From positions 62,001 through 126,000 of the forward strand of contig NZ_AP029028.1 of assembly GCF_037076565.1 (NCBI RefSeq): a stretch of 64,000 bases of DNA, read 5' to 3'. The translations under genes and the position numbers were made by a program. The notes beneath the pieces were generated by a model that saw nothing but the letters and a program-made list of their open reading frames with translations, searched no databases and was not told the origin of the DNA. Below are positions 1-64,000 of the stretch, one piece after another. Within the stretch, counting starts at the first letter, position 1; every line of letters begins with the position of its first letter. Source of the DNA: Herbaspirillum sp. DW155 (GTDB lineage Bacteria > Pseudomonadota > Gammaproteobacteria > Burkholderiales > Burkholderiaceae_D).

Positions 1-1670
1 GGCAGGTGCGCGTGGTCGACCTGCCGGGCGCCTACAGCCTGCAATCGGTCAGTCCTGACGAGCGCGTCACGCAGGCCGTGCTGGCCGGCCGCTACCCCGG
101 CGAGGCGGTGCCGGACCTGATCGTCTGCGTGGCCGATGCCACCAACCTGCGCCTGCATCTGCGTTTCGTGCTGGAAGTGCGGCGCCTGGGTCGTCCCATG
201 GTGCTGGCGCTGAACATGATGGACGCGGCTGCGCGCCGGGGCATGCGCATCGACGTGGCGGCGCTGTCGCAGCGGCTGGGCATGCCGGTCGTCGAGACCA
301 TCGCCGTCCAGCGCGGCGGTGCGCGCGCGCTGGTGGCGGCCATCGATGCCGGCTCCTCCGTGCCTGCCCCTTCGGTGCCGACACCGGCCGACCTGCATGT
401 CGAAGTGCGTTCGCTGCTGGCCGATACCGTGATGATGCCGGCCCCGACCGACCGCCGCGACGATGCGATCGATCGCGTCGCCCTGCATCCCGTGTTCGGT
501 GTGCTGTTGCTTGCGCTGACCATGTTCCTGGTGTTCCAGGCGGTCTATGCCATCGGCAAGCCCATGACGGACGCCATCGCCGATGGCTTCGGTACGCTGG
601 GCGGTGCGGCCGGCGCGTGGCTGCCGGAAGGTCCGCTGCGCGGGCTGCTCACCGATGGCCTGCTGGCGGGGCTGGGCACGGTCCTGGGCTTCCTGCCGCA
701 GATCCTGGTGCTGTTCTTCTTCATCCTGCTGCTGGAAGAATCCGGCTACCTGCCGCGCGCGGCCTTCGTGCTGGACAAGCTCATGGTCTCGGTGGGCCTG
801 TCGGGACGTTCCTTCATTCCGCTGCTCTCCAGCTTCGCCTGTGCCATCCCCGGCATCATGGGCACGCGCAGCATCACTGACCCGCGTGACCGGATCGCTA
901 CCATCCTGGTAGCACCGCTGATGACCTGTTCTGCGCGCCTGCCGGTCTATGCGTTGCTGATCAGCGCCTTCATTCCCCATCGTCCGGTGCTGGGCGTCTT
1001 CAACCTGCAGGGGCTGGCGCTGTTCTGCCTGTATGTGGCGGGGATTGCGGCGGCCATGCTGGTGGCGTGGGTGGCCAAGCGCATCGGCCATTCGCGCCAG
1101 GAGCGCGCGTTGTTGATGGAACTGCCCTCCTACCGCCTGCCGCACTGGCGCGATATCGGACTGGGCCTGTGGGAACGCGGCACCATCTTCCTCAAGCGCC
1201 TGACCGGCGTCATGCTGGCGCTCACCGTGCTGATGTGGGCCATCTGCACCTTCCCTTCGCCGCCGGCCGATGCCACCCGCGCAGCCATCGACTACTCCAT
1301 CGCCGGCTATATCGGCCACAGCCTGCAGGTGCTGTTTGCGCCGCTGGGCTTCAACTGGCAGATCAGCCTGTCGCTGATCCCGGCCTTCGCCGCGCGCGAA
1401 ACGGCGGTCGCCACGCTGGCCACCGTCTATGCAGTGGGCGGTGACGAGGGGGCGGCCCTGCAGAGCGCGCTGGCCTCGCATATCTCGCTGGCCAGTGCCT
1501 TGTCGCTGATGGTGTGGTTCGCCTTTGCGCCGCAGTGCATGTCGACCCTGGCCATCATCCGCCGCGAGACGCAATCCTGGCGCATGGTGGCGCTGTCCTT
1601 CGGCTACATGTTCGTGCTGGCTTATACGGCGTCGTTCCTGACCTTCCATATGGCGAGGTGGCTGGCATGA
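1..1670 (+). CDS. feoB: Ferrous iron transporter FeoB, 5'-truncated by window edge
   Basis: FeoB imports Fe(II) across the inner membrane; a cytosolic G-protein domain controls the membrane channel. The reading frame is open from the window edge, and the first visible residues already contain the G3 DxxG motif (DLPG), so the P-loop and G1 region lie upstream. The G4 position reads NMMD about 70 residues in. After the helical linker come repeated hydrophobic segments, with the FeoB gate-like stretches around SGRSFIPLLSSFACAIPG and MTCSARLPVYALL. About 555 residues are visible against roughly 600-780 for whole proteins. The stop overlaps the next start as ATGA, implying coupling to the small downstream gene. 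FeoA, if present, would lie outside the window. Confidence 0.96.
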   Translation, partial: QVRVVDLPGAYSLQSVSPDERVTQAVLAGRYPGEAVPDLIVCVADATNLRLHLRFVLEVRRLGRPMVLALNMMDAAARRGMRIDVAALSQRLGMPVVETIAVQRGGARALVAAIDAGSSVPAPSVPTPADLHVEVRSLLADTVMMPAPTDRRDDAIDRVALHPVFGVLLLALTMFLVFQAVYAIGKPMTDAIADGFGTLGGAAGAWLPEGPLRGLLTDGLLAGLGTVLGFLPQILVLFFFILLLEESGYLPRAAFVLDKLMVSVGLSGRSFIPLLSSFACAIPGIMGTRSITDPRDRIATILVAPLMTCSARLPVYALLISAFIPHRPVLGVFNLQGLALFCLYVAGIAAAMLVAWVAKRIGHSRQERALLMELPSYRLPHWRDIGLGLWERGTIFLKRLTGVMLALTVLMWAICTFPSPPADATRAAIDYSIAGYIGHSLQVLFAPLGFNWQISLSLIPAFAARETAVATLATVYAVGGDEGAALQSALASHISLASALSLMVWFAFAPQCMSTLAIIRRETQSWRMVALSFGYMFVLAYTASFLTFHMARWLA

Positions 1671-1954
1671 ATCACACGCTGTGGTGGCAATACGCGATCA
1701 TCGCCGCGCTGGTGGTCGCCAGTGCGCTCTACATGCTGCGCAAGCTGGTGCCGGCTGCGAGCTGGCGCTGGCAGGCGCGGCTGGCCAGTTGGCTGATACG
1801 GCGTCGTGCAGGCGCATGGCGGGCAATGGGGAGGCGGCTGTTGCCGCCCGCCAGGGCCGGGGGCTGTGGCGGTGGCGCCTGTGATGGCTGTGGTGACAGC
1901 GGCGACGCGCTGCCGCCGCTGGAACAGAAGATCCGGTTTCATCGCCGCCGCTGA
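1667..1954 (+). CDS. Small FeoB-linked membrane protein (DUF6587-like)
   Basis: This 95-residue protein starts inside the feoB stop codon (ATGA overlap), so it is almost certainly co-translated with FeoB. One hydrophobic helix spans about residues 8-24. A basic amphipathic stretch follows, then a Gly/Cys-rich tail with Cys67, Cys72 and Cys75 (CGGGACDGC). Small proteins of this architecture recur behind feoB in betaproteobacteria and resemble the DUF6587 family. A role as a FeoC-like accessory or metal-sensing subunit is an inference from position and the cysteines. It has no winged helix as in enterobacterial FeoC. Family assignment is from memory of the pattern. Confidence 0.75.
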   Translation: MNHTLWWQYAIIAALVVASALYMLRKLVPAASWRWQARLASWLIRRRAGAWRAMGRRLLPPARAGGCGGGACDGCGDSGDALPPLEQKIRFHRRR

Positions 1955-1974
1955 AAGTGCGGCGGCGACCCTGG

Positions 1975-3180
1975 TCAGTGTAGTTCCTCGGCCTCGAAAC
2001 CCGCCGCGCGCAAGGCCTGCAGCACCTGGGCCAGATGGGGACGGCCACGGGTCTGCAGCACCAGTTCGATATCCACGTTCTGTGCCGCCAGCAGCGTGAA
2101 GGCGCGCTGGTGGTGGACCTCATCGATGTTGGCGCCGGCCTCGGCGACGATGCCGGTGATGCGGGCCAGCGTGCCCGGCACATCCCGTGAGCTGACCTTC
2201 ACGCGGGCCAGGCGACCGGCGCGCACCATGCCGCGTTCGATGATGGCCGTCAGCAGCAGCGGATCGATGTTGCCGCCCGACAGCACCAGCCCCACCCGCT
2301 TGCCGCGGAAGCGGTCGGGATAGCGCACCAGCGCGGCCAGTCCGGCCGCACCGGCACCTTCCACCAGAGTCTTCTCGATTTCCAGCAGCATCAGCACGGC
2401 CTGTTCGATATCGCCTTCGTCGACCAGCAGCAGCTCATCGGCTTCGCGCGCGATGATGGCGCGGGTGAGCGTGCCGGGCGTACCCACCGCGATGCCCTCG
2501 GCGATGGTGCTGGCACCGACCGGATGTTCGGTCCCCTTGACGGCATTGACCATGGTCGGGAAGCGCCGCGTCTGCACGCCCACGATCTCGATCTCCGGCT
2601 TGATGGCGCACGCGGCCACGGCCATGCCGGCCAGCAGGCCGCCGCCGCCGATGGAGACCACCAGGCAATCCAGGTCCGGCACTGCCTGCATCATCTCCAG
2701 CGCGACCGTACCCTGGCCGGCGATGATGGCTTCGTCGTCGTAGGGGTGGACGAAGGTCAGGTTTTCTTTCTCGGCCAGTTCGTAGGCGTGGGTGCGGGCC
2801 GCTTCCAGGGTATCCCCGTGCAGCACCACGTTGGCGCCGAAGCCGCGCGTGCGTTCGATCTTCACGCCGGGCGTGAAGCGCGGCATCACGATGGTGGCCG
2901 GCAAGCCCAGCCGTTGCGCGTGATAGGCCACGCCCTGCGCATGGTTGCCGGCCGACATCGCTACCACCCCGCGCGCCCCGCCCTCGCTGGCGGCCACGTC
3001 CACCATCTTGTTGCAGGCACCGCGTTCCTTGAAGGAGGCGGTGAATTGCAGGTTCTCGAATTTCAGGAAGACCTGGGCGCCGACGATCTGGGACAGCGTG
3101 CGCGATTCCACGCAGGGAGTCTCCAGAATCTGGCCTTTGAGCCGCCGGGCGGCTGCTTGGATGTCGTTGAGCGTTGTCAT
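1975..3180 (-). CDS. ilvA: Threonine ammonia-lyase (short ACT-domain form)
   Basis: A PLP enzyme that deaminates L-threonine to 2-oxobutanoate and ammonia, feeding isoleucine synthesis or threonine catabolism in the cytosol. At 401 residues it is the short form. The PLP lysine is Lys51 in SFKERGA, the Gly-rich phosphate cup is SIGGGGLLAGMA, and SGGNIDP lies near residue 300. A single ACT-like domain follows at about 330-401, in contrast to the roughly 510-residue E. coli IlvA with two ACT-like modules. It is transcribed divergently from the Zn-ribbon gene and ends about 20 bp from the feoB partner, convergently. Catabolic versus biosynthetic use cannot be told from sequence. Confidence 0.93.
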   Translation of the reverse strand: MTTLNDIQAAARRLKGQILETPCVESRTLSQIVGAQVFLKFENLQFTASFKERGACNKMVDVAASEGGARGVVAMSAGNHAQGVAYHAQRLGLPATIVMPRFTPGVKIERTRGFGANVVLHGDTLEAARTHAYELAEKENLTFVHPYDDEAIIAGQGTVALEMMQAVPDLDCLVVSIGGGGLLAGMAVAACAIKPEIEIVGVQTRRFPTMVNAVKGTEHPVGASTIAEGIAVGTPGTLTRAIIAREADELLLVDEGDIEQAVLMLLEIEKTLVEGAGAAGLAALVRYPDRFRGKRVGLVLSGGNIDPLLLTAIIERGMVRAGRLARVKVSSRDVPGTLARITGIVAEAGANIDEVHHQRAFTLLAAQNVDIELVLQTRGRPHLAQVLQALRAAGFEAEELH

Positions 3181-3540
3181 GCTGTGATTGTAGAGGCAAT
3201 GGCCGGGTTTGTAGCAGTTCGCTCATGCCATGCGCAAGGATGGCGGGAAATGAAAGCCGAAGGCCATCGTACTTGTAAATTCAAAAACCGGAGCTGCGAA
3301 AGTTTGCGCAGTCGGTGATAACCGCCACCCGGAAAATTGCAGTCCAGACAATACAAAATTTCTTTGATGGTGGCCATTGAACTCCGCCTGTGCGCCGACT
3401 ACAGTAAAGACTCGTCGCGCCGCCAGCTGCCTCTCCGAGGAGACTTCAGCCAGTCCCGGTGCGACACCCGGAAGCGCCGTACGCGGCCTTCTCCATCACG
3501 CAGCTCCGCAGTCTCAGCAGTTCTCACCAAGGAGATACCC
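3181..3540. other. Divergent intergenic region ilvA / Zn-ribbon gene
   Basis: This 360-bp stretch separates two divergently transcribed genes. It holds a good sigma-70-like promoter for the rightward gene (listed separately) and a Shine-Dalgarno AAGGAG just before 3541. For ilvA, TACAAT lies only a few bases upstream of the start on the minus strand, but I see no convincing -35. No convincing ORF or structured RNA was found. Confidence 0.6.
3377..3405 (+). promoter_or_regulatory. Sigma-70-like promoter for the Zn-ribbon gene
   Basis: TTGAAC and TACAGT are separated by exactly 17 bp. The predicted start site is about 130 bp upstream of the gene at 3541. Predicted from sequence only. Confidence 0.55.
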
Positions 3541-3897
3541 ATGAGCATGGCCACCCGGCACCCGGATGCCCGACCGTCCCCGTCCCTGCCCTTCAGTCCG
3601 CTCGTGCCGCCGCGCGAACGGATGCGCTACCAGCAGCGCACCGCCCCGCTGCTGTTGAAACTGGTCGAGCTGGACCCGCGCGACGTGGTGGAAGGCGTCA
3701 TGACCCCCAATGGTTACCTGACAGCCGACGTCACTCCGGTCGGCCCCATGCGCGAAGCCTGCCCGCATTGCGAAGGCGTGGCGCTGCAACTGGTGCTGCG
3801 GCATCACCATGTGAAGCGCAGCCATCTGTTTTGCCGCGTCTGCACGCGGGTGTATGACGCGTTCAATGAGAGCGGGCATTCGGTCTTGACGATTTGA
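3541..3897 (+). CDS. Small hypothetical protein with C-terminal Zn-ribbon-like cysteines
   Basis: A 118-residue protein I do not recognise. The start was chosen for the strong AAGGAG six bases upstream; an in-frame ATG two codons later is an alternative. The N-terminal half is Pro/Arg-rich and probably flexible. The C-terminal half has CPHC about 20 residues before CRVC, with intervening histidines (RHHHVKRSH), giving a four-cysteine treble-clef or zinc-ribbon-like site. There is no signal peptide or membrane helix, so it is probably cytosolic. It stands alone between its own promoter and a strong terminator, so it is a single-gene transcript. A nucleic-acid-binding or regulatory role is possible but unsupported beyond the cysteines. 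Confidence 0.75.
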   Translation: MSMATRHPDARPSPSLPFSPLVPPRERMRYQQRTAPLLLKLVELDPRDVVEGVMTPNGYLTADVTPVGPMREACPHCEGVALQLVLRHHHVKRSHLFCRVCTRVYDAFNESGHSVLTI

Positions 3898-3918
3898 TGC
3901 GGATGCGGACATCACCCA

Positions 3919-3950
3919 CAGGGCGCCGCTGAAAAGTGGCGCCCTGTTTT
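3919..3950 (+). terminator. Intrinsic terminator of the Zn-ribbon gene
   Basis: A perfect 9-bp GC-rich stem (CAGGGCGCC / GGCGCCCTG) with a 10-nt loop is followed directly by TTTT. It lies about 20 bp after the stop codon. Confidence 0.85.
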
Positions 3951-4018
3951 CATTGGACGATGCCTCCCATTTGCGCCGGTGACACAGTAGAATCAGCCCC
4001 CTCAACGCAACAAAAGAG

Positions 4019-4597
4019 ATGCCAATGGAATACGCGTACAAGCTGATGGCCTCGCCGGCCGGTTTGCTCAAGCTGGTGGCCAGGGGGGATCACCTGGCGG
4101 CCATTCTGTGGGAAGACGACGACGCCCTGCGCGTGCGCCTGGGCGAGATGGTGGAAGATGAAGACCGCCCGGTCCTGATCGAGACCGAACATCAGCTGCG
4201 CGAATACTTTGCCGGTGAGCGCGACAGCTTCGATCTGCCCTTGCATTTCGAGGGCACCGAATTTCAGCGCCAGGTGTGGTCGGCACTGCTCGACATTCCC
4301 TACGGACAGACCCGTACCTACCTCGACATCGCCCGCCAGCTCGGCAACGAAAAGGCGGTGCGCGCCGTGGGCGCGGCCAATGGCCGTAATCCCATCTGCA
4401 TCATCGCGCCCTGCCATCGCGTCATCGGCGCCGGTGGCGAACTGACCGGCTTTGCCGGTGGCCTGCATGTCAAGAAACTGCTGCTGGCCATCGAAGGTAT
4501 TTCCACCGAAGGCCGCGACATCGGCCAGGTCATCGATCCGCGCCGCAAGGCACAGTCGCGTCGGCGGGAAGATCCCAATCAGTTGTCGCTGCTATAA
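4019..4597 (+). CDS. ogt: Methylated-DNA--protein-cysteine methyltransferase
   Basis: A suicide DNA-repair protein that moves the alkyl group from O6-alkylguanine (and O4-alkylthymine) to its own cysteine. The acceptor is Cys132 in PCHRV. The upstream conserved block RAVGAANGRNP (about 115-125) and the helix-turn-helix region GQTRTYLDIARQLG (about 97-110) are intact. At 192 residues it is a stand-alone Ogt/AGT domain, without the AraC-type sensor of Ada. ATG at 4019 follows a weak AAGAG; an in-frame ATG two codons later is equally possible. It converges on the ABC permease gene, with an AT-rich palindrome between the stops. Confidence 0.94.
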   Translation: MPMEYAYKLMASPAGLLKLVARGDHLAAILWEDDDALRVRLGEMVEDEDRPVLIETEHQLREYFAGERDSFDLPLHFEGTEFQRQVWSALLDIPYGQTRTYLDIARQLGNEKAVRAVGAANGRNPICIIAPCHRVIGAGGELTGFAGGLHVKKLLLAIEGISTEGRDIGQVIDPRRKAQSRRREDPNQLSLL

Positions 4598-4628
4598 ATG
4601 ATTTAAATAATTTAAATTATTTAATCAT
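4598..4628. terminator. AT-rich near-perfect palindrome between convergent genes
   Basis: A 31-bp inverted repeat made almost only of A and T lies between the ogt stop and the permease stop, which it overlaps. The two arms match except for one extra T. Position and symmetry suggest a bidirectional transcription end, although the stem lacks the GC content of a classical terminator. Confidence 0.5.
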
Positions 4629-5491
4629 CGCTGCATGCCCCACTTCTTCACGGTCACGCGCTCCAGCGTATTGAAGACCAGGTTCTCCACCAACAGGCCG
4701 ATCAGGATCACCATGGCCAATCCGGCGAATACCTTGTCGGTATAGAGTTCGTTGCGATTCTGGAAGATGTACCAGCCGAGTCCGCCCTTGCCGCTGGTCG
4801 CGCCAAAGACCAGCTCCGCGGCAATGAGCGTGCGCCATGCAAACGCCCAGCCGATGCGCAATCCCGCCAGGATCGAGGGCAGCGCGGCCGGCACCAGTAC
4901 CTGCAGCACGAAGCCCAGGCCGCGCAGGCCATAGTTGCGGCCGGCCATGCGCAGGGTGTCCGAGACACCGAGGAAGCCCGCATAGGTATTGACCGCCAGC
5001 GCCCACAGCACCGAATGCACCAGCACGAAGATCAGGCTGCCTTCGCCCAGGCCGAACCACAGCAGCGCGATCGGTAACAGCGCAATGGCCGGCAGCGGAT
5101 TGAACATCGAGGTCAGCGTACCCAGCAGGTCGCGTCCGAATTGCGTGGACACGGCCAGCGTGGTCAGCACGAAGGCCGCCACGATGCCCAGCAGATAGGC
5201 CTTCAGCAAGACCTGCAGTGACAGCCAGGTCTTGCCGAACAGTTCGCCGCTCCTGATGCCATCGACGAAGGCCTGCGCCGTCTGCAGGAAGGTCGGCAGC
5301 AGCAGGTCATTGTTCTGCCAGCGCGCAATGCCTTCCCACACCAGCGCCAGCAACAGCAGGATGGCGCCCTTGCGCACCCAGCCCTGTTGCCAGAGGCGCT
5401 GCGGCAGCGAGAACTGGCGCTGCAGCACCAGGCCGGGCAGGGGAGTCAGCGGCAGTTCATATTCGTCGCGGATCGGGGGAGTCTGGGGCAT
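4625..5491 (-). CDS. ABC transporter permease, SsuC/TauC type
   Basis: Inner-membrane permease of an importer of the taurine/sulfonate/nitrate class (BPD_transp_1 fold). It has 288 residues with about six membrane helices after a roughly 35-residue cytosolic N-terminus. The EAA-type coupling loop lies around GVSDTLRMAGRNYGLRGLGFVLQVLVPAA-like residues at 175-200. It is the last gene of a four-gene minus-strand operon: binding protein 1, binding protein 2, ATPase, permease. A single permease gene implies a homodimeric channel. The substrate is probably an organosulfonate or related anion by family; no sulfonate-cleaving enzyme is nearby, so the specificity is open. Confidence 0.9.
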   Translation of the reverse strand: MPQTPPIRDEYELPLTPLPGLVLQRQFSLPQRLWQQGWVRKGAILLLLALVWEGIARWQNNDLLLPTFLQTAQAFVDGIRSGELFGKTWLSLQVLLKAYLLGIVAAFVLTTLAVSTQFGRDLLGTLTSMFNPLPAIALLPIALLWFGLGEGSLIFVLVHSVLWALAVNTYAGFLGVSDTLRMAGRNYGLRGLGFVLQVLVPAALPSILAGLRIGWAFAWRTLIAAELVFGATSGKGGLGWYIFQNRNELYTDKVFAGLAMVILIGLLVENLVFNTLERVTVKKWGMQR

Positions 5492-5506
5492 GGCGTATTT
5501 CGGTCT

Positions 5507-6379
5507 TTAGTAAGAAAAACGGACATCACTGAAATTGATGACCGGCGCCGCTGTGCTGGCCGCGCCAGTCTCGCCGCCTTCATCGAAGAGCAGGCGATGG
5601 ATGCGTTGTGCGGTCTGCTGGAAGCCCACGCCACCCAGGCTGGACAGATCGTATTGATGGCTGTTGATCTCGGCGCGCACCCGGCCCGGATGCGGGGACA
5701 GCAGCAGGATGCGGTTGCCCACCACCAGCGCCTCTTCGATGGAGTGCGTCACGAAGAGCAGGGTGAAACGCACCTCTTCCCACAGGATCAGCAATTCTTC
5801 CTGCATCTTGCGCCGGGTCAGTGCATCGAGCGCGGCGAAGGGTTCATCCATCAGCAGCATCTTGGGTTGCATGGCCAGCGCGCGGGCGATGGCCACGCGC
5901 GCCTTCATGCCACCGGAGAGCGTATGCGGATAGGCATCGGCAAAGCGCGCCAGTCCGACCTTCTCCAGGTAGTGGCGGGCGCGCTCGGCGGCCTCGCGCT
6001 TGCCCAGCGTGCGCGAGGCCAGCAGCGGGAACATCACGTTCTGCAGCACCGTCTTCCACGGCGGCAGCTGGTCGAATTCCTGGAACACGACGATACGATC
6101 CGGCCCCGGTTGATGCACTACCTGACCATCCAGCCGGATCTCGCCGCCAGCCGGCGGCAGGAAGCCGGCCACCGATTTCAACAGGCTGGACTTGCCACAG
6201 CCCGAGGGCCCCAACAGCACGAAGCGGTCGGCGGGATGGACATCGAAGCTGACTTCATGCGTGGCCTGCACCACCGCCGTGGCGCTGCGGTATTGCAGGC
6301 TCACATGGTCCACCTGCAAGAGTGGCTGCAGGCGCGCCGCCGCGCTGACGCTGGCGGTTTCAGCTGCCGGGTTGTGCAT
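5507..6379 (-). CDS. ABC transporter ATP-binding protein, SsuB/TauB type
   Basis: ATPase subunit of the same importer, 290 residues. Walker A is GPSGCGKS at 57-64, the signature is LSGGM at 154-158, and Walker B with the catalytic Glu is LLMDEPFAALD near 175-184. The [14 protein letters not shown] wording is typical of the nitrate/sulfonate/taurine branch. The start overlaps the end of the second binding-protein gene by about 20 bp, indicating tight coupling. The N-terminus is longer than usual by about 20 residues, so a later start is possible. Confidence 0.92.
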   Translation of the reverse strand: MHNPAAETASVSAAARLQPLLQVDHVSLQYRSATAVVQATHEVSFDVHPADRFVLLGPSGCGKSSLLKSVAGFLPPAGGEIRLDGQVVHQPGPDRIVVFQEFDQLPPWKTVLQNVMFPLLASRTLGKREAAERARHYLEKVGLARFADAYPHTLSGGMKARVAIARALAMQPKMLLMDEPFAALDALTRRKMQEELLILWEEVRFTLLFVTHSIEEALVVGNRILLLSPHPGRVRAEINSHQYDLSSLGGVGFQQTAQRIHRLLFDEGGETGAASTAAPVINFSDVRFSY

Positions 6380-7376
6380 ACGCTTCCTCGAAGAAGTAAT
6401 CCTTCCAGCTGCCGGCGCGGTTCTTCAGCACGCCCAGCGCGTGCAACTGCTCGGCATAGACGAAAGTGCGCTCGGGCGAGACGGTGAAGTTGATTTCCGG
6501 GTCTTCCACGATTTTGCGCACGAACTCCGGTGCCAGTTTTGACTTCTGCACGCGGATGAAGGTATCGGCGGCCTTGGCCTTGTTGTTGCGCACGAACCCG
6601 GCCGCTTCCACCAGCGCCTTGTAGAAGGCGCGGTAGGTCTTGGGATTCTCGTCGTGGAATTTCTGGGTGGTGTAGAGCACGTTGAACGTGGCCGGGCCGC
6701 CCATGATGTCGTAGGAGCTGATGACCTTGTGCACGTTCTTGTGCTCCAGTGCCTGGTACTGGAAGGGCGGGCTGGAGAAGTGCGCGTTGATCTCGGAGCC
6801 GCCCGCGATCAGGGCGGCCGTGGCATCCGGATGCGAGAGGCTGACGGTGATGCTGTCGAAGCGCTTGAAATCATCCTTGCCGAAAACCTTCGCGGTCTCG
6901 ATCTGCAGCGTGCGCGACTGGAAGCCTACGCCCGCAGCGGGGACGGCGATGCGGTCCTTGTCGCTGAAATCCTTGATGCTTCTGACCTTGGGGTTGTTGC
7001 TCAACAGGTAGTTGGGCATGGAACCCAGCGAGGCAATCGCCTTGACGTTCTGGCGGCCGCGCGTGCGGTCCCACAGCACCAGCGCGGGCGGTGCACCGGC
7101 CGAGACCACATCGAGGGCACCCGCCAGCAGGGCCTCGTTCATGCCGGTGGCGCCGGACAGGCTGGTCCATTCGACCTTGATGTCTACGCCTTCCTGCCTG
7201 CCGTATTTCTCGATCAGCTTCTGGTCCTGCACCACATCCAGAATCAGGTAGCCGATGCCGAATTGCTGGGCGATGCGGATGGTGCCTTCGGCGTGGACTG
7301 AGGCTGCGCTGCCCAGTGCGGCGAGACTGGCCAGCAAGAGCGTAAATGATTTATATAAGTTAGAAGATGCAGCCAT
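6360..7376 (-). CDS. ABC transporter substrate-binding protein 2 (sulfonate/nitrate type)
   Basis: Periplasmic binding protein of the NitT/TauT class, 338 residues from the ATG chosen here. GGGAGG sits a few bases upstream of it, and the chosen start gives a clean signal peptide with cleavage expected after SAASVHA. The mature protein begins EGTIRIAQQFGIGYL. It is clearly paralogous to the protein encoded just upstream, sharing long blocks such as FSDKDRIA, PHPDATAA/SHPDATAA, GG(P/T) and KDYFF near the C-terminus. The start lies next to the stop of that paralogue. Two binding proteins serving one ATPase and permease could widen the substrate range. Confidence 0.9.
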   Translation of the reverse strand: MAASSNLYKSFTLLLASLAALGSAASVHAEGTIRIAQQFGIGYLILDVVQDQKLIEKYGRQEGVDIKVEWTSLSGATGMNEALLAGALDVVSAGAPPALVLWDRTRGRQNVKAIASLGSMPNYLLSNNPKVRSIKDFSDKDRIAVPAAGVGFQSRTLQIETAKVFGKDDFKRFDSITVSLSHPDATAALIAGGSEINAHFSSPPFQYQALEHKNVHKVISSYDIMGGPATFNVLYTTQKFHDENPKTYRAFYKALVEAAGFVRNNKAKAADTFIRVQKSKLAPEFVRKIVEDPEINFTVSPERTFVYAEQLHALGVLKNRAGSWKDYFFEEAYAQPGS

Positions 7377-7377
7377 T

Positions 7378-8403
7378 TCAGCTACCTCCCTGAATATGGG
7401 CATCGTCGAAGAAGTAATCCTTTACCGAGGCCGGCTTGTTCCTGATGGCGCCCACGCGATGCATGAATTCGGCCAGGCCGTAGGTGTTCTGCGGGGCGAT
7501 CTTGAATTGCACTTCAGGGTTCTTGATGATCTGCAGCAGCAGCTTGCGGTCGGTGTTGCCCTTGTTCACCTTGAGGTAGATGTCGGCGGCCTTTTCCGGA
7601 TTGGCGCTGATGAATCTGGCCGCTTCATCCAGCGCACCCAGGAAGGCGCCATAGGTCTTGGGATTGTCCTTGCGGAATTTCTCGGTGGCGTACAGCACCG
7701 TGGCCGAGGACGGGCCGCCCAGTACGTCATAGGACTTCAGCACGATGTGGGCATTGGGATTGCCCGCCAGCTCCTGTTCCTGAAAGGGAGGATTGCCGAA
7801 GTGGCCGGTGATCTCGGTGCCACCGCTGATGATGGCCGCCGTCGCATCCGGGTGCGGCACGGCGATGCTGATCTTGTCCAGGCGGTTGTACTGGGCATCG
7901 CCCCACAGCTTGGCCGAGGCCAGTTGCAGCACGCGCGACTGCACCGACACGCCCACCGCAGGCAGGGCGATGCGGTCCTTGTCGCTGAAGTCGGCGATGG
8001 TCTTGACCTTGGGATTGTTGCTCACCAGGTAGTAGGGGAAATTGCCCAGCGAGGCCACGCCGCGCACGTTCTGCTTGCCGTAAGTGCGATCCCAGATGGT
8101 CAGCAGCGGACCCACGCCGGCACCGGCGATGTCCACCGAACCGGAGAGCAGGGCATCATTGACGGCCGAGCCGCCAGAGAGCTTGAGCCATTCCACCTTG
8201 ATATCCACACCGGCGGCCTTGCCGTGCTTTTCGATCAGTTGCTGGTCCTGCGCCACGTTCAGGAGCAGATAGACGATGCCGAACTGCTCGGCAATGCGCA
8301 GCTGGCCTTCGGCATGCGCCAGCGGCGCGCCCAGCAGCGACAGCGCCAGCGTGGTGGTGAGCAGACGCCGCAGGCGTCCCCTGAAAGAGAGTCGTGTAGT
8401 CAT
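7378..8403 (-). CDS. ABC transporter substrate-binding protein 1 (sulfonate/nitrate type)
   Basis: First gene of the minus-strand ABC operon, 341 residues. It has a positively charged N-terminus (RGRLRR), a hydrophobic core and cleavage expected after APLAHA. The mature protein begins EGQLRIAEQFGIVYLLL. Family features are those of aliphatic sulfonate, taurine or nitrate binding proteins. By eye it is about half identical to the following gene over its whole length, so the pair arose by tandem duplication. A TATACT-like -10 on the minus strand near 8511-8516 would give a roughly 100-nt leader, but the -35 is poor, as is common for activator-dependent promoters. Confidence 0.9.
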   Translation of the reverse strand: MTTRLSFRGRLRRLLTTTLALSLLGAPLAHAEGQLRIAEQFGIVYLLLNVAQDQQLIEKHGKAAGVDIKVEWLKLSGGSAVNDALLSGSVDIAGAGVGPLLTIWDRTYGKQNVRGVASLGNFPYYLVSNNPKVKTIADFSDKDRIALPAVGVSVQSRVLQLASAKLWGDAQYNRLDKISIAVPHPDATAAIISGGTEITGHFGNPPFQEQELAGNPNAHIVLKSYDVLGGPSSATVLYATEKFRKDNPKTYGAFLGALDEAARFISANPEKAADIYLKVNKGNTDRKLLLQIIKNPEVQFKIAPQNTYGLAEFMHRVGAIRNKPASVKDYFFDDAHIQGGS

Positions 8404-8860
8404 GCTGTCCTGTGCGGTGGAGGGCCGGCTTCGGTGGAGAATCCGGCAGTGGATGGTGGGTCCGGCTTAGAACCGTCATGCTGGTAAAACGCGGTTCTTT
8501 ATTCGTTCGGAGTATATAAAGGGTAGGGGAGAAAGAAAAACTCGATTACCGCATATCGATATGCAGCCCCCGTATAGGCTGGAAACCCTTGTCCGGCGCA
8601 GGTTTCAGGCGAAATGAAGGTTTTTTCCCGGGTTTCGTTCTGCAACCGCGTCCATGCCCGCCTGTCAAGTTTCGCAGGCGGGTCGAGAGGCGCGCGCGCA
8701 ACGTCAGGATGGTGTCAGGCGCATTTTGAGCGCACCACGGGTAGAGTGCGCTAAAGTACGCGTCCTGCCCGGACAGTGGCCGGCCCTCCCCGCCGAGGGT
8801 GGTGTCTGCCCCCAGATCCCTGTCCGCCGGCACTCTATTTGAAGAAGCAAAGGGAGCAAG
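8404..8860. other. Divergent control region ABC operon / kup
   Basis: 457 bp without a convincing gene. It contains a possible minus-strand -10 (TATACT, 8511-8516), a perfect 14-bp palindrome GCATATCGATATGC at 8551-8564, and a 7-bp dyad AGCGCAC...GTGCGCT at 8729-8735/8746-8752 just before the kup side. These could be operator sites, but I cannot tie them to a named regulator. The kup promoter itself is not clear. Confidence 0.45.
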
Positions 8861-10762
8861 ATGAGTTCATCTCACACCAATCCAGGCCTTTCCCTCCGGT
8901 CGAGCAAATTCCACATGATTACCCTGGCGGCGCTGGGCGTGGTGTTTGGCGATATCGGTACCAGCCCGCTGTATGCACTGAAGGAATGTTTCAGCCCCGA
9001 CCATGGCATCGCCTTTTCACACGGCGCGGTGCTGGGCATCATCTCGATGCTGTTCTGGTCGATCTCCATCGTGGTCACCATCAAGTACGTGATGTTCGTG
9101 CTGCGCGCCGACAACAACGGCGAAGGCGGCGTGCTGGCGTTGATGGCGCTGTCGCTGCGCTCGGCCATCTCGGGCTCGCCGCGCGCCAAGCTCTTGATGA
9201 TGCTGGGCGTCTTCGGCGCCTGCATGTTCTACGGCGACGTGGTGATCACGCCGGCCATCTCGGTGCTGTCGGCGGTGGAAGGGCTGGAGATCGCCGCGCC
9301 CACGACGGCGCATGCGGTCATTCCGCTCACGCTGGTGATCGTGGTGATCCTGTTCCTGATCCAGCGGCATGGCACCAGCGTGGTGGGGCGTTTCTTCGGT
9401 CCGGTGATGTTCCTGTGGTTCTTCTCGCTGGCCTTGCTGGGTCTGTACAACATCATCAAGGCACCCCAGGTGCTGGTGGCGATCAATCCGTATTACGCCG
9501 TCCACTTCATGGCCGAGCACTCGCTGCAGGCCTTCATCGTGCTGGGTTCGGTGGTGCTGGTGCTGACCGGGGCCGAGGCGCTGTATGCCGACATGGGCCA
9601 CTTCGGCATCAAGCCGATCCGCTATGCCTGGCTTTTCACGGTGATGCCCTCGCTGCTGATCAACTACTTCGGCCAGGGTGCCAACCTGATCGCCAATCCC
9701 AAGGCGCTGGCCAATCCCTTCTACCTGATGATCCCCGAGCCGCTGGTGTTGCCCATGGTGCTGCTGGCCACCGCAGCCACGGTGATCGCCTCGCAGGCGG
9801 TGATCTCGGGCGCCTTCTCGCTGACCAGCCAGGCCATCCTGCTGGGCTTTGTTCCGCGCATGCGCATCCTGCACACCTCCGAGGACGAGCAGGGCCAGAT
9901 CTACATCCCGCTCATCAACTGGATGCTGCTGGTGCTGGTGGTGGCGGTGGTGCTGGCGTTCAAGAAATCCGACAACCTGGCCGCGGCCTATGGTGTGGCC
10001 GTGACCACCACCATGGTGATCACCACCATGCTGCTGGCGGTGGTGATGCGCCATATCTGGAAGTGGCGCATGCCGGCCGTGGTCGTGGCCACTGCCTGCT
10101 TCATGGCGGTCGACGTGGCCTTCTTCGCGGCCAATCTGTTGAAGCTCACCGAAGGCGGCTGGTTCCCGCTGGTCATCGGCGGCGCCGCGTTCTTCCTGTT
10201 GATGACCTGGTACTCGGGCCGCATGCTGCTGCGCATGCGCATCAAGGATGACGGCATCCCCATCGAGCCCTTCATCGAAGGCCTGCTGGCGCATCCGCCC
10301 CACCGCGTGGGCGGCACCGCCGTCTTCATGACCGGCAATATCGCCACCGTGCCGGTGGCGCTGCTGCACAACCTGAAGCACAACCGCATCCTGCATGAGC
10401 GGGTGTTCTTCCTCAAGATCAGCATCTGGGATGTGCCCTATGTTGCCGACAGCGAGCGCCTGACCATGAAGGACCTGGGTGGCGAGGTCTACCTGCTGCG
10501 CGCGGCCTTCGGCTTTAAGGAAGCGCCGGAAGTGCAGAAGGTCATGACCCTGACCGAGCAGCAGTTCGGCCATCACTTCGACCTGATGGATACGTCCTTC
10601 TTCCTGGCGCGCGACACGGTGGTGCCGAGCAAGCTCTTGGGCATGTCGCTGTGGCGCGAGCGCCTGTTTGCGTGGATGTACCAGAACGGCGCCAAGCCGT
10701 CGGACTTCTTCCACATCCCGGCCAACCGGGTGGTGGAGCTGGGGACCAAGGTCGAGATCTGA
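8861..10762 (+). CDS. kup: KUP-family potassium transporter
   Basis: Low-affinity, proton-coupled K+ importer of the inner membrane. The protein has 633 residues, the normal length for the family (about 620-630). It begins with the diagnostic block [19 protein letters not shown] near residue 23-41, has about twelve membrane helices to roughly residue 440, and ends in a cytosolic C-terminal domain of about 180 residues. AGGGAGC precedes the ATG at good spacing. It is a single-gene unit closed by a strong terminator. Confidence 0.96.
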
Positions 10763-10784
10763 CGTTCCGGTGGCTCGCGTGAAG

Positions 10785-10820
10785 AATGCCGTTCAGTGTC
10801 TGGCTGAACGGCATTTTTCT
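10785..10820 (+). terminator. Intrinsic terminator of kup
   Basis: A 12-bp stem (AATGCCGTTCAG / CTGAACGGCATT) with a 7-nt loop is followed by TTTCT. It begins about 22 bp after the kup stop. Confidence 0.88.
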
Positions 10821-10943
10821 TGGCGGTCGCAAAATGGCTGAGGAATTCATATCGTCCGGCCGCGTCGAAGGGCCAGGCCCGCAGCATGGCGGGCATGGAT
10901 GCAGTATCTTTCACCATCACCTTGAGCAAGGAGCAGCAGGCAC

Positions 10944-11852
10944 ATGAACAAGATCCGGATGATGGGCGCCCCCACCGACGTGGGCGCCAGCCGCCGTGGC
11001 GCCTCGATGGGGCCGGCCGCCTTGCGCGTGGCGGAACTGCAGCGCGGCTTGCAGCAGCACGGGCTGGACGTCATCGATGGCGGCGACCTGGGCGGCCCGG
11101 CCAATCCGCAGCAGCCGCCCGTGCAGGGATTGCGCCACCTGGAGCAGGTGGTGCAGTGGAACCAGGCCGTCTTCGAGGCGGTGGCGGCCACCCTGGCGCA
11201 GGCGGAAATACCGCTGCTCATGGGCGGCGACCATGCGCTGGCGGTCGGCTCCATTGCCGCCGTGGCGCAGCACTGCCGCACGCAGGGCAAGCAGCTGCGC
11301 GTGCTGTGGCTGGATGCCCATGCCGATGCCAATACCAGCGACTCCACCCCGACCGGCAACATCCACGGCATGCCGGTGGCCTGCCTGCTGGGCGTGGGAC
11401 CGCAAGCGCTGACCCGTCTGGGCGGCCAGACGCCGGCCCTAGAGCCGCAGCAGATCTGCCAGATCGGCATCCGCAGCGTGGACCGCGAAGAAAAACGTCA
11501 CCTGCGCGAACTCGGCGTGCGCGTCTTCGACATGCGCCACATCGATGAATACGGCATGCGCGCCACCATGCAGGAGGCGCTGTCCGGCATGGGACCGGAT
11601 ACCCATCTGCACGTGAGTTTCGATGTGGATTTCCTCGATGCCGCGCTGGCCCCCGGCGTGGGTACGGCGGTGCTGGGCGGGCCGACCTACCGCGAGGCGC
11701 AGCTGTGCATGGAGATGATCGCCGATACCGGCCGTCTCGCTTCGCTGGACCTGATGGAACTCAATCCCGCCTGCGATGTGCGCAACCAGACGGCGGAGGT
11801 GGTGGTGGACCTGGTGGAGAGTCTTTTCGGCAAATCGACACTGATTCGCTGA
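10944..11852 (+). CDS. rocF: Arginase
   Basis: Mn-dependent enzyme that hydrolyses L-arginine to ornithine and urea. The 302-residue protein has the ureohydrolase metal motifs: GGDHA (94-98), DAHADAN (124-130), HGMP (141-144) and SFDVDFLD (225-232). The N-terminal wording MGAPTDVGASRRGASMGP favours arginase over agmatinase or formimidoylglutamase. It lies directly upstream of a polar amino-acid ABC importer in the same direction, which fits uptake and catabolism of arginine or ornithine. Separate transcription is possible because of the roughly 200-bp gap. Confidence 0.93.
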   Translation: MNKIRMMGAPTDVGASRRGASMGPAALRVAELQRGLQQHGLDVIDGGDLGGPANPQQPPVQGLRHLEQVVQWNQAVFEAVAATLAQAEIPLLMGGDHALAVGSIAAVAQHCRTQGKQLRVLWLDAHADANTSDSTPTGNIHGMPVACLLGVGPQALTRLGGQTPALEPQQICQIGIRSVDREEKRHLRELGVRVFDMRHIDEYGMRATMQEALSGMGPDTHLHVSFDVDFLDAALAPGVGTAVLGGPTYREAQLCMEMIADTGRLASLDLMELNPACDVRNQTAEVVVDLVESLFGKSTLIR

Positions 11853-12053
11853 CGCTTCTCACTGTCTGCAATTGGAGGTTGAAGGATTGCGGCCAATGCC
11901 TGATCATTCAGGGTTTTCCGCATCCGGCGGGCAGGAGCAGGGCAGCCAGCCCGCATTCCCGCGTGCCGGGAAGCGCCCGCATACCGGGGCGGCAACGAGG
12001 GTGCGCATGCATCTTGCTCTCCCGGTTCATTCCTCCGTCAGAAAGAAGTCATC

Positions 12054-12833
12054 ATGTCTCTCAAGAAATTGTTCACCGTGGCCGCCAGCGCGCTGGCCCT
12101 GTCCTGCGCCGCCGGCAGCACCTTCGCCGCTGACCAGACCTACGTGGTCGGCGCGGGCGGTACCTACCGCCCCTTCGAATTCGAAACCCCGAAGAAGGAA
12201 CTGGTCGGCTTCGACATCGACCTGATCAAGGCCATCTCGCAGGCGTCCAACTTCAAGATCCAGCTGGTGAGCACGCCCTGGGAAGGCATCTTCGCCACCT
12301 TGGGCCAGGGTGACCGCGACATCATCATCTCCGGCATCACCATCACCGACAAGCGCGCCCAGATGGTGGACTTCTCGCTGCCGTACTTCCCGGCCGAGCA
12401 GGTCATCATCACCAATGCCGATGCCAAGATCACCTCGCTGGCCGACCTGAAGAAGACCCAAGTGGCCGTGGTCAACTCCACCGCCGGTGACATCGTGGTC
12501 TCCGAAGAACTGGGCAAGGCCAGCACCGCCATCCACCGCTTCGACAACACCGTGCTGATGCTGGAAGAACTGTATCGCGGCGGCGTCGATGCGGCCGTGG
12601 GCGATGTGGGCGTGATCAAGTTCTACATCAAGAGCCATCCCGAGAAGAAGTTCAAGGTGGTGGGTGACGCCAAGTTCGTGCGCCAGTACTTCGGTATCGC
12701 CGTCAAGAAGGGCAACAAGGAACTGCTGGACAAGATCAACGCCGGCCTGAAGCAGATCGTCGCCGATGGCACCTACGCCAAGATCTACAAGACCTGGTTC
12801 GACGGCGAAGTGCCGACCCTGCCGCTGAAGTAA
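12054..12833 (+). CDS. Polar/basic amino-acid ABC transporter substrate-binding protein
   Basis: Periplasmic binding protein of family 3 (SBP_bac_3), 259 residues. The signal peptide has cleavage expected near STFA/AD. The mature part starts with YVVGAGGTYRPFEFETPKKELVGFDIDLI, the classic family opening, followed by a GDRDIIISGITIT block. AAAGAAG precedes the ATG. The genes for permease and ATPase follow, so this is the recognition subunit of a complete importer. The neighbouring arginase suggests arginine, ornithine or lysine as ligand; sequence alone does not settle it. Confidence 0.92.
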   Translation: MSLKKLFTVAASALALSCAAGSTFAADQTYVVGAGGTYRPFEFETPKKELVGFDIDLIKAISQASNFKIQLVSTPWEGIFATLGQGDRDIIISGITITDKRAQMVDFSLPYFPAEQVIITNADAKITSLADLKKTQVAVVNSTAGDIVVSEELGKASTAIHRFDNTVLMLEELYRGGVDAAVGDVGVIKFYIKSHPEKKFKVVGDAKFVRQYFGIAVKKGNKELLDKINAGLKQIVADGTYAKIYKTWFDGEVPTLPLK

Positions 12834-12981
12834 GCCTTCCGGCGCGGCCCCGGTGGTGGGGCTGTTGCCCGTCCGAGAGCGCCGTCCCGCCGGGGTGCGG
12901 GGCGCGCTGCCTGTTTCTGGTTGTTTTTTGCGTTCTCTGCTTCTCCGCTTTTCTTAATCTCTCCGTTTGAACGGATTCATC

Positions 12982-13730
12982 ATGCATTCCTTCTTCCAAT
13001 GGGAAATCATCGGCGAATACGCGCCGCTGTTCGTCGAAGGCACCTGGATGACCCTGAAGGCCGCGATCATCTGCGTCATCGCCGGCACCTGCTGGGGCCT
13101 GGTGCTGGGCGTGGGCCGCCTGGCCGAGGCACGCCATGGTTTCTGGAAATATTTCCTGTGCTACTGCGTGCAGTGGCCGATCCGCTTCTACGTCAGCTTC
13201 CTGCGCGGTACGCCCCTGTTCGTGCAGATCCTGCTGATCCACTTCGCGCTCATGCCCATGCTCATCAACCCCAGCGGCGGCCTGATCCTCTCCGGCGACC
13301 TGGCGCGTGAAATCCGCTCGCACTATGGCGCCTTCGCTTCGGCGGTGCTGGCCATCACGCTCAATTCGGGCGCGTATGTCTCGGAAATCTTCCGCGCCGG
13401 CATCCAGTCCATCGACCGTGGTCAGAGCGAAGCCTCGCGCTCGCTGGGCATGAGCTATCTCGGCACCTTGCGCCGCGTGGTGCTGCCGCAGGCTTTTCGC
13501 CGCATGCTGCCGCCGCTGGGCAACAATGCGATTGCCATCGTCAAGGATTCCTCGCTGGCCTCGGCCATCGGCCTGGCTGAACTGGCCTATGCCGCACGGA
13601 CCGTCTCGGGCGCCTATGCGCGCTACTGGGAGCCGTACCTGACCATTTCGGTGATCTACTGGCTCATCACGCTGGCGCTGTCGGCGCTGGTGCGCCATCT
13701 GGAAGCGCGTTACGGCAAGGGAGATGCACG

Positions 13731-13734
<4 letters not shown>
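12982..13734 (+). CDS. Amino-acid ABC transporter permease (HisM/GlnP family)
   Basis: Membrane subunit of the amino-acid importer, 250 residues from the ATG chosen here; an in-frame TTG five codons upstream (12967) is the alternative, and neither has a strong Shine-Dalgarno. The His/Glu/Gln/Arg/opine permease signature is visible: [13 protein letters not shown] near 75-87 and the coupling loop [20 protein letters not shown] near 150-170. The protein is unusually long between helices (about residues 85-115). Its stop overlaps the ATPase start by 4 bp. A single permease gene implies a homodimer. Confidence 0.9.
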
Positions 13735-14462
<728 letters not shown>

Positions 14463-14480
14463 GCAATAGTAAGAAGTAAA

Positions 14481-14508
14481 AACGCCGGGAGTGATCCCGG
14501 CGTTTTCG
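14481..14508 (+). terminator. Intrinsic terminator after amino-acid ABC operon
   Basis: A perfect 10-bp stem AACGCCGGGA / TCCCGGCGTT with tetraloop GTGA is followed by TTCG and more T. An A-run on the 5' side lets it also work for the convergent minus-strand gene. Confidence 0.88.
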
Positions 14509-14524
14509 TTTCTGCCTGGCCGCC

Positions 14525-15370
14525 TCAGTGATGCGCCCCCAGCACGATGGCCCCGGCTGCAATCACCAGGCAGGACAGCACCCGCCGCAGGCTCAGTTTT
14601 TCACCCAGGAAGAGCGTGCCGATCAGCAGCGCAAACAGCACCGAAGTCTCGCGCAGCGCCGAGACCATCCCCATGGGCGCCGGCGTCACGGCCCAGATCA
14701 CGATGCCGTAAGCCAGCAGCGACATCACGCCGCCGCCCAGTCCGATCCAGGTTTCCTTCTGTGACAGCGCCACCGGCGAGCGGCCGTGCTTGTACTGGTA
14801 GAGCAGCGCCAGCGGGATGCTGTCGGCCACGAACAGCCAGCCCGCATAGGCGATGGCATCGCCCGCCAGACGCGCGCCGATGCCATCGGTGATGGTGTAG
14901 GCCGCGATGAAGGCGCCGGTGGCCAGCGCCGCCAGCGGGGCGGAGAGGTGCTCGCGCTCACGCAGGGCGCGCAGGTTGGCCAGACTCACGATGCCCACCG
15001 AGACCAGCGCAATGCCGATCACCGTGTAAAGCCCCAGCTGCTCGCCCGCGAACAGGGCCGCACCCAGCGCCACCAGCAAGGGCGAGGAGCCGCGTGCAAT
15101 CGGATAGGACTGGCCGAAGTCGCCGATGCGGTAGGCGCGGATCAGGAACAGGTTGTAGCCGGTATGCAGCAGGCCCGAGAGCAGGATGTAGCACCAGCTC
15201 TCCGCCTGCGGCAGCGGCCGCCACAGCACCAGCGGGAGCGAGCCCAGCCCGGCGCCCAGGGTCATGAGCGAGAGCGAGGCCAGGCGGTCGTGGCTGCTTT
15301 TGAGCAGGGCGTTCCAGGAAGCATGCAGCAGAGCGGCAGCCAGCACCAGGGCGATGACGGCCAGGTTCAT
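14525..15370 (-). CDS. DMT-superfamily (EamA) transporter
   Basis: An inner-membrane protein of 281 residues with ten predicted helices in two EamA repeats (about 5-135 and 150-280). The second repeat ends LGEKLSLRRVLSCLVIAAGAIVLG, a typical EamA ending. Start 15370 was chosen because it gives the usual family N-terminus and overlaps the stop of the upstream methyltransferase gene by 4 bp. Substrate unknown; the family covers amino-acid, metabolite and drug exporters. Confidence 0.88.
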   Translation of the reverse strand: MNLAVIALVLAAALLHASWNALLKSSHDRLASLSLMTLGAGLGSLPLVLWRPLPQAESWCYILLSGLLHTGYNLFLIRAYRIGDFGQSYPIARGSSPLLVALGAALFAGEQLGLYTVIGIALVSVGIVSLANLRALREREHLSAPLAALATGAFIAAYTITDGIGARLAGDAIAYAGWLFVADSIPLALLYQYKHGRSPVALSQKETWIGLGGGVMSLLAYGIVIWAVTPAPMGMVSALRETSVLFALLIGTLFLGEKLSLRRVLSCLVIAAGAIVLGAHH

Positions 15371-16050
15371 GGAGCGCTTCCCGCATCCAGGTCGGCCACG
15401 CAACGCCATAGTTCATGACCGGAGGCCAGGTACTTGCGCTCGAAGGGCGTGATGGGTTGTTCGGGCTGCCAGGCTTCGGTCTTGAAAGTGCCGCCAGTCA
15501 GGCGGTTCAGGGCCGATGTGAATTCTTCGACATAAATCCGCCAGTTGCTGCGGCATTCCAGCTGCCCGCCCAGCGCCGGGATGAAGGGAAACACCGGATG
15601 GCCATGCCAGCGCCGGGCCAGGTGGCCGATCTTGGGCCAGGGATTGGGGTAGAGCAGATAGTGCCGCGCCGGACGCAGGCCGGCCTGCTGCGCCAGGCGC
15701 CAGTAATCCACCAGGTCGGCGCGCACGAAACAAAGATTGGTCGGCTCGGGGCCGTCCCAGTGCGTATTGCGCGCCAGGCGGTCGGCCGACTGGTCGATGC
15801 CGATGACGAAATGATCCGGGTATCGGCTGGCCAGGTGCAACGTGGACAAGCCCACGCCGCAGCCGGTATCGAGGATCAGCGGCGGCGCGCCGGCCGCGCG
15901 CCAGGCCGCCATGCTGGCATCAAAGGCGCGCTGGTTGTAGTCGGTGATGGGCTTGCGGAAGGGGTGGGCCGGGTCGGCATGGCGCGCCACCAGGGTGGCC
16001 AGTTGCTCATGCACGCCGGTCTGGGCGCTGCTGATGGGGGAGGAATTCAC
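15367..16050 (-). CDS. TrmB-like (Methyltransf_4) SAM-dependent methyltransferase
   Basis: Resembles tRNA (guanine-N7)-methyltransferase, which methylates G46 in tRNA. The SAM-binding motif is DTGCGVGLSTLHLA and the family block is YPNPWPKIGHLARRWHGHPVF, close to but not identical with the canonical PDPWPK...H.KRR. The C-terminal ITPFERKYLASGHELWR also fits the family. I use the GTG at 16050, but no Shine-Dalgarno supports it; a TTG at 16125 would add 25 residues with no homology I recognise. It may be a divergent second TrmB, so the substrate is uncertain. It is coupled to the DMT transporter gene. Confidence 0.75.
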   Translation of the reverse strand: MNSSPISSAQTGVHEQLATLVARHADPAHPFRKPITDYNQRAFDASMAAWRAAGAPPLILDTGCGVGLSTLHLASRYPDHFVIGIDQSADRLARNTHWDGPEPTNLCFVRADLVDYWRLAQQAGLRPARHYLLYPNPWPKIGHLARRWHGHPVFPFIPALGGQLECRSNWRIYVEEFTSALNRLTGGTFKTEAWQPEQPITPFERKYLASGHELWRCVADLDAGSAP

Positions 16051-16123
16051 GACAAGGAGGAAGAGGGCGGCAAAACGCCATTTTAAAGGACGCCGCGCTG
16101 CCTTCGCCGATGACAAGCTGACC

Positions 16124-16154
16124 AAAAGAAAACGCCGCGCTGTGGGCGCGGCGT
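16124..16154 (-). terminator. Intrinsic terminator of the DUF3567 gene
   Basis: Read on the minus strand, a 9-bp stem ACGCCGCGC / GCGCGGCGT with a 5-nt loop is followed by TTTTCTTTT. It lies about 30 bp after the DUF3567 stop. Confidence 0.85.
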
Positions 16155-16185
16155 CATTGCCTGGCGAGCGGAAAGCCTGACCGGA

Positions 16186-16443
16186 TCAGTGCAGGGTCAT
16201 GGGGTGGCGCATCATCACGTCGTAGCGGCTCAGGAAGTTGTCGATGTCTTCCATGGTGGGCTCGGAGGCGATGAGCTCCTGGACGTCCTTGCGGAACAGT
16301 TCGGCGGCCGGACCGTCGATGTAGATTTCGCGCTGGCCGGACTTGTCCATGATCTCGTAGCCGCCGAAGCGCAGGGCTTCGTGGTCGGTATCGGCACCGA
16401 ATTCGACGACGCTGTACTGCTCACTGTTGTAGATCAGGTTCAT
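16186..16443 (-). CDS. DUF3567 family protein (BTH_I0359-like)
   Basis: An 85-residue soluble protein matching the betaproteobacterial DUF3567 family as I remember it. The N-terminus MNLIYNSEQYSVVEFG and the acidic, helix-rich remainder (LRFGGYEIMDKSGQREIYIDG) are characteristic. AAGGAGT sits at good spacing before the ATG. No cysteines, signal peptide or membrane helix are present. Function is unknown. It has its own terminator and a long upstream region, so it is probably monocistronic. Confidence 0.88.
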   Translation of the reverse strand: MNLIYNSEQYSVVEFGADTDHEALRFGGYEIMDKSGQREIYIDGPAAELFRKDVQELIASEPTMEDIDNFLSRYDVMMRHPMTLH

Positions 16444-16934
16444 AGTGACTCCTTATGCTGGAATACTGCTTCGAAAAGGAAGTGGCGCCTTCACTGTAAA
16501 TTTCAAGATCCTTCACCTGGAATCGCCTCTCTGTGCATCTTTGTCACTTCGATACAGCTCCTCGGGAAACGCCGCGTCGCTTGCGCTCCTGAGTCTGGTA
16601 ACGGCAGACCGCGGGCAAAACTTTGATGGCTGCGGTGTTGCCGGCCTGCATGGCTGCAATATTGCCTTTTTTCTTCATGAAGCATCGTCAACTACTGAAA
16701 GTAGATGATATGCCCGCGCGGAAGTTCAGCGCCGGAACGCAGGCCGGTTGCGTCCCGGCAAGCTTCATCACGCCCTCAGCATGACGCTGACGGACCCAAA
16801 AGAACATCAGGAAATTTCTGACGCAGCCACAGCCGTGGCGACTCAGATATCGCCAGAGTGCCAAAAGAAACGGGACCGCGCTGCGATCCCGTTGTCCTTG
16901 TCTGTGCTCCGTGCGGCAGCGATGCCGTTCAGAT
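16444..16934. other. Intergenic region upstream of DUF3567
   Basis: 491 bp between two minus-strand genes. It contains the response-regulator terminator at its right-hand start (16862-16892) and the DUF3567 ribosome-binding site at its left edge. GC content is lower than in neighbouring genes. Short open frames exist, but none has a Shine-Dalgarno or recognisable product. I see no clear promoter. Confidence 0.5.
16862..16892 (-). terminator. Intrinsic terminator of the response-regulator gene
   Basis: On the minus strand AACGGGA...TCCCGTT forms a 7-bp stem extended by an inner CGC/GCG pair after one mismatch. CTTTTGG follows the stem. It sits about 45 bp after the stop. Confidence 0.7.
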
Positions 16935-17684
16935 TCAGTGATTCTTGCGCGCCAGCTTGCCCGGTTCCACGCCCAGCTGCTTGAGCTTGCGGTAGAGGTG
17001 GGTGCGCTCCAGGCCGGTACGTTCGGCCACGCGCGTCATGCTGCCGTTTTCGCGCACCAGGTGGTATTCGAAATAAGCACGTTCAAAGGCATCGCGGGCT
17101 TCGCGCAGCGGCAGGTCGAAGGAGATATTGGCGGCATTGTCGGCCACCTGGCCGAAGGGGGTAGCGGTGGCCGTGCCGTGATGCGAAGTCTCGCCACCCA
17201 TGGCGGGAGCGTAGCTAGTCACCGGGGCAGCGTGCTCCGGGACATGCAGGCTGTCGGCTGCGCCATTGGCCACGGCCGCCACCGGGGCCGGGCGGTAGCT
17301 GGCCGGGCGCACCGCTTCGCGGCTGTGCGAGAGGCCTTGCTGCACGGCCTTGAGCAGCTTTTGCAGCGCGATCGGTTTTTCCAGGAAGTTGAGCGCGCCG
17401 ATGCGGGTGGCTTCGACGGCGGTGTCGATGGTGGCGTGGCCGGACATCATGATGACCGGCATCGTCAACAGGCCATCGCGCTGCCATTCCTTCAACAGCG
17501 TCACGCCATCGGTATCGGGCATCCAGATATCGAGCAACACGAGGTCCGGGATGCCGGCCTGGCGAAGTTCGCGTGCCTGCTGCGCGTTTTCCGCAGTGGT
17601 CACGACATGCCCCTCATCGCCCAGAATTTCTGAGAGCAATTCGCGGATACCCATTTCGTCATCGACGACCAGGATGTTAGCCAT
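16935..17684 (-). CDS. NtrX-like response regulator lacking the AAA+ domain
   Basis: Two-component regulator of 249 residues. The receiver domain fills about 1-120, with acidic pocket DDE (8-10), phospho-acceptor Asp52 in LLDIWMP and conserved Lys103 in LEKP. An Ala/Pro-rich linker (about 125-190) leads to a Fis-type helix-turn-helix at about 195-245 (VAERTGLERTHLYRKLKQLG). The sigma-54-interacting AAA+ ATPase found between these domains in NtrX and NtrC is missing. The paired kinase gene is just upstream in the same direction. Without AAA+ it should not activate sigma-54 polymerase by remodelling; it may act like a PrrA/RegA-type receiver-Fis regulator. Confidence 0.9.
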   Translation of the reverse strand: MANILVVDDEMGIRELLSEILGDEGHVVTTAENAQQARELRQAGIPDLVLLDIWMPDTDGVTLLKEWQRDGLLTMPVIMMSGHATIDTAVEATRIGALNFLEKPIALQKLLKAVQQGLSHSREAVRPASYRPAPVAAVANGAADSLHVPEHAAPVTSYAPAMGGETSHHGTATATPFGQVADNAANISFDLPLREARDAFERAYFEYHLVRENGSMTRVAERTGLERTHLYRKLKQLGVEPGKLARKNH

Positions 17685-17852
17685 GTGCTGCTTTCCTCGC
17701 TGCTAGTTCATTATCCAAGTTTTTCGATCTTGTTCCGGGCGGGCGCGTTCGACGCGGCCTTGACGTACCTGCCTTGATGAACTGCCGGGTCCCTCCCGGC
17801 GCCTTGCTGTCGAATCTTGATCCTGGCTACGGTTTTCGGAGAAAACTGTCTC

Positions 17853-20132
17853 TTAATCAATAGGTGCTAACTTTACCAGCAAAATTACAATTTTTGCGCC
17901 CCGCCCATCGGGTCGATTCTGGATATCGATGCGGCCGCCATGTTCTTCGACGATTTTCTTCACCATGGCCAGCCCCAGACCGGTGCCTCTGGCCTTGGAA
18001 GTGACGTAGGGCTCGAAGGCGCGCGCCAGGATGGTGGGCGAGAAACCGGGACCGTTATCCATGATCGACAGGCGCACGGCCGGGCGGCGCTGGCCATCGG
18101 TGCCGGCAATGTCGATCTGTTCGGTCAGCACGTCGATGCGCGGCGAGGTTTCTCCGTCATCGCTGACCGCATCCTGGGCATTTTGCAGCAGATTGTGGAT
18201 GACCTGGCGCATCTGGGTGGCGTCTCCCATGATCTTGCTCATCTCCGGTGCGAGGCGGGCATGGATCACGTCGCGGCCGTCACCGGCCAGGTAGAGGTTG
18301 AGGATTTCCTCGATCAGGGCATTGAGGTCCAGCGCCACCGGCTTGGCCGGCGGGGTCTTGGCGTAGTCGCGGAAGTCGTCGACCATGCGCTTCATGGCCG
18401 TGACCTGGTTGACGATGGTGGTGGTGCCCTTGTCCAGGATGGCGGCGTCGGCCGGCATGAGCTTGTCGGCCAGGCGATGCTGCAGGCGTTCGGCGGAGAG
18501 CTGGATGGGGGTGAGCGGATTCTTGATCTCATGCGCCAGGCGGCGAGCCACTTCGCCCCAGGCAATGGAGCGCTGGGCCGAGATGACGTTGCTGATGTCG
18601 TCGAACACCACCACGTAGCCCACGCCGTTTTCCACCGGCAGGTGCGAGCCGCGCGCCAGCAGGGTCAGCTTGTCGTGGTCGGGCTTGCCGCCTTGCTCGT
18701 CGTTGGCATCGAGCATCGCGCCGGGCTGGCGCGACAGTTCAAACTGGCGCTGCCAGTGCAGGCCGTCGGCGCCGTCGCTGCTGTGCTGGGCCAGCTGTTC
18801 GGAGAAGGCGCGGATGATGGCCTGGGCAAACGGCGCCTGGCTGTCGATGGTCTGCAGGGGCGTGCCGATGTTGGCCGAGAAGTCGTAGCCCAGGATGCGC
18901 CGCACCGAATCGTTGGCGCTGACGATGTTGAACTGGCCATCCAGCACCATCACCCCGGCCGACATGTTGGCCAGCACCGATTCCAGGTAGGCCTTGGCGT
19001 TTTCCAGCTCGGCGCGGTTCTTTTCCACCGAGGTGCGCGCCTCCAGCAGCTGGCGCGTCATGGTGTTGAAGGATTGCGTGAGCGTGCCCAGCTCGTCGGA
19101 GGTACTGACGATGGGCCGGGGCGAGAGATTGCCCTCGGCCACCGCCTTGGTGCCTTCGGCCAGCAGCAAGAGCGGCTTGGCCAGGTCGCTGGCGATCAGG
19201 AAGGCGCTGGCGATGGCGGCGAAGATGGCCAGCAGAAGCGTCAGCGTCAGCGTCACCAGGTAGATCTTGCGCAGGCCCGAGCGCGACACCGAGCGCTGCT
19301 GGTATTCGTTGTAGGCCAGCCGCAGCGTTTCGGCATTGCTGGCGAGATAGTCAGGCACCGGTTGCAGGATCTGCAGGTAGCGCGTTTCGTTTTGCAGGGA
19401 CATGCCACGGCTGGGCGCCGGCACCAGCACCACCACGTGCAGCCGCAGGTTGCCGTCGGAATCGGACTCGCCATTGGGCGGGCGGGTGTCATCGCTTTCC
19501 ACCGCCGAGAAGGCGCGCGAGACCCGCGCCTGGCGCATCGCCTGGCTGCTGGGCAGGATGGGCGTGAGCGCGCCGATGGAGCCGCCGACCGTACTCATCA
19601 CCTGGCCGTTGCCGTTGACGATGGTGATTTCCATATTCTGGTCGCGCTGGCGGGAGAGGTAGGTGACCTGTTCCGAGTCGCTCATGTCGGAAAGCTCCTG
19701 GGCCATGCCGCGCGCCCGCGAGACCAGATCGGAAAGCGAGGAATCCAGCGCGTTGCGGCCCAGGTTCAGGCCCGATTCGAGCGCCGCTTCCATGCGCACG
19801 TCGAACCAGGATTCGATGGAGCGCGAGACGAACTGCACCGACATCAGGTAGATCACCGCCCCTGGCACGATGCCCACCAGTGCAAACATCAGCACCAGCC
19901 GCGCCAGCAGCTTGGAGCCGAACTTGCCGCGCCGGTAGCGTTTGTAGAGCCGTCCCAGCAGCAACAGCACCAGCCCCAGCAGCGAGATGGCGGCCAGGCC
20001 GTTCAGGAACAGCAGCCACGGGTAGTGCTGCTCGAACAGGGCGGAATTTTCGGAGGCCGAGGCCAGCAGGAACAGCAGGACGCTGATGACGCCCCCGCCG
20101 ACCACCAGCAGATAGCGTAAGGTGCGGCTCAT
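17853..20132 (-). CDS. NtrY-like sensor histidine kinase
   Basis: A membrane sensor kinase of 759 residues. There are three N-terminal helices (about 7-27, 38-60, 80-100), then a large periplasmic domain (about 105-290), a fourth helix (291-315), HAMP (about 316-370), PAS (about 380-515), HisKA with phospho-His534 in LAHEIKNPL, and HATPase with N box HNLLQNAQDAV and G box DNGPGFSP. This is the NtrY layout. It partners the receiver-Fis regulator 168 bp downstream. Signal unknown; NtrY systems are linked to nitrogen and redox or envelope cues. Its start overlaps the DUF4390 stop. Confidence 0.93.
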   Translation of the reverse strand: MSRTLRYLLVVGGGVISVLLFLLASASENSALFEQHYPWLLFLNGLAAISLLGLVLLLLGRLYKRYRRGKFGSKLLARLVLMFALVGIVPGAVIYLMSVQFVSRSIESWFDVRMEAALESGLNLGRNALDSSLSDLVSRARGMAQELSDMSDSEQVTYLSRQRDQNMEITIVNGNGQVMSTVGGSIGALTPILPSSQAMRQARVSRAFSAVESDDTRPPNGESDSDGNLRLHVVVLVPAPSRGMSLQNETRYLQILQPVPDYLASNAETLRLAYNEYQQRSVSRSGLRKIYLVTLTLTLLLAIFAAIASAFLIASDLAKPLLLLAEGTKAVAEGNLSPRPIVSTSDELGTLTQSFNTMTRQLLEARTSVEKNRAELENAKAYLESVLANMSAGVMVLDGQFNIVSANDSVRRILGYDFSANIGTPLQTIDSQAPFAQAIIRAFSEQLAQHSSDGADGLHWQRQFELSRQPGAMLDANDEQGGKPDHDKLTLLARGSHLPVENGVGYVVVFDDISNVISAQRSIAWGEVARRLAHEIKNPLTPIQLSAERLQHRLADKLMPADAAILDKGTTTIVNQVTAMKRMVDDFRDYAKTPPAKPVALDLNALIEEILNLYLAGDGRDVIHARLAPEMSKIMGDATQMRQVIHNLLQNAQDAVSDDGETSPRIDVLTEQIDIAGTDGQRRPAVRLSIMDNGPGFSPTILARAFEPYVTSKARGTGLGLAMVKKIVEEHGGRIDIQNRPDGRGAKIVILLVKLAPID

Positions 20133-20755
20133 TCGGGTTTGTAGTTGAATTCGATCCAGTCCGAGGACAGGCGCCAGTCACTGTTGTTGAGCGCATTGAC
20201 CTGGAAGGGCTTGGGCAGCTGCGCCACGTCCAGCCGCATGCGCAGGCCGACCTGGTAGGTCTCGCCGGCCTTCAGGGTATTGTTGTCGGCGATGATCCAG
20301 CGCGGCGGGCGGCGGATCAGCGTGAGGGCATCGTCCAGATTGGTGAAGCTCTGCTGCAGCTGGCCGCTGATGGCGGTGTGGTACTGCCGGGTCAGCACGT
20401 TGTAGGACAGCCGCAGTGTGCGCGAGCTGGAGACGCTGGTTTCGTCGAACCAGTACCAGCGCCGCCGGGTCAGCTGGACATCGGTGGTGAAATACAGCGG
20501 CACGCCGCGCGAGAGCGCATCTTCCAGGCCGCGATTCAAATCGAAGTCATACGAGACCGAGAGCCGGTAGCCTTCGTCGCTGGCCTCGATGCTGGCCTGG
20601 TTGACGGTGATTTCAGCGGCGCGGGCGGCCAGGGTGGAACAGGCCAGCAGCAGTGCCAGCAGCCAGGACAGCAGCACACGCAGCAGGCGGGCGCCGTCGA
20701 CGGGCAGCGTGCGTGCGGGGGTAGCGGGGGAGGGGACCGATTGCGTCAAATTCAT
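20129..20755 (-). CDS. DUF4390 family protein, probably exported
   Basis: A 208-residue protein with an N-terminal hydrophobic segment (VLLSWLLALLLACSTLAARA) followed by a predicted cleavage site. The mature part is beta-rich (EITVNQASIEASDEGYRLSVSYDFDLN). DUF4390 genes commonly sit between rsmB and ntrY in betaproteobacteria, as here. Start 20755 was chosen because it overlaps the rsmB stop (ATGA) and leaves a normal signal peptide; a longer frame upstream lies wholly inside rsmB. Function is unknown. Its position suggests a periplasmic protein made with the NtrY sensor. Confidence 0.85.
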   Translation of the reverse strand: MNLTQSVPSPATPARTLPVDGARLLRVLLSWLLALLLACSTLAARAAEITVNQASIEASDEGYRLSVSYDFDLNRGLEDALSRGVPLYFTTDVQLTRRRWYWFDETSVSSSRTLRLSYNVLTRQYHTAISGQLQQSFTNLDDALTLIRRPPRWIIADNNTLKAGETYQVGLRMRLDVAQLPKPFQVNALNNSDWRLSSDWIEFNYKPE

Positions 20756-22077
20756 GCACCAGGTTTTTGGAACAGCGCATAGAACAGGCCATCGTGATCG
20801 GCATCGGCATCGGCACTGGCGGTGGGCAGCAGTTGACCTGGTGCGGGCAGCCGGATGGCATTGTTTTTCTGCGCGAAGGCGATCGCTTGCTGCTCCGATT
20901 CCTGGGGCCACAGCGAGCAGGTTACGAGCAGCAATTTACCATCCGGTCGCAGCATCTGCCAAAGCTTGTCCAAAATTTGCGCCGAAAGTGTTGCGAGCTG
21001 CGCGGTATCGGTCTTGCGGCGCAGCCAGCGGATATCCGGGTGGCGCCGCACGATGCCCGAGGCGGTACAGGGCACGTCGGCCAGGATGCGGTCGAAGCCC
21101 TGGCCGTCCCACCAGTCGTCTTCACGGGCATCTCCCGTCTGCAGGCGCGCCTTCAACTGCAGGCGGTCGAGGTTCTCGGCGATGCGCTGCAGGCGGCGCG
21201 GGTCGTGGTCCAGCGCCTGCAGGTCCAGATCGGCCAGTTCCAGCAGGTGGCCGGTCTTGCCGCCGGGCGCAGCGCAGGCGTCCAGCACCCGCATGCCATC
21301 GGCCACGTCCAGCAGTGGCGCGGCCAGCTGGGCGGCGGCATCCTGCACCGAGACCACGCCGTCGGCAAAGCCGGGAATCTGTTGCACTGGCACCGGCTTG
21401 TCCAGCCGCACCGCGTAGGGACCGACGGCGCGTGCGCCGATGCCGGCCTGCTGCAGCGTGGCCAGGTACTGCCCGACACTGGCGCGGCGGCGGTTCACGC
21501 GCAGCGTCAGCGGCGGCGGCTGGTTGCCGGCGTGCAGGATGGCTTGCCACTGTTCGGGATAGGACGCCTTGAGGCGGTCGATCCACCAGGTCGGGTAATT
21601 CCAGGTGCCGGGCGGGGTCTTGGTGGCCTGCGGCATGAGCGCCGCGCGTTCGCGCAGGAAGCGGCGCAGGATGGCGTTGACCACCCCCTTGGCAAAACTC
21701 ATTTCCGGGCTGATGGCGGCCGCCTGCACGGCCTGGTCGACCACGGTGAAGCTGTCGTAGCCGGCCTCTTCCTCATTGACCAGCAGCGCCAGGGCCGTGA
21801 CCAGGAGGCCATGCAGCACGTCCGGCTGGGGCGGCTTGTTGGCCAGCAGACCGAGCAGGCTGTCGGCCAGCCCCAGATGGCGCATGGCGCGGTAGCTCAG
21901 GTCCTGGATGGCGCCGCGGGCGGGCGGCGGGGCGTCGCTGCGGGCGAAGATCTGTGCCAGCGCCTGCGGCAGGGCGTGACCGGCGTGCACGGCCGCCACC
22001 GCCTGGGCGGCATAGGCCAGCTGATAGGCCAGGGAATCGGCCTTGATGCCGGGAGAAAGGAGAGAAATCTGGATCAC
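20752..22077 (-). CDS. rsmB: 16S rRNA (cytosine-967-C5)-methyltransferase
   Basis: RsmB methylates C967 of 16S rRNA. The 441-residue protein has an N-terminal NusB-like helical domain (about 1-150) and a NOL1/NOP2 catalytic domain. SAM motif I is DACAAPGGKTGHLLEL, and the two catalytic cysteine motifs are DVPCTASG and LLVTCSLWPQESE. It heads the minus-strand series rsmB, DUF4390, ntrY-like, ntrX-like, with overlapping or short junctions, so translation-related and signalling genes share a transcript here, as in related genomes. Confidence 0.95.
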   Translation of the reverse strand: MIQISLLSPGIKADSLAYQLAYAAQAVAAVHAGHALPQALAQIFARSDAPPPARGAIQDLSYRAMRHLGLADSLLGLLANKPPQPDVLHGLLVTALALLVNEEEAGYDSFTVVDQAVQAAAISPEMSFAKGVVNAILRRFLRERAALMPQATKTPPGTWNYPTWWIDRLKASYPEQWQAILHAGNQPPPLTLRVNRRRASVGQYLATLQQAGIGARAVGPYAVRLDKPVPVQQIPGFADGVVSVQDAAAQLAAPLLDVADGMRVLDACAAPGGKTGHLLELADLDLQALDHDPRRLQRIAENLDRLQLKARLQTGDAREDDWWDGQGFDRILADVPCTASGIVRRHPDIRWLRRKTDTAQLATLSAQILDKLWQMLRPDGKLLLVTCSLWPQESEQQAIAFAQKNNAIRLPAPGQLLPTASADADADHDGLFYALFQKPGA

Positions 22078-22229
22078 GTCTTTGCAGGCTCAGGAAGATA
22101 CGGCAGCGCTCAAGTTGCACAACGGCAATGGTCGTTGCAACGGGCGCGGGCCGCCAGTGTACCAGCGGCCCATCATGCCGACACCTGCCGGCTGCATTTC
22201 GTCAGCTGCGGGCGGCAAGGCAAGGATGC

Positions 22230-22266
22230 AAAAACGGCTGCCGCGGTGGATGATCGCGGCAGCCGT
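22230..22266 (-). terminator. Intrinsic terminator of the DUF1840 gene
   Basis: Read on the minus strand, a perfect 12-bp stem ACGGCTGCCGCG / CGCGGCAGCCGT with a 9-nt loop is followed by TTTTGC. A second GC-rich hairpin (about 22270-22297) lies just before it. Confidence 0.87.
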
Positions 22267-22307
22267 CTGGGCGCCGGCGCAGCAGTGGCGCCGGCGTTCT
22301 GGGGAAA

Positions 22308-22652
22308 TCAGACGCCCCAGAGGATGTCGTAATTGCCCTTCTTGGCTTCGCGCAGCATGTCCAGCAGCGGATAGGCGCGCGCCGAGAAGCTGACCGGCTC
22401 GATCTTTTCGTGGTGGTGGTCGTCGACCTCGCCGTTGTGATGGGCGTTGACGTCGCGCGCCAGCACTTCGGCCGCTTCGTGGGCCTTGCTGGCATTGATC
22501 TGCTGTTCCAGCACGGCGATGGCGTCAGCGGCCTCGGCGGCGGTGATCACGCCGCGGGCGGGATCCTTGTGCAGCAGGTCCAGGATGGGTTTGGCGTGCG
22601 ACTCGTACATCACCACATCGGCGGCCGCTTTTGATTTGAAGGTGATCAGCAT
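22308..22652 (-). CDS. DUF1840 family protein
   Basis: A 114-residue cytosolic protein. It opens MLITFKSKAAADVVMYE and ends with FSARAYPLLDMLREAKKGNYDILWGV, which matches DUF1840 of betaproteobacteria as I remember it. A His-rich patch (HHNGEVDDHHHEK, about 71-83) in the middle could bind metal, but this is speculative. It has its own terminator and is separated from rsmB by over 200 bp. Function unknown. Confidence 0.85.
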   Translation of the reverse strand: MLITFKSKAAADVVMYESHAKPILDLLHKDPARGVITAAEAADAIAVLEQQINASKAHEAAEVLARDVNAHHNGEVDDHHHEKIEPVSFSARAYPLLDMLREAKKGNYDILWGV

Positions 22653-22823
22653 ATTTCCTCAGGGTCTTTGGATGAAAACGTTTTTTGGGGCGCTCGCCAG
22701 TGGCGATGCGCTGGAAATGCGCTGCAGACTGCATCCGCATTTCTGCGGGAATGCCCGTTTGGAGTGACGGACAGGACAAGAATACTCCGGTAGCCGGATT
22801 TTTGTCATCCGGTTCGGCCCCGC

Positions 22824-23354
22824 TCAGCTTGGTTTGAACGAGCTGAAAAAGGTTTCAATATTTTCCTCGGTGAAGGCTTTTTCATCTCCCACGATGAGAA
22901 TCTGATACACCCGACGTTCGCGCACGGCCAGCCGGGCCACCAGCCGCAGCGGCCGGCCACGGGCCACGCCACGGGCGTCGAGGTCGAGGGTGCGGGCAAA
23001 TCCATCGGTCTTGCCCGGCCACACCGGCGTGCCCTGCGGCTGGCCGGCGATGTTGTTGAGCAGGGCGGTGCGCATGGCCTCCAGCGCCCGGTTGGCGGCG
23101 GCGGCATCGGGCAGCTCGGCGGTGCCTACGGCGAAGGTGAGGCCGTCGACCTCGGCGGCGGTCATGCTCATGTCGGCCCTGGGGCCGTCCAGGTCGACCG
23201 GGCGCGTCACGCTGGCCGGTTTGGCGGGCAGCAGCACCACGAAATGGGCCGCGCCGTTGCCGGCATCGCTGGCTTCGCGCCAGTTGTAGCGCGGCGAACA
23301 GGCCGCCAGGCACAGGCAGGCCAGCAACAGCGGGAGACACGCAAAGCGGTACAT
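22824..23354 (-). CDS. Putative outer-membrane or periplasmic lipoprotein
   Basis: A 176-residue protein with a clear lipoprotein signal: LLLACLCLAAC, Cys19 as the acylated residue, then SPRYNWRE. The remainder is soluble and mixed alpha/beta, with VVLLPAKPASVTRPVDL and a C-terminal EENIETFFSSFK. I recognise no named family with certainty. Start 23354 was chosen because upstream in-frame residues do not form part of the signal. It is divergent from the OPT transporter gene with about 140 bp between them. Confidence 0.82.
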   Translation of the reverse strand: MYRFACLPLLLACLCLAACSPRYNWREASDAGNGAAHFVVLLPAKPASVTRPVDLDGPRADMSMTAAEVDGLTFAVGTAELPDAAAANRALEAMRTALLNNIAGQPQGTPVWPGKTDGFARTLDLDARGVARGRPLRLVARLAVRERRVYQILIVGDEKAFTEENIETFFSSFKPS

Positions 23355-23494
23355 GGCAACGGTCCGAAAAGGCGGGAGGCCATCATAACAAAGGCGCTTT
23401 TTTGCCGATATGAAGCAAAATCCGCGATTGTCCGATAGCCGCCAGGCAATTCTTGCAGTATAAGAACGCATCTCAACGGACTACCTCACCCGCT

Positions 23495-25501
23495 ATGAAC
23501 AACCATACCTCCGCCGGCCTGCCGGAACTGACCCTGCGCGGCATGCTGCTGGGTGCGCTCATTACGGTGGTGTTTACCGCCTCCAATGTCTACCTGGGTC
23601 TCAAGGTCGGCCTCACCTTTTCCTCGGCGATTCCCGCCGCCGTCATCTCGATGGCCGTGCTGCGCCTGTTCTCCCATGCCAACATCCTGGAGAACAACAT
23701 GGTGCAGACCCAGGCTTCGGCGGCCGGGACGCTCTCTTCCATCATCTTCATCCTGCCCGGCCTGGTCATGATGGGCCACTGGCAGGGCTTCCCCTTCCTG
23801 CAGACGCTGGGCATCTGCGCCGCCGGCGGCATGCTGGGGGTGATGTTTTCCATCCCGCTGCGCCGGGTGATGGTGGTGCAAAGTGCGCTGCCCTATCCGG
23901 AAGGCGTGGCGGCCGCTGAAATCCTGCGCGTGGGCAGTGCCGACGCCGACGGCGGCGAGGAAACCCGGCGCGGCCTGCGCGACATCCTCTTCGGCGGCAC
24001 TCTGGCAGCAATCTTCAGTGTGGTGTCCAGCGGGCTGAAGCTTTTTGCCGAAAGCATGAGCCTCTGGTTCACTGCCGGTGCCTCGGTGGTGCGCCTGACC
24101 ATGGGCTTTTCGCTGGCGCTGGTGGGGGCGGGCTACATGATCGGCATCGTCTCCGGCATCGCCATCCTGATCGGCCTGGTGATCGCCTGGGGCGTGGCCG
24201 TGCCTTATCTCACCGCCGTCACCCCGCATGCGGCCGATGTCGCTCTGTCGGACTTTGCCAACGGCTTGTGGAAGAGCCAGGTGCGCTTCATCGGTGCCGG
24301 CATGATCGGCGTGGCGGCGGTCTGGACCCTGGCCACGCTCTTCAAGCCCATGCTGGAAGGCGTCAAGGCCTCGCTGTCGACGCTCTCGCGCCGTCAGCAG
24401 GGCAGCACCGAGCGCACCGACCAGGATCTGTCGCCGCGCTGGATCATCGTCATCAGCCTGGCCATGATTGCGCTGCTGGCGGTGGTGTTTGCGTCCTTCC
24501 TTTCGGAGGCACCGGTGTCGCCGGCGCTCTTCATCGGGCTGATCGTCTATGCGGTGGTGTTTGCCTTCGTGTTCGGCTTCCTGGTGGCGGCGGCCTGCGG
24601 CTACATGGCCGGGCTGATCGGTTCTTCCTCCAGCCCGATCTCGGGCATCGGCATCGTGGCCGTGATCCTGGTGTCGGTGCTGCTGCTGGTCTCGGGCGCG
24701 GTCGACCCGCTGCTGGCCACGCCGGAAGGCAGCAAGCTGGCCATCGCGGTGGCGCTGTTCGTGACCGCGGCCATCATTGCGGTCGCGGCCATCGCCAATG
24801 ACAACCTGCAAGACCTCAAGACCGGCCAGCTGGTCGGCGCCACGCCCTGGCGCCAGCAGGTGGCGCTGCTGATCGGTTGCGTGGTGGGTGCGCTCGTCAT
24901 CCCGCCGGTACTGAACCTGCTCTACAACGCCTACGGCTTCACCGGCGCCCTGCCGCGTGCGGGCATGGATGCCGCGCAAGCGCTGGCGGCGCCGCAAGCC
25001 ACGCTGATGACGGCCATCGCCACCGGCATCTTCACCCGTGAGCTGAACTGGACCATGTTGAGCGTGGGCGTGGCGCTGGGCATCGTGCTCATCGTCATCG
25101 ACTGGCTGCTGGCCCGCCGTGGCGGTGTGGCGCGCCTGCCGGTGTTGGCCGTGGGCATCGGCATCTACCTGCCGCCGATGGTCAGCAGCGCCCTGTTCCT
25201 GGGCGCGGTATTGGGCTGGCTGATCGAACGCGGCCTGCGCCGCCGTGCACGGGCGGCCGGGATGGATCTGGACGCCTATGCCGACAAGCCGCGCCAGCGC
25301 GGCATCCTGGTGGCCTCAGGCTTGATCGTTGGCGAGAGCCTGGTGGGCGTGCTGCTGGCCGCCATCATCGGCTTTACCGGCAAGGATGCGCCGCTGGCGG
25401 TGGTGTCGGGCGCGTTTGAATCGACCGGGCAGTGGCTGGGGCTGGCCGCGATGGTGCTGGTGCTGATCGCGTTTGCGCGGCGTATTTTGCCGGCACGCTG
25501 A
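23495..25501 (+). CDS. OPT-family transporter
   Basis: Inner-membrane oligopeptide-transporter-family protein, 668 residues with about 14-16 helices. It opens with LTLRGMLLGALITVVFTASNVYLGLKVGLTF, the characteristic bacterial OPT start. ATG 23495 lacks a good Shine-Dalgarno, and a TTG at 23453 is a weaker alternative. Bacterial OPT members are proposed to move oligopeptides or metal chelates; the substrate here is unknown. It converges on the lipid-type operon, with only 30 bp between the stop codons. Confidence 0.9.
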   Translation: MNNHTSAGLPELTLRGMLLGALITVVFTASNVYLGLKVGLTFSSAIPAAVISMAVLRLFSHANILENNMVQTQASAAGTLSSIIFILPGLVMMGHWQGFPFLQTLGICAAGGMLGVMFSIPLRRVMVVQSALPYPEGVAAAEILRVGSADADGGEETRRGLRDILFGGTLAAIFSVVSSGLKLFAESMSLWFTAGASVVRLTMGFSLALVGAGYMIGIVSGIAILIGLVIAWGVAVPYLTAVTPHAADVALSDFANGLWKSQVRFIGAGMIGVAAVWTLATLFKPMLEGVKASLSTLSRRQQGSTERTDQDLSPRWIIVISLAMIALLAVVFASFLSEAPVSPALFIGLIVYAVVFAFVFGFLVAAACGYMAGLIGSSSSPISGIGIVAVILVSVLLLVSGAVDPLLATPEGSKLAIAVALFVTAAIIAVAAIANDNLQDLKTGQLVGATPWRQQVALLIGCVVGALVIPPVLNLLYNAYGFTGALPRAGMDAAQALAAPQATLMTAIATGIFTRELNWTMLSVGVALGIVLIVIDWLLARRGGVARLPVLAVGIGIYLPPMVSSALFLGAVLGWLIERGLRRRARAAGMDLDAYADKPRQRGILVASGLIVGESLVGVLLAAIIGFTGKDAPLAVVSGAFESTGQWLGLAAMVLVLIAFARRILPAR

Positions 25502-25531
25502 CGGTAGCGAGAATGCGCTGCTGGTGGTGGT

Positions 25532-26473
25532 TCAGTGCACCCACCAGTAGCGCAGGATATGAAAGAAAATCGGTGCCGAGAAACTGATCGAATCGACCCG
25601 GTCCAGCATGCCGCCATGGCCTTCGATCATGGCACCCCAGTCCTTGAGTCCGCGATCACGCTTGATCGCCGACAGCACGAATCCCCCGAAGAAGCCCAGG
25701 ATATTGATGGTCAGCGCCACCAGCGCCGCCTGCCAGACATTGAAGGGTGTGATCCAGTACAGCGCAGCACCGACGGCGGTAGAGGTCAGCACGCCCCCGA
25801 CCAGGCCTTCCAGCGTCTTGGAGGGGGAAATCTGCGGCGCCAGCTTGCGCTTGCCGAACAGCTTACCCCACACATACTGGAACACATCGCTGGATTGCAC
25901 CGTCAGCACCAGGAACACGATCAGCTGCAGGTTGCGTCCTTCGAAGCCCTCGATGGGCAGCGTCAGCAGCGCCGGCACGTGCGAGATGCAGTAGACGCAG
26001 ATCATCAGCCCCCACTGCACCTTGGCCGCCCGCTCCAGGAAGTGCTTGGTATCGGTGGAGAGCGAGGCCGAGATCGGCAGCAGCAGGAAGGCGTAGACCG
26101 GAATCAGGATGGAGAACAGCCCATACCAGTCCATCCCGATCAGTACGTACTGCAGCGGCAGGAACACGAAGAAGCACCACAGCAGCGCCCGATGGTCGCC
26201 CACGCGGGTGTAGGTGACGGAAATGAATTCACGCAGCGCCTGGAGCGAGATGAAGGCAAACAGCACGACCACACCGGTCTTGCCGATCCAGAACGCGATG
26301 GCCAGCGCGCCGATCATCCACCACCAGGCCTTGATGCGGGCATTGAGATTGTCGATGACGCTGCTGCTGCGTCCGGCCAGCCGCCAGCGCAGCAGGCCGC
26401 CGACCGAACTGGCCAGGGCAAGGACGGCGAACACGCCGCCAAACAGGGCGAGGAGGGTATCTTGGGGAGTCAT
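25532..26473 (-). CDS. CdsA-family cytidylyltransferase, YnbB-like
   Basis: Predicted to make a CDP-activated lipid from CTP and phosphatidate or a similar phospho-lipid. The protein has 313 residues and about eight membrane helices. The CdsA signature is complete at 268-294 (SAIKRDRG, KDWG, GHGGMLDRVD). SSDVFQYVWGK (194-204) and SPSKTLEG (216-223) also match. It is the last gene of a six-gene operon containing a CDP-alcohol phosphotransferase, which would use its product. ATG 26473 is preceded only by weak signals. A general housekeeping CdsA is expected elsewhere in the genome, so this is probably a dedicated copy. Confidence 0.9.
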   Translation of the reverse strand: MTPQDTLLALFGGVFAVLALASSVGGLLRWRLAGRSSSVIDNLNARIKAWWWMIGALAIAFWIGKTGVVVLFAFISLQALREFISVTYTRVGDHRALLWCFFVFLPLQYVLIGMDWYGLFSILIPVYAFLLLPISASLSTDTKHFLERAAKVQWGLMICVYCISHVPALLTLPIEGFEGRNLQLIVFLVLTVQSSDVFQYVWGKLFGKRKLAPQISPSKTLEGLVGGVLTSTAVGAALYWITPFNVWQAALVALTINILGFFGGFVLSAIKRDRGLKDWGAMIEGHGGMLDRVDSISFSAPIFFHILRYWWVH

Positions 26474-26489
26474 GGTCGTTCGTTGCAGA

Positions 26490-27110
26490 TCATTCGGCCA
26501 CGGGGGCCAGGGCGAGCAGCGCCTGGCGGGTGCGGGCCAGGAACTGTTCCTTGCTTTCATCGGGGCGCAGCATCAGGGGCTCGCCGAAGCTGAGGGTGCA
26601 TAGCAGCGGCAGCGGTACCAGATGGCCCTTGGGCATGGCACGGCCGAGGTTCTCGATCCACACCGGCACCAGTTCCACTTCCGGATGAGCGCAGGCCAGG
26701 TGATACAGGCCGCTCTTGAAGGGCAGCAGGCCCTCTTCCAGGTTGCGCGTGCCTTCCGGGAACAGAATCAGCGACTCGCCACCCGCCAGCACCTGGCCCA
26801 TCACGCCAATGGGATCGGCGCTGCGGCCGGCCTGGCGATCCACCAGCACGCCACGGAACACCCGGTTGATCACATAACGCCGCACCGCACTCCTGAGCCA
26901 GTAGTCCGATCCGGCCACCGGCCGGGTGCGCTTGCGCATGGCGCGCGGCAGCATGCTCCAGACCAGCACGAAATCACCGTGGCTGCGGTGGTTGGGATAG
27001 TAGACGCGCAACTTGCCGGGGTCGGGCGCGGCGAACCAGCGGGCGCGCACGCCCGTGAGGACGCGGGCGAAGGTGCAAATGGCGGAGGCGAAGAGGCGGT
27101 CGATCAGCAT
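26490..27110 (-). CDS. PlsC-type 1-acylglycerol-phosphate acyltransferase
   Basis: Acyltransferase of 206 residues, predicted to acylate a lysophospholipid. The catalytic motif NHRSHGD (40-46) matches NHx4D and the glycerophosphate motif is FPEGTRN (117-123). One N-terminal hydrophobic stretch probably anchors it to the inner membrane. It sits between the unknown membrane protein and the CdsA-like gene, with short junctions. Together they give acylation followed by CDP activation. E. coli ynbABCD, as I recall it, has no such gene, so this is an extension of that operon type. Confidence 0.9.
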   Translation of the reverse strand: MLIDRLFASAICTFARVLTGVRARWFAAPDPGKLRVYYPNHRSHGDFVLVWSMLPRAMRKRTRPVAGSDYWLRSAVRRYVINRVFRGVLVDRQAGRSADPIGVMGQVLAGGESLILFPEGTRNLEEGLLPFKSGLYHLACAHPEVELVPVWIENLGRAMPKGHLVPLPLLCTLSFGEPLMLRPDESKEQFLARTRQALLALAPVAE

Positions 27111-27130
27111 ACAAATTCAGTCTTCAAGGG

Positions 27131-27658
27131 TCAGGAAATGAACATGAACACGAAACCCCCAATCCAGGCCCCGACCTGCAACGCGAGGCATCGGCACTGG
27201 TTGCGCAACAGCCGGCGCGCACCGGCAGTGCGCTCGGCAATTCCGCGTGTCGGCTCAGGTTGACGACCCAAGCCGCTTTCCTTGATGGCCAGGTCGAAGG
27301 CGGCCAGATCGTCCTGGTGTGCAATACCCTGCTGCCAGCGGCGCGCCCAAGAGGCGAAGAGGGGCGCATCGAAGGCGCAGCGTAGCGCGAAACCGCATTC
27401 GAGGATGCCAAATGCGATGGACATCGTCAGGGGTATCCAGAGGCCGGATGTGTTCACCTGCAAGACCAGCAGGACCAGAGCGGCGATGGTGAGCAGTCGG
27501 CTGAAGCAATCCACTGGACGGCTCAGACCCAACAGCGCTGCGGCGATCTCGGCCTGATGCGCCGCCTTCAGAGCGGCTTGCCGGGCGTCAGGCGACAGGT
27601 CTTGATGGGCGGGGTCATTGGCGGCATCGTCCCCGGAACCCGGGCGCAGGTCAGACAT
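27131..27658 (-). CDS. Unknown membrane protein of the ynb-like operon
   Basis: A 175-residue protein I do not recognise. It has an acidic, Asp/Ala-rich cytosolic N-terminus of about 50 residues. Hydrophobic helices lie at about 55-70 and 72-93, with a weak C-terminal one at 158-174 (GAWIGGFVFMFIS). Between them are a short amphipathic region and a basic stretch. The start overlaps the stop of the PAP2/phosphatase gene by 8 bp, so it is a genuine operon member. Cys residues at 51, 88, 94, 154 and 156 show no clear metal motif. A role in docking the soluble-faced enzymes is speculation. Confidence 0.75.
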   Translation of the reverse strand: MSDLRPGSGDDAANDPAHQDLSPDARQAALKAAHQAEIAAALLGLSRPVDCFSRLLTIAALVLLVLQVNTSGLWIPLTMSIAFGILECGFALRCAFDAPLFASWARRWQQGIAHQDDLAAFDLAIKESGLGRQPEPTRGIAERTAGARRLLRNQCRCLALQVGAWIGGFVFMFIS

Positions 27659-29009
27659 GGCGTTCCCCCTTCAGCAGGCGCAGCTCGACCTCCCGCAGGC
27701 GTTCCTGCAGCGCCGCGTTGATCACCACCGAGGGGCGGCGTTCGGCCAGCAGGGCGAGAGCAGAGGCCATGTCGGCACAGCGTCCGCTCAGGCAGAGCCA
27801 GGTCGCCACTGCAGCGGCGCTGCGCGAATAGCCCAGCGCACAGGCCACCAGCACCGGTCCGTGGCGGCGCAGCGATTCGATGCTGCGCGCGGCTGCCAGC
27901 AATTGGTCGGCGTCGGGTGCGACCAGGTCCAGCCAGGCATGGCCGGCATAGGCCCAAGGACCGCGCGGAGCGGGCAATTCGGCGCAGAGATCGCACAGGG
28001 CGGCGAACGGGCCGGCGCGCATGTGGGCAGCGCCGGGCAAGCGGCCCAGCCAGACATCGGCTGTGATGGCATCAGGCTGCGGACGGCGGCGGGTCCACAG
28101 GCGCGCATTGATCCACGCGCCCAATGCGTGCGGGGCCAGCAGCCAGGCGGCGGCCAGCGAGCGGCGGCCGTGGCGTTTCTGGAAACCGGCGGCACCGGCA
28201 TGGGCGTAATTCCACGCCACGACGGCCAGTGACAAGGCCAGCCAGCCCAGCGGTGCGGCCAGGGCGCGCACGGCCACTGCCAGAGCCAGTGCCAGCATGG
28301 CCGCCAGCGCGTAGGCCAGCGCCAGACGCGTGCGGCGCGCACTGCGCTGGCCGCTGCGACAGAGCGGGCTGCGTCCCTCATCCGGCCACAGCCACAGGCA
28401 GAACAGGCCCAGCATGGCACCGGTCGGGATATCGATGAAGTGATGCTGCCAGGTCGTCAGCACGGACAGGCCGATCAGCAGCGCCCAGCTGTGGATCACC
28501 AGCTGCCAGAACCAGTGGGTGCGCAGCCGGACGAACTGGACCCAGATCAGCACCAACAGCGCGATATGCAGCGAAGGGGCCTGGTTGAAGGGCAGGTCGA
28601 AGGCCGCCAGTGAGGCAAAGAGCGCTCCAAACAGCCCGTCGGTCGCCGGCCGCACGAAGGCAAAGCGCAGCGGAAAGGCCAAAAAGCAGGCCACCGCGAT
28701 CAGCTGCGCCGTCAGCAGCCGCAGGGCATGGCGATCAGTCTCGCGTGGGGTGCGGCAGCACAGGAAGGAAAACCCGTAGAGCAGGTCGATGGACCAATAG
28801 GGCAGGATGGTCCAGGGCAGGAAGGGGAGATGGCGTTCCCAGCCATAGAAGAAGCTGGGCACGCTGGCGCGCGCGGCCGCCGCGTGGTTGGCGAAGCCAT
28901 AGCTGAGGAAGAACAGCGGCCCCAGCAACAGCAGCCACGCCACGCCGCGTTTCCAGGGCAGCGTCGTGGCCGGTGCTGCCGCGGGCAGCAGGCGGTCGGC
29001 CTGGCTCAT
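27651..29009 (-). CDS. PAP2 / dual-specificity phosphatase fusion, YnbD-like
   Basis: A fused protein of 452 residues. The N-terminal part (about 20-210) is a PAP2-type membrane phosphatase with PSLH (145-148) and the HxxxD pair in HHFID (189-193), like the PAP2_3/inositol-phosphoceramide-synthase branch. Two or three more helices follow (about 225-270). The C-terminal part is a dual-specificity phosphatase with the CX5R site Cys390-Arg396 (CALGYSR). The same fusion is found in E. coli YnbD, as I recall. It could dephosphorylate a phosphatidylglycerophosphate- or phosphoinositide-like intermediate. Start 29009 overlaps the YnbC-like stop (ATGA). Confidence 0.9.
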   Translation of the reverse strand: MSQADRLLPAAAPATTLPWKRGVAWLLLLGPLFFLSYGFANHAAAARASVPSFFYGWERHLPFLPWTILPYWSIDLLYGFSFLCCRTPRETDRHALRLLTAQLIAVACFLAFPLRFAFVRPATDGLFGALFASLAAFDLPFNQAPSLHIALLVLIWVQFVRLRTHWFWQLVIHSWALLIGLSVLTTWQHHFIDIPTGAMLGLFCLWLWPDEGRSPLCRSGQRSARRTRLALAYALAAMLALALAVAVRALAAPLGWLALSLAVVAWNYAHAGAAGFQKRHGRRSLAAAWLLAPHALGAWINARLWTRRRPQPDAITADVWLGRLPGAAHMRAGPFAALCDLCAELPAPRGPWAYAGHAWLDLVAPDADQLLAAARSIESLRRHGPVLVACALGYSRSAAAVATWLCLSGRCADMASALALLAERRPSVVINAALQERLREVELRLLKGERHV

Positions 29010-30757
29010 GCAGCCTTGCGCCGGGCCAGGGAGACGGTAAAGATGCCCCACTGGTCGATGCGCTGTTCTATCTTTTCGAACCCGGCCTCAGCCACCAGCT
29101 GGTCCATCTCGGCTTGCGTGCGGCGGCGCATGACCCAGGCCTGGCCGCCGCGATGGCTGGTGAGGGCGCGTGCGATCAGTTCCAGCTGCGGATGCCAGGG
29201 CTGGCCGGTATAGACCAGATAGCCGCCCGGCGCGATGGCATCGGCCAGGCCGGCCAGGGAGGTGGTCACGGCCTCATTGTCCGGGAACAGTTCATAGAGG
29301 CCGGAGACGATGCCCACCGTCGGGCGCGGCGTGACGGCGGCCAGGCTGGCGCGGTCGAAGGCGTCGCCCTGCACGAAGCGGGCGATGTCGGTCAGGCCCT
29401 TCTCGGCGATCAGCGCCGTCCCTTGCTGCACGTTCAGTTCGCTGTAGTCGCGCAGCAGGATGGAGTCGGGACGCGGTCCCGGGCCCAGCGCTTCCAGCAC
29501 GTAGCGGCCATGGCCGGCGGCGATGTCGAGTACGTGCAGCGGCTGTCCGTCGGCCTGCAGGCGCGCCAGCGCCGTGCGCAGCAATTCCTCCACGTGCAGC
29601 TTGCGCTGGCGGATGCCTTTCCAGCCGATCGCCTCCAGATACTGGCGATCGATGGCGCGGCCCAGCGGACCGACGCCTTCGGGTGTGTTGCGGTAGACGT
29701 AGTCGAGCGTGCTGCCCGAATCAAAACCGGTGCGATGGCCCAGCGCCACGCCCTTGGAGAGCAGGCCGCCCAGCTTCATGTTGGCGCGGTACCCGGCCCA
29801 GTACAGACCCTTGGAGCTGAGGGCGGGCAGCGCTGCGGAGAGCCGGCGCGACTCCTCGAAGGTCGGACCCTGGCGGTGCGACTGGCGCAGGTCCGGACGG
29901 GCCCAGGGTTGGGAGAACTGGCGCAGGATGAATTCACGCGCAAGATCGGTGGCGATCTTGCGATCCTTCTCGCCGAAGGTGTCGTGGTAGAAGCCCGGGA
30001 GGACGTGCTTTTCCTTCACCGTTGTGCCCAGGCGTGCGAAGAAATCGTGCTGGGGGCCATGGTGCACCACCCAGTCCGCGCCCGAAATGAGCAATTGCGT
30101 GGGAATGGTGATGGCCTGGGCATCGGCGACCACGCGTTCAGCCGCTTCATACAGCGCCAGCAAAATGTTCACGGAGATCGGGCGGCTGATCAGCGGATCG
30201 CTGTCGTAGGAGACCTGGCGCTGCCGGTCGTGGGTCAGATACTTCGCTTTTACGTAGCTGTTGACGAAGAAATTGCCACGCAGCTTCTGCTGCAGGGCCA
30301 GTCCCGGACGCGCGAAAGGAACATAAAGCTTCACCTTGAAGGCGGGCGAAGCCAGTACCAGGCAGCGCACGCGGGGCGCGTAGTCATGCGCCCAGGTCGA
30401 GACCAGCACCGCGCCCACACTCTGAGCCAGCACGGCCATGTCTTCCTCGGCCACCTGCCACTGGTCGCGCAGGTGGTGTATGAAGGTTTGTATGTCCCGC
30501 ACCGAGTGCGCAAAACTGGGGGAATAGCCGCGCGGGCCTGGCGAACGGCCATGACCGCGCGCATCCCAGGCATAGAAATCGAAATCGGAGAGGCCCAGTT
30601 CATCGACCAGGTGCGCCATGCGCCCGCCGTGTTCGTGGCCGCGATGGAACATGACGACTGCGCCGCGCCGCTGCCCGCCGGTGGCCGGCCAGCGGCGATA
30701 GAACAGGGATTGGCCGTCGTGGGTGGTGAACTGGTGTTCCTGGCAGGATCGAGTCAT
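29006..30757 (-). CDS. Alpha/beta hydrolase / SAM-methyltransferase fusion, YnbC-like
   Basis: A bifunctional protein of 583 residues. The N-terminal alpha/beta hydrolase (about 1-285) has the monoacylglycerol-lipase-like oxyanion block FHRGHEHGGR, nucleophile Ser113 in AQSVGA, Asp228 in SGADWV and His258 in GFYHD. The C-terminal class I methyltransferase (about 365-583) has SAM motif VLDIAAGHG (409-417). The nucleophile elbow has Ala in place of the first Gly of GxSxG. The layout equals E. coli YnbC. Start 30757 overlaps the CDP-alcohol phosphotransferase stop (ATGA). It might deacylate and methylate a lipid headgroup; no substrate is known to me. Confidence 0.9.
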   Translation of the reverse strand: MTRSCQEHQFTTHDGQSLFYRRWPATGGQRRGAVVMFHRGHEHGGRMAHLVDELGLSDFDFYAWDARGHGRSPGPRGYSPSFAHSVRDIQTFIHHLRDQWQVAEEDMAVLAQSVGAVLVSTWAHDYAPRVRCLVLASPAFKVKLYVPFARPGLALQQKLRGNFFVNSYVKAKYLTHDRQRQVSYDSDPLISRPISVNILLALYEAAERVVADAQAITIPTQLLISGADWVVHHGPQHDFFARLGTTVKEKHVLPGFYHDTFGEKDRKIATDLAREFILRQFSQPWARPDLRQSHRQGPTFEESRRLSAALPALSSKGLYWAGYRANMKLGGLLSKGVALGHRTGFDSGSTLDYVYRNTPEGVGPLGRAIDRQYLEAIGWKGIRQRKLHVEELLRTALARLQADGQPLHVLDIAAGHGRYVLEALGPGPRPDSILLRDYSELNVQQGTALIAEKGLTDIARFVQGDAFDRASLAAVTPRPTVGIVSGLYELFPDNEAVTTSLAGLADAIAPGGYLVYTGQPWHPQLELIARALTSHRGGQAWVMRRRTQAEMDQLVAEAGFEKIEQRIDQWGIFTVSLARRKAA

Positions 30758-31368
30758 GGGTGGGAGGCGGCGCGCAGGCCGCTGCGGATGCGGTTGACGA
30801 TATTGAGGAGGATGGCGGCAACAGCCACCGGCAGCGCCCAGAAGATCCAGGCCGGGAGGTTGCCGGCCAGTCCCAGCCACAGGCCCAGCGCGCCGAACAG
30901 GAAGGCGCGGTCGCTCTTGCCCATGGGGCCGTCGTACTGGCGCGGTGCACCGACCATGGGGCCGAGCGCCCCGGTCATCTCCGACACCGCAGACAGGAAG
31001 ATCACCCCGCCCACGCTGGCCCAGCCGAACGGGGCCACCAGTGCAAAGGGCAGGTACAGCGCCGCATCGGAGATGACGTCGGTCAACTCGTTGAGATAGG
31101 CCCCCAGCGCCGACTGCTGGCCGAATTCACGCGCCAGCATGCCATCGACGGCATTGAAGGCCATGCGCAGGAACATCCACAGCGGCAGCAGCAGGAACAG
31201 CGCCGGCCGCTGCGGCCCGGCCACGAACAGCAGCACGCCCAGTGCCAGCGAGACCAGCATGGCCAGCACGGTCACCGCATTGGCCGTCACGCCGGCCTGG
31301 GCCAGGGCGCGCACCATGGGTCGCAAAAGCGCCTGGAAGCGGGGTTTGAGTTGATAGATGCTGATCAT
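30754..31368 (-). CDS. CDP-alcohol phosphotransferase with Asn-substituted motif, YnbA-like
   Basis: Predicted to transfer a phosphatidyl group from a CDP-lipid to an alcohol. It has 204 residues and about five or six helices. The family motif is recognisable at 72-101 (NAVDGMLAR, then G89), but two of the usual metal-binding Asp positions are Asn: Asn72 and Asn93, leaving Asp75, Asp97 and an extra Asp101. E. coli YnbA has, as I recall, the same Asn pattern (NALDGMLAR and LNE), which supports orthology. It is the first gene of the operon. Its own Shine-Dalgarno is poor, and a 14-codon leader frame overlaps its start. Confidence 0.9.
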   Translation of the reverse strand: MISIYQLKPRFQALLRPMVRALAQAGVTANAVTVLAMLVSLALGVLLFVAGPQRPALFLLLPLWMFLRMAFNAVDGMLAREFGQQSALGAYLNELTDVISDAALYLPFALVAPFGWASVGGVIFLSAVSEMTGALGPMVGAPRQYDGPMGKSDRAFLFGALGLWLGLAGNLPAWIFWALPVAVAAILLNIVNRIRSGLRAASHP

Positions 31369-31409
31369 GCGGCGCCTGCCGCACGGTCGTCGGGGAGGGG
31401 AGAGGGCAT
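31365..31409 (-). CDS. Possible 14-codon leader ORF coupled to the YnbA-like gene
   Basis: On the minus strand an AAGGA about nine bases upstream precedes an ATG that opens a 14-codon frame (MPSPLPDDRAAGAA). Its stop overlaps the next start as ATGA. Because the YnbA-like gene has no good ribosome site of its own, this tiny frame may provide translational coupling. Coding status is unproven. Confidence 0.35.
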   Translation of the reverse strand: MPSPLPDDRAAGAA

Positions 31410-31684
31410 GGGGGATCGTCCTTGTTGTCGATTCTGAGTTGTTATTTGTTGTGTCGGGCGAAGCTCACCTTTGGCAAAGCAATGGCGTCTTTTGTTCCCC
31501 CCCTGATGCGAGCAGAAATGGAATTCAACGGAAAGAGGAGGGAGTTCTCGTAGCCATTCAAGGCACGCATTGATTGAATGTCATCGCTTTTGGCAAGGTT
31601 GCAGCGGGCAGGCGAGGCAGAAGACGATGCAGCGATGTGGCCCCGGTGAGCGGATCGTTGCGTCAGATTGCATATCGCTGCCGC
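31410..31684. other. Upstream region of the ynb-like operon
   Basis: About 275 bp between the comM stop and the operon leader, lower in GC than its surroundings. The operon promoter should be here, but I find no convincing -35/-10 pair, dyad or terminator on either strand. Confidence 0.4.
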
Positions 31685-33208
31685 TCAATTCCCGGTCAGC
31701 ATCCGCCGGTATTGCACTGCCTCGGCCACGTGCGCGTGCGTGATCACGCTGGACCCGGCCAGGTCGGCAATCGTGCGCGCCAGCTTCAGTACCCGGTGAT
31801 AGGCCCGCGCCGACCAGTTCAGCCGCAATATGGCGGCTTGAAGCAGTTGGGCGGCGGCTGCGTCGTGCCGGCAGATCCGGTCGATTTCGCTGCCGCTGAG
31901 CTGGCTGTTGGGTTTGCCCTGGCGCTGCAATTGCCGTTCAAAGGCATGCGCGACGCGCTGTGCCATGACGGCGCTGGCTTCCCCCGGCTGCTGGGCCGCC
32001 AGTTCGGCCGGACTCAGGGCCGCCACCTGCAATTGCATGTCGATGCGGTCCAGCAGCGGCCCCGACAGGCGGGCCTGGTAGCGTTTGACGACCTCCGGCG
32101 TGCAGCGGCAGCGCCCCGCCGCATCTCCAAAGAGCCCGCACGGGCAAGGATTCATCGCCGCGACCAGCTGGAAGCGGGCCGGAAACTGCGCCTGCCTGGC
32201 CGCCCGCGAGATGACGATGTGTCCCGACTCCATCGGCTGGCGCAGCACGTCGAGCACGCTGCGGGGATACTCTGCGATCTCGTCCAGGAACAGGACGCCA
32301 TGATGGGCCAGCGAAATCTCGCCCGGCCGCGGCGGGCTGCCGCCGCCGACCAGCGCCACTGCGGATGCCGTGTGATGCGGGGCGCGGTACGGGCGCTGCT
32401 GCCAGCGGTTGATGTCGAAACGGCCGGTCAGCGACTGCACGGCAGCCGATTCCAGCGCCTGCTCCTGCGTCATCGGCGGCAGGATGCCGGGAAAGCGCGT
32501 GGCCAGCATGGACTTGCCTGCTCCGGGCGGGCCGACCAGCAAGATGCTGTGATTGCCGGCCGCCGCCACCTCCATGGCACGCCGCGCCTGCAATTGTCCC
32601 TTGATGTCGCTGAAATCCGGATACGCCGGCGTGCCGGTGGCCCTCCGCGCCTGGTGTCGTTGCAGCCGCGCTGCCGGATCGCGCGTGCTGAAGTGATTGC
32701 AGACCTCCAGCAGCGAGGTCGCCGGCAGGATGTGGGCCTGCGGCAGCAGCGCCGCTTCGTCGGCATTGGCGGCCGGCAGGATGAAGCTGCGCGGGTGGCC
32801 ATCCTGTTGATGCTGGCGCTGCATCGCGCAGGTCATCGCCAGCGCGCCGCGAATCGGCAGCAGTTGGCCCGACAGCGACAGTTCGCCGGCATATTCATGA
32901 TCGTCCAGGCGGTCGCCCGGGATCTGCTCGGAAGCCGCCAGGATGCCCAAGGCGATGGCCAGGTCAAAGCGCCCGGATTCCTTGGGCAGGTCGGCCGGGG
33001 CCAAGTTGACGGTAATGCGGCGGGCAGGGAATTCAAACCGGGCATTCTGCAGTGCCGCCCGGACGCGATCACGGGCTTCCTTCACCTCGGCTTCGGGGAG
33101 CCCGACGATGGTGAAAGCCGGCAAGCCATTGGCCAGATGCACCTCGACCGTCACCGGCGGGGCGCTCATGCCCGCCAGGGCGCGGCTGCGCAAGACCGCC
33201 AGGCTCAT
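31685..33208 (-). CDS. comM: Mg-chelatase-like AAA ATPase ComM (YifB)
   Basis: Hexameric helicase-type ATPase that promotes branch migration during natural transformation and recombination. The 507-residue protein has an N-terminal Lon-S5-like domain (about 1-185), Walker A GPPGAGKS (226-233), Walker B in VLFLDEIAEY and a C-terminal Mg-chelatase module with a Cys cluster (CPCGLFGDAAGRCRC). Start 33208 gives the standard N-terminus MSLAVLRSRALAGM; residues further upstream are not conserved-looking. It follows ubiK in the same direction, a common betaproteobacterial pairing. Confidence 0.93.
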   Translation of the reverse strand: MSLAVLRSRALAGMSAPPVTVEVHLANGLPAFTIVGLPEAEVKEARDRVRAALQNARFEFPARRITVNLAPADLPKESGRFDLAIALGILAASEQIPGDRLDDHEYAGELSLSGQLLPIRGALAMTCAMQRQHQQDGHPRSFILPAANADEAALLPQAHILPATSLLEVCNHFSTRDPAARLQRHQARRATGTPAYPDFSDIKGQLQARRAMEVAAAGNHSILLVGPPGAGKSMLATRFPGILPPMTQEQALESAAVQSLTGRFDINRWQQRPYRAPHHTASAVALVGGGSPPRPGEISLAHHGVLFLDEIAEYPRSVLDVLRQPMESGHIVISRAARQAQFPARFQLVAAMNPCPCGLFGDAAGRCRCTPEVVKRYQARLSGPLLDRIDMQLQVAALSPAELAAQQPGEASAVMAQRVAHAFERQLQRQGKPNSQLSGSEIDRICRHDAAAAQLLQAAILRLNWSARAYHRVLKLARTIADLAGSSVITHAHVAEAVQYRRMLTGN

Positions 33209-33281
33209 CGCAATGCGCCTGGCAGCTTGGCAGAACAGAGAAGGGAAGGGGGAGGGAAAGAGAAAAGTGTCTTGGTCAGGA

Positions 33282-33527
33282 TCATGGAGTCTGTTTTTGC
33301 TGAGCCTCAAGCTCGGCAACACGCGCTTCCAGCGCCTCCAGGCGGGCTCGGGTCTTGGCCAGGACCTGGGCCTGGACGTCGAATTCCTCGCGCGTCACCA
33401 GGTCCAGCTTGGCAAAACCTTGACTCAGCATGGCCTTGACGTTCTTCTCGATGTCCTTGGCCGGAGAGTTCTCGATTGCCTTGTTGATCTTGGATTGCAG
33501 GTCTTCAAAAAATGGGGACTTGTCCAT
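33282..33527 (-). CDS. ubiK: Ubiquinone biosynthesis accessory factor UbiK
   Basis: Small accessory protein (formerly BMFP/DUF526) that assists aerobic ubiquinone assembly with UbiJ and the Ubi complex. It has 81 residues with an amphipathic N-terminal helix (FFEDLQSKINKAIENSPAKDIEKNVK) and a C-terminal coiled coil (LAKTRARLEALEARVAELEAQQK), the family layout. GGAG lies just upstream. It is divergent from torF across a 424-bp region. Confidence 0.92.
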   Translation of the reverse strand: MDKSPFFEDLQSKINKAIENSPAKDIEKNVKAMLSQGFAKLDLVTREEFDVQAQVLAKTRARLEALEARVAELEAQQKQTP

Positions 33528-33757
33528 GTGGATCTCCTTGTCAGATAGCTGTGCCGCAAGTTTAGCGGTTTCCCGCCCATCCTCAAATTAAACCGCGCTG
33601 ACCTGTTCTGACCGCAATTTTGTGCACAGGTGCCGGGCTGAAGATGAAATTTCCTTCCGGGAATGCGCCGTCTTGGTGATCCTGGCCTCGCCCGCCGCCC
33701 GCGCACCAAAATGTGTTTGCCGCGTTCGATGCAGGATTGACAAAAAACAATCAATAT

Positions 33758-33804
33758 CGCACCAATGACGTGCATTTCGATGCTTCGTGCACTATTTTGA
33801 AGCT
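33758..33804 (+). promoter_or_regulatory. Two candidate NtrC-binding sites
   Basis: Compared with the enhancer consensus TGCACCA-N3-TGGTGCA, positions 33758-33774 match 11 of 14 fixed bases and 33788-33804 match about 10 of 14. They lie 30 bp apart, an integral number of helical turns, and roughly 90-130 bp upstream of the -12/-24 promoter, as expected for enhancers. Confidence 0.5.
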
Positions 33805-33874
33805 GATCTAGAAAAAAATCGTTGCAAATCTCTGGTTTCTCGCGAAAACACAAGTCTGCCTTGCCGAGAAGACA

Positions 33875-33890
33875 TGGCACGGCTCCTGCT
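33875..33890 (+). promoter_or_regulatory. Sigma-54 (-24/-12) promoter for torF-glnK-amtB
   Basis: TGGCACGGCTCCTGCT matches TGGCACG-N4-TTGCT with one change. The GG and GC doublets are exactly 12 bp apart. It lies about 60 bp upstream of the torF ATG. This fits the reported nitrogen control of the orf1-glnK-amtB region in Herbaspirillum seropedicae. Confidence 0.8.
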
Positions 33891-33951
33891 AATGGGTTGG
33901 GGCAAAGATAAAAAAGACTTTATTGTTCAAACATAAACCAGAGGGAAAGTC

Positions 33952-34731
33952 ATGAAGAAACTGATTCTTGCAACAGCCATCGCCGCATCCTTCGTTTCTA
34001 CCGTGGCCCGCGCAGAGGACGCCAAGCCGGACAATGAACTGAGCTTCAACGCTGCCGTGGTGAGCGACTACCGCTACCGCGGCCTGACCCAGACCCGCTT
34101 CGACCCGGCCCTGCAGGTTGGTGCTGACTACACGCACAACCCGACCGGTCTCTACGCCGGTACCTGGCTGAGCACCATCAAGTGGATCAAGGATGCCGGC
34201 GCCCTCACCGGTACCGACACCAAGGGCAACGTCGAGTGGGATATCTACGGCGGCAAGCGCGGCGACATCGGCGGCGGCTTCACTTATGACGTCGGTGGCC
34301 TGTACTACTACTACCCCGGCAACACCCTGGCCAACAGCGGCGTGAAGAACGCCAATACCTTCGAACTGTATGGCCAGGTCGGCTATGGCCCGGCTTACTT
34401 CAAGTATTCCCAGTCGCTGACCAACCTGTTCGGCAACGTCAACAGCAAGTACAGCCAGTACTTCGACCTGGGCGCCAATATCGATACCTTCTACGGTGTG
34501 GTGCTGGGTCTGCACCTGGGTCGCCAGGAAGTGCGCGGCAACTCGCAGCTGAGCTATACCGACTGGAAGATCGGTCTGTCCAAGACCTTCGACGAAGCAG
34601 CCGGCATCACTCTGGGCCTGGCCTACGTCGGTACCGACCTGAAGGATGGTGTCTCCACCACCCCGGGCTCGGATGGTTTCAAGAACGTCGGCAAGGGCGG
34701 CGTTGTGTTCTCCATCAGCAAAACTTTCTAA
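33952..34731 (+). CDS. TorF-family putative outer-membrane porin
   Basis: A 259-residue protein with a signal peptide (cleavage after VARA) and a mature beta-rich body of about 238 residues. The family opening ELSFNAAVVSDYRYRGLTQT is clear, and it ends with a C-terminal Phe (SISKTF), as in outer-membrane barrels. AGGGAAAG precedes the ATG. It is the first gene before glnK and amtB, only 12 bp from glnK, under the sigma-54 promoter. It corresponds to the orf1 described in this position in H. seropedicae. A role in outer-membrane passage of nitrogen compounds is an inference from the operon. Confidence 0.9.
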   Translation: MKKLILATAIAASFVSTVARAEDAKPDNELSFNAAVVSDYRYRGLTQTRFDPALQVGADYTHNPTGLYAGTWLSTIKWIKDAGALTGTDTKGNVEWDIYGGKRGDIGGGFTYDVGGLYYYYPGNTLANSGVKNANTFELYGQVGYGPAYFKYSQSLTNLFGNVNSKYSQYFDLGANIDTFYGVVLGLHLGRQEVRGNSQLSYTDWKIGLSKTFDEAAGITLGLAYVGTDLKDGVSTTPGSDGFKNVGKGGVVFSISKTF

Positions 34732-35082
<351 letters not shown>

Positions 35083-35097
35083 AAAAGGGGAATTCTA

Positions 35098-36633
35098 ATG
35101 AGCATGAAGAAAATGTTTTCCGGCGCGCTCGCCATTGGCGCGCTGTTGTTGGCGGTAGGTTTTACCGCTCCGGCCCAGGCGCAGGACGCGCCCAAGCCTG
35201 AAGCTGCAGCGGCCGCCGCCGCTGCTCCGGCCGCTGCCGCCCCGGCAGCGCCCAAGGCCGACGCGGCCGCTCCCGCTGCAGCAGCACCGGCTGCTCCGGC
35301 GGCTGCCGCTGCCGCACCGGCACCGGTTCCCAACAAGGGCGACACCGCCTGGATGCTGATCTCGACCGCCTTCGTCATCCTGATGACCCTGCCGGGCCTG
35401 GGCCTGTTCTACGGCGGCCTGGTGCGCAGCAAGAACATGCTGTCGGTGCTGATGCAGTGCTTCGTGATCTTCTCTCTGATCTACATCCTGTGGTTCGTCT
35501 ACGGCTACAGCATCGCGTTCACCGAGGGCAATGCCTTCTTCGGTGGCTTCGATCGCCTGTTCCTGCACGGCCTCAATGGTGACTCCAACACCGGCACCTT
35601 CAGCAAGGGCGTGGTGATTCCGGAACTGGCCTTCGTCGCCTTCCAGGGTGCGTTCGCCGCCATCACCGTGGCGCTGATCATCGGTTCCTTCGCCGAACGT
35701 GTGAAGTTCTCGGCCGTGATCCTGTTCTCGGTCCTGTGGTTCACCTTCTCCTACCTGCCGATGGCCCACATGGTCTGGTTCTGGCCGGGTCCGGATGCCT
35801 TCACCGACACGGCTGCCGCTGAAAAGGCGACCGCCATCTCGGGCTGGCTGTTCCAGAAGGGCGCGCTGGACTTCGCTGGCGGTACCGTGGTGCACATCAA
35901 CGCCGCTATCGCCGGCCTGGTCGGCTCCTACGTGATCGGCAAGCGTATCGGTTTCGGCAAGGAAGCCTTCAAGCCGCATAGCCTGACCCTGACCATGGTC
36001 GGTGCCTCGCTGCTGTGGTTCGGCTGGTTCGGCTTCAACGCCGGCTCGGCCCTGGAAGCCAACGGCAGCGCCGCTCTGGCCTTCGTCAACACCATCCTGG
36101 CCACCGCTGCCGCAGTGCTGTCCTGGAGCTTCGGCGAATGGATCGGCAAGGGCAAGCCCTCCATGCTGGGCGCGGCTTCCGGTGCCGTTGCCGGCCTCGT
36201 GGCGATCACCCCGGCTGCTGGTTTCGTGGGCGTCATCGGTGCCGTGGTCATGGGCCTGATCGCTGGTCTGCTGTGCCTGTGGGGCGTGAGCGGCCTGAAG
36301 AAGATCCTGGGTTCGGACGACGCGCTGGATGTCTTCGGCGTGCACGGCGTGGGCGGTATCCTGGGTGCCATCCTGACCGGCGTGTTCGCAGCCCCCAGCC
36401 TGGGCGGCACCGGTATCTACGACTACGTGACCAACGCTGTTGCGCCTGACTACTCCATCGGCGGCCAGGTCTGGATCCAGTTCCAGGGCGTGCTGACCAC
36501 CGTGATCCTGTCGGGCGTGGTCTCCTTCATCGCCTACAAGATCGTCGATGTCGTCATCGGCCTGCGTGTGACCGAGGAAGAAGAACGCGAAGGCCTGGAT
36601 ATCTCCAGCCACGGCGAATCGGCTTACCACTAA
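35098..36633 (+). CDS. amtB: Ammonium transporter AmtB
   Basis: Trimeric ammonium channel of the inner membrane, 511 residues. A signal peptide (cleavage near APAQA/Q) is followed by an unusually long Ala/Pro-rich segment, about residues 30-80, before the first true membrane helix (TAWMLISTAFVILMTLPGLGL). The rest follows the AmtB pattern of eleven helices, with the Phe gate region and the twin-His pore implied by DVFGVHGVGGILGAILTG. Most AmtB proteins are about 400-450 residues, so the extra length is this linker. It is the last gene of the operon, followed by a strong terminator. Confidence 0.95.
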   Translation: MSMKKMFSGALAIGALLLAVGFTAPAQAQDAPKPEAAAAAAAAPAAAAPAAPKADAAAPAAAAPAAPAAAAAAPAPVPNKGDTAWMLISTAFVILMTLPGLGLFYGGLVRSKNMLSVLMQCFVIFSLIYILWFVYGYSIAFTEGNAFFGGFDRLFLHGLNGDSNTGTFSKGVVIPELAFVAFQGAFAAITVALIIGSFAERVKFSAVILFSVLWFTFSYLPMAHMVWFWPGPDAFTDTAAAEKATAISGWLFQKGALDFAGGTVVHINAAIAGLVGSYVIGKRIGFGKEAFKPHSLTLTMVGASLLWFGWFGFNAGSALEANGSAALAFVNTILATAAAVLSWSFGEWIGKGKPSMLGAASGAVAGLVAITPAAGFVGVIGAVVMGLIAGLLCLWGVSGLKKILGSDDALDVFGVHGVGGILGAILTGVFAAPSLGGTGIYDYVTNAVAPDYSIGGQVWIQFQGVLTTVILSGVVSFIAYKIVDVVIGLRVTEEEEREGLDISSHGESAYH

Positions 36634-37042
36634 GCATCATCTGTCGTACTGAGTCTGCAGTATTCCTTCGGGGCTGGAAACGGCCTCTTTATAAGGCGCC
36701 TTCGGGCGCCTTTTTTCATTTGGATGCGTCGAGAGCTGAACAGAAGCGCATACTTGTCATACCGCCAAGTTGTCGCATTTTGGCCATTTCCTTCAGGAAA
36801 AACGGTTTCCTGATGCATTCCCGCGTCGAGCGAGGATAATTCCCGAGTATTTGAGTCGGACTCTTTAAAATGCCGCCATCATCGCCACCTGTACACTCCC
36901 AGCCACGCCTTTGCAGCGACCGTGGCCGGTTCAGGGCTTTGCTGAAATGGCAACAACGGCGTCTACTGCGTCGCAACACGGTTTCAGGAATCCGCTAAAA
37001 TCGACACTCGCTGCCGGCATTTACATTTAGTTAAGGTCTTTT
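36634..37042. other. Intergenic region amtB / gshA
   Basis: 409 bp containing the amtB terminator near its left end. The remainder is moderately AT-rich. TAAAAT at 36996-37001, about 40 bp before gshA, could be a -10, but no good -35 accompanies it. Short open frames here look non-coding. Confidence 0.45.
36693..36716 (+). terminator. Intrinsic terminator of torF-glnK-amtB
   Basis: An 8-bp stem AAGGCGCC / GGCGCCTT with a stable TTCG tetraloop is followed by a run of T. Confidence 0.93.
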
Positions 37043-38341
37043 ATGGTCCCGCATCTCGTCACCGCTCTGAATGGTCCCCTGCTGGAGCTGGAGAAGAAAA
37101 TCCTGGGCGCCACGCCGGCCATCGAACGCTGGTTCCGCATGGAGTGGCAGGAGCACACGCCGCCCTTCTATTGCTCGGTGGACCTGCGCAATGCCGGCTT
37201 CAAGCTGGCGCCGGTCGATACCAACCTGTTCCCGGGTGGCTTCAACAACCTTTCGCCGGAAATGCTGCCGCTGGCGGTGCAGGCGGCGATGGCGGCCATC
37301 GAGAAATACTGTCCGGATGCGCGCAACCTGCTGCTGATCCCGGAAACCCAGCCCGGCAATACCTTTTACCTGCAGAACATCGGCCGGCTCATGCAGATCT
37401 TCCGCCAGACCGGCCTGAACGTCCGCCTGGGCACGCTGGCGCCGGGCGCCACCAAGCCGCAGCAGATCGAACTGCCGGATGGCACCCACATCACGCTGGA
37501 ACCGCTGGAGCGCTCGGCCAATGGGCGCCGACTGGGCTTGAAGAATTTCGATCCCTGTACCGTGCTGCTCAACAATGACCTCTCCAGCGGCATTCCTTCG
37601 GTGCTGGAAGGGCTACATGAACAAAGCGTCCTGCCGCCGCTGCATGCGGGCTGGGCGCTGCGCCGCAAGAGCAATCACTTTGCCGCCTACGATGAAGTGG
37701 TGAAGAAGTTTTCCAAAATGGTCGAGGTCGATCCCTGGATGCTCAACCCGCTCTTCGCCAAGGTCAGCGACATCGATTTCCAGGACAACACCGGCACCGA
37801 CGCACTGGCCGATAGCGTCTCCTCGCTGCTGTCGAAGATCCGCAAGAAGTACAAGGAATACGGCATCAAGGAGCAGCCCTTCGTCTTCATCAAGGCCAAT
37901 GCCGGCACCTATGGCATGGGCATCATGACGGTCAAGGATGCCAGCGAGATCAAGGATCTCAACCGCAAGCAGCGCACCGGCATGCTGGCCGGCAAGGAAG
38001 GGCTGGAGGTGTCGGAAGTGATCGTGCAGGAAGGCGTGCACTCCTTCGAACGCATCAATCAGGCCGTGGCCGAGCCGGTGGTCTACATGATCGACCGCTA
38101 CGTGGTGGGCGGCTTCTATCGCGTTCATGCCGAGCGCGGCGTGAATGAAAACCTCAATGCGCCCGGCGCGCATTTCGTGCCGCTGGCCTTCGCCCAGCAG
38201 CACGCGCTGCCGGACATGCACGCCAAGCCGGGTACGGCCGCGCCCAACCGTTTCTACATGTATGGCGTGGTGGCGCGGCTGGCGTTGCTGGCGGCCTCGG
38301 TGGAGATGGAAAAGACCGATCCCAACCCGGAAGTTTATTAA
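37043..38341 (+). CDS. gshA: Glutamate--cysteine ligase
   Basis: First enzyme of glutathione synthesis: ATP-dependent joining of glutamate and cysteine. At 432 residues it belongs to the proteobacterial GshA subgroup found in Ralstonia, Burkholderia and relatives, which differs from E. coli GshA. The opening MVPHLVTALNGPLLELEKKI and the NAGTYGMGIMTV block typify it. It is followed by gshB 39 bp downstream, so both steps of glutathione synthesis are made together, and then by PTS genes. Confidence 0.93.
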   Translation: MVPHLVTALNGPLLELEKKILGATPAIERWFRMEWQEHTPPFYCSVDLRNAGFKLAPVDTNLFPGGFNNLSPEMLPLAVQAAMAAIEKYCPDARNLLLIPETQPGNTFYLQNIGRLMQIFRQTGLNVRLGTLAPGATKPQQIELPDGTHITLEPLERSANGRRLGLKNFDPCTVLLNNDLSSGIPSVLEGLHEQSVLPPLHAGWALRRKSNHFAAYDEVVKKFSKMVEVDPWMLNPLFAKVSDIDFQDNTGTDALADSVSSLLSKIRKKYKEYGIKEQPFVFIKANAGTYGMGIMTVKDASEIKDLNRKQRTGMLAGKEGLEVSEVIVQEGVHSFERINQAVAEPVVYMIDRYVVGGFYRVHAERGVNENLNAPGAHFVPLAFAQQHALPDMHAKPGTAAPNRFYMYGVVARLALLAASVEMEKTDPNPEVY

Positions 38342-38380
38342 ACACAGAGCCTGCACCAGGCTCAACAGGACCCTAGTCTC

Positions 38381-39349
38381 ATGAAAATCGCTTTCCTCGC
38401 CGATCCTCTGGAGTCGTTCAAGACCTACAAGGATTCCACCTTCGCCATGATGCGCGAGGCCGCCCGCCGCGGTCATACCCTGTATGCCTTCGAACAGGGC
38501 GACCTGGTGCTGGAGAGCGGCCTGGTGACGGCCAACGCCTTCAAGATCACGCTCACCGGCGAGGCCGATGACTGGTACCGGGCGGAGAAGCGGGGCTCCT
38601 CTTTCCTCTCCGAATTCGATGCGGTGATCGTGCGCAAGGATCCGCCCTTCGACATGGAGTACATCTACACGACTTACCTCCTGGAGCTGGCCGAGAAGCA
38701 GGGTGCGCGCGTGTTCAACAAGCCGGCGGCCATCCGCAGCCACAACGAGAAGCTGGCCATTGCCCAGTTCCCGCAATACACCGCGCCTACCCTGGTCACG
38801 CGCGACGCCAAGCGCCTGCGCGACTTCCACGCCGAGCATCAGGACGTGATCCTGAAACCGCTCGATGGCATGGGCGGCATGGGCATCTTCCGCGTCAAGG
38901 CCGATGGCATGAATCTGGGTTCCATCATCGAAACCCTGACCGACAACGGTCAACGCACGATCATGGCGCAGCGTTTCATTCCGCAGATCAGCGCGGGCGA
39001 CAAGCGCATTCTCCTGATCGGCGGCAAGGTGGTGCCCAATGTGTTGGCACGCATTCCGCAGGGTAACGAGGTGCGCGGCAATCTGGCGGCGGGAGGTTTG
39101 GGCCGTGCCCAGCCGGCGTCGGCCCGCGATATCGAGATCGGCGAGGCGCTGGGCCCGATCCTGTATCAGCGTGGTTTGCTGCTGGTAGGATTGGACGCCA
39201 TCGGCGACTATCTCACCGAGATCAACGTCACCAGCCCGACCTGCTTCCAGGAAATCACGCAGCAGACCGGGTTTGATGTGGCAGCGATGTTCGTGGATGC
39301 GCTGGAGGCCGCTGCAGGGGCAGCAGAAACAACGGGGTCGGTCGGCTGA
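38381..39349 (+). CDS. gshB: Glutathione synthase
   Basis: Second glutathione enzyme, adding glycine to gamma-glutamylcysteine. It has 322 residues with the prokaryotic GSH-synthetase N-domain (MKIAFLADPLESFKTYKDSTFAMM) and an ATP-grasp domain (VILKPLDGMGGMGIFRV, then the metal-binding EINVTSPT). The stop shares bases with a following ATG (TGATG). Confidence 0.95.
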   Translation: MKIAFLADPLESFKTYKDSTFAMMREAARRGHTLYAFEQGDLVLESGLVTANAFKITLTGEADDWYRAEKRGSSFLSEFDAVIVRKDPPFDMEYIYTTYLLELAEKQGARVFNKPAAIRSHNEKLAIAQFPQYTAPTLVTRDAKRLRDFHAEHQDVILKPLDGMGGMGIFRVKADGMNLGSIIETLTDNGQRTIMAQRFIPQISAGDKRILLIGGKVVPNVLARIPQGNEVRGNLAAGGLGRAQPASARDIEIGEALGPILYQRGLLLVGLDAIGDYLTEINVTSPTCFQEITQQTGFDVAAMFVDALEAAAGAAETTGSVG

Positions 39350-39414
39350 TGGGATCGACGGAGCATGACGGGCTGCTCGGGGAAAAGCGCGTCGCATCAG
39401 ATGGCAAATATTCC

Positions 39415-39825
39415 ATGGTTGGTATTCTTCTCTTGACGCACGCCCCGCTGGGGCAAGCCTTCGTAGCCGCCGCCACGCACGTCTTCCGCGGCCGGCCCGA
39501 AAAGATGGAGGCGATCGACGTGATCGCCGACCAGAACCCGGCCGAAGTGCAAAAACTGGCCATCGAGGCGGTCGAACGCCTCGATGATGGCAGCGGCGTG
39601 CTGGTCATCACCGACGTCATGGGCGGTACGCCCTCCAACTGTACGGGCTTCCTGTGCGGGCTGGGCAACGTCCAGGTGATCGCCGGCATCAGCCTGCCCA
39701 TGCTGTTGCGGGCGCTGACCTACCGTAACGACACGCTGGATGTGGTGGTTGAAATGGCCCTGGCAGGGGGCCAGAATGGTGCGGTGCGGATCGACAATCG
39801 CATCCGCGTGGCAGCCTCGGCCTGA
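39415..39825 (+). CDS. PTS EIIA protein of the mannose family
   Basis: A phosphocarrier of 136 residues with the EIIA-Man opening MVGILLLTHAPLGQAF; His9 is the expected phosphorylation site. VLVITDVMGGTPSN is the second family block. I chose ATG 39415 because it gives the canonical N-terminus; an ATG at 39349 overlapping the gshB stop would add 22 unrelated residues. HPr and enzyme I follow, but no EIIB or EIIC does. In betaproteobacteria such incomplete systems are regarded as regulatory rather than sugar-transporting. Confidence 0.88.
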   Translation: MVGILLLTHAPLGQAFVAAATHVFRGRPEKMEAIDVIADQNPAEVQKLAIEAVERLDDGSGVLVITDVMGGTPSNCTGFLCGLGNVQVIAGISLPMLLRALTYRNDTLDVVVEMALAGGQNGAVRIDNRIRVAASA

Positions 39826-39883
39826 GGCGCTTCACGTAGTCATGGCCGGTACCGCGCCAACAAGATAAAAACGAAAGCAGAAC

Positions 39884-40153
39884 ATGATTCAAAAAGAACT
39901 CGAAATCGTCAACAAGCTGGGCCTGCATGCCCGTGCCTCCGCCAAGCTCACCCAGCTGGCCGGCAAGTTCAAGAGCGAAGTCTGGATGACCTTCAACAAG
40001 CGCCGCGTCAACGCCAAGTCCATCATGGGCGTGATGATGCTGGCCGCCGGCAAGGGCAGCATCGTGACCCTGGAAACCAACGGCGCCGATGAACAGGAAT
40101 GCTTCACCGCGCTGGAAGCCCTGATTGCGGACAAGTTCGGCGAAGGCCAGTGA
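39884..40153 (+). CDS. ptsH: PTS phosphocarrier HPr
   Basis: An 89-residue HPr. The enzyme I-dependent site is His15 in NKLGLHARAS, and Ser46 in NAKSIMGVMML is the HPr-kinase site, in the wording recognised by HPrK, which betaproteobacteria usually encode elsewhere. It carries phosphate from enzyme I to the EIIA encoded just upstream. Confidence 0.96.
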   Translation: MIQKELEIVNKLGLHARASAKLTQLAGKFKSEVWMTFNKRRVNAKSIMGVMMLAAGKGSIVTLETNGADEQECFTALEALIADKFGEGQ

Positions 40154-40399
40154 TGGTTACCAGGGCTGTGGTATTGCGGCGCAACACCGCAGCCTGGCTG
40201 GAATGCTTCTTGCGATATGTCAACGCCTGCACGCGTCGCGTGCGGGCTGAAACAATGTTCATATACGCTGCTGGTCTTATAGTCTTCCCCTGATGCCAAT
40301 GGCGGTGATTGCCAAACTATACTTTGTTCGGTAACTTGCTCCTGGCTACCGCGCGCAGGCAACACGGCGGACTATAAAAAGACTAGCAGGAGATACGCG

Positions 40400-42193
40400 A
40401 TGGCTTCATTCAGCTTACATGGAATCGCGGTGTCGCAAGGCATCGCCATCGGACGCGCGCATTTGATGGCGCCGGCCGCACTGGACGTCAAGCATTACCT
40501 GATCGCACCCGATCAGGTCGAGGCCGAGATCGAGCGCCTGCGCAGCGCGGTCAAGGCGGTGCACCAGGAACTTCATATCATCCGCTCCGAACTGCCCAAG
40601 GATGCGCCGCCCGAACTGGGCGCGTTCATCGATGTGCATTCGCTGATCCTGTCGGACCCGATGCTGGCCGAGGTGCCGCAAGACATCATCCGCCATCGTT
40701 ACTACAACGCCGAATGGGCGCTGGTGACGCAGATCGAAGAGTTGTCCGCGCAGTTCGACGAAATCGAGGACCCCTACCTGCGCGAGCGCAAGGCCGACAT
40801 CCAGCAGGTCGGCGAGCGCATCCTCAAGATTCTCACCGGCAGCGCCAGCCCGCTGCCCCCTACCGGCGAAGCGGCCGCCAACATCATCGTGGTGGCGCAC
40901 GACATTTCGCCGGCCGACATGCTGCAATTCCGCGAGAGCGCCTTTGCCGGCTTCGTCACCGATCTGGGCGGTCCCAACTCGCATACCGCCATCGTGGCCC
41001 GCAGCCTGGCCATCCCGGCGGCCGTGGGGATGCACAATGCTTCAGTCCTGGTGAAGCACGATGACGTGCTCATCATCGATGGCGATGCCGGCGTGGTCAT
41101 CGTCGATCCCTCACCGCTCGTGCTGGCGCAGTACCGCGCGCGGCAAGAAAGACTGCTGCGCGAGCGGAAGAAACTTTCACGTCTGAAGAAAACGCCGGCC
41201 ATCACCCAGGATGGCGAGCCGATCACGCTGCTGGCCAACATCGAATTGCCCAACGATGCGGCCAATGCCTTCGAGGCGGGGGCCATGGGCATCGGCCTGT
41301 TCCGTTCGGAATTTCTGTTCATGGGACGCGCCGGCCATCATCTGGAGAAATTCCCCAGCGAGGATGAGCAGTTCGAATCCTACAAGCAGGCCGTCATTGC
41401 CATGAAGGGCCGGGTGGTCACCATCCGTACCCTGGACGTGGGCGCCGACAAGCCGCTGGACGAGGATGAGGAAACCGCCCTGAACCCGGCCCTGGGCCTG
41501 CGCGCGATCCGCTATTGCCTGTCCGAGCCGCAGATGTTCCTGACACAGTTGCGCGCCATCCTGCGTGCCTCGGCCTATGGCCCGATCAAGCTGCTGGTGC
41601 CGATGATGGCGCATGCCTTCGAGATCGATCAGACCCTGACCATGATCGAGCAGGCCAAGCAGCAGCTGCGCGAGCGCAAGCAGAAGTTCGATGAAGACAT
41701 CCCGGTCGGCGCCATGATCGAGATCCCGGCCGCTGCGCTGGCGCTGCCGCTGTTCATCAAGCGGCTGGACTTCCTTTCCATCGGCACCAATGACCTGATC
41801 CAGTACACCCTGGCCATCGACCGCGTGGACCATGAAGTGGCGCATCTCTACGATCCGCTGCATCCGGCCGTGTTGTTCCTGCTCTCCACCGTCATTTCCC
41901 AGGGGCGCAAGGCCGGCATCCCGGTCTCGGTCTGCGGCGAAATGGCAGGCGACCTGAAATGGACGCGCCTGCTGCTGGGCATGGGGCTGCTGGAATTTTC
42001 CATGCATCCTTCGCAGATTCTCTCGGTGAAGAACGAGATCTTGAACAGCGACCTGCGCCTTCTGGAACCGCAGGTCAAGAAGGTGCTGCGCGCCACCGAG
42101 CCGGCCGCCATCAGCGCGGCCATGGCGCAGTTGCAGGCGCTGCAGGCGGAACCGGTCGTGGCCGATGTCAAAGTCGCCGCGCGCCGCCGTTGA
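40400..42193 (+). CDS. ptsI: PTS enzyme I (phosphoenolpyruvate--protein phosphotransferase)
   Basis: Enzyme I starts the phosphate relay by transferring phosphate from PEP to HPr. It has 597 residues, slightly longer than the roughly 575 of E. coli. The active His195 lies in GGPNSHTAIVARS, and the PEP-binding C-domain has the expected blocks, including SIGTNDLIQYTLA and VCGEMAGD. AGGAGA precedes the ATG. It completes the EIIA-HPr-EI set. About 246 bp separate it from ptsH, so it may have its own promoter. Confidence 0.96.
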   Translation: MASFSLHGIAVSQGIAIGRAHLMAPAALDVKHYLIAPDQVEAEIERLRSAVKAVHQELHIIRSELPKDAPPELGAFIDVHSLILSDPMLAEVPQDIIRHRYYNAEWALVTQIEELSAQFDEIEDPYLRERKADIQQVGERILKILTGSASPLPPTGEAAANIIVVAHDISPADMLQFRESAFAGFVTDLGGPNSHTAIVARSLAIPAAVGMHNASVLVKHDDVLIIDGDAGVVIVDPSPLVLAQYRARQERLLRERKKLSRLKKTPAITQDGEPITLLANIELPNDAANAFEAGAMGIGLFRSEFLFMGRAGHHLEKFPSEDEQFESYKQAVIAMKGRVVTIRTLDVGADKPLDEDEETALNPALGLRAIRYCLSEPQMFLTQLRAILRASAYGPIKLLVPMMAHAFEIDQTLTMIEQAKQQLRERKQKFDEDIPVGAMIEIPAAALALPLFIKRLDFLSIGTNDLIQYTLAIDRVDHEVAHLYDPLHPAVLFLLSTVISQGRKAGIPVSVCGEMAGDLKWTRLLLGMGLLEFSMHPSQILSVKNEILNSDLRLLEPQVKKVLRATEPAAISAAMAQLQALQAEPVVADVKVAARRR

Positions 42194-42222
42194 GAGGCTG
42201 GATGCAAGCCGGGCTGGGCCGT

Positions 42223-42251
42223 TTGACGGGCCTGCCCGACTTGGGTATTCT
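42223..42251 (+). promoter_or_regulatory. Sigma-70 promoter of metX-metW
   Basis: TTGACG and TATTCT are separated by exactly 17 bp. The predicted start at about 42258 falls immediately before the SAM-II aptamer, so the riboswitch is the 5' end of the transcript. Confidence 0.75.
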
Positions 42252-42257
42252 TACGCC

Positions 42258-42340
42258 ACTGCGCCGATTTGAACGGTTTGACCAACTTCAGCTTGCGGGC
42301 GCCGGGATCCTGATCCCATCTAAATGCGGCTAAAGCGAGC
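42258..42340 (+). ncRNA. SAM-II (metA-type) riboswitch aptamer
   Basis: The leader contains the SAM-II hallmarks in order. P1 pairs GCGCC (42261-42265) with GGCGC (42298-42302). The loop begins GATTTG and ends GCTTGC (42291-42296). TAAATGCGGCTAAAGCG follows, with the conserved GCTAAA. GCTTGC can pair with GCGAGC (42335-42340), forming the pseudoknot helix. An extra small hairpin, GGGAT-CCTG-ATCCC (42304-42317), is inserted between P1 and the 3' part. The motif lies upstream of metX, its usual target in alpha- and some betaproteobacteria. SAM binding should lower metX-metW expression. Confidence 0.8.
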
Positions 42341-42383
42341 TTGGATCAGCTGTTCTTCCCAAGACTTGGCCCCATCGATGAGT

Positions 42384-42414
42384 AAGCCCGCAAGCACTGC
42401 TTCCGGGCTTTTTT
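42384..42414 (+). terminator. SAM-responsive terminator in the metX leader
   Basis: AAGCCCG / CGGGCTT plus an inner AAGC / GCTT form an 11-bp stem with one C-C mismatch, followed by six T. It lies between the aptamer and metX. Its 5' arm, GCCCGCAAGC (42386-42395), is perfectly complementary over 10 bases to aptamer bases 42291-42300 (GCTTGCGGGC), which gives an antiterminator alternative. Confidence 0.85.
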
Positions 42415-42513
42415 GTTGCCCGCGCACGAGACTGGCCATGCCGCCCGGCGAAGCGACCGCCAGCGCCGCTCCCCCCGAGCCGCCTGGCGCCGAGTCACTT
42501 ACGCAGAACAATC

Positions 42514-43653
42514 ATGTCGATCGGAATCGTATCGCCCCAGGTCATGCATTTCGCCGGGCCGCTGCCGCTGCAAAGCGGCGCCTCGCTGTCGGACTATTCG
42601 CTGACCTATGAAACCTACGGCACCCTCAATGCCGACAAATCCAATGCCGTGCTGGTCTGCCACGCGCTCAATGCTTCACATCACGTGGCCGGCGTGTATG
42701 CCGATGACCCGGACAACGTGGGCTGGTGGGACAACATGGTCGGTCCGGGCAAGTCGCTGGATACAGACCGTTTCTTCGTCATTGGCGTCAACAACCTCGG
42801 TTCCTGTTTCGGCTCGACCGGGCCGATGCATACCAATCCGGCCACCGGCAAGCCCTACGGCGCCGATTTCCCGGTGGTGACGGTGGAAGATTGGGTCAAC
42901 GCCCAGGCCCGCCTGGCGGACCGCCTCGGCATCAACTGCTTCGCCGCCATCATGGGAGGATCCCTGGGCGGCATGCAGGCGCTGGCCTGGAGCATGATGT
43001 ATCCGGAGCGCCTGCGCCACTGTCTGGTGATCGCGTCCACGCCCAAGCTGTCGGCCCAGAATATCGCCTTCAACGACGTGGCGCGCCAGGCCATCCTGAC
43101 CGATCCGCAGTACCACGGCGGCGATTTCTACGCGCATGGCGTGGTGCCCAAGAATGGCTTGCGGGTGGCGCGCATGGTGGGGCATATCACCTATCTGTCG
43201 GATGACGACATGGCCGAGAAATTCGGTCGTGACCTGCGCTCGGGCGAGTACCAGTTCGGCTATGGCGTGGATTTCGAGATCGAATCCTACCTGCGCTACC
43301 AGGGCGACAAGTTCTCCACCTACTTCGACGCCAATACCTATCTGCTCATCACCAAGGCGCTGGACTACTTCGACCCGGCGCGCGAATTTGGCGGCGATCT
43401 GGCGCGGGCATTTGCGCGTACGCGCGCCAAATTCCTGCTGGTGTCCTTCACCACCGACTGGCGCTTCTCGCCCGAGCGCAGCCGCGAGATGGTGCAGGCG
43501 CTGGTGGCCAACAAGCGCCGCGTGAGCTATGCCGAAATCGACGCCCCGCACGGGCATGACGCTTTCCTGCTGGACGATGCACGCTACATGAAGGTGGTGC
43601 GCGAGTACTACGGAAGCATCTGGACTGAACTGCAGCAGGAGGGCCGCGCATGA
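42514..43653 (+). CDS. metX: Homoserine O-acyltransferase MetX
   Basis: Activates L-homoserine by O-acylation, the first committed step of methionine synthesis. The 379-residue alpha/beta-hydrolase-fold enzyme has nucleophile Ser150 in GGSLGG, with the Asp and His of the triad expected in [12 protein letters not shown] and the C-terminal DAPHGHDAF. MetX enzymes in proteobacteria can use acetyl- or succinyl-CoA; sequence reading alone does not decide which. No good Shine-Dalgarno is seen before the ATG. It overlaps metW (ATGA) and is controlled by the upstream SAM-II leader. Confidence 0.95.
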
Positions 43654-44264
43654 CTTTCGAACAATTGAGCGCACTGCGCCCCGACCTGGCTTTCATCGCC
43701 CATTGGGTGCGCGAAAAGTCGCAGGTGCTGGACCTGGGCTGTGGCGATGGCGTGATGCTGGATTATCTGCAGAGCGACAAGGGCTGCTCCGGCTACGGCG
43801 TGGAGATCGACGATGCCCAGATTCCCAAGTGCGTGGCGCGCAACGTGTCGGTGATCCAGCAGGACTTGAATGGCGGCCTGGCCATGTTCGAGGACAATGC
43901 CTTTGATACCGTGCTGTGCCTGTCGGCGCTGCAGATGGTCAAGGATGTGGAGGGGACCCTGCGCGAGATCGCCCGGGTCGGGCGCGAGGTGACGGTTTCC
44001 TTCCCCAACTTCGCCTACTGGCCGCACCGCGTGGCGCTGCTGCGGGGGCGCATGCCGGTGTCGAGGAGCCTGCCGTACCAGTGGTATGATACGCCGAACC
44101 TGCGCTGCGCCACGATCAGGGACTTCGAGGCGCTGGCCAACGAGCTGGGGCTGGAAGTGCTGGAATGCGTCGCCCTGAAGGATGGCAAACCGGTGCGCTA
44201 CCTGCCCAACTGGCGTGGCAGCCTGGCGGTGTTCAGGCTGCGCAAGAAATCCGCCACAAAATAG
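43650..44264 (+). CDS. metW: Methionine biosynthesis protein MetW
   Basis: A 204-residue SAM-methyltransferase-fold protein with motif [13 protein letters not shown]. MetW is the usual partner of MetX in proteobacteria and is thought to be needed for, or to modulate, homoserine acylation. Translation is coupled through the 4-bp overlap with metX. A strong terminator follows, so metXW is the whole unit. Confidence 0.95.
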
Positions 44265-44288
44265 CCAAAAGCTTCACCATGCCCGCAG

Positions 44289-44331
44289 ACGCCGGTCCGG
44301 CAGCGCCCAGCGCTGGCCACCGGCGTTTTTT
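44289..44331 (+). terminator. Intrinsic terminator of metX-metW
   Basis: ACGCCGGT / ACCGGCGT form an 8-bp outer stem that encloses further pairing, and it is followed by TTTTT. Confidence 0.85.
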
Positions 44332-44385
44332 GTTTCGTTTTTTGTTTCATATCCCGCGTTTTTCGAGCTGATCCGCCCCAACTCT

Positions 44386-45648
44386 ATGACCTCACCCGCC
44401 GCTTCCTGGCATCAATACCTGAACCGGCGCATGCTGATCTGCGTCTTCCTCGGCTTTACTTCCGGCCTGCCGCTGTTCATCCTGCTGAGCCTGTTGCAGG
44501 CCTGGCTGGCCAAGTCGGGCCTGAACGTGAAGACACTCGGGCTGTTCGCGCTGGTGATGTTCCCCTACACCTGGAAGTTCGTGTGGTCGCCGCTGATGGA
44601 CCGCTTCCACTTCGGCCGCATGGGGCGGCGGCGCGGGTGGATGGTGTTCACGCAGCTGCTGCTGTTTCTGGCCATTGGCGGCATGGGGATGCTCGATCCG
44701 CTGACCGATGTCAGCACCATCGCCTTCATGGCCTCGGTCGTCGCTTTCCTCTCGGCCAGCCAGGACATCGCCATCGACGCCTACCGCCGCGAGATCCTGC
44801 CCGAAGCCGAACTCGGCCTGGGCAGCGCCATCCACGTCAATGCCTACAAGCTCTCCGGCATGGTGCCGGGCGCGTTGTCGCTGGTGCTGGCCGACCAGAT
44901 GCCGTGGCCGACCGTGTTCTGGATCACGGCTGCCTTCATGCTGCCGGGGCTGCTGTGTTCGCTGGTGGTCAAGGAGCCCAAGGTCTATGGCGCCCCGCCC
45001 AAGAATCTCTACGAGGCAGTGGTGCTGCCGTTCCGTGAATTCATCGCCCGTGGCGGCTGGGGCAATGCGCTGTGGGTGCTGGGCTTCATCTTCCTCTACA
45101 AGCTGGGTGACAGCATGGCCACTGCGCTAGCCACCAAGTTCTACATCGATCTGGGCTTCTCGATGACCGAGATCGGCGTGGTCTCCAAGACCACCAGCCT
45201 GTGGGCCAGCGTGGCCGGCGGCATCATCGGCGGCATCTGGATGGTGCGGCTGGGCATCAATCGCGGCTTGTGGGTGTTCGGGGTGCTGCAGGCCATTCCC
45301 ATCCTGGGTTTTGCCTGGCTGGCCCACGTCGGCGCCAGCCTGCCGGTGCTGGCCGTGGTGATCGGGGTGGAAGCCTTTGGCGTGGGGCTGGGCACTACCG
45401 CCTTCGTGGCCTACATCATGCGCGAGACCGATCCACGCTACACCGCCACCCAGTTTGCGCTGTTCACGAGTTTGATGGCCGTGCCACGTACGTTCGTGAA
45501 TTCTTCGGTGGGATATATCGTCGCCGACACCGGCTGGTTAAATTTTTTTCTGATTTGTTTCGTTCTGGCCTTGCCTGGAATGCTGATGTTGCCTAGAATT
45601 GCGCCCTGGAATGAAAAGCCGGTTGAGTCGCAGACACAAAAAGCCTGA
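44386..45648 (+). CDS. ampG: AmpG-like muropeptide permease (MFS)
   Basis: Major-facilitator protein of 420 residues with about twelve helices. The opening RRMLICVFLGFTSGLPLFILLSLLQAWL and the block DIAIDAYRREILPEAELGLG are typical of AmpG, which imports anhydro-muropeptides for cell-wall recycling and beta-lactamase signalling. Start 44386 was chosen for the family N-terminus; upstream in-frame codons run through the metW terminator. Related MFS transporters exist, so the substrate is probable rather than certain. Confidence 0.85.
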   Translation: MTSPAASWHQYLNRRMLICVFLGFTSGLPLFILLSLLQAWLAKSGLNVKTLGLFALVMFPYTWKFVWSPLMDRFHFGRMGRRRGWMVFTQLLLFLAIGGMGMLDPLTDVSTIAFMASVVAFLSASQDIAIDAYRREILPEAELGLGSAIHVNAYKLSGMVPGALSLVLADQMPWPTVFWITAAFMLPGLLCSLVVKEPKVYGAPPKNLYEAVVLPFREFIARGGWGNALWVLGFIFLYKLGDSMATALATKFYIDLGFSMTEIGVVSKTTSLWASVAGGIIGGIWMVRLGINRGLWVFGVLQAIPILGFAWLAHVGASLPVLAVVIGVEAFGVGLGTTAFVAYIMRETDPRYTATQFALFTSLMAVPRTFVNSSVGYIVADTGWLNFFLICFVLALPGMLMLPRIAPWNEKPVESQTQKA

Positions 45649-45731
45649 AGATTCGAAAAAACGTCGCGGGTCGTTCCTCTGAGCAATATCCGGCAGTCGA
45701 TAAAATATTTAGCCCTGAAGCGAAAATTTAG

Positions 45732-45760
45732 TTGACAGTCTAGAGATGTTCCTATATAGT
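45732..45760 (+). promoter_or_regulatory. Strong sigma-70 promoter of the tRNA-tuf operon
   Basis: Perfect TTGACA and TATAGT are separated by 17 bp. The predicted start is about 10 bp before tRNA-Tyr. The surroundings are AT-rich, consistent with a highly active stable-RNA promoter. Confidence 0.9.
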
Positions 45761-45776
45761 TTTGAGTTCCCTGCAC

Positions 45777-45862
45777 GGAGAGGTGGCCGAGTGGTTAATG
45801 GCAGCAGACTGTAAATCTGCCCTCTTACGAGTACGCTGGTTCGAATCCAGCCCTCTCCACCA
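45777..45862 (+). tRNA. tRNA-Tyr (GTA)
   Basis: An 86-nt cloverleaf with acceptor GGAGAGG / CCTCTCC, anticodon arm GCAGA-CTGTAAA-TCTGC (anticodon GTA), a long variable arm as for class II tRNAs, T-loop TTCGAAT and encoded CCA. Confidence 0.97.
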
Positions 45863-45942
45863 TTAGGCCGGGAGTCAAAGCAGTCCTGCAGTACATACGC
45901 GATCGAAAGACGCGGCGGTTGTGAAGTGAAAGTTGTTTCCTC

Positions 45943-46016
45943 GCGGGTGTAGCTCAATGGTAGAGCTGAAGCCTTCCAAGCTTAAGACGAGGGTTCGATT
46001 CCCTTCACCCGCTCCA
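45943..46016 (+). tRNA. tRNA-Gly (TCC)
   Basis: A 74-nt cloverleaf with acceptor GCGGGTG / CACCCGC, anticodon loop CTTCCAA (anticodon TCC), T-loop TTCGATT and encoded CCA. The outermost anticodon-stem pair looks mismatched (G-A). Confidence 0.96.
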
Positions 46017-46062
46017 AGTTTTGGTCCGGTTGCATGTTTGGTTGTTGTGCAGTCGGAAAAAT

Positions 46063-46137
<75 letters not shown>

Positions 46138-46217
46138 GTTTCTCGTCGTATCGCTGACAAGTCAGTAATCAGTCGGGCGTGTTGCCTGGACATTCTCATC
46201 AAATCTAGGAGTCTAAG

Positions 46218-47408
46218 ATGGCAAAAGGCAAGTTTGAACGGACCAAGCCGCACGTGAACGTCGGCACCATCGGTCACGTTGACCACGGCAAGACCACCCT
46301 GACCGCTGCAATCGCAACCGTTCTGTCGAAGAAGTTCGGCGGCGAAGCGAAGGCCTACGACCAGATCGACGCAGCGCCTGAAGAAAAGGCGCGCGGCATC
46401 ACCATCAACACCGCGCACGTCGAATACGAAACCGCAAACCGTCACTACGCACACGTTGACTGCCCTGGCCACGCCGACTATGTGAAGAACATGATCACCG
46501 GCGCAGCGCAGATGGACGGCGCGATCCTGGTGTGCTCGGCCGCTGACGGCCCGATGCCCCAGACCCGTGAACACATCCTGCTGTCGCGTCAGGTTGGCGT
46601 GCCTTACATCATCGTCTTCCTGAACAAGGCCGACATGGTGGACGACGCTGAACTGCTGGAACTGGTGGAAATGGAAGTCCGCGAACTGCTGTCGAAGTAC
46701 GAGTTCCCTGGCGACGACCTGCCCATCGTGAAGGGTTCGGCCAAGCTGGCGCTGGAAGGCGACACCGGTCCCCTGGGCGAACAAGCCATTATGGCTCTGG
46801 CAGAAGCTCTGGACACCTACATCCCGACCCCGGAACGTGCCGTTGACGGTACCTTCCTGATGCCGGTGGAAGACGTGTTCTCGATCTCCGGCCGCGGCAC
46901 CGTGGTGACCGGTCGCGTTGAGCGCGGCATCATCAAGGTCGGCGAAGAAATCGAAATCGTCGGTATCGCTGACACCCAGAAGACCACCTGCACCGGCGTG
47001 GAAATGTTCCGCAAGCTGCTGGACCAGGGTCAGGCTGGCGACAACGTTGGCGTGCTGCTGCGCGGCACCAAGCGTGAAGACGTTCAGCGTGGCCAGGTTC
47101 TGGCCAAGCCGGGTTCGATCAAGCCGCACAAGCACTTCACCGGCGAGATCTATGTTCTGTCGAAGGACGAAGGCGGCCGTCACACCCCGTTCTTCAACAA
47201 CTACCGTCCGCAGTTCTACTTCCGTACCACCGACGTGACCGGTGCGATCGAACTGCCGAAGGACAAGGAAATGGTCATGCCGGGCGACAACGTGTCGATC
47301 ACCGTGCAACTGATCAACCCGATCGCCATGGAAGAAGGTCTGCGCTTCGCTATCCGTGAAGGCGGCCGTACCGTCGGCGCCGGCGTGGTTGCCAAGATCT
47401 TCGACTAA
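46218..47408 (+). CDS. tuf: Elongation factor Tu
   Basis: GTPase that delivers aminoacyl-tRNA to the ribosome, 396 residues. G1 is GHVDHGKT (19-26), G3 is DCPGHADYV and G4 is NKAD. TAGGAG precedes the ATG. It lies in the tRNA-Tyr/Gly/Thr-tuf-tRNA-Trp-secE arrangement, i.e. the tufB position. A second copy is expected after fusA in the str operon that begins at 62020, beyond the window. Confidence 0.98.
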
Positions 47409-47481
47409 GATCAAGCTGTAAAACACTTTGCCGCGGTGCGTAATGTATCGCGGCATTCGTGTCTCAATCGCGAGTTTTTGT

Positions 47482-47557
47482 AGGGGCGTAGCTCAATTGG
47501 CAGAGCGTCGGTCTCCAAAACCGAAGGTTGGGGGTTCGATGCCCTCCGCCCCTGCCA
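47482..47557 (+). tRNA. tRNA-Trp (CCA)
   Basis: A 76-nt cloverleaf with acceptor AGGGGCG / CGCCCCT, anticodon loop TCTCCAAAA (anticodon CCA), T-loop TTCGATG and encoded CCA. It sits between tuf and secE, as in many proteobacteria. Confidence 0.97.
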
Positions 47558-47588
47558 CCGAATCTGGTGCAGGGTACTGAAAGTAAAT

Positions 47589-47969
47589 ATGTCTAGCCAG
47601 CCAGTTCAAACCGTCAACACCTCCAACGACAAGATCAAGATCGCCCTGGCGATCGTGGCTGTGGTTGCTGGCGTGGTCGGTTTTTTTGTGTTGTCTGATC
47701 AGTCGACTCCGGTGCGCGCCGTCGCCCTGGTCGCCGGTCTGCTGGTGGCGGTAGCGTTTGCCTGGACCTCTGCACAAGGCCGCGGCTTCGTCGGTTTCGC
47801 CAAGGAATCCGTGCGCGAAACCAAGAAAGTCGTCTGGCCCACCCGCAAGGAAGCCATGCAGATCACCGGGGTGGTGTTCGCCTTCGTGCTGATCATGGCC
47901 ATCTTCCTGTGGGGCACGGACAAGTTGCTCGAGTTCCTGTTGTACGACGTAATTTTGGGCTGGAAATAA
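47589..47969 (+). CDS. secE: Preprotein translocase subunit SecE
   Basis: Essential membrane subunit of the SecYEG channel, 126 residues with three helices (about 18-38, 45-62, 93-113). This is the three-helix form known from E. coli. The conserved cytosolic helix is [22 protein letters not shown]. It ends one base before the nusG ATG. Confidence 0.96.
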
Positions 47970-47970
47970 C

Positions 47971-48561
47971 ATGAGCGATAGCACGCAAGACAGCGCACCG
48001 ATTGGTGCGCAAAGCGTTTCAGGCGCAGGAAACAAGCGCTGGTACGTGGTGCATGCGTATTCCGGCATGGAAAAGAGCGTGCAGCGCGCGCTGACCGAGC
48101 GCATCAACCGCGCCGGCATGCAAGACCAGTTCGGCCAGATCCTGGTGCCGACTGAAGAAGTCGTTGATATGAAGAATGGTCACAAGTCCGTGACCGAGCG
48201 TCGTTTCTTCCCGGGCTACGTCCTAGTCGAAATGGAAATGACGGACGAAACGTGGCACTTGGTGAAGAACACCGCCAAAGTGACCGGTTTCATCGGCGGC
48301 AAGTCGAATCGTCCGACCCCGCTGCCGCAGCGCGAAGTGGACTCGCTGCTCCGCCAGATGCAAGAAGGCGTCGAGAAGCCCCGTCCTAAGGTGCTCTACG
48401 AAGTGGGCGAAATGGTCCGTATCAAGGAAGGCCCGTTCACCGACTTCAACGGCAACGTCGAGGAAGTGAACTACGAGAAATCGCGCGTGCGCGTCTCGGT
48501 CACCATCTTCGGTCGCGCCACCCCGGTCGAACTCGAATTCGGCCAACTGGAAAAAGTCTGA
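47971..48561 (+). CDS. nusG: Transcription antitermination factor NusG
   Basis: A 196-residue factor that binds RNA polymerase and links it to the ribosome or Rho. The NGN domain (about 14-130) begins [17 protein letters not shown], and the KOW domain is [24 protein letters not shown]. The N-terminus has about 12 extra residues relative to E. coli. It is co-transcribed with secE. Confidence 0.97.
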
Positions 48562-48721
48562 TCCCGCCTTCCGGAATCCCGCCTTTCCCTGTCAAGTTTT
48601 CAACGCCCGCTGGAGCGTACCGGACAAATCACCGTCCGCCAATTCAGCATTCCGAGGAGCCCGAGTAAGACGCCGCAAGGCCGATGAAACGGCGCTACAA
48701 CTCAATCAATAAGGAGCCGTC

Positions 48722-49153
48722 ATGGCAAAGAAGATTATTGGTTTTATCAAGCTGCAAGTGCCAGCTGGTAAAGCGAACCCGTCTCCCCCGATCGGTCCTG
48801 CGCTGGGTCAGCGCGGTCTGAACATCATGGAATTCTGCAAGGCCTTCAACGCCCAGACTCAAGGTGTTGAACCGGGTCTGCCGATTCCCGTCGTGATCAC
48901 CGCCTTCGCGGACAAGTCCTTCACCTTCGTGATGAAGACCCCGCCGGCGACCATCCTGATCAAGAAGGCTGCTGGTATCCAGAAGGGTTCCTCCAAGCCG
49001 CATACCGACAAGGTTGGCAAGATCACCCGCAAGCAAGCGGAAGAAATCGCAACCCAGAAGAAGCCGGACCTGACCGCTGCTGATCTGGAAGCTGCCGTGC
49101 GTACCATCGCTGGTTCCGCACGTTCGATGGGCATCACGGTGGAGGGTCTGTAA
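48722..49153 (+). CDS. rplK: 50S ribosomal protein L11
   Basis: A 143-residue protein of the GTPase-associated stalk base. It opens [36 protein letters not shown] and ends [18 protein letters not shown] precedes the ATG. The stop overlaps rplA as TAATG. The 160-bp gap after nusG could hold the L1 autoregulatory site, but I could not define it. Confidence 0.98.
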
Positions 49154-49848
49154 TGGCTAAGGTATCCAAGCGCGTCAAGGCAATGAAGGAAAAGGTCGAC
49201 CGTACCAAGGCCTATCCGTTCGACAACGCCGTCTCCCTGATCAAGGAATTCGCAACCGCCAAGTTCAACGAATCGATCGACGTGTCCGTCCAGCTGGGCG
49301 TGGACGCGAAGAAGTCGGACCAAGTGGTCCGTGGTTCGGTGGTGCTGCCTGCCGGTACCGGCAAGACCGTTCGCGTGGCCGTGTTCGCTTCCGGCGACAA
49401 GGCTGAAGCTGCCAAGGCAGCTGGCGCTGACGTGGTTGGCATGGAAGACCTGGCAGAGCGCGTGAAGGCCGGCGACATGCCGTTCGATATCGTCATCGCT
49501 TCGCCCGACACCATGCGTATCGTCGGTACCCTGGGTCAGATCCTGGGTCCCCGTGGCCTGATGCCTAACCCGAAGGTCGGTACCGTGACTCCGGACGTGG
49601 CAACTGCCGTCAAGAACGCCAAGGCTGGTCAGGTGCAATATCGTACCGACAAGTCCGGTATCATCCACGCCACCATCGGCCGCAAGTCGTTCTCCGACGC
49701 CGATCTGAAGGCCAACCTGCTGGCTCTGATCGATGCCCTGAACAAGGCCAAGCCGGCCAGCAGCAAGGGTGTCTATCTGCGCAAGATCGCTCTGTCGTCC
49801 ACCATGGGCGCCGGCGTTCGCGTGGACCAGGCTTCCCTGGTTGCCTAA
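49153..49848 (+). CDS. rplA: 50S ribosomal protein L1
   Basis: A 231-residue L1-stalk protein that, by family knowledge, also represses its own operon by binding the rplK leader. The signature PKVGTVT and [10 protein letters not shown] blocks are intact. It is translationally coupled to rplK. Confidence 0.98.
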
Positions 49849-50183
49849 GCAAGCAATACAGTCCCCGTTTCCGTAAGGAAGCGGGGCATCTCTTTGGGCT
49901 GTCGCAATTGAAAGCAATCAGCAATTGACTGCGGCAGGCCTTCAAAGACCGTTGGGCGGAAGCCGGCAGCAACAAGCCGGACGAAGTTAAAAACGCTGGT
50001 CGCAAGTCCAGTGGACCCAACGCAGATGGTGAACCCGAGCAAGTTTCGTAGTCTCAGGCAGCATATTCAGTTTTGCCCTATGCTGCAGTGAACTCCTAAA
50101 CGTCGGACGCCGTGTTCGAACCGGTGCAAGGCAAGCAGGCAGTGGCCTGTGTAGTGGCCGAGTACTATTTTTGGAGGTTGATC
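49849..50183 (+). promoter_or_regulatory. rplJ leader region, with hairpin after rplA
   Basis: 335 bp without a gene. A 10-bp hairpin CCCCGTTTCC / GGAAGCGGGG (49863-49886) followed by CATCTCTTT looks like an attenuator after rplA. The rest is the expected place of the L10(L12)4-binding leader that autoregulates rplJL; several local inverted repeats are visible, but I could not fix the kink-turn by eye. Confidence 0.5.
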
Positions 50184-50681
50184 TTGAGTCTCAATCTGAA
50201 TGACAAGAAGGCCGTCGTCGCCGAAGTTTCCGCAAAGGTTGCATCTGCGCAAACGATCGTCGTGGCCGAATACCGTGGCATCCAGGTTGGTTCCTTGACG
50301 CAACTGCGCGCACAAGCGCGTGCCCAAGGCGTGTACCTGCGCGTGTTGAAAAACACGCTGGCTCGTCGCGCCATCGAAGGCACGAAGTTTGCCGACCTCG
50401 CCCCGCAACTGACCGGTCCGCTGATCTACTCGATCTCGGAAGATGCCGTGGCCGCTGCCAAAGTCGTGTCCGACTTTGCCAAGACCAACGACAAGCTGGT
50501 TGTGAAGGCAGGCAACTACGAAGGCAAGCAGCTGGACAAGGCTGCTGTGGCTTCGCTGGCAAACATCCCGTCTCGCGAAGTTCTGCTGGCCCAGGTCCTG
50601 GGCATGATGCAGGCTCCGGTGTCGGGCTTTGCGCGCGCTCTGGCTGCCCTGGCAGCCAAGAAGGAAGCCGAAGCCGCATGA
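50184..50681 (+). CDS. rplJ: 50S ribosomal protein L10
   Basis: A 165-residue stalk protein that carries L7/L12 dimers. I place the start at TTG 50184, because GGAGG sits six bases upstream (50173-50177) and the product begins [15 protein letters not shown], the normal L10 N-terminus. Longer frames upstream run through the leader. It is followed by rplL. The C-terminal Ala-rich helix ([16 protein letters not shown]) is the L7/L12-binding part. Confidence 0.95.
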
Positions 50682-50777
50682 GGCACGGCCGCTTGAGGCG
50701 GCCCCGCTCTGCAGTTTCGACGCTTTCGCGTCACTACCAATCTGATGTTATTACCGAAATAAATTTAGGAGTTTCAA

Positions 50778-51158
50778 ATGGCAATTAGCAAAGAAGACAT
50801 CCTGGAAGCCGTTGGCGCGCTGTCCGTGATGGAACTGAATGACCTGGTCAAGGCATTCGAAGAGAAGTTTGGTGTTTCCGCTGCCGCTATGGCTGCTCCG
50901 GCCGCCGGTGGCGCTGCTGGTGGTGGTGCTGCCGCTGCTGAAGAACAGACCGAGTTCACCGTTGTGCTGGCTGAAGTCGGCGCCAACAAGGTCGGCGTCA
51001 TCAAGGCCGTCCGTGAAATCACCGGCCTGGGTCTGAAGGAAGCCAAGGATCTGGTTGACGGTGCACCGAAGCCGGTCAAGGAAGGCATCGCCAAGGCTGA
51101 CGCTGAAGCTGCCAAGAAGAAGCTGGAAGAAGCTGGCGCCAAGGCCGAACTGAAGTAA
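50778..51158 (+). CDS. rplL: 50S ribosomal protein L7/L12
   Basis: A 126-residue stalk protein with an N-terminal dimerisation helix, an Ala/Gly hinge (about 34-55) and the C-terminal factor-binding domain ending [19 protein letters not shown] precedes the ATG. Confidence 0.98.
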
Positions 51159-51190
51159 TTCTCTTGCCTGCCAAGGCGAGTCATTACTCC

Positions 51191-51245
51191 GGAGTCAAAG
51201 TGCAGAATCCCTTGAAAAAGGGATTCGGCTTTGGCTCCTTTGTCG
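51191..51245 (+). terminator. Long hairpin / attenuator between rplL and rpoB
   Basis: An outer stem GGAGTCAAAG / CTTTGGCTCC (one wobble) encloses a perfect 9-bp stem GAATCCCTT / AAGGGATTC with a GAAA loop, followed by TTTGTCGTTTCTT. It probably reduces readthrough into rpoBC or is an RNase III site, as in the E. coli operon. Confidence 0.65.
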
Positions 51246-51437
51246 TTTCTTATTTTTGCTGGTGATGTTGATGCGTTGCAGTATTCGTTGTCGGGAATAT
51301 TAAGCGCGATCTCAGCAAAAAACTAGGGTAGACATTTGAAGATTTGAGTGCCGATGGCCCGGACTGCTTTGCCGGCAAGTCGCGCGGTCTGATCGAATCT
51401 TGAATTCTCTATCCTTCCTGTCACTCACGGAGTGTCC

Positions 51438-55544
<4,107 letters not shown>

Positions 55545-55829
55545 TGTAAAGGGGTGCGCGGCGCAGGCTGCGCACCCCGCCGGTTTTTCCGGCGAACCGA
55601 TAATTCAAGAATTCAGTATTGACGCATCGCTCCACGGGCGATGTGAACGAATCAAGAGATTCAAGAGATTCAAGCGAAGTACGGCAGTAAGCTGGGGAGG
55701 TCTGTCCCGGTATCGAGCGGCACCACGAAGCAGAGGCTTCGCTGGCTCTCCCGCCGATGCGAACAGGGTTAAGCAGGGTGAACCGGCCACACGTAAATTT
55801 AGTTTTTTCACGCCAACCTGGAGTGATAC
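55545..55829. other. rpoB-rpoC spacer with hairpin and short direct repeats
   Basis: 285 bp, much longer than the E. coli spacer. It has a 9-bp hairpin GGGGTGCGC / GCGCACCCC (55551-55578) followed by GCCGG-TTTTT-CCGGC, and a tandem 9-bp repeat TCAAGAGAT (from about 55652). No gene is apparent. Confidence 0.6.
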
Positions 55830-60071
<4,242 letters not shown>

Positions 60072-60142
60072 GCACTTCACCTCTTGCATCAGGGGCGGCC
60101 AGAAGCATCGGCTGCCCCGACAAGAAAATGGCTGCAAGAAAG

Positions 60143-60176
60143 AACGGCGCCGGAAGCAATTCCGGCGCCGTTTTTT
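60143..60176 (+). terminator. Intrinsic terminator of rpoBC
   Basis: A perfect 13-bp stem AACGGCGCCGGAA / TTCCGGCGCCGTT with a 4-nt loop runs directly into a T-run. Confidence 0.95.
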
Positions 60177-60249
60177 CGTTCATAGCGGCTGTTTGGGGCT
60201 TGCCGGCAACTTCATATCCCAAATCGCATGGGGTTGATGGTGTGCGGCA

Positions 60250-60278
60250 TTGCCAAGCATGCGTGAAGCTTTTATCAT
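60250..60278 (+). promoter_or_regulatory. Sigma-70-like promoter upstream of the HmuS-like gene
   Basis: TTGCCA and TATCAT are separated by 17 bp. The predicted start, about 60285, lies within the adjacent Fur-like box, so the repressor would block initiation. Confidence 0.65.
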
Positions 60279-60283
60279 CCACT

Positions 60284-60302
60284 AACAATAATGGTTCTCA
60301 TC
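60284..60302 (+). promoter_or_regulatory. Fur-box-like operator
   Basis: The 19-mer AACAATAATGGTTCTCATC matches the Fur consensus at 11 of 19 positions. The opposite strand reads GATGAGAACCATTATT, a common Fur-site wording. It overlaps the predicted transcription start. Confidence 0.6.
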
Positions 60303-60314
60303 TGAGGCTTCTCG

Positions 60315-60476
60315 ATGGAATCCATGTTCATATGCCCGACGGCCTGCGCCCGCAGGTCGTTTTTCCAAGGTAGCCAGCCTGCGCCAGTAACCGATCCACA
60401 TCCCAAGGGTGGTTACCAGTGTCTCCATGCAGATCGCGGTGTGCAGCCTCACGTCAGCCTGAAGATTGCCTGCTGA
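60315..60476 (+). CDS. Possible small iron-regulated ORF (HemP-like position)
   Basis: A 53-codon frame starts seven bases after GAGG and directly follows the Fur-like box. The segment RRSFFQGSQ and later GGYQCLH loosely recall HemP (RxLFQG...H.G..Y.LR), a tiny protein often preceding haem genes, but the conserved KLILTK end of HemP is absent (VSLKIAC instead). It may be a decayed or divergent hemP, or non-coding leader. Confidence 0.3.
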   Translation: MESMFICPTACARRSFFQGSQPAPVTDPHPKGGYQCLHADRGVQPHVSLKIAC

Positions 60477-60508
60477 TCCCCCTTGCCTTACCTGGTCAAG
60501 GAATTCCC

Positions 60509-61666
60509 ATGAGCAAGCACATCATCGCTCGCCCCGTATTGCACCGTACTTCCCTCGCCGTCTTGCTGGCGACCGCCCTGGCTGCGGCCGGCTGCGCAAG
60601 CCAGGCTCCCCTTTCCGAACGCTGGGCAGAACTCCGGCGAACGCAGCCAACGCTTCATACGCGAGATGCCGCACGTGAACTTGGTGTCAAGGAATCGGCC
60701 TTGCTGGCCACCCAGGTCGGCCGCAATGCCGTTCGCCTCAAGGGCGACCCGGCCGACCTGCAGGCGCTGTTCGAGCGGCTGCCCGAACTGGGCCGCATCA
60801 AGGCCATCACCCGCAATGAAGATGCGGTGCTGGAGCGTAGCGGCGAAGTCGCGCCGGTCAGGCGGGACGAGCAGGGCAGGGTAATCCCCGGTACCGGCTT
60901 CGCCGGCGGCGCCATCGACCTGCGGTTTGCCATGAGCCGCTGGGGTAGCGCCTTCGCCGTGGTGCAGCCGGGACGGGATGGCAAGACCAGCCGCAGCCTG
61001 CAGTTCTTCGACCGCCAGGGTGATGCCGTGCACAAGGTCTATCTCGACAACGACCAGCACGTGGCGCAGTTTGACCGTCTGGTGGCGGATTTCCGCCTGG
61101 CTGACCAGCAGGCTGCGCTGACCATCGAGGCGCCCGCTGCCGAGGCCACCGCGAGCACGAGCACCGCGCCCAGCCCCGAAGCCATCCGCGAGCTGCGCCA
61201 GTCCTGGCAGGAGCTCACCGATGTCCACCAGTTCCCGCGCCTGTTGCGCGAACTGAAGCTCACGCGCGAACAGGCGCTGCAGCTCATCGGCAGCGACCTG
61301 GCCTGGCGGCTTTCGCCACAGGCCGCGCAAACGCTGCTGGAAGAGGCCGGGGCGCGCCAGCAGCCCGTCATGGTGTTCGTCAGCAATGGCGGCATGACGC
61401 AGATCTATAGCGGCCTGATCGGCAAGACGGCGGTCGGCGGCGGCTGGTTCAACGTGCTCGACCCCGACTTCAACCTGCACCTGCGCACCAGCGCCATCGA
61501 TCATGGCTGGGCGGTGCGGCGACCGACCGATCACGGGATGATCACCTCGGTGGAGTTCTACGATGCCCAGGGGCGCCAGATCGTCAACTTCTTCTCCCGC
61601 CGCGACCGCGGCCAGCCCGAGACGCCACAATGGCGCAGCATGGTGGAGGCGTTGCCGCGCGGCTGA
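60509..61666 (+). CDS. HemS/HmuS-family haem-handling protein with lipoprotein signal
   Basis: A 385-residue protein whose body matches the HemS/HmuS (ChuS) family in duplicated form: each half starts with LRRTQPTLHTRDAARELGVKESALLA-like or LRELKLTREQALQLIG-like sequence, and the second half has VMVFVSNGGMTQIYSG and LHLRTSAIDHGWAVRRP. Family members bind haem and degrade or shuttle it in the cytosol. Here an N-terminal hydrophobic segment ends in ALAAAGC (Cys29), a lipobox, so this one is predicted to be exported and lipid-anchored. AAGGA precedes the ATG. Fur-type control fits. No haem ABC genes are adjacent. Confidence 0.85.
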   Translation: MSKHIIARPVLHRTSLAVLLATALAAAGCASQAPLSERWAELRRTQPTLHTRDAARELGVKESALLATQVGRNAVRLKGDPADLQALFERLPELGRIKAITRNEDAVLERSGEVAPVRRDEQGRVIPGTGFAGGAIDLRFAMSRWGSAFAVVQPGRDGKTSRSLQFFDRQGDAVHKVYLDNDQHVAQFDRLVADFRLADQQAALTIEAPAAEATASTSTAPSPEAIRELRQSWQELTDVHQFPRLLRELKLTREQALQLIGSDLAWRLSPQAAQTLLEEAGARQQPVMVFVSNGGMTQIYSGLIGKTAVGGGWFNVLDPDFNLHLRTSAIDHGWAVRRPTDHGMITSVEFYDAQGRQIVNFFSRRDRGQPETPQWRSMVEALPRG

Positions 61667-61723
61667 ACTTGCCAGTCAGGCCCCCCTCCGGAGCGATGCA
61701 GCACTTGCACGAGGGCAAACATT

Positions 61724-61758
61724 GCCATTTCGCCACCCGTAAACCGTGGCGAAATGGC
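61724..61758. repeat. Perfect 13-bp inverted repeat
   Basis: GCCATTTCGCCAC and GTGGCGAAATGGC flank a 9-nt spacer. No T-run follows on either side, so it is not a typical terminator. It lies about 40 bp upstream of the -35 of the str promoter and 58 bp after the HmuS-like stop. Confidence 0.8.
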
Positions 61759-61797
61759 CATAAACCGCGTCAAATCGGCGCCGCAGCGGCGTTCGGG

Positions 61798-61826
61798 TTG
61801 ACCCGCTGGACATTCAGGCGTACACT
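61798..61826 (+). promoter_or_regulatory. Sigma-70 promoter of the str operon
   Basis: TTGACC and TACACT are separated by exactly 17 bp. The predicted leader before rpsL is about 185 nt. Confidence 0.75.
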
Positions 61827-62019
61827 CGCGAGTTCTCGAATTTAGGCTCTCCCGGGCTTATGCGTTCTTTGGTCTGAAACATCGCTTCTGCGACGCTATT
61901 CTCCCTTCCGGTCTTAAATCCGATTTGCGCATTGTCTTGCGCACAAGAGTTTCCTGTGTGGTTCCGGGCAACCGATTCCGGAACCTGTTTTCAATGTTGT
62001 ACTTTGTTGGATTAAAACG

Positions 62020-62403
62020 ATGCCAACCATCAATCAACTGATTAGCAAACCACGTGTCCGCGCGATCGTGAAGAGCAAGTCGCCGGCGCTGGAAAACAGC
62101 CCGCAAAAGCGCGGTGTCTGCACCCGCGTGTACACCACCACCCCGAAGAAGCCGAACTCGGCGCTGCGTAAGGTGGCCAAGGTGCGTCTGACCAACGGTT
62201 TCGAAGTCATTTCGTACATCGGCGGTGAAGGCCACAACCTGCAAGAACACAGCGTCGTGCTGATCCGCGGCGGCCGTGTGAAGGACTTGCCGGGTGTGCG
62301 TTACCACATGGTTCGCGGTGCACTGGATACCCAGGGCGTCAAGGATCGTAAGCAAGCTCGCTCGAAGTACGGTGCCAAGCGCGCCAAGGCAGCGAAGAAG
62401 TAA
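62020..62403 (+). CDS. rpsL: 30S ribosomal protein S12
   Basis: A 127-residue protein of the decoding centre. Lys43 in [13 protein letters not shown] and the KDLPGVRYH loop have the usual streptomycin-sensitive sequence. No strong Shine-Dalgarno precedes the ATG. It is the first gene of the str operon. Confidence 0.98.
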
Positions 62404-62559
62404 TAATTGGTGTTTATCATGACGCTCGCGCGTCGTGTGAACAGACTCAGAGTCGGTCCAGGACGGGCCGAGTAAGTGGAAGCCATGATGGCTCTCCGCG
62501 AGTGCAGGCGAAGTTGAAGCAGGGTTCGCCCACTCAACTGAAGATTGAAAGGAATCGAA

Positions 62560-63030
62560 ATGCCACGTCGTCGTGAAGTCCCCAAGCGGGAAATTCTGCC
62601 GGATCCGAAGTTCGGCAACGTTGAAGTCGCCAAGTTTGTGAACGTGCTGATGCTGTCGGGCAAGAAGTCCGTCGCAGAAAACATCATCTACGGCGCCTTC
62701 GACCACATCCAGTCCAAGTCGGGCAAGGACCCGCTGGAAGTGTTCTCCGCAGCCCTGAACAACTGCAAGCCGCTGGTGGAAGTCAAGTCCCGCCGCGTCG
62801 GTGGCGCCAACTACCAGGTGCCCGTTGAAGTGCGTCCGGTGCGCCGTATGGCCCTGTCGATGCGCTGGCTGCGTGAAGCTGCCAACAAGCGCAGCGAGAA
62901 GTCCATGCCCCAGCGTCTGGCTGGTGAGCTGATGGAAGCCGCCGAAGGCCGTGGCGGCGCAATGAAGCGTCGTGATGAAGTGCACCGTATGGCAGAAGCG
63001 AACAAGGCGTTCTCGCACTTCCGCTTCTAA
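62560..63030 (+). CDS. rpsG: 30S ribosomal protein S7
   Basis: A 156-residue assembly protein of the 30S head. Start 62560 was chosen because AAGGA precedes it and the product begins [19 protein letters not shown]; an in-frame ATG five codons earlier lacks a ribosome site. Family knowledge makes S7 the autoregulator of this operon. Confidence 0.98.
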
Positions 63031-63157
63031 TCAAGACTGGACCTGGGCTTTTGCGATGATGGGAAGTCCGGGTCTGCATCTTAAAATTGGTTCGAGCCGA
63101 GCGTTTATTTGAAAAAAATGACGCTCGGTTTCGTGCATTAAAGACTTAGGATTAATT

Positions 63158-64000
63158 ATGGCCCGTAAGACCCCCATCGAGCGCTACCGTAATATCGGTA
63201 TTTCGGCGCACATCGACGCAGGTAAAACAACCACTACCGAGCGTATCCTGTACTACACCGGCGTGAACCACAAAATCGGTGAAGTGCACGACGGCGCGGC
63301 CACCATGGACTGGATGGAGCAAGAGCAAGAGCGTGGCATCACCATCACCTCGGCTGCGACCACCTGCTTCTGGAAGGGGATGGCCAACAACTTCCCCGAG
63401 CACCACATCAACATCATCGATACCCCGGGCCACGTTGACTTCACCATCGAAGTGGAACGCTCGATGCGCGTTCTGGACGGCGCCTGCATGGTCTACTGTG
63501 CAGTGGGTGGCGTGCAGCCGCAGTCTGAAACCGTGTGGCGTCAGGCCAACAAGTACGGCGTGCCCCGTCTGGCCTTCGTCAACAAGATGGACCGTACCGG
63601 CGCCAACTTCTTCAAGGTCTACGAGCAGATGCGTAGCCGCCTGAAGGCCAACCCGGTGCCCATCCAGGTGCCTATCGGCGCCGAAGACAACTTCGAAGGC
63701 GTGATCGATCTGGTCAAGATGCGCGCCATCTACTGGGACGACGCTTCCCAGGGCATGAAGTTTGACTACCGCGACATCCCCGAGCACCTGAAGGCAACCG
63801 CCCAGGAATGGCGTGAAAAGATGGTTGAAACCGCCGCCGAGTCGTCGGAAGACCTGATGAACAAGTACCTGGAAGATGGCGACCTGTCGGAAGAAGACGT
63901 CAAGAAGGCCCTGCGCGCGCGCACCCTCGCTGGCGAAATCGTTCCGATGATGTGCGGCACCGCCTTCAAGAACAAGGGCGTGCAAGCCATGCTGGACGCC
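63158..64000 (+). CDS. fusA: Elongation factor G, 3'-truncated by window edge
   Basis: Translocation GTPase; the first 281 residues are visible, covering the G domain: G1 [10 protein letters not shown] (about 17-26), G2 RGITITSA, G3 DTPGHVDFT and G4 [15 protein letters not shown] precedes the ATG. The frame is open to the window end. A tuf copy is expected downstream. Confidence 0.98.

Follow-up and report, generated by a model that had tools for sequence, protein, structure and literature searches.

A collinear relative of the arc1 (ynb-type) operon in Herbaspirillum sp. DW155, likely devoted to a side branch of phospholipid synthesis

Genes and features of the locus

Six ORFs, all intact, occupy positions 25532-31368 on the minus strand of the window, i.e. 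the whole stretch of 64,000 nucleotides that was analysed. Preceded by a short leader, they are:

31365..31425, minus strand: leader of g1, with a Shine-Dalgarno-like ACAAGGA at 31425-31419 and a 14-codon upstream ORF from 31409
30754..31368, minus strand: g1, CDP-alcohol phosphotransferase of the YnbA/PA2541 type (204 aa; PF01066, 32 bits)
29006..30757, minus strand: g2, alpha/beta-hydrolase (monoacylglycerol-lipase-like) fused to Methyltransf_20, YnbC type (583 aa; PF12146, 235 bits, and PF12147, 510 bits)
27651..29009, minus strand: g3, membrane PAP2-like domain with a C-terminal dual-specificity phosphatase (DSP), YnbD type (452 aa; DSPc, 35.0 bits, cut-off 33.5)
27131..27658, minus strand: g4, small helical membrane protein (175 aa; no Pfam match)
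26490..27110, minus strand: g5, PlsC-type acyltransferase (206 aa; PF01553, 61 bits)
25532..26473, minus strand: g6, CdsA-type CTP:phosphatidate cytidylyltransferase of the YnbB/PA2536 type (313 aa; PF01148, 225 bits, cut-off 24)

The junctions from g1 to g6 are, in order, overlaps of 4, 4 and 8 bp and gaps of 20 and 16 bp, which confirms the tight packing given in a preliminary description of this DNA. The domain content listed there was likewise upheld by Pfam, only the PAP2 score of the window's own g3 (23.1 bits) lying below its cut-off (27.2). The stop of the upstream ORF overlaps the start of g1 (ATGA), and the same leader arrangement, with a mostly variable peptide, is found upstream of g1 in the congeners L012, L014, L015 and L016. 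A scan of positions 25300-31800 rendered no sigma-70-like promoter.

Among 100 relatives of g2, the Ser, Asp and His motifs were found in 97, 90 and 96, respectively, and the SAM motif in 98. The solved structures nearest to its N-terminal half are monoglyceride lipases, and a weak match to lysophospholipase L2 was also obtained (32.9 bits; cut-off 362). Comparison of the operon with an anti-phage defence library gave a weak, methyltransferase-level match alone (mad2, 21.9 bits). In the g3 family, PF01569 and PF14378 (PAP2_3) were matched at E<=0.01 by 13 and 12, respectively, of the 14 members scanned, the window's included. PSGH is the usual C2 motif of PAP2 phosphatases; it is present in 0/91 g3 relatives, all of which carry a PSLH-type motif, and the third PAP2 motif, QHH..D, is found in 91/91, many of them reading TTYQHH. 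The phosphatase loop CX5R was detected in 90/91, with the His that usually precedes its Cys in only 4/91; the window's g3 passes the DSPc profile cut-off, and DSP structures fill the matches listed for its model. No Pfam or NCBIfam family was matched by g4 at E<=0.01; its predicted structure is all-helical (pLDDT 82.6) and had no PDB match at E<=0.001, the best ones being unrelated helical proteins. In the congeners L012 and L015, g4 shares one reading frame with g3. For g5, the HX4D and FPEGT[RK] motifs are each present in 88/89 relatives.

Relatives of the operon in Pseudomonas, E. coli and other genomes

The Pseudomonas aeruginosa cluster PA2541-PA2536 was named arc1 (antagonism resistance cluster 1) in 2022. 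It is described as Gac/Rsm-controlled and as required when B. thailandensis attacks by type VI secretion, its loss also modestly increasing survival of the rival, and five of its six genes are described as lipid-related (PMC8926400). We located it by means of the published PA2541/PA2536 deletion primers, which in a sample of 398 genomes rendered one exact match: the primer segments fall at both ends of g1 and at both ends of g6 in a single Pseudomonas genome (G508/L125). The PA2541 start primer had given no match at <=4 mismatches in the loci examined earlier, before the 398-genome sample, and a PA2536 start segment gave none in two Pseudomonas genomes. Number, order and orientation of the six genes are identical to those in the window, with protein identities of 33-69% (g1 61.5%, g2 68.9%, g3 54%, g4 33%, g5 57%, g6 66%). 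Judged from gene order and protein identity, the window operon is thus a collinear relative of arc1. The locus had been called undescribed, which does not hold, since the six-gene cluster is arc1 and a defence phenotype is published for it (PMC8926400). Arc3, a lysophospholipid-defence locus in the same report, was rejected as a match, being a separate locus (PA5114-13).

The likeness to E. coli ynbA, ynbC, ynbD and ynbB noted beforehand was also borne out, with 47, 59, 39 and 41% identity to g1, g2, g3 and g6, respectively. These four families lie side by side on one strand in E. coli, but in the order g1-g6-g2-g3 instead of the window's order (A-C-D-g4-g5-B in ynb letters), and without g4 and g5 within a 12-kb stretch. 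Among the papers listed by searches of open-licence literature, no lipid product of ynb or arc1 was identified beyond a link between YnbB and the glycolipid MPIase.

The six families recur together far beyond chance, all six genes being found in 74 of 80 named loci; in 72 of the 74 complete ones they share a strand and are collinear, including L039, which was counted as collinear from domain positions (there is an over-long ORF call there). Both g4 and g5 are missing from several relatives, and g3 from some. In L019, g2-g6 stand without an adjoining g1, which this genome encodes in another cluster (L020); of the six genes, only g2 occurs in L021. The absence of g4 and g5 from E. coli and of g3 from some relatives means that the full six-gene scheme is not universal, and the view of it as an apparently complete pathway is unproven. 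Other genomes of the class carry g1-g6-g5 triads (L159, L160, L162-L167), in which an Asn-type CDP-alcohol phosphotransferase, a YnbB-type CdsA and a PlsC-type acyltransferase are adjacent, but with no methyltransferase-hydrolase, PAP2-DSP protein or g4 within the stretches retrieved; dephosphorylation and methylation are therefore not obligatory. Within the genus, the g2 family is present in 6 of 34 genomes, the window's own included, and in 10 of the 34 OPT adjoins comM and the operon is absent. The operon is thus not part of the shared gene set of the genus but an accessory cassette, inserted next to comM.

The defence phenotype of arc1 might also be read as membrane repair, g2 acting as a lysophospholipase or transacylase, g5 re-acylating lysolipids produced by phospholipase toxins and the CDP steps recycling the backbone. 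The monoacylglycerol-lipase-like half of g2, its weak lysophospholipase L2 match and one arc1 gene over the threshold in a Tle3 phospholipase screen would agree with this, but none of the mutations in single toxins examined in that study, those in Tle1 and Tle3 among them, relieved the loss of Arc1, and the phospholipase-specific locus is Arc3 (PMC8926400). Together with the existence of triads without an adjoining g2, these results make membrane repair a very doubtful explanation.

As for regulation, ACAAGGA is present near the g1 start in 22 of 43 Pseudomonas loci, whereas for any one of the other genes it was seen in 0-1 of 42-43, an enrichment that is as expected for RsmA control and supports such a site there. 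The leader of the window, ACAAGGACG, resembles an RsmA site, but no match to CsrA/RsmA (PF02599) was found in the window genome by a search that was positive in the controls E. coli, B. subtilis and T. maritima. RsmA/CsrA control of the window was consequently rejected: as far as found, this part of the Pseudomonas arc1 biology cannot apply here, and the leader motif is probably just a ribosome-binding site. Such control accompanies arc1 rather than defining it, since arc clusters are reported beyond organisms with Gac/Rsm (PMC8926400).

An Asn-type transferase paired with a YnbB-type cytidylyltransferase

CDP-alcohol phosphotransferases have the canonical motif D..DG..AR x8 G...D...D, which includes metal-binding Asp residues. 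It is present in the PgsA- and PssA-like proteins of the window genome, whereas the window's g1 has Asn at two positions where Asp is expected (N72 and N93). The form N..DG..A[RK]x8G...N[ED]..D...D was found in 97/97 g1 proteins and the canonical form in 0/97, in a set that includes the window and many related Pseudomonas and whose sequences are not independent. An acid ([ED]) lies directly beside the second Asn in all 97, which also share a GP.GKSDRA motif. The g1 match of L050, which was left out of the set (<80% of the model covered), has both Asn as well. Because the window genome encodes two further CDP-alcohol phosphotransferases, both canonical and one with a PgsA-like motif, g1 is an extra enzyme.

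Among curated families, g1 comes closest to inositol-phosphate enzymes, NF040950 being matched at 64-81 bits. The window's g1 reaches none of the cut-offs, with 64 of 180 bits for NF040950 (archaetidylinositol-phosphate synthase), 49 of 170 for NF045883 (phosphatidylinositol-phosphate synthase) and 20.4 of 109 for PgsA (TIGR00560). The two inositol-type synthases are also among its best PDB matches by sequence, but differ from it in the two metal-site Asp replaced by Asn, besides the scores far under the cut-offs. Phosphatidylinositol as a general product was rejected: E. coli has the operon, yet inositol-1-phosphate synthase (Inos-1-P_synth) was found neither there nor in the window genome.

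A second, inducible route to phosphatidylglycerol, with g5 as PlsC, g6 as CdsA, a PgsA-like g1 and g3 as phosphatidylglycerophosphate (PGP) phosphatase, would stand near to the arc1 homologies given by Ting et al., who likened four arc1 products to phosphatidylglycerol-synthesis enzymes (PMC8926400). We consider it unlikely, however, for g1 scores higher with inositol-phosphate families than with PgsA, it lacks the two canonical Asp, and a canonical enzyme with a PgsA-like motif is already in the genome. Moreover, E. coli YnbB is reported not to complement cdsA (PMC6362211), and a mutant in PGP phosphatase was not rescued by YnbD (PMC7413402). These failures argue against ordinary phosphatidylglycerol and, since YnbB is no substitute for CdsA nor YnbD for PGP phosphatases, for a separate product; being negative results, they could also be accounted for by expression or localisation. 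The order of reactions proposed in the preliminary description thus keeps its conditional standing, its simplest reading, ordinary phosphatidylglycerol, being weakened.

In g6, the CDP-diacylglycerol synthase signature KR..KD..GHGG..DR.D is present in 95/96 relatives, and the score with the housekeeping CdsA equivalog PRK11624 does not reach the cut-off (97 of 385 bits). In 321 genomes of the class, a strong g2 was found in 9, all within the 18 with a strong g1, which in turn all lie within the 22 with a strong YnbB-type g6, where strong means at least 299, 143 and 311 bits for g2, g1 and g6, respectively, limits chosen after gaps in the scores were visible. The hypergeometric probabilities are 5e-13 for g2 within g1 and 6e-26 for g1 within g6, with phylogeny ignored and the own genome included. 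In the remaining 4 of the 22, a more distant CDP-alcohol phosphotransferase is present that shares both Asn, so that an Asn-type transferase accompanies the strong YnbB-type enzyme in 22/22 genomes; in G117, g1 is a fragment ended by the contig edge and the second Asn alone is visible. Both genes lie on one retrieved stretch in 20 of the 22. The next g6 score below the limit, 264 (G167), belongs to a gene beside a g5-like one, and the CDP-alcohol phosphotransferase motif was not found; a g6 relative scoring 244 (G062) adjoins a canonical, Asp-type enzyme.

This pairing could also reflect the making of a diacylglycerol-pyrophosphate-sugar anchor as in E. coli MPIase, a sugar-1-phosphate attacking CDP-diacylglycerol and the Asn residues accommodating the extra phosphate. 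Besides the 22/22 pairing, the similarity of g1 to enzymes with a cyclic polyol phosphate acceptor would fit, as would the reported increase of MPIase upon overproduction of YnbB (PMC6362211), to which g6 is 41% identical. However, this link concerns one gene only, and the authors attribute the step to CdsA/YnbB themselves and give CdsA as the main MPIase maker, deletion of ynbB having a marginal or auxiliary effect that hardly alters the level (PMC6362211). The role of the phosphatases and of the methyltransferase would also stay unexplained, and we regard such an anchor as quite improbable.

A proposed branch of phospholipid synthesis

We favour the reading, at a probability of roughly two in three, that this is an arc1 (ynb-type) operon, homologous to PA2541-PA2536 and in the same order, and that it likely provides phospholipid synthesis with a dedicated side branch, the product of which is predicted to alter the membrane and would help the cell survive the toxins of rivals. 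The steps, with every substrate and product, we infer from family chemistry. Lysophosphatidic acid would be acylated by g5 and the resulting phosphatidic acid activated with CTP by g6; g1 would then couple the CDP-activated lipid to a polyol phosphate or sugar phosphate, glycerol-3-phosphate and inositol-phosphate both being improbable as acceptors. The remaining phosphate would be taken off by g3, perhaps assisted in the membrane by g4, and g2 may edit an acyl chain and methylate the product. The defence phenotype comes from another genus, and a defence role in Herbaspirillum is predicted by analogy.

A bolder version, to which we give well under even odds, is that g1/YnbA founded a non-canonical branch of CDP-alcohol phosphotransferases, in which two metal-binding Asp became Asn with an acid kept beside the second. 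Such enzymes would not work except with a YnbB-type CDP-diacylglycerol synthase dedicated to them, and would make a new class of phospholipid, whose head group is probably a sugar phosphate or polyol phosphate. The arc1 form would then dephosphorylate and methylate this phospholipid into a lipid shielding the inner membrane from the toxins of rivals.

The six-gene conservation counts, the Asn-type active site of g1, its pairing with g6 and the accessory position beside comM are new. The comparison narrows the arc1/ynb question to one pair of enzymes, the Asn-type CDP-alcohol phosphotransferase and the YnbB-type CdsA, and the protection that arc1 affords P. aeruginosa is probably lipid-based. 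If it is true that this pair makes a new lipid, the action of arc1 would be explained and a head-group class would be added to bacterial membranes.

Membership of the arc1 cluster

The interval 25532-31368 is occupied by six minus-strand ORFs, g1 to g6, whose junctions are overlaps of 4, 4 and 8 bp followed by gaps of 20 and 16 bp, in agreement with the tight packing noted in the preliminary description. The domains ascribed there were also recovered with Pfam and NCBIfam: CDP-alcohol phosphotransferase (g1), alpha/beta-hydrolase plus Methyltransf_20 (PF12147; g2), PAP2 plus dual-specificity phosphatase (g3), PlsC-type acyltransferase (g5) and CdsA-type cytidylyltransferase (g6); g4, a small membrane protein, matched no family in these scans. 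On one side lies a plus-strand ORF (23453-25501) that we take to be an OPT-type transporter gene, and on the other a minus-strand ORF (31685-33322), presumably comM. The proposed match to E. coli ynbABCD also held, with identities of 47% (YnbA), 41% (YnbB), 59% (YnbC) and 39% (YnbD), although gene order in the E. coli stretch is g1-g6-g2-g3, unlike that of the window, and no match to g4 or g5 was found in it.

On the other hand, the set cannot be regarded as undescribed, as had been supposed. The arc1 cluster (PA2541-PA2536 of P. aeruginosa) is one of three antagonism resistance clusters identified by transposon screens during T6SS attack from B. thailandensis (PMC8926400). In the available text of that paper, five of the six genes are judged lipid-related and four are likened to phosphatidylglycerol-synthesis enzymes, the arc1 defect persisted in every single-toxin mutation tested, survival of the rival rose modestly on arc1 loss, and no lipid product is named. 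The primers published for deleting PA2541 and PA2536 were used as probes against a sample of 398 genomes, drawn from the family to which a named Pseudomonas locus belongs, and gave an exact match in a single genome. At its locus, L125, the primer segments map to the start and end of both g1 and g6; seven of the eight were placed (five exactly, two with one mismatch), and no place was found in L125 for the eighth at up to 2 mismatches. Counterparts of all six window proteins are present in L125 in unchanged order, with identities of 61.5, 68.9, 54, 33 (over 121 aa), 57 and 66% for g1 to g6. The operon therefore belongs to the described arc1 cluster, and to that extent it is ordinary.

Co-occurrence of the six families

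When named genomes were scanned with the g2 profile and the best 80 of 515 relatives were taken, all six families were found in 74 of the 80 loci. Four of the incomplete loci (L032, L044, L050, L087) reach a contig end, L054 is without g3 and g4, and L070 is without g5. Since the best 80 are the closest relatives, 43 of them from Pseudomonas, an even sample of 321 class genomes was added. Strong matches (limits set after the score gaps had been seen) to PF12147 were found in 9 of these, own genome included and leaving out two weaker above-cut-off matches, a third genome being matched below cut-off; g1 was found in 18 (one a fragment, the next score being far lower) and YnbB-type g6 in 22. The three sets are nested, 9 within 18 within 22. 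Co-occurrence of the families is supported in both samples.

A single stretch carries both g1 and g6 in 20 of the 22 g6 genomes, the two genes lying on separate contigs in G092 and G363. In the four g6 genomes beyond the g1 set (G061, G075, G267, G378), a remote CDP-alcohol phosphotransferase adjoins g6 and a g5. Eight of the nine g1 genomes with no PF12147 match contain a contiguous g1-g6-g5 triad, and the ninth, G092, has a solitary g1 on a short contig. The nesting, the shared stretches and these triads indicate that the core of the system is the g1+g6 pair, usually plus g5, and that g2, g3 and g4 are additions in the arc1 and ynb forms.

Some individual loci show other arrangements. In L026 (Azoarcus MAG), counted among the 74 loci, g3 is represented by two short matching pieces (9832-10327), apparently a much shortened remnant, and in L097 (Shinella) g1 lies on the strand opposite to g2-g6. 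In seven Pseudomonas loci (L065, L066, L079, L081, L086, L096, L099) a further PlsC-like stretch, scoring 163-167 bits, lies upstream of the operon, at roughly 0.3-1 kb from g1. Genome G041 holds three PF12147 copies in three settings: L019, with g2-g6 and no adjoining g1, L020, with g1, and L021, with g2 alone; L019 and L021 fall outside both samples. Loci L169, L170, L171 and L206 carry, beside YnbB-type g6 and PlsC-type g5, a distant family of CDP-alcohol phosphotransferases that scores 54-58 bits against the g1 model and shares the two Asn of g1, an acid following the second.

Leader, regulation and genomic site

In Pseudomonas, ACAAGGA occurs near the g1 start in 22 of 43 loci, whereas for any of the other genes the corresponding figure is 0-1 of 42-43, a distribution in keeping with published Rsm control. 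In the window, ACAAGGACG precedes a leader ORF apparently coupled to g1; CsrA was not found in the own genome.

31425-31365, minus strand, leader with an ORF of 14 codons, the ORF's stop overlapping the g1 start

Conservation of this arrangement in four congeners (L012, L014, L015, L016), with most of the peptide differing, suggests translational coupling.

The g2 family was found in 6 of 34 genus genomes, own included, and each of the five congeners has all six genes. Around comM, 30 genus loci were surveyed (three further genomes matched but yielded none, and a single genome lacked a match): the OPT gene adjoins comM and the operon is absent in 10 (the gap is about 20-180 bp in eight of these and nearly 800 bp in the other two), g1 adjoins comM in five, own included, and neither lies inside the short flank in 15. 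In G003, comM lies on one contig and the operon on another. It follows that the operon is an accessory cassette, with one fixed site in genomes where both sides are visible.

Enzymes and product of the pathway

The closest PDB structures to the g2 hydrolase half are monoglyceride lipases, and the motif patterns are found in 97 (Ser), 90 (Asp), 96 (His) and 98 (SAM) of 100 proteins.

27651-29009, minus strand, g3, PAP2 part resembling the PAP2_3 type (NQ.PSLH) more than classical PAP2 phosphatases

The PAP2 score of the window g3 is slightly below the Pfam cut-off; at E<=0.01, PAP2 was detected in 13 and PAP2_3 in 12 of 14 family members. PSLH, not PSGH, is present in 91 of 91, and because of this PAP2_3 likeness the domain may transfer a phosphate group instead of hydrolysing it. 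The CX5R loop is kept in 90 of 91, preceded by the customary His in only 4 of 91, and the model (pLDDT 85.6) superposes on dual-specificity phosphatases. The predicted g4 structure is all-helical, with no PDB match at E<=0.001. That g3 and g4 form a single continuous reading frame in two congeners (L012:6533-8491, L015:6151-8067) suggests that g4 assists g3.

The CDP-alcohol phosphotransferase family motif is D..DG..AR x8 G...D...D, and the two other such enzymes found in the own genome carry it in canonical form. In g1, Asn replaces the first and third Asp. Both Asn, with an acidic residue directly after the second, are present in 97 of 97 g1 proteins (at least 80% of the model covered; window's and E. 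coli's counted) and in the four remote enzymes adjoining YnbB-type g6; both Asn also occur in nine further complete g1 copies from additional genomes. In G062 a weaker g6 relative adjoins a canonical Asp-type enzyme. Among the sequences examined, the Asn substitution thus goes together with a partner of the YnbB type.

Read most simply, the pathway would be a second route to phosphatidylglycerol. This reading is opposed by the altered metal site of g1 and by its profile scores, which are higher for inositol-phosphate enzymes than for PgsA; moreover, overproduced E. coli YnbB still did not complement cdsA (data not shown in PMC6362211), and complementation of a PGP-phosphatase mutant by YnbD failed as well (Table 2 of PMC7413402). 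Inositol is unlikely as acceptor, since inositol-1-phosphate synthase was found neither in the own genome nor in the E. coli control. The acceptor would then be a different phosphorylated compound, perhaps a sugar phosphate; the rise in MPIase upon YnbB overproduction, reported in PMC6362211, is compatible with such an acceptor and no proof of one, and our confidence in any named head group is low. As a general explanation, we give roughly two chances in three to the arc1/ynb-type operon being a dedicated side branch to a phospholipid used in defence. The interest of the arc1 cluster lies in its chemistry, which now presents a sharp, testable anomaly.
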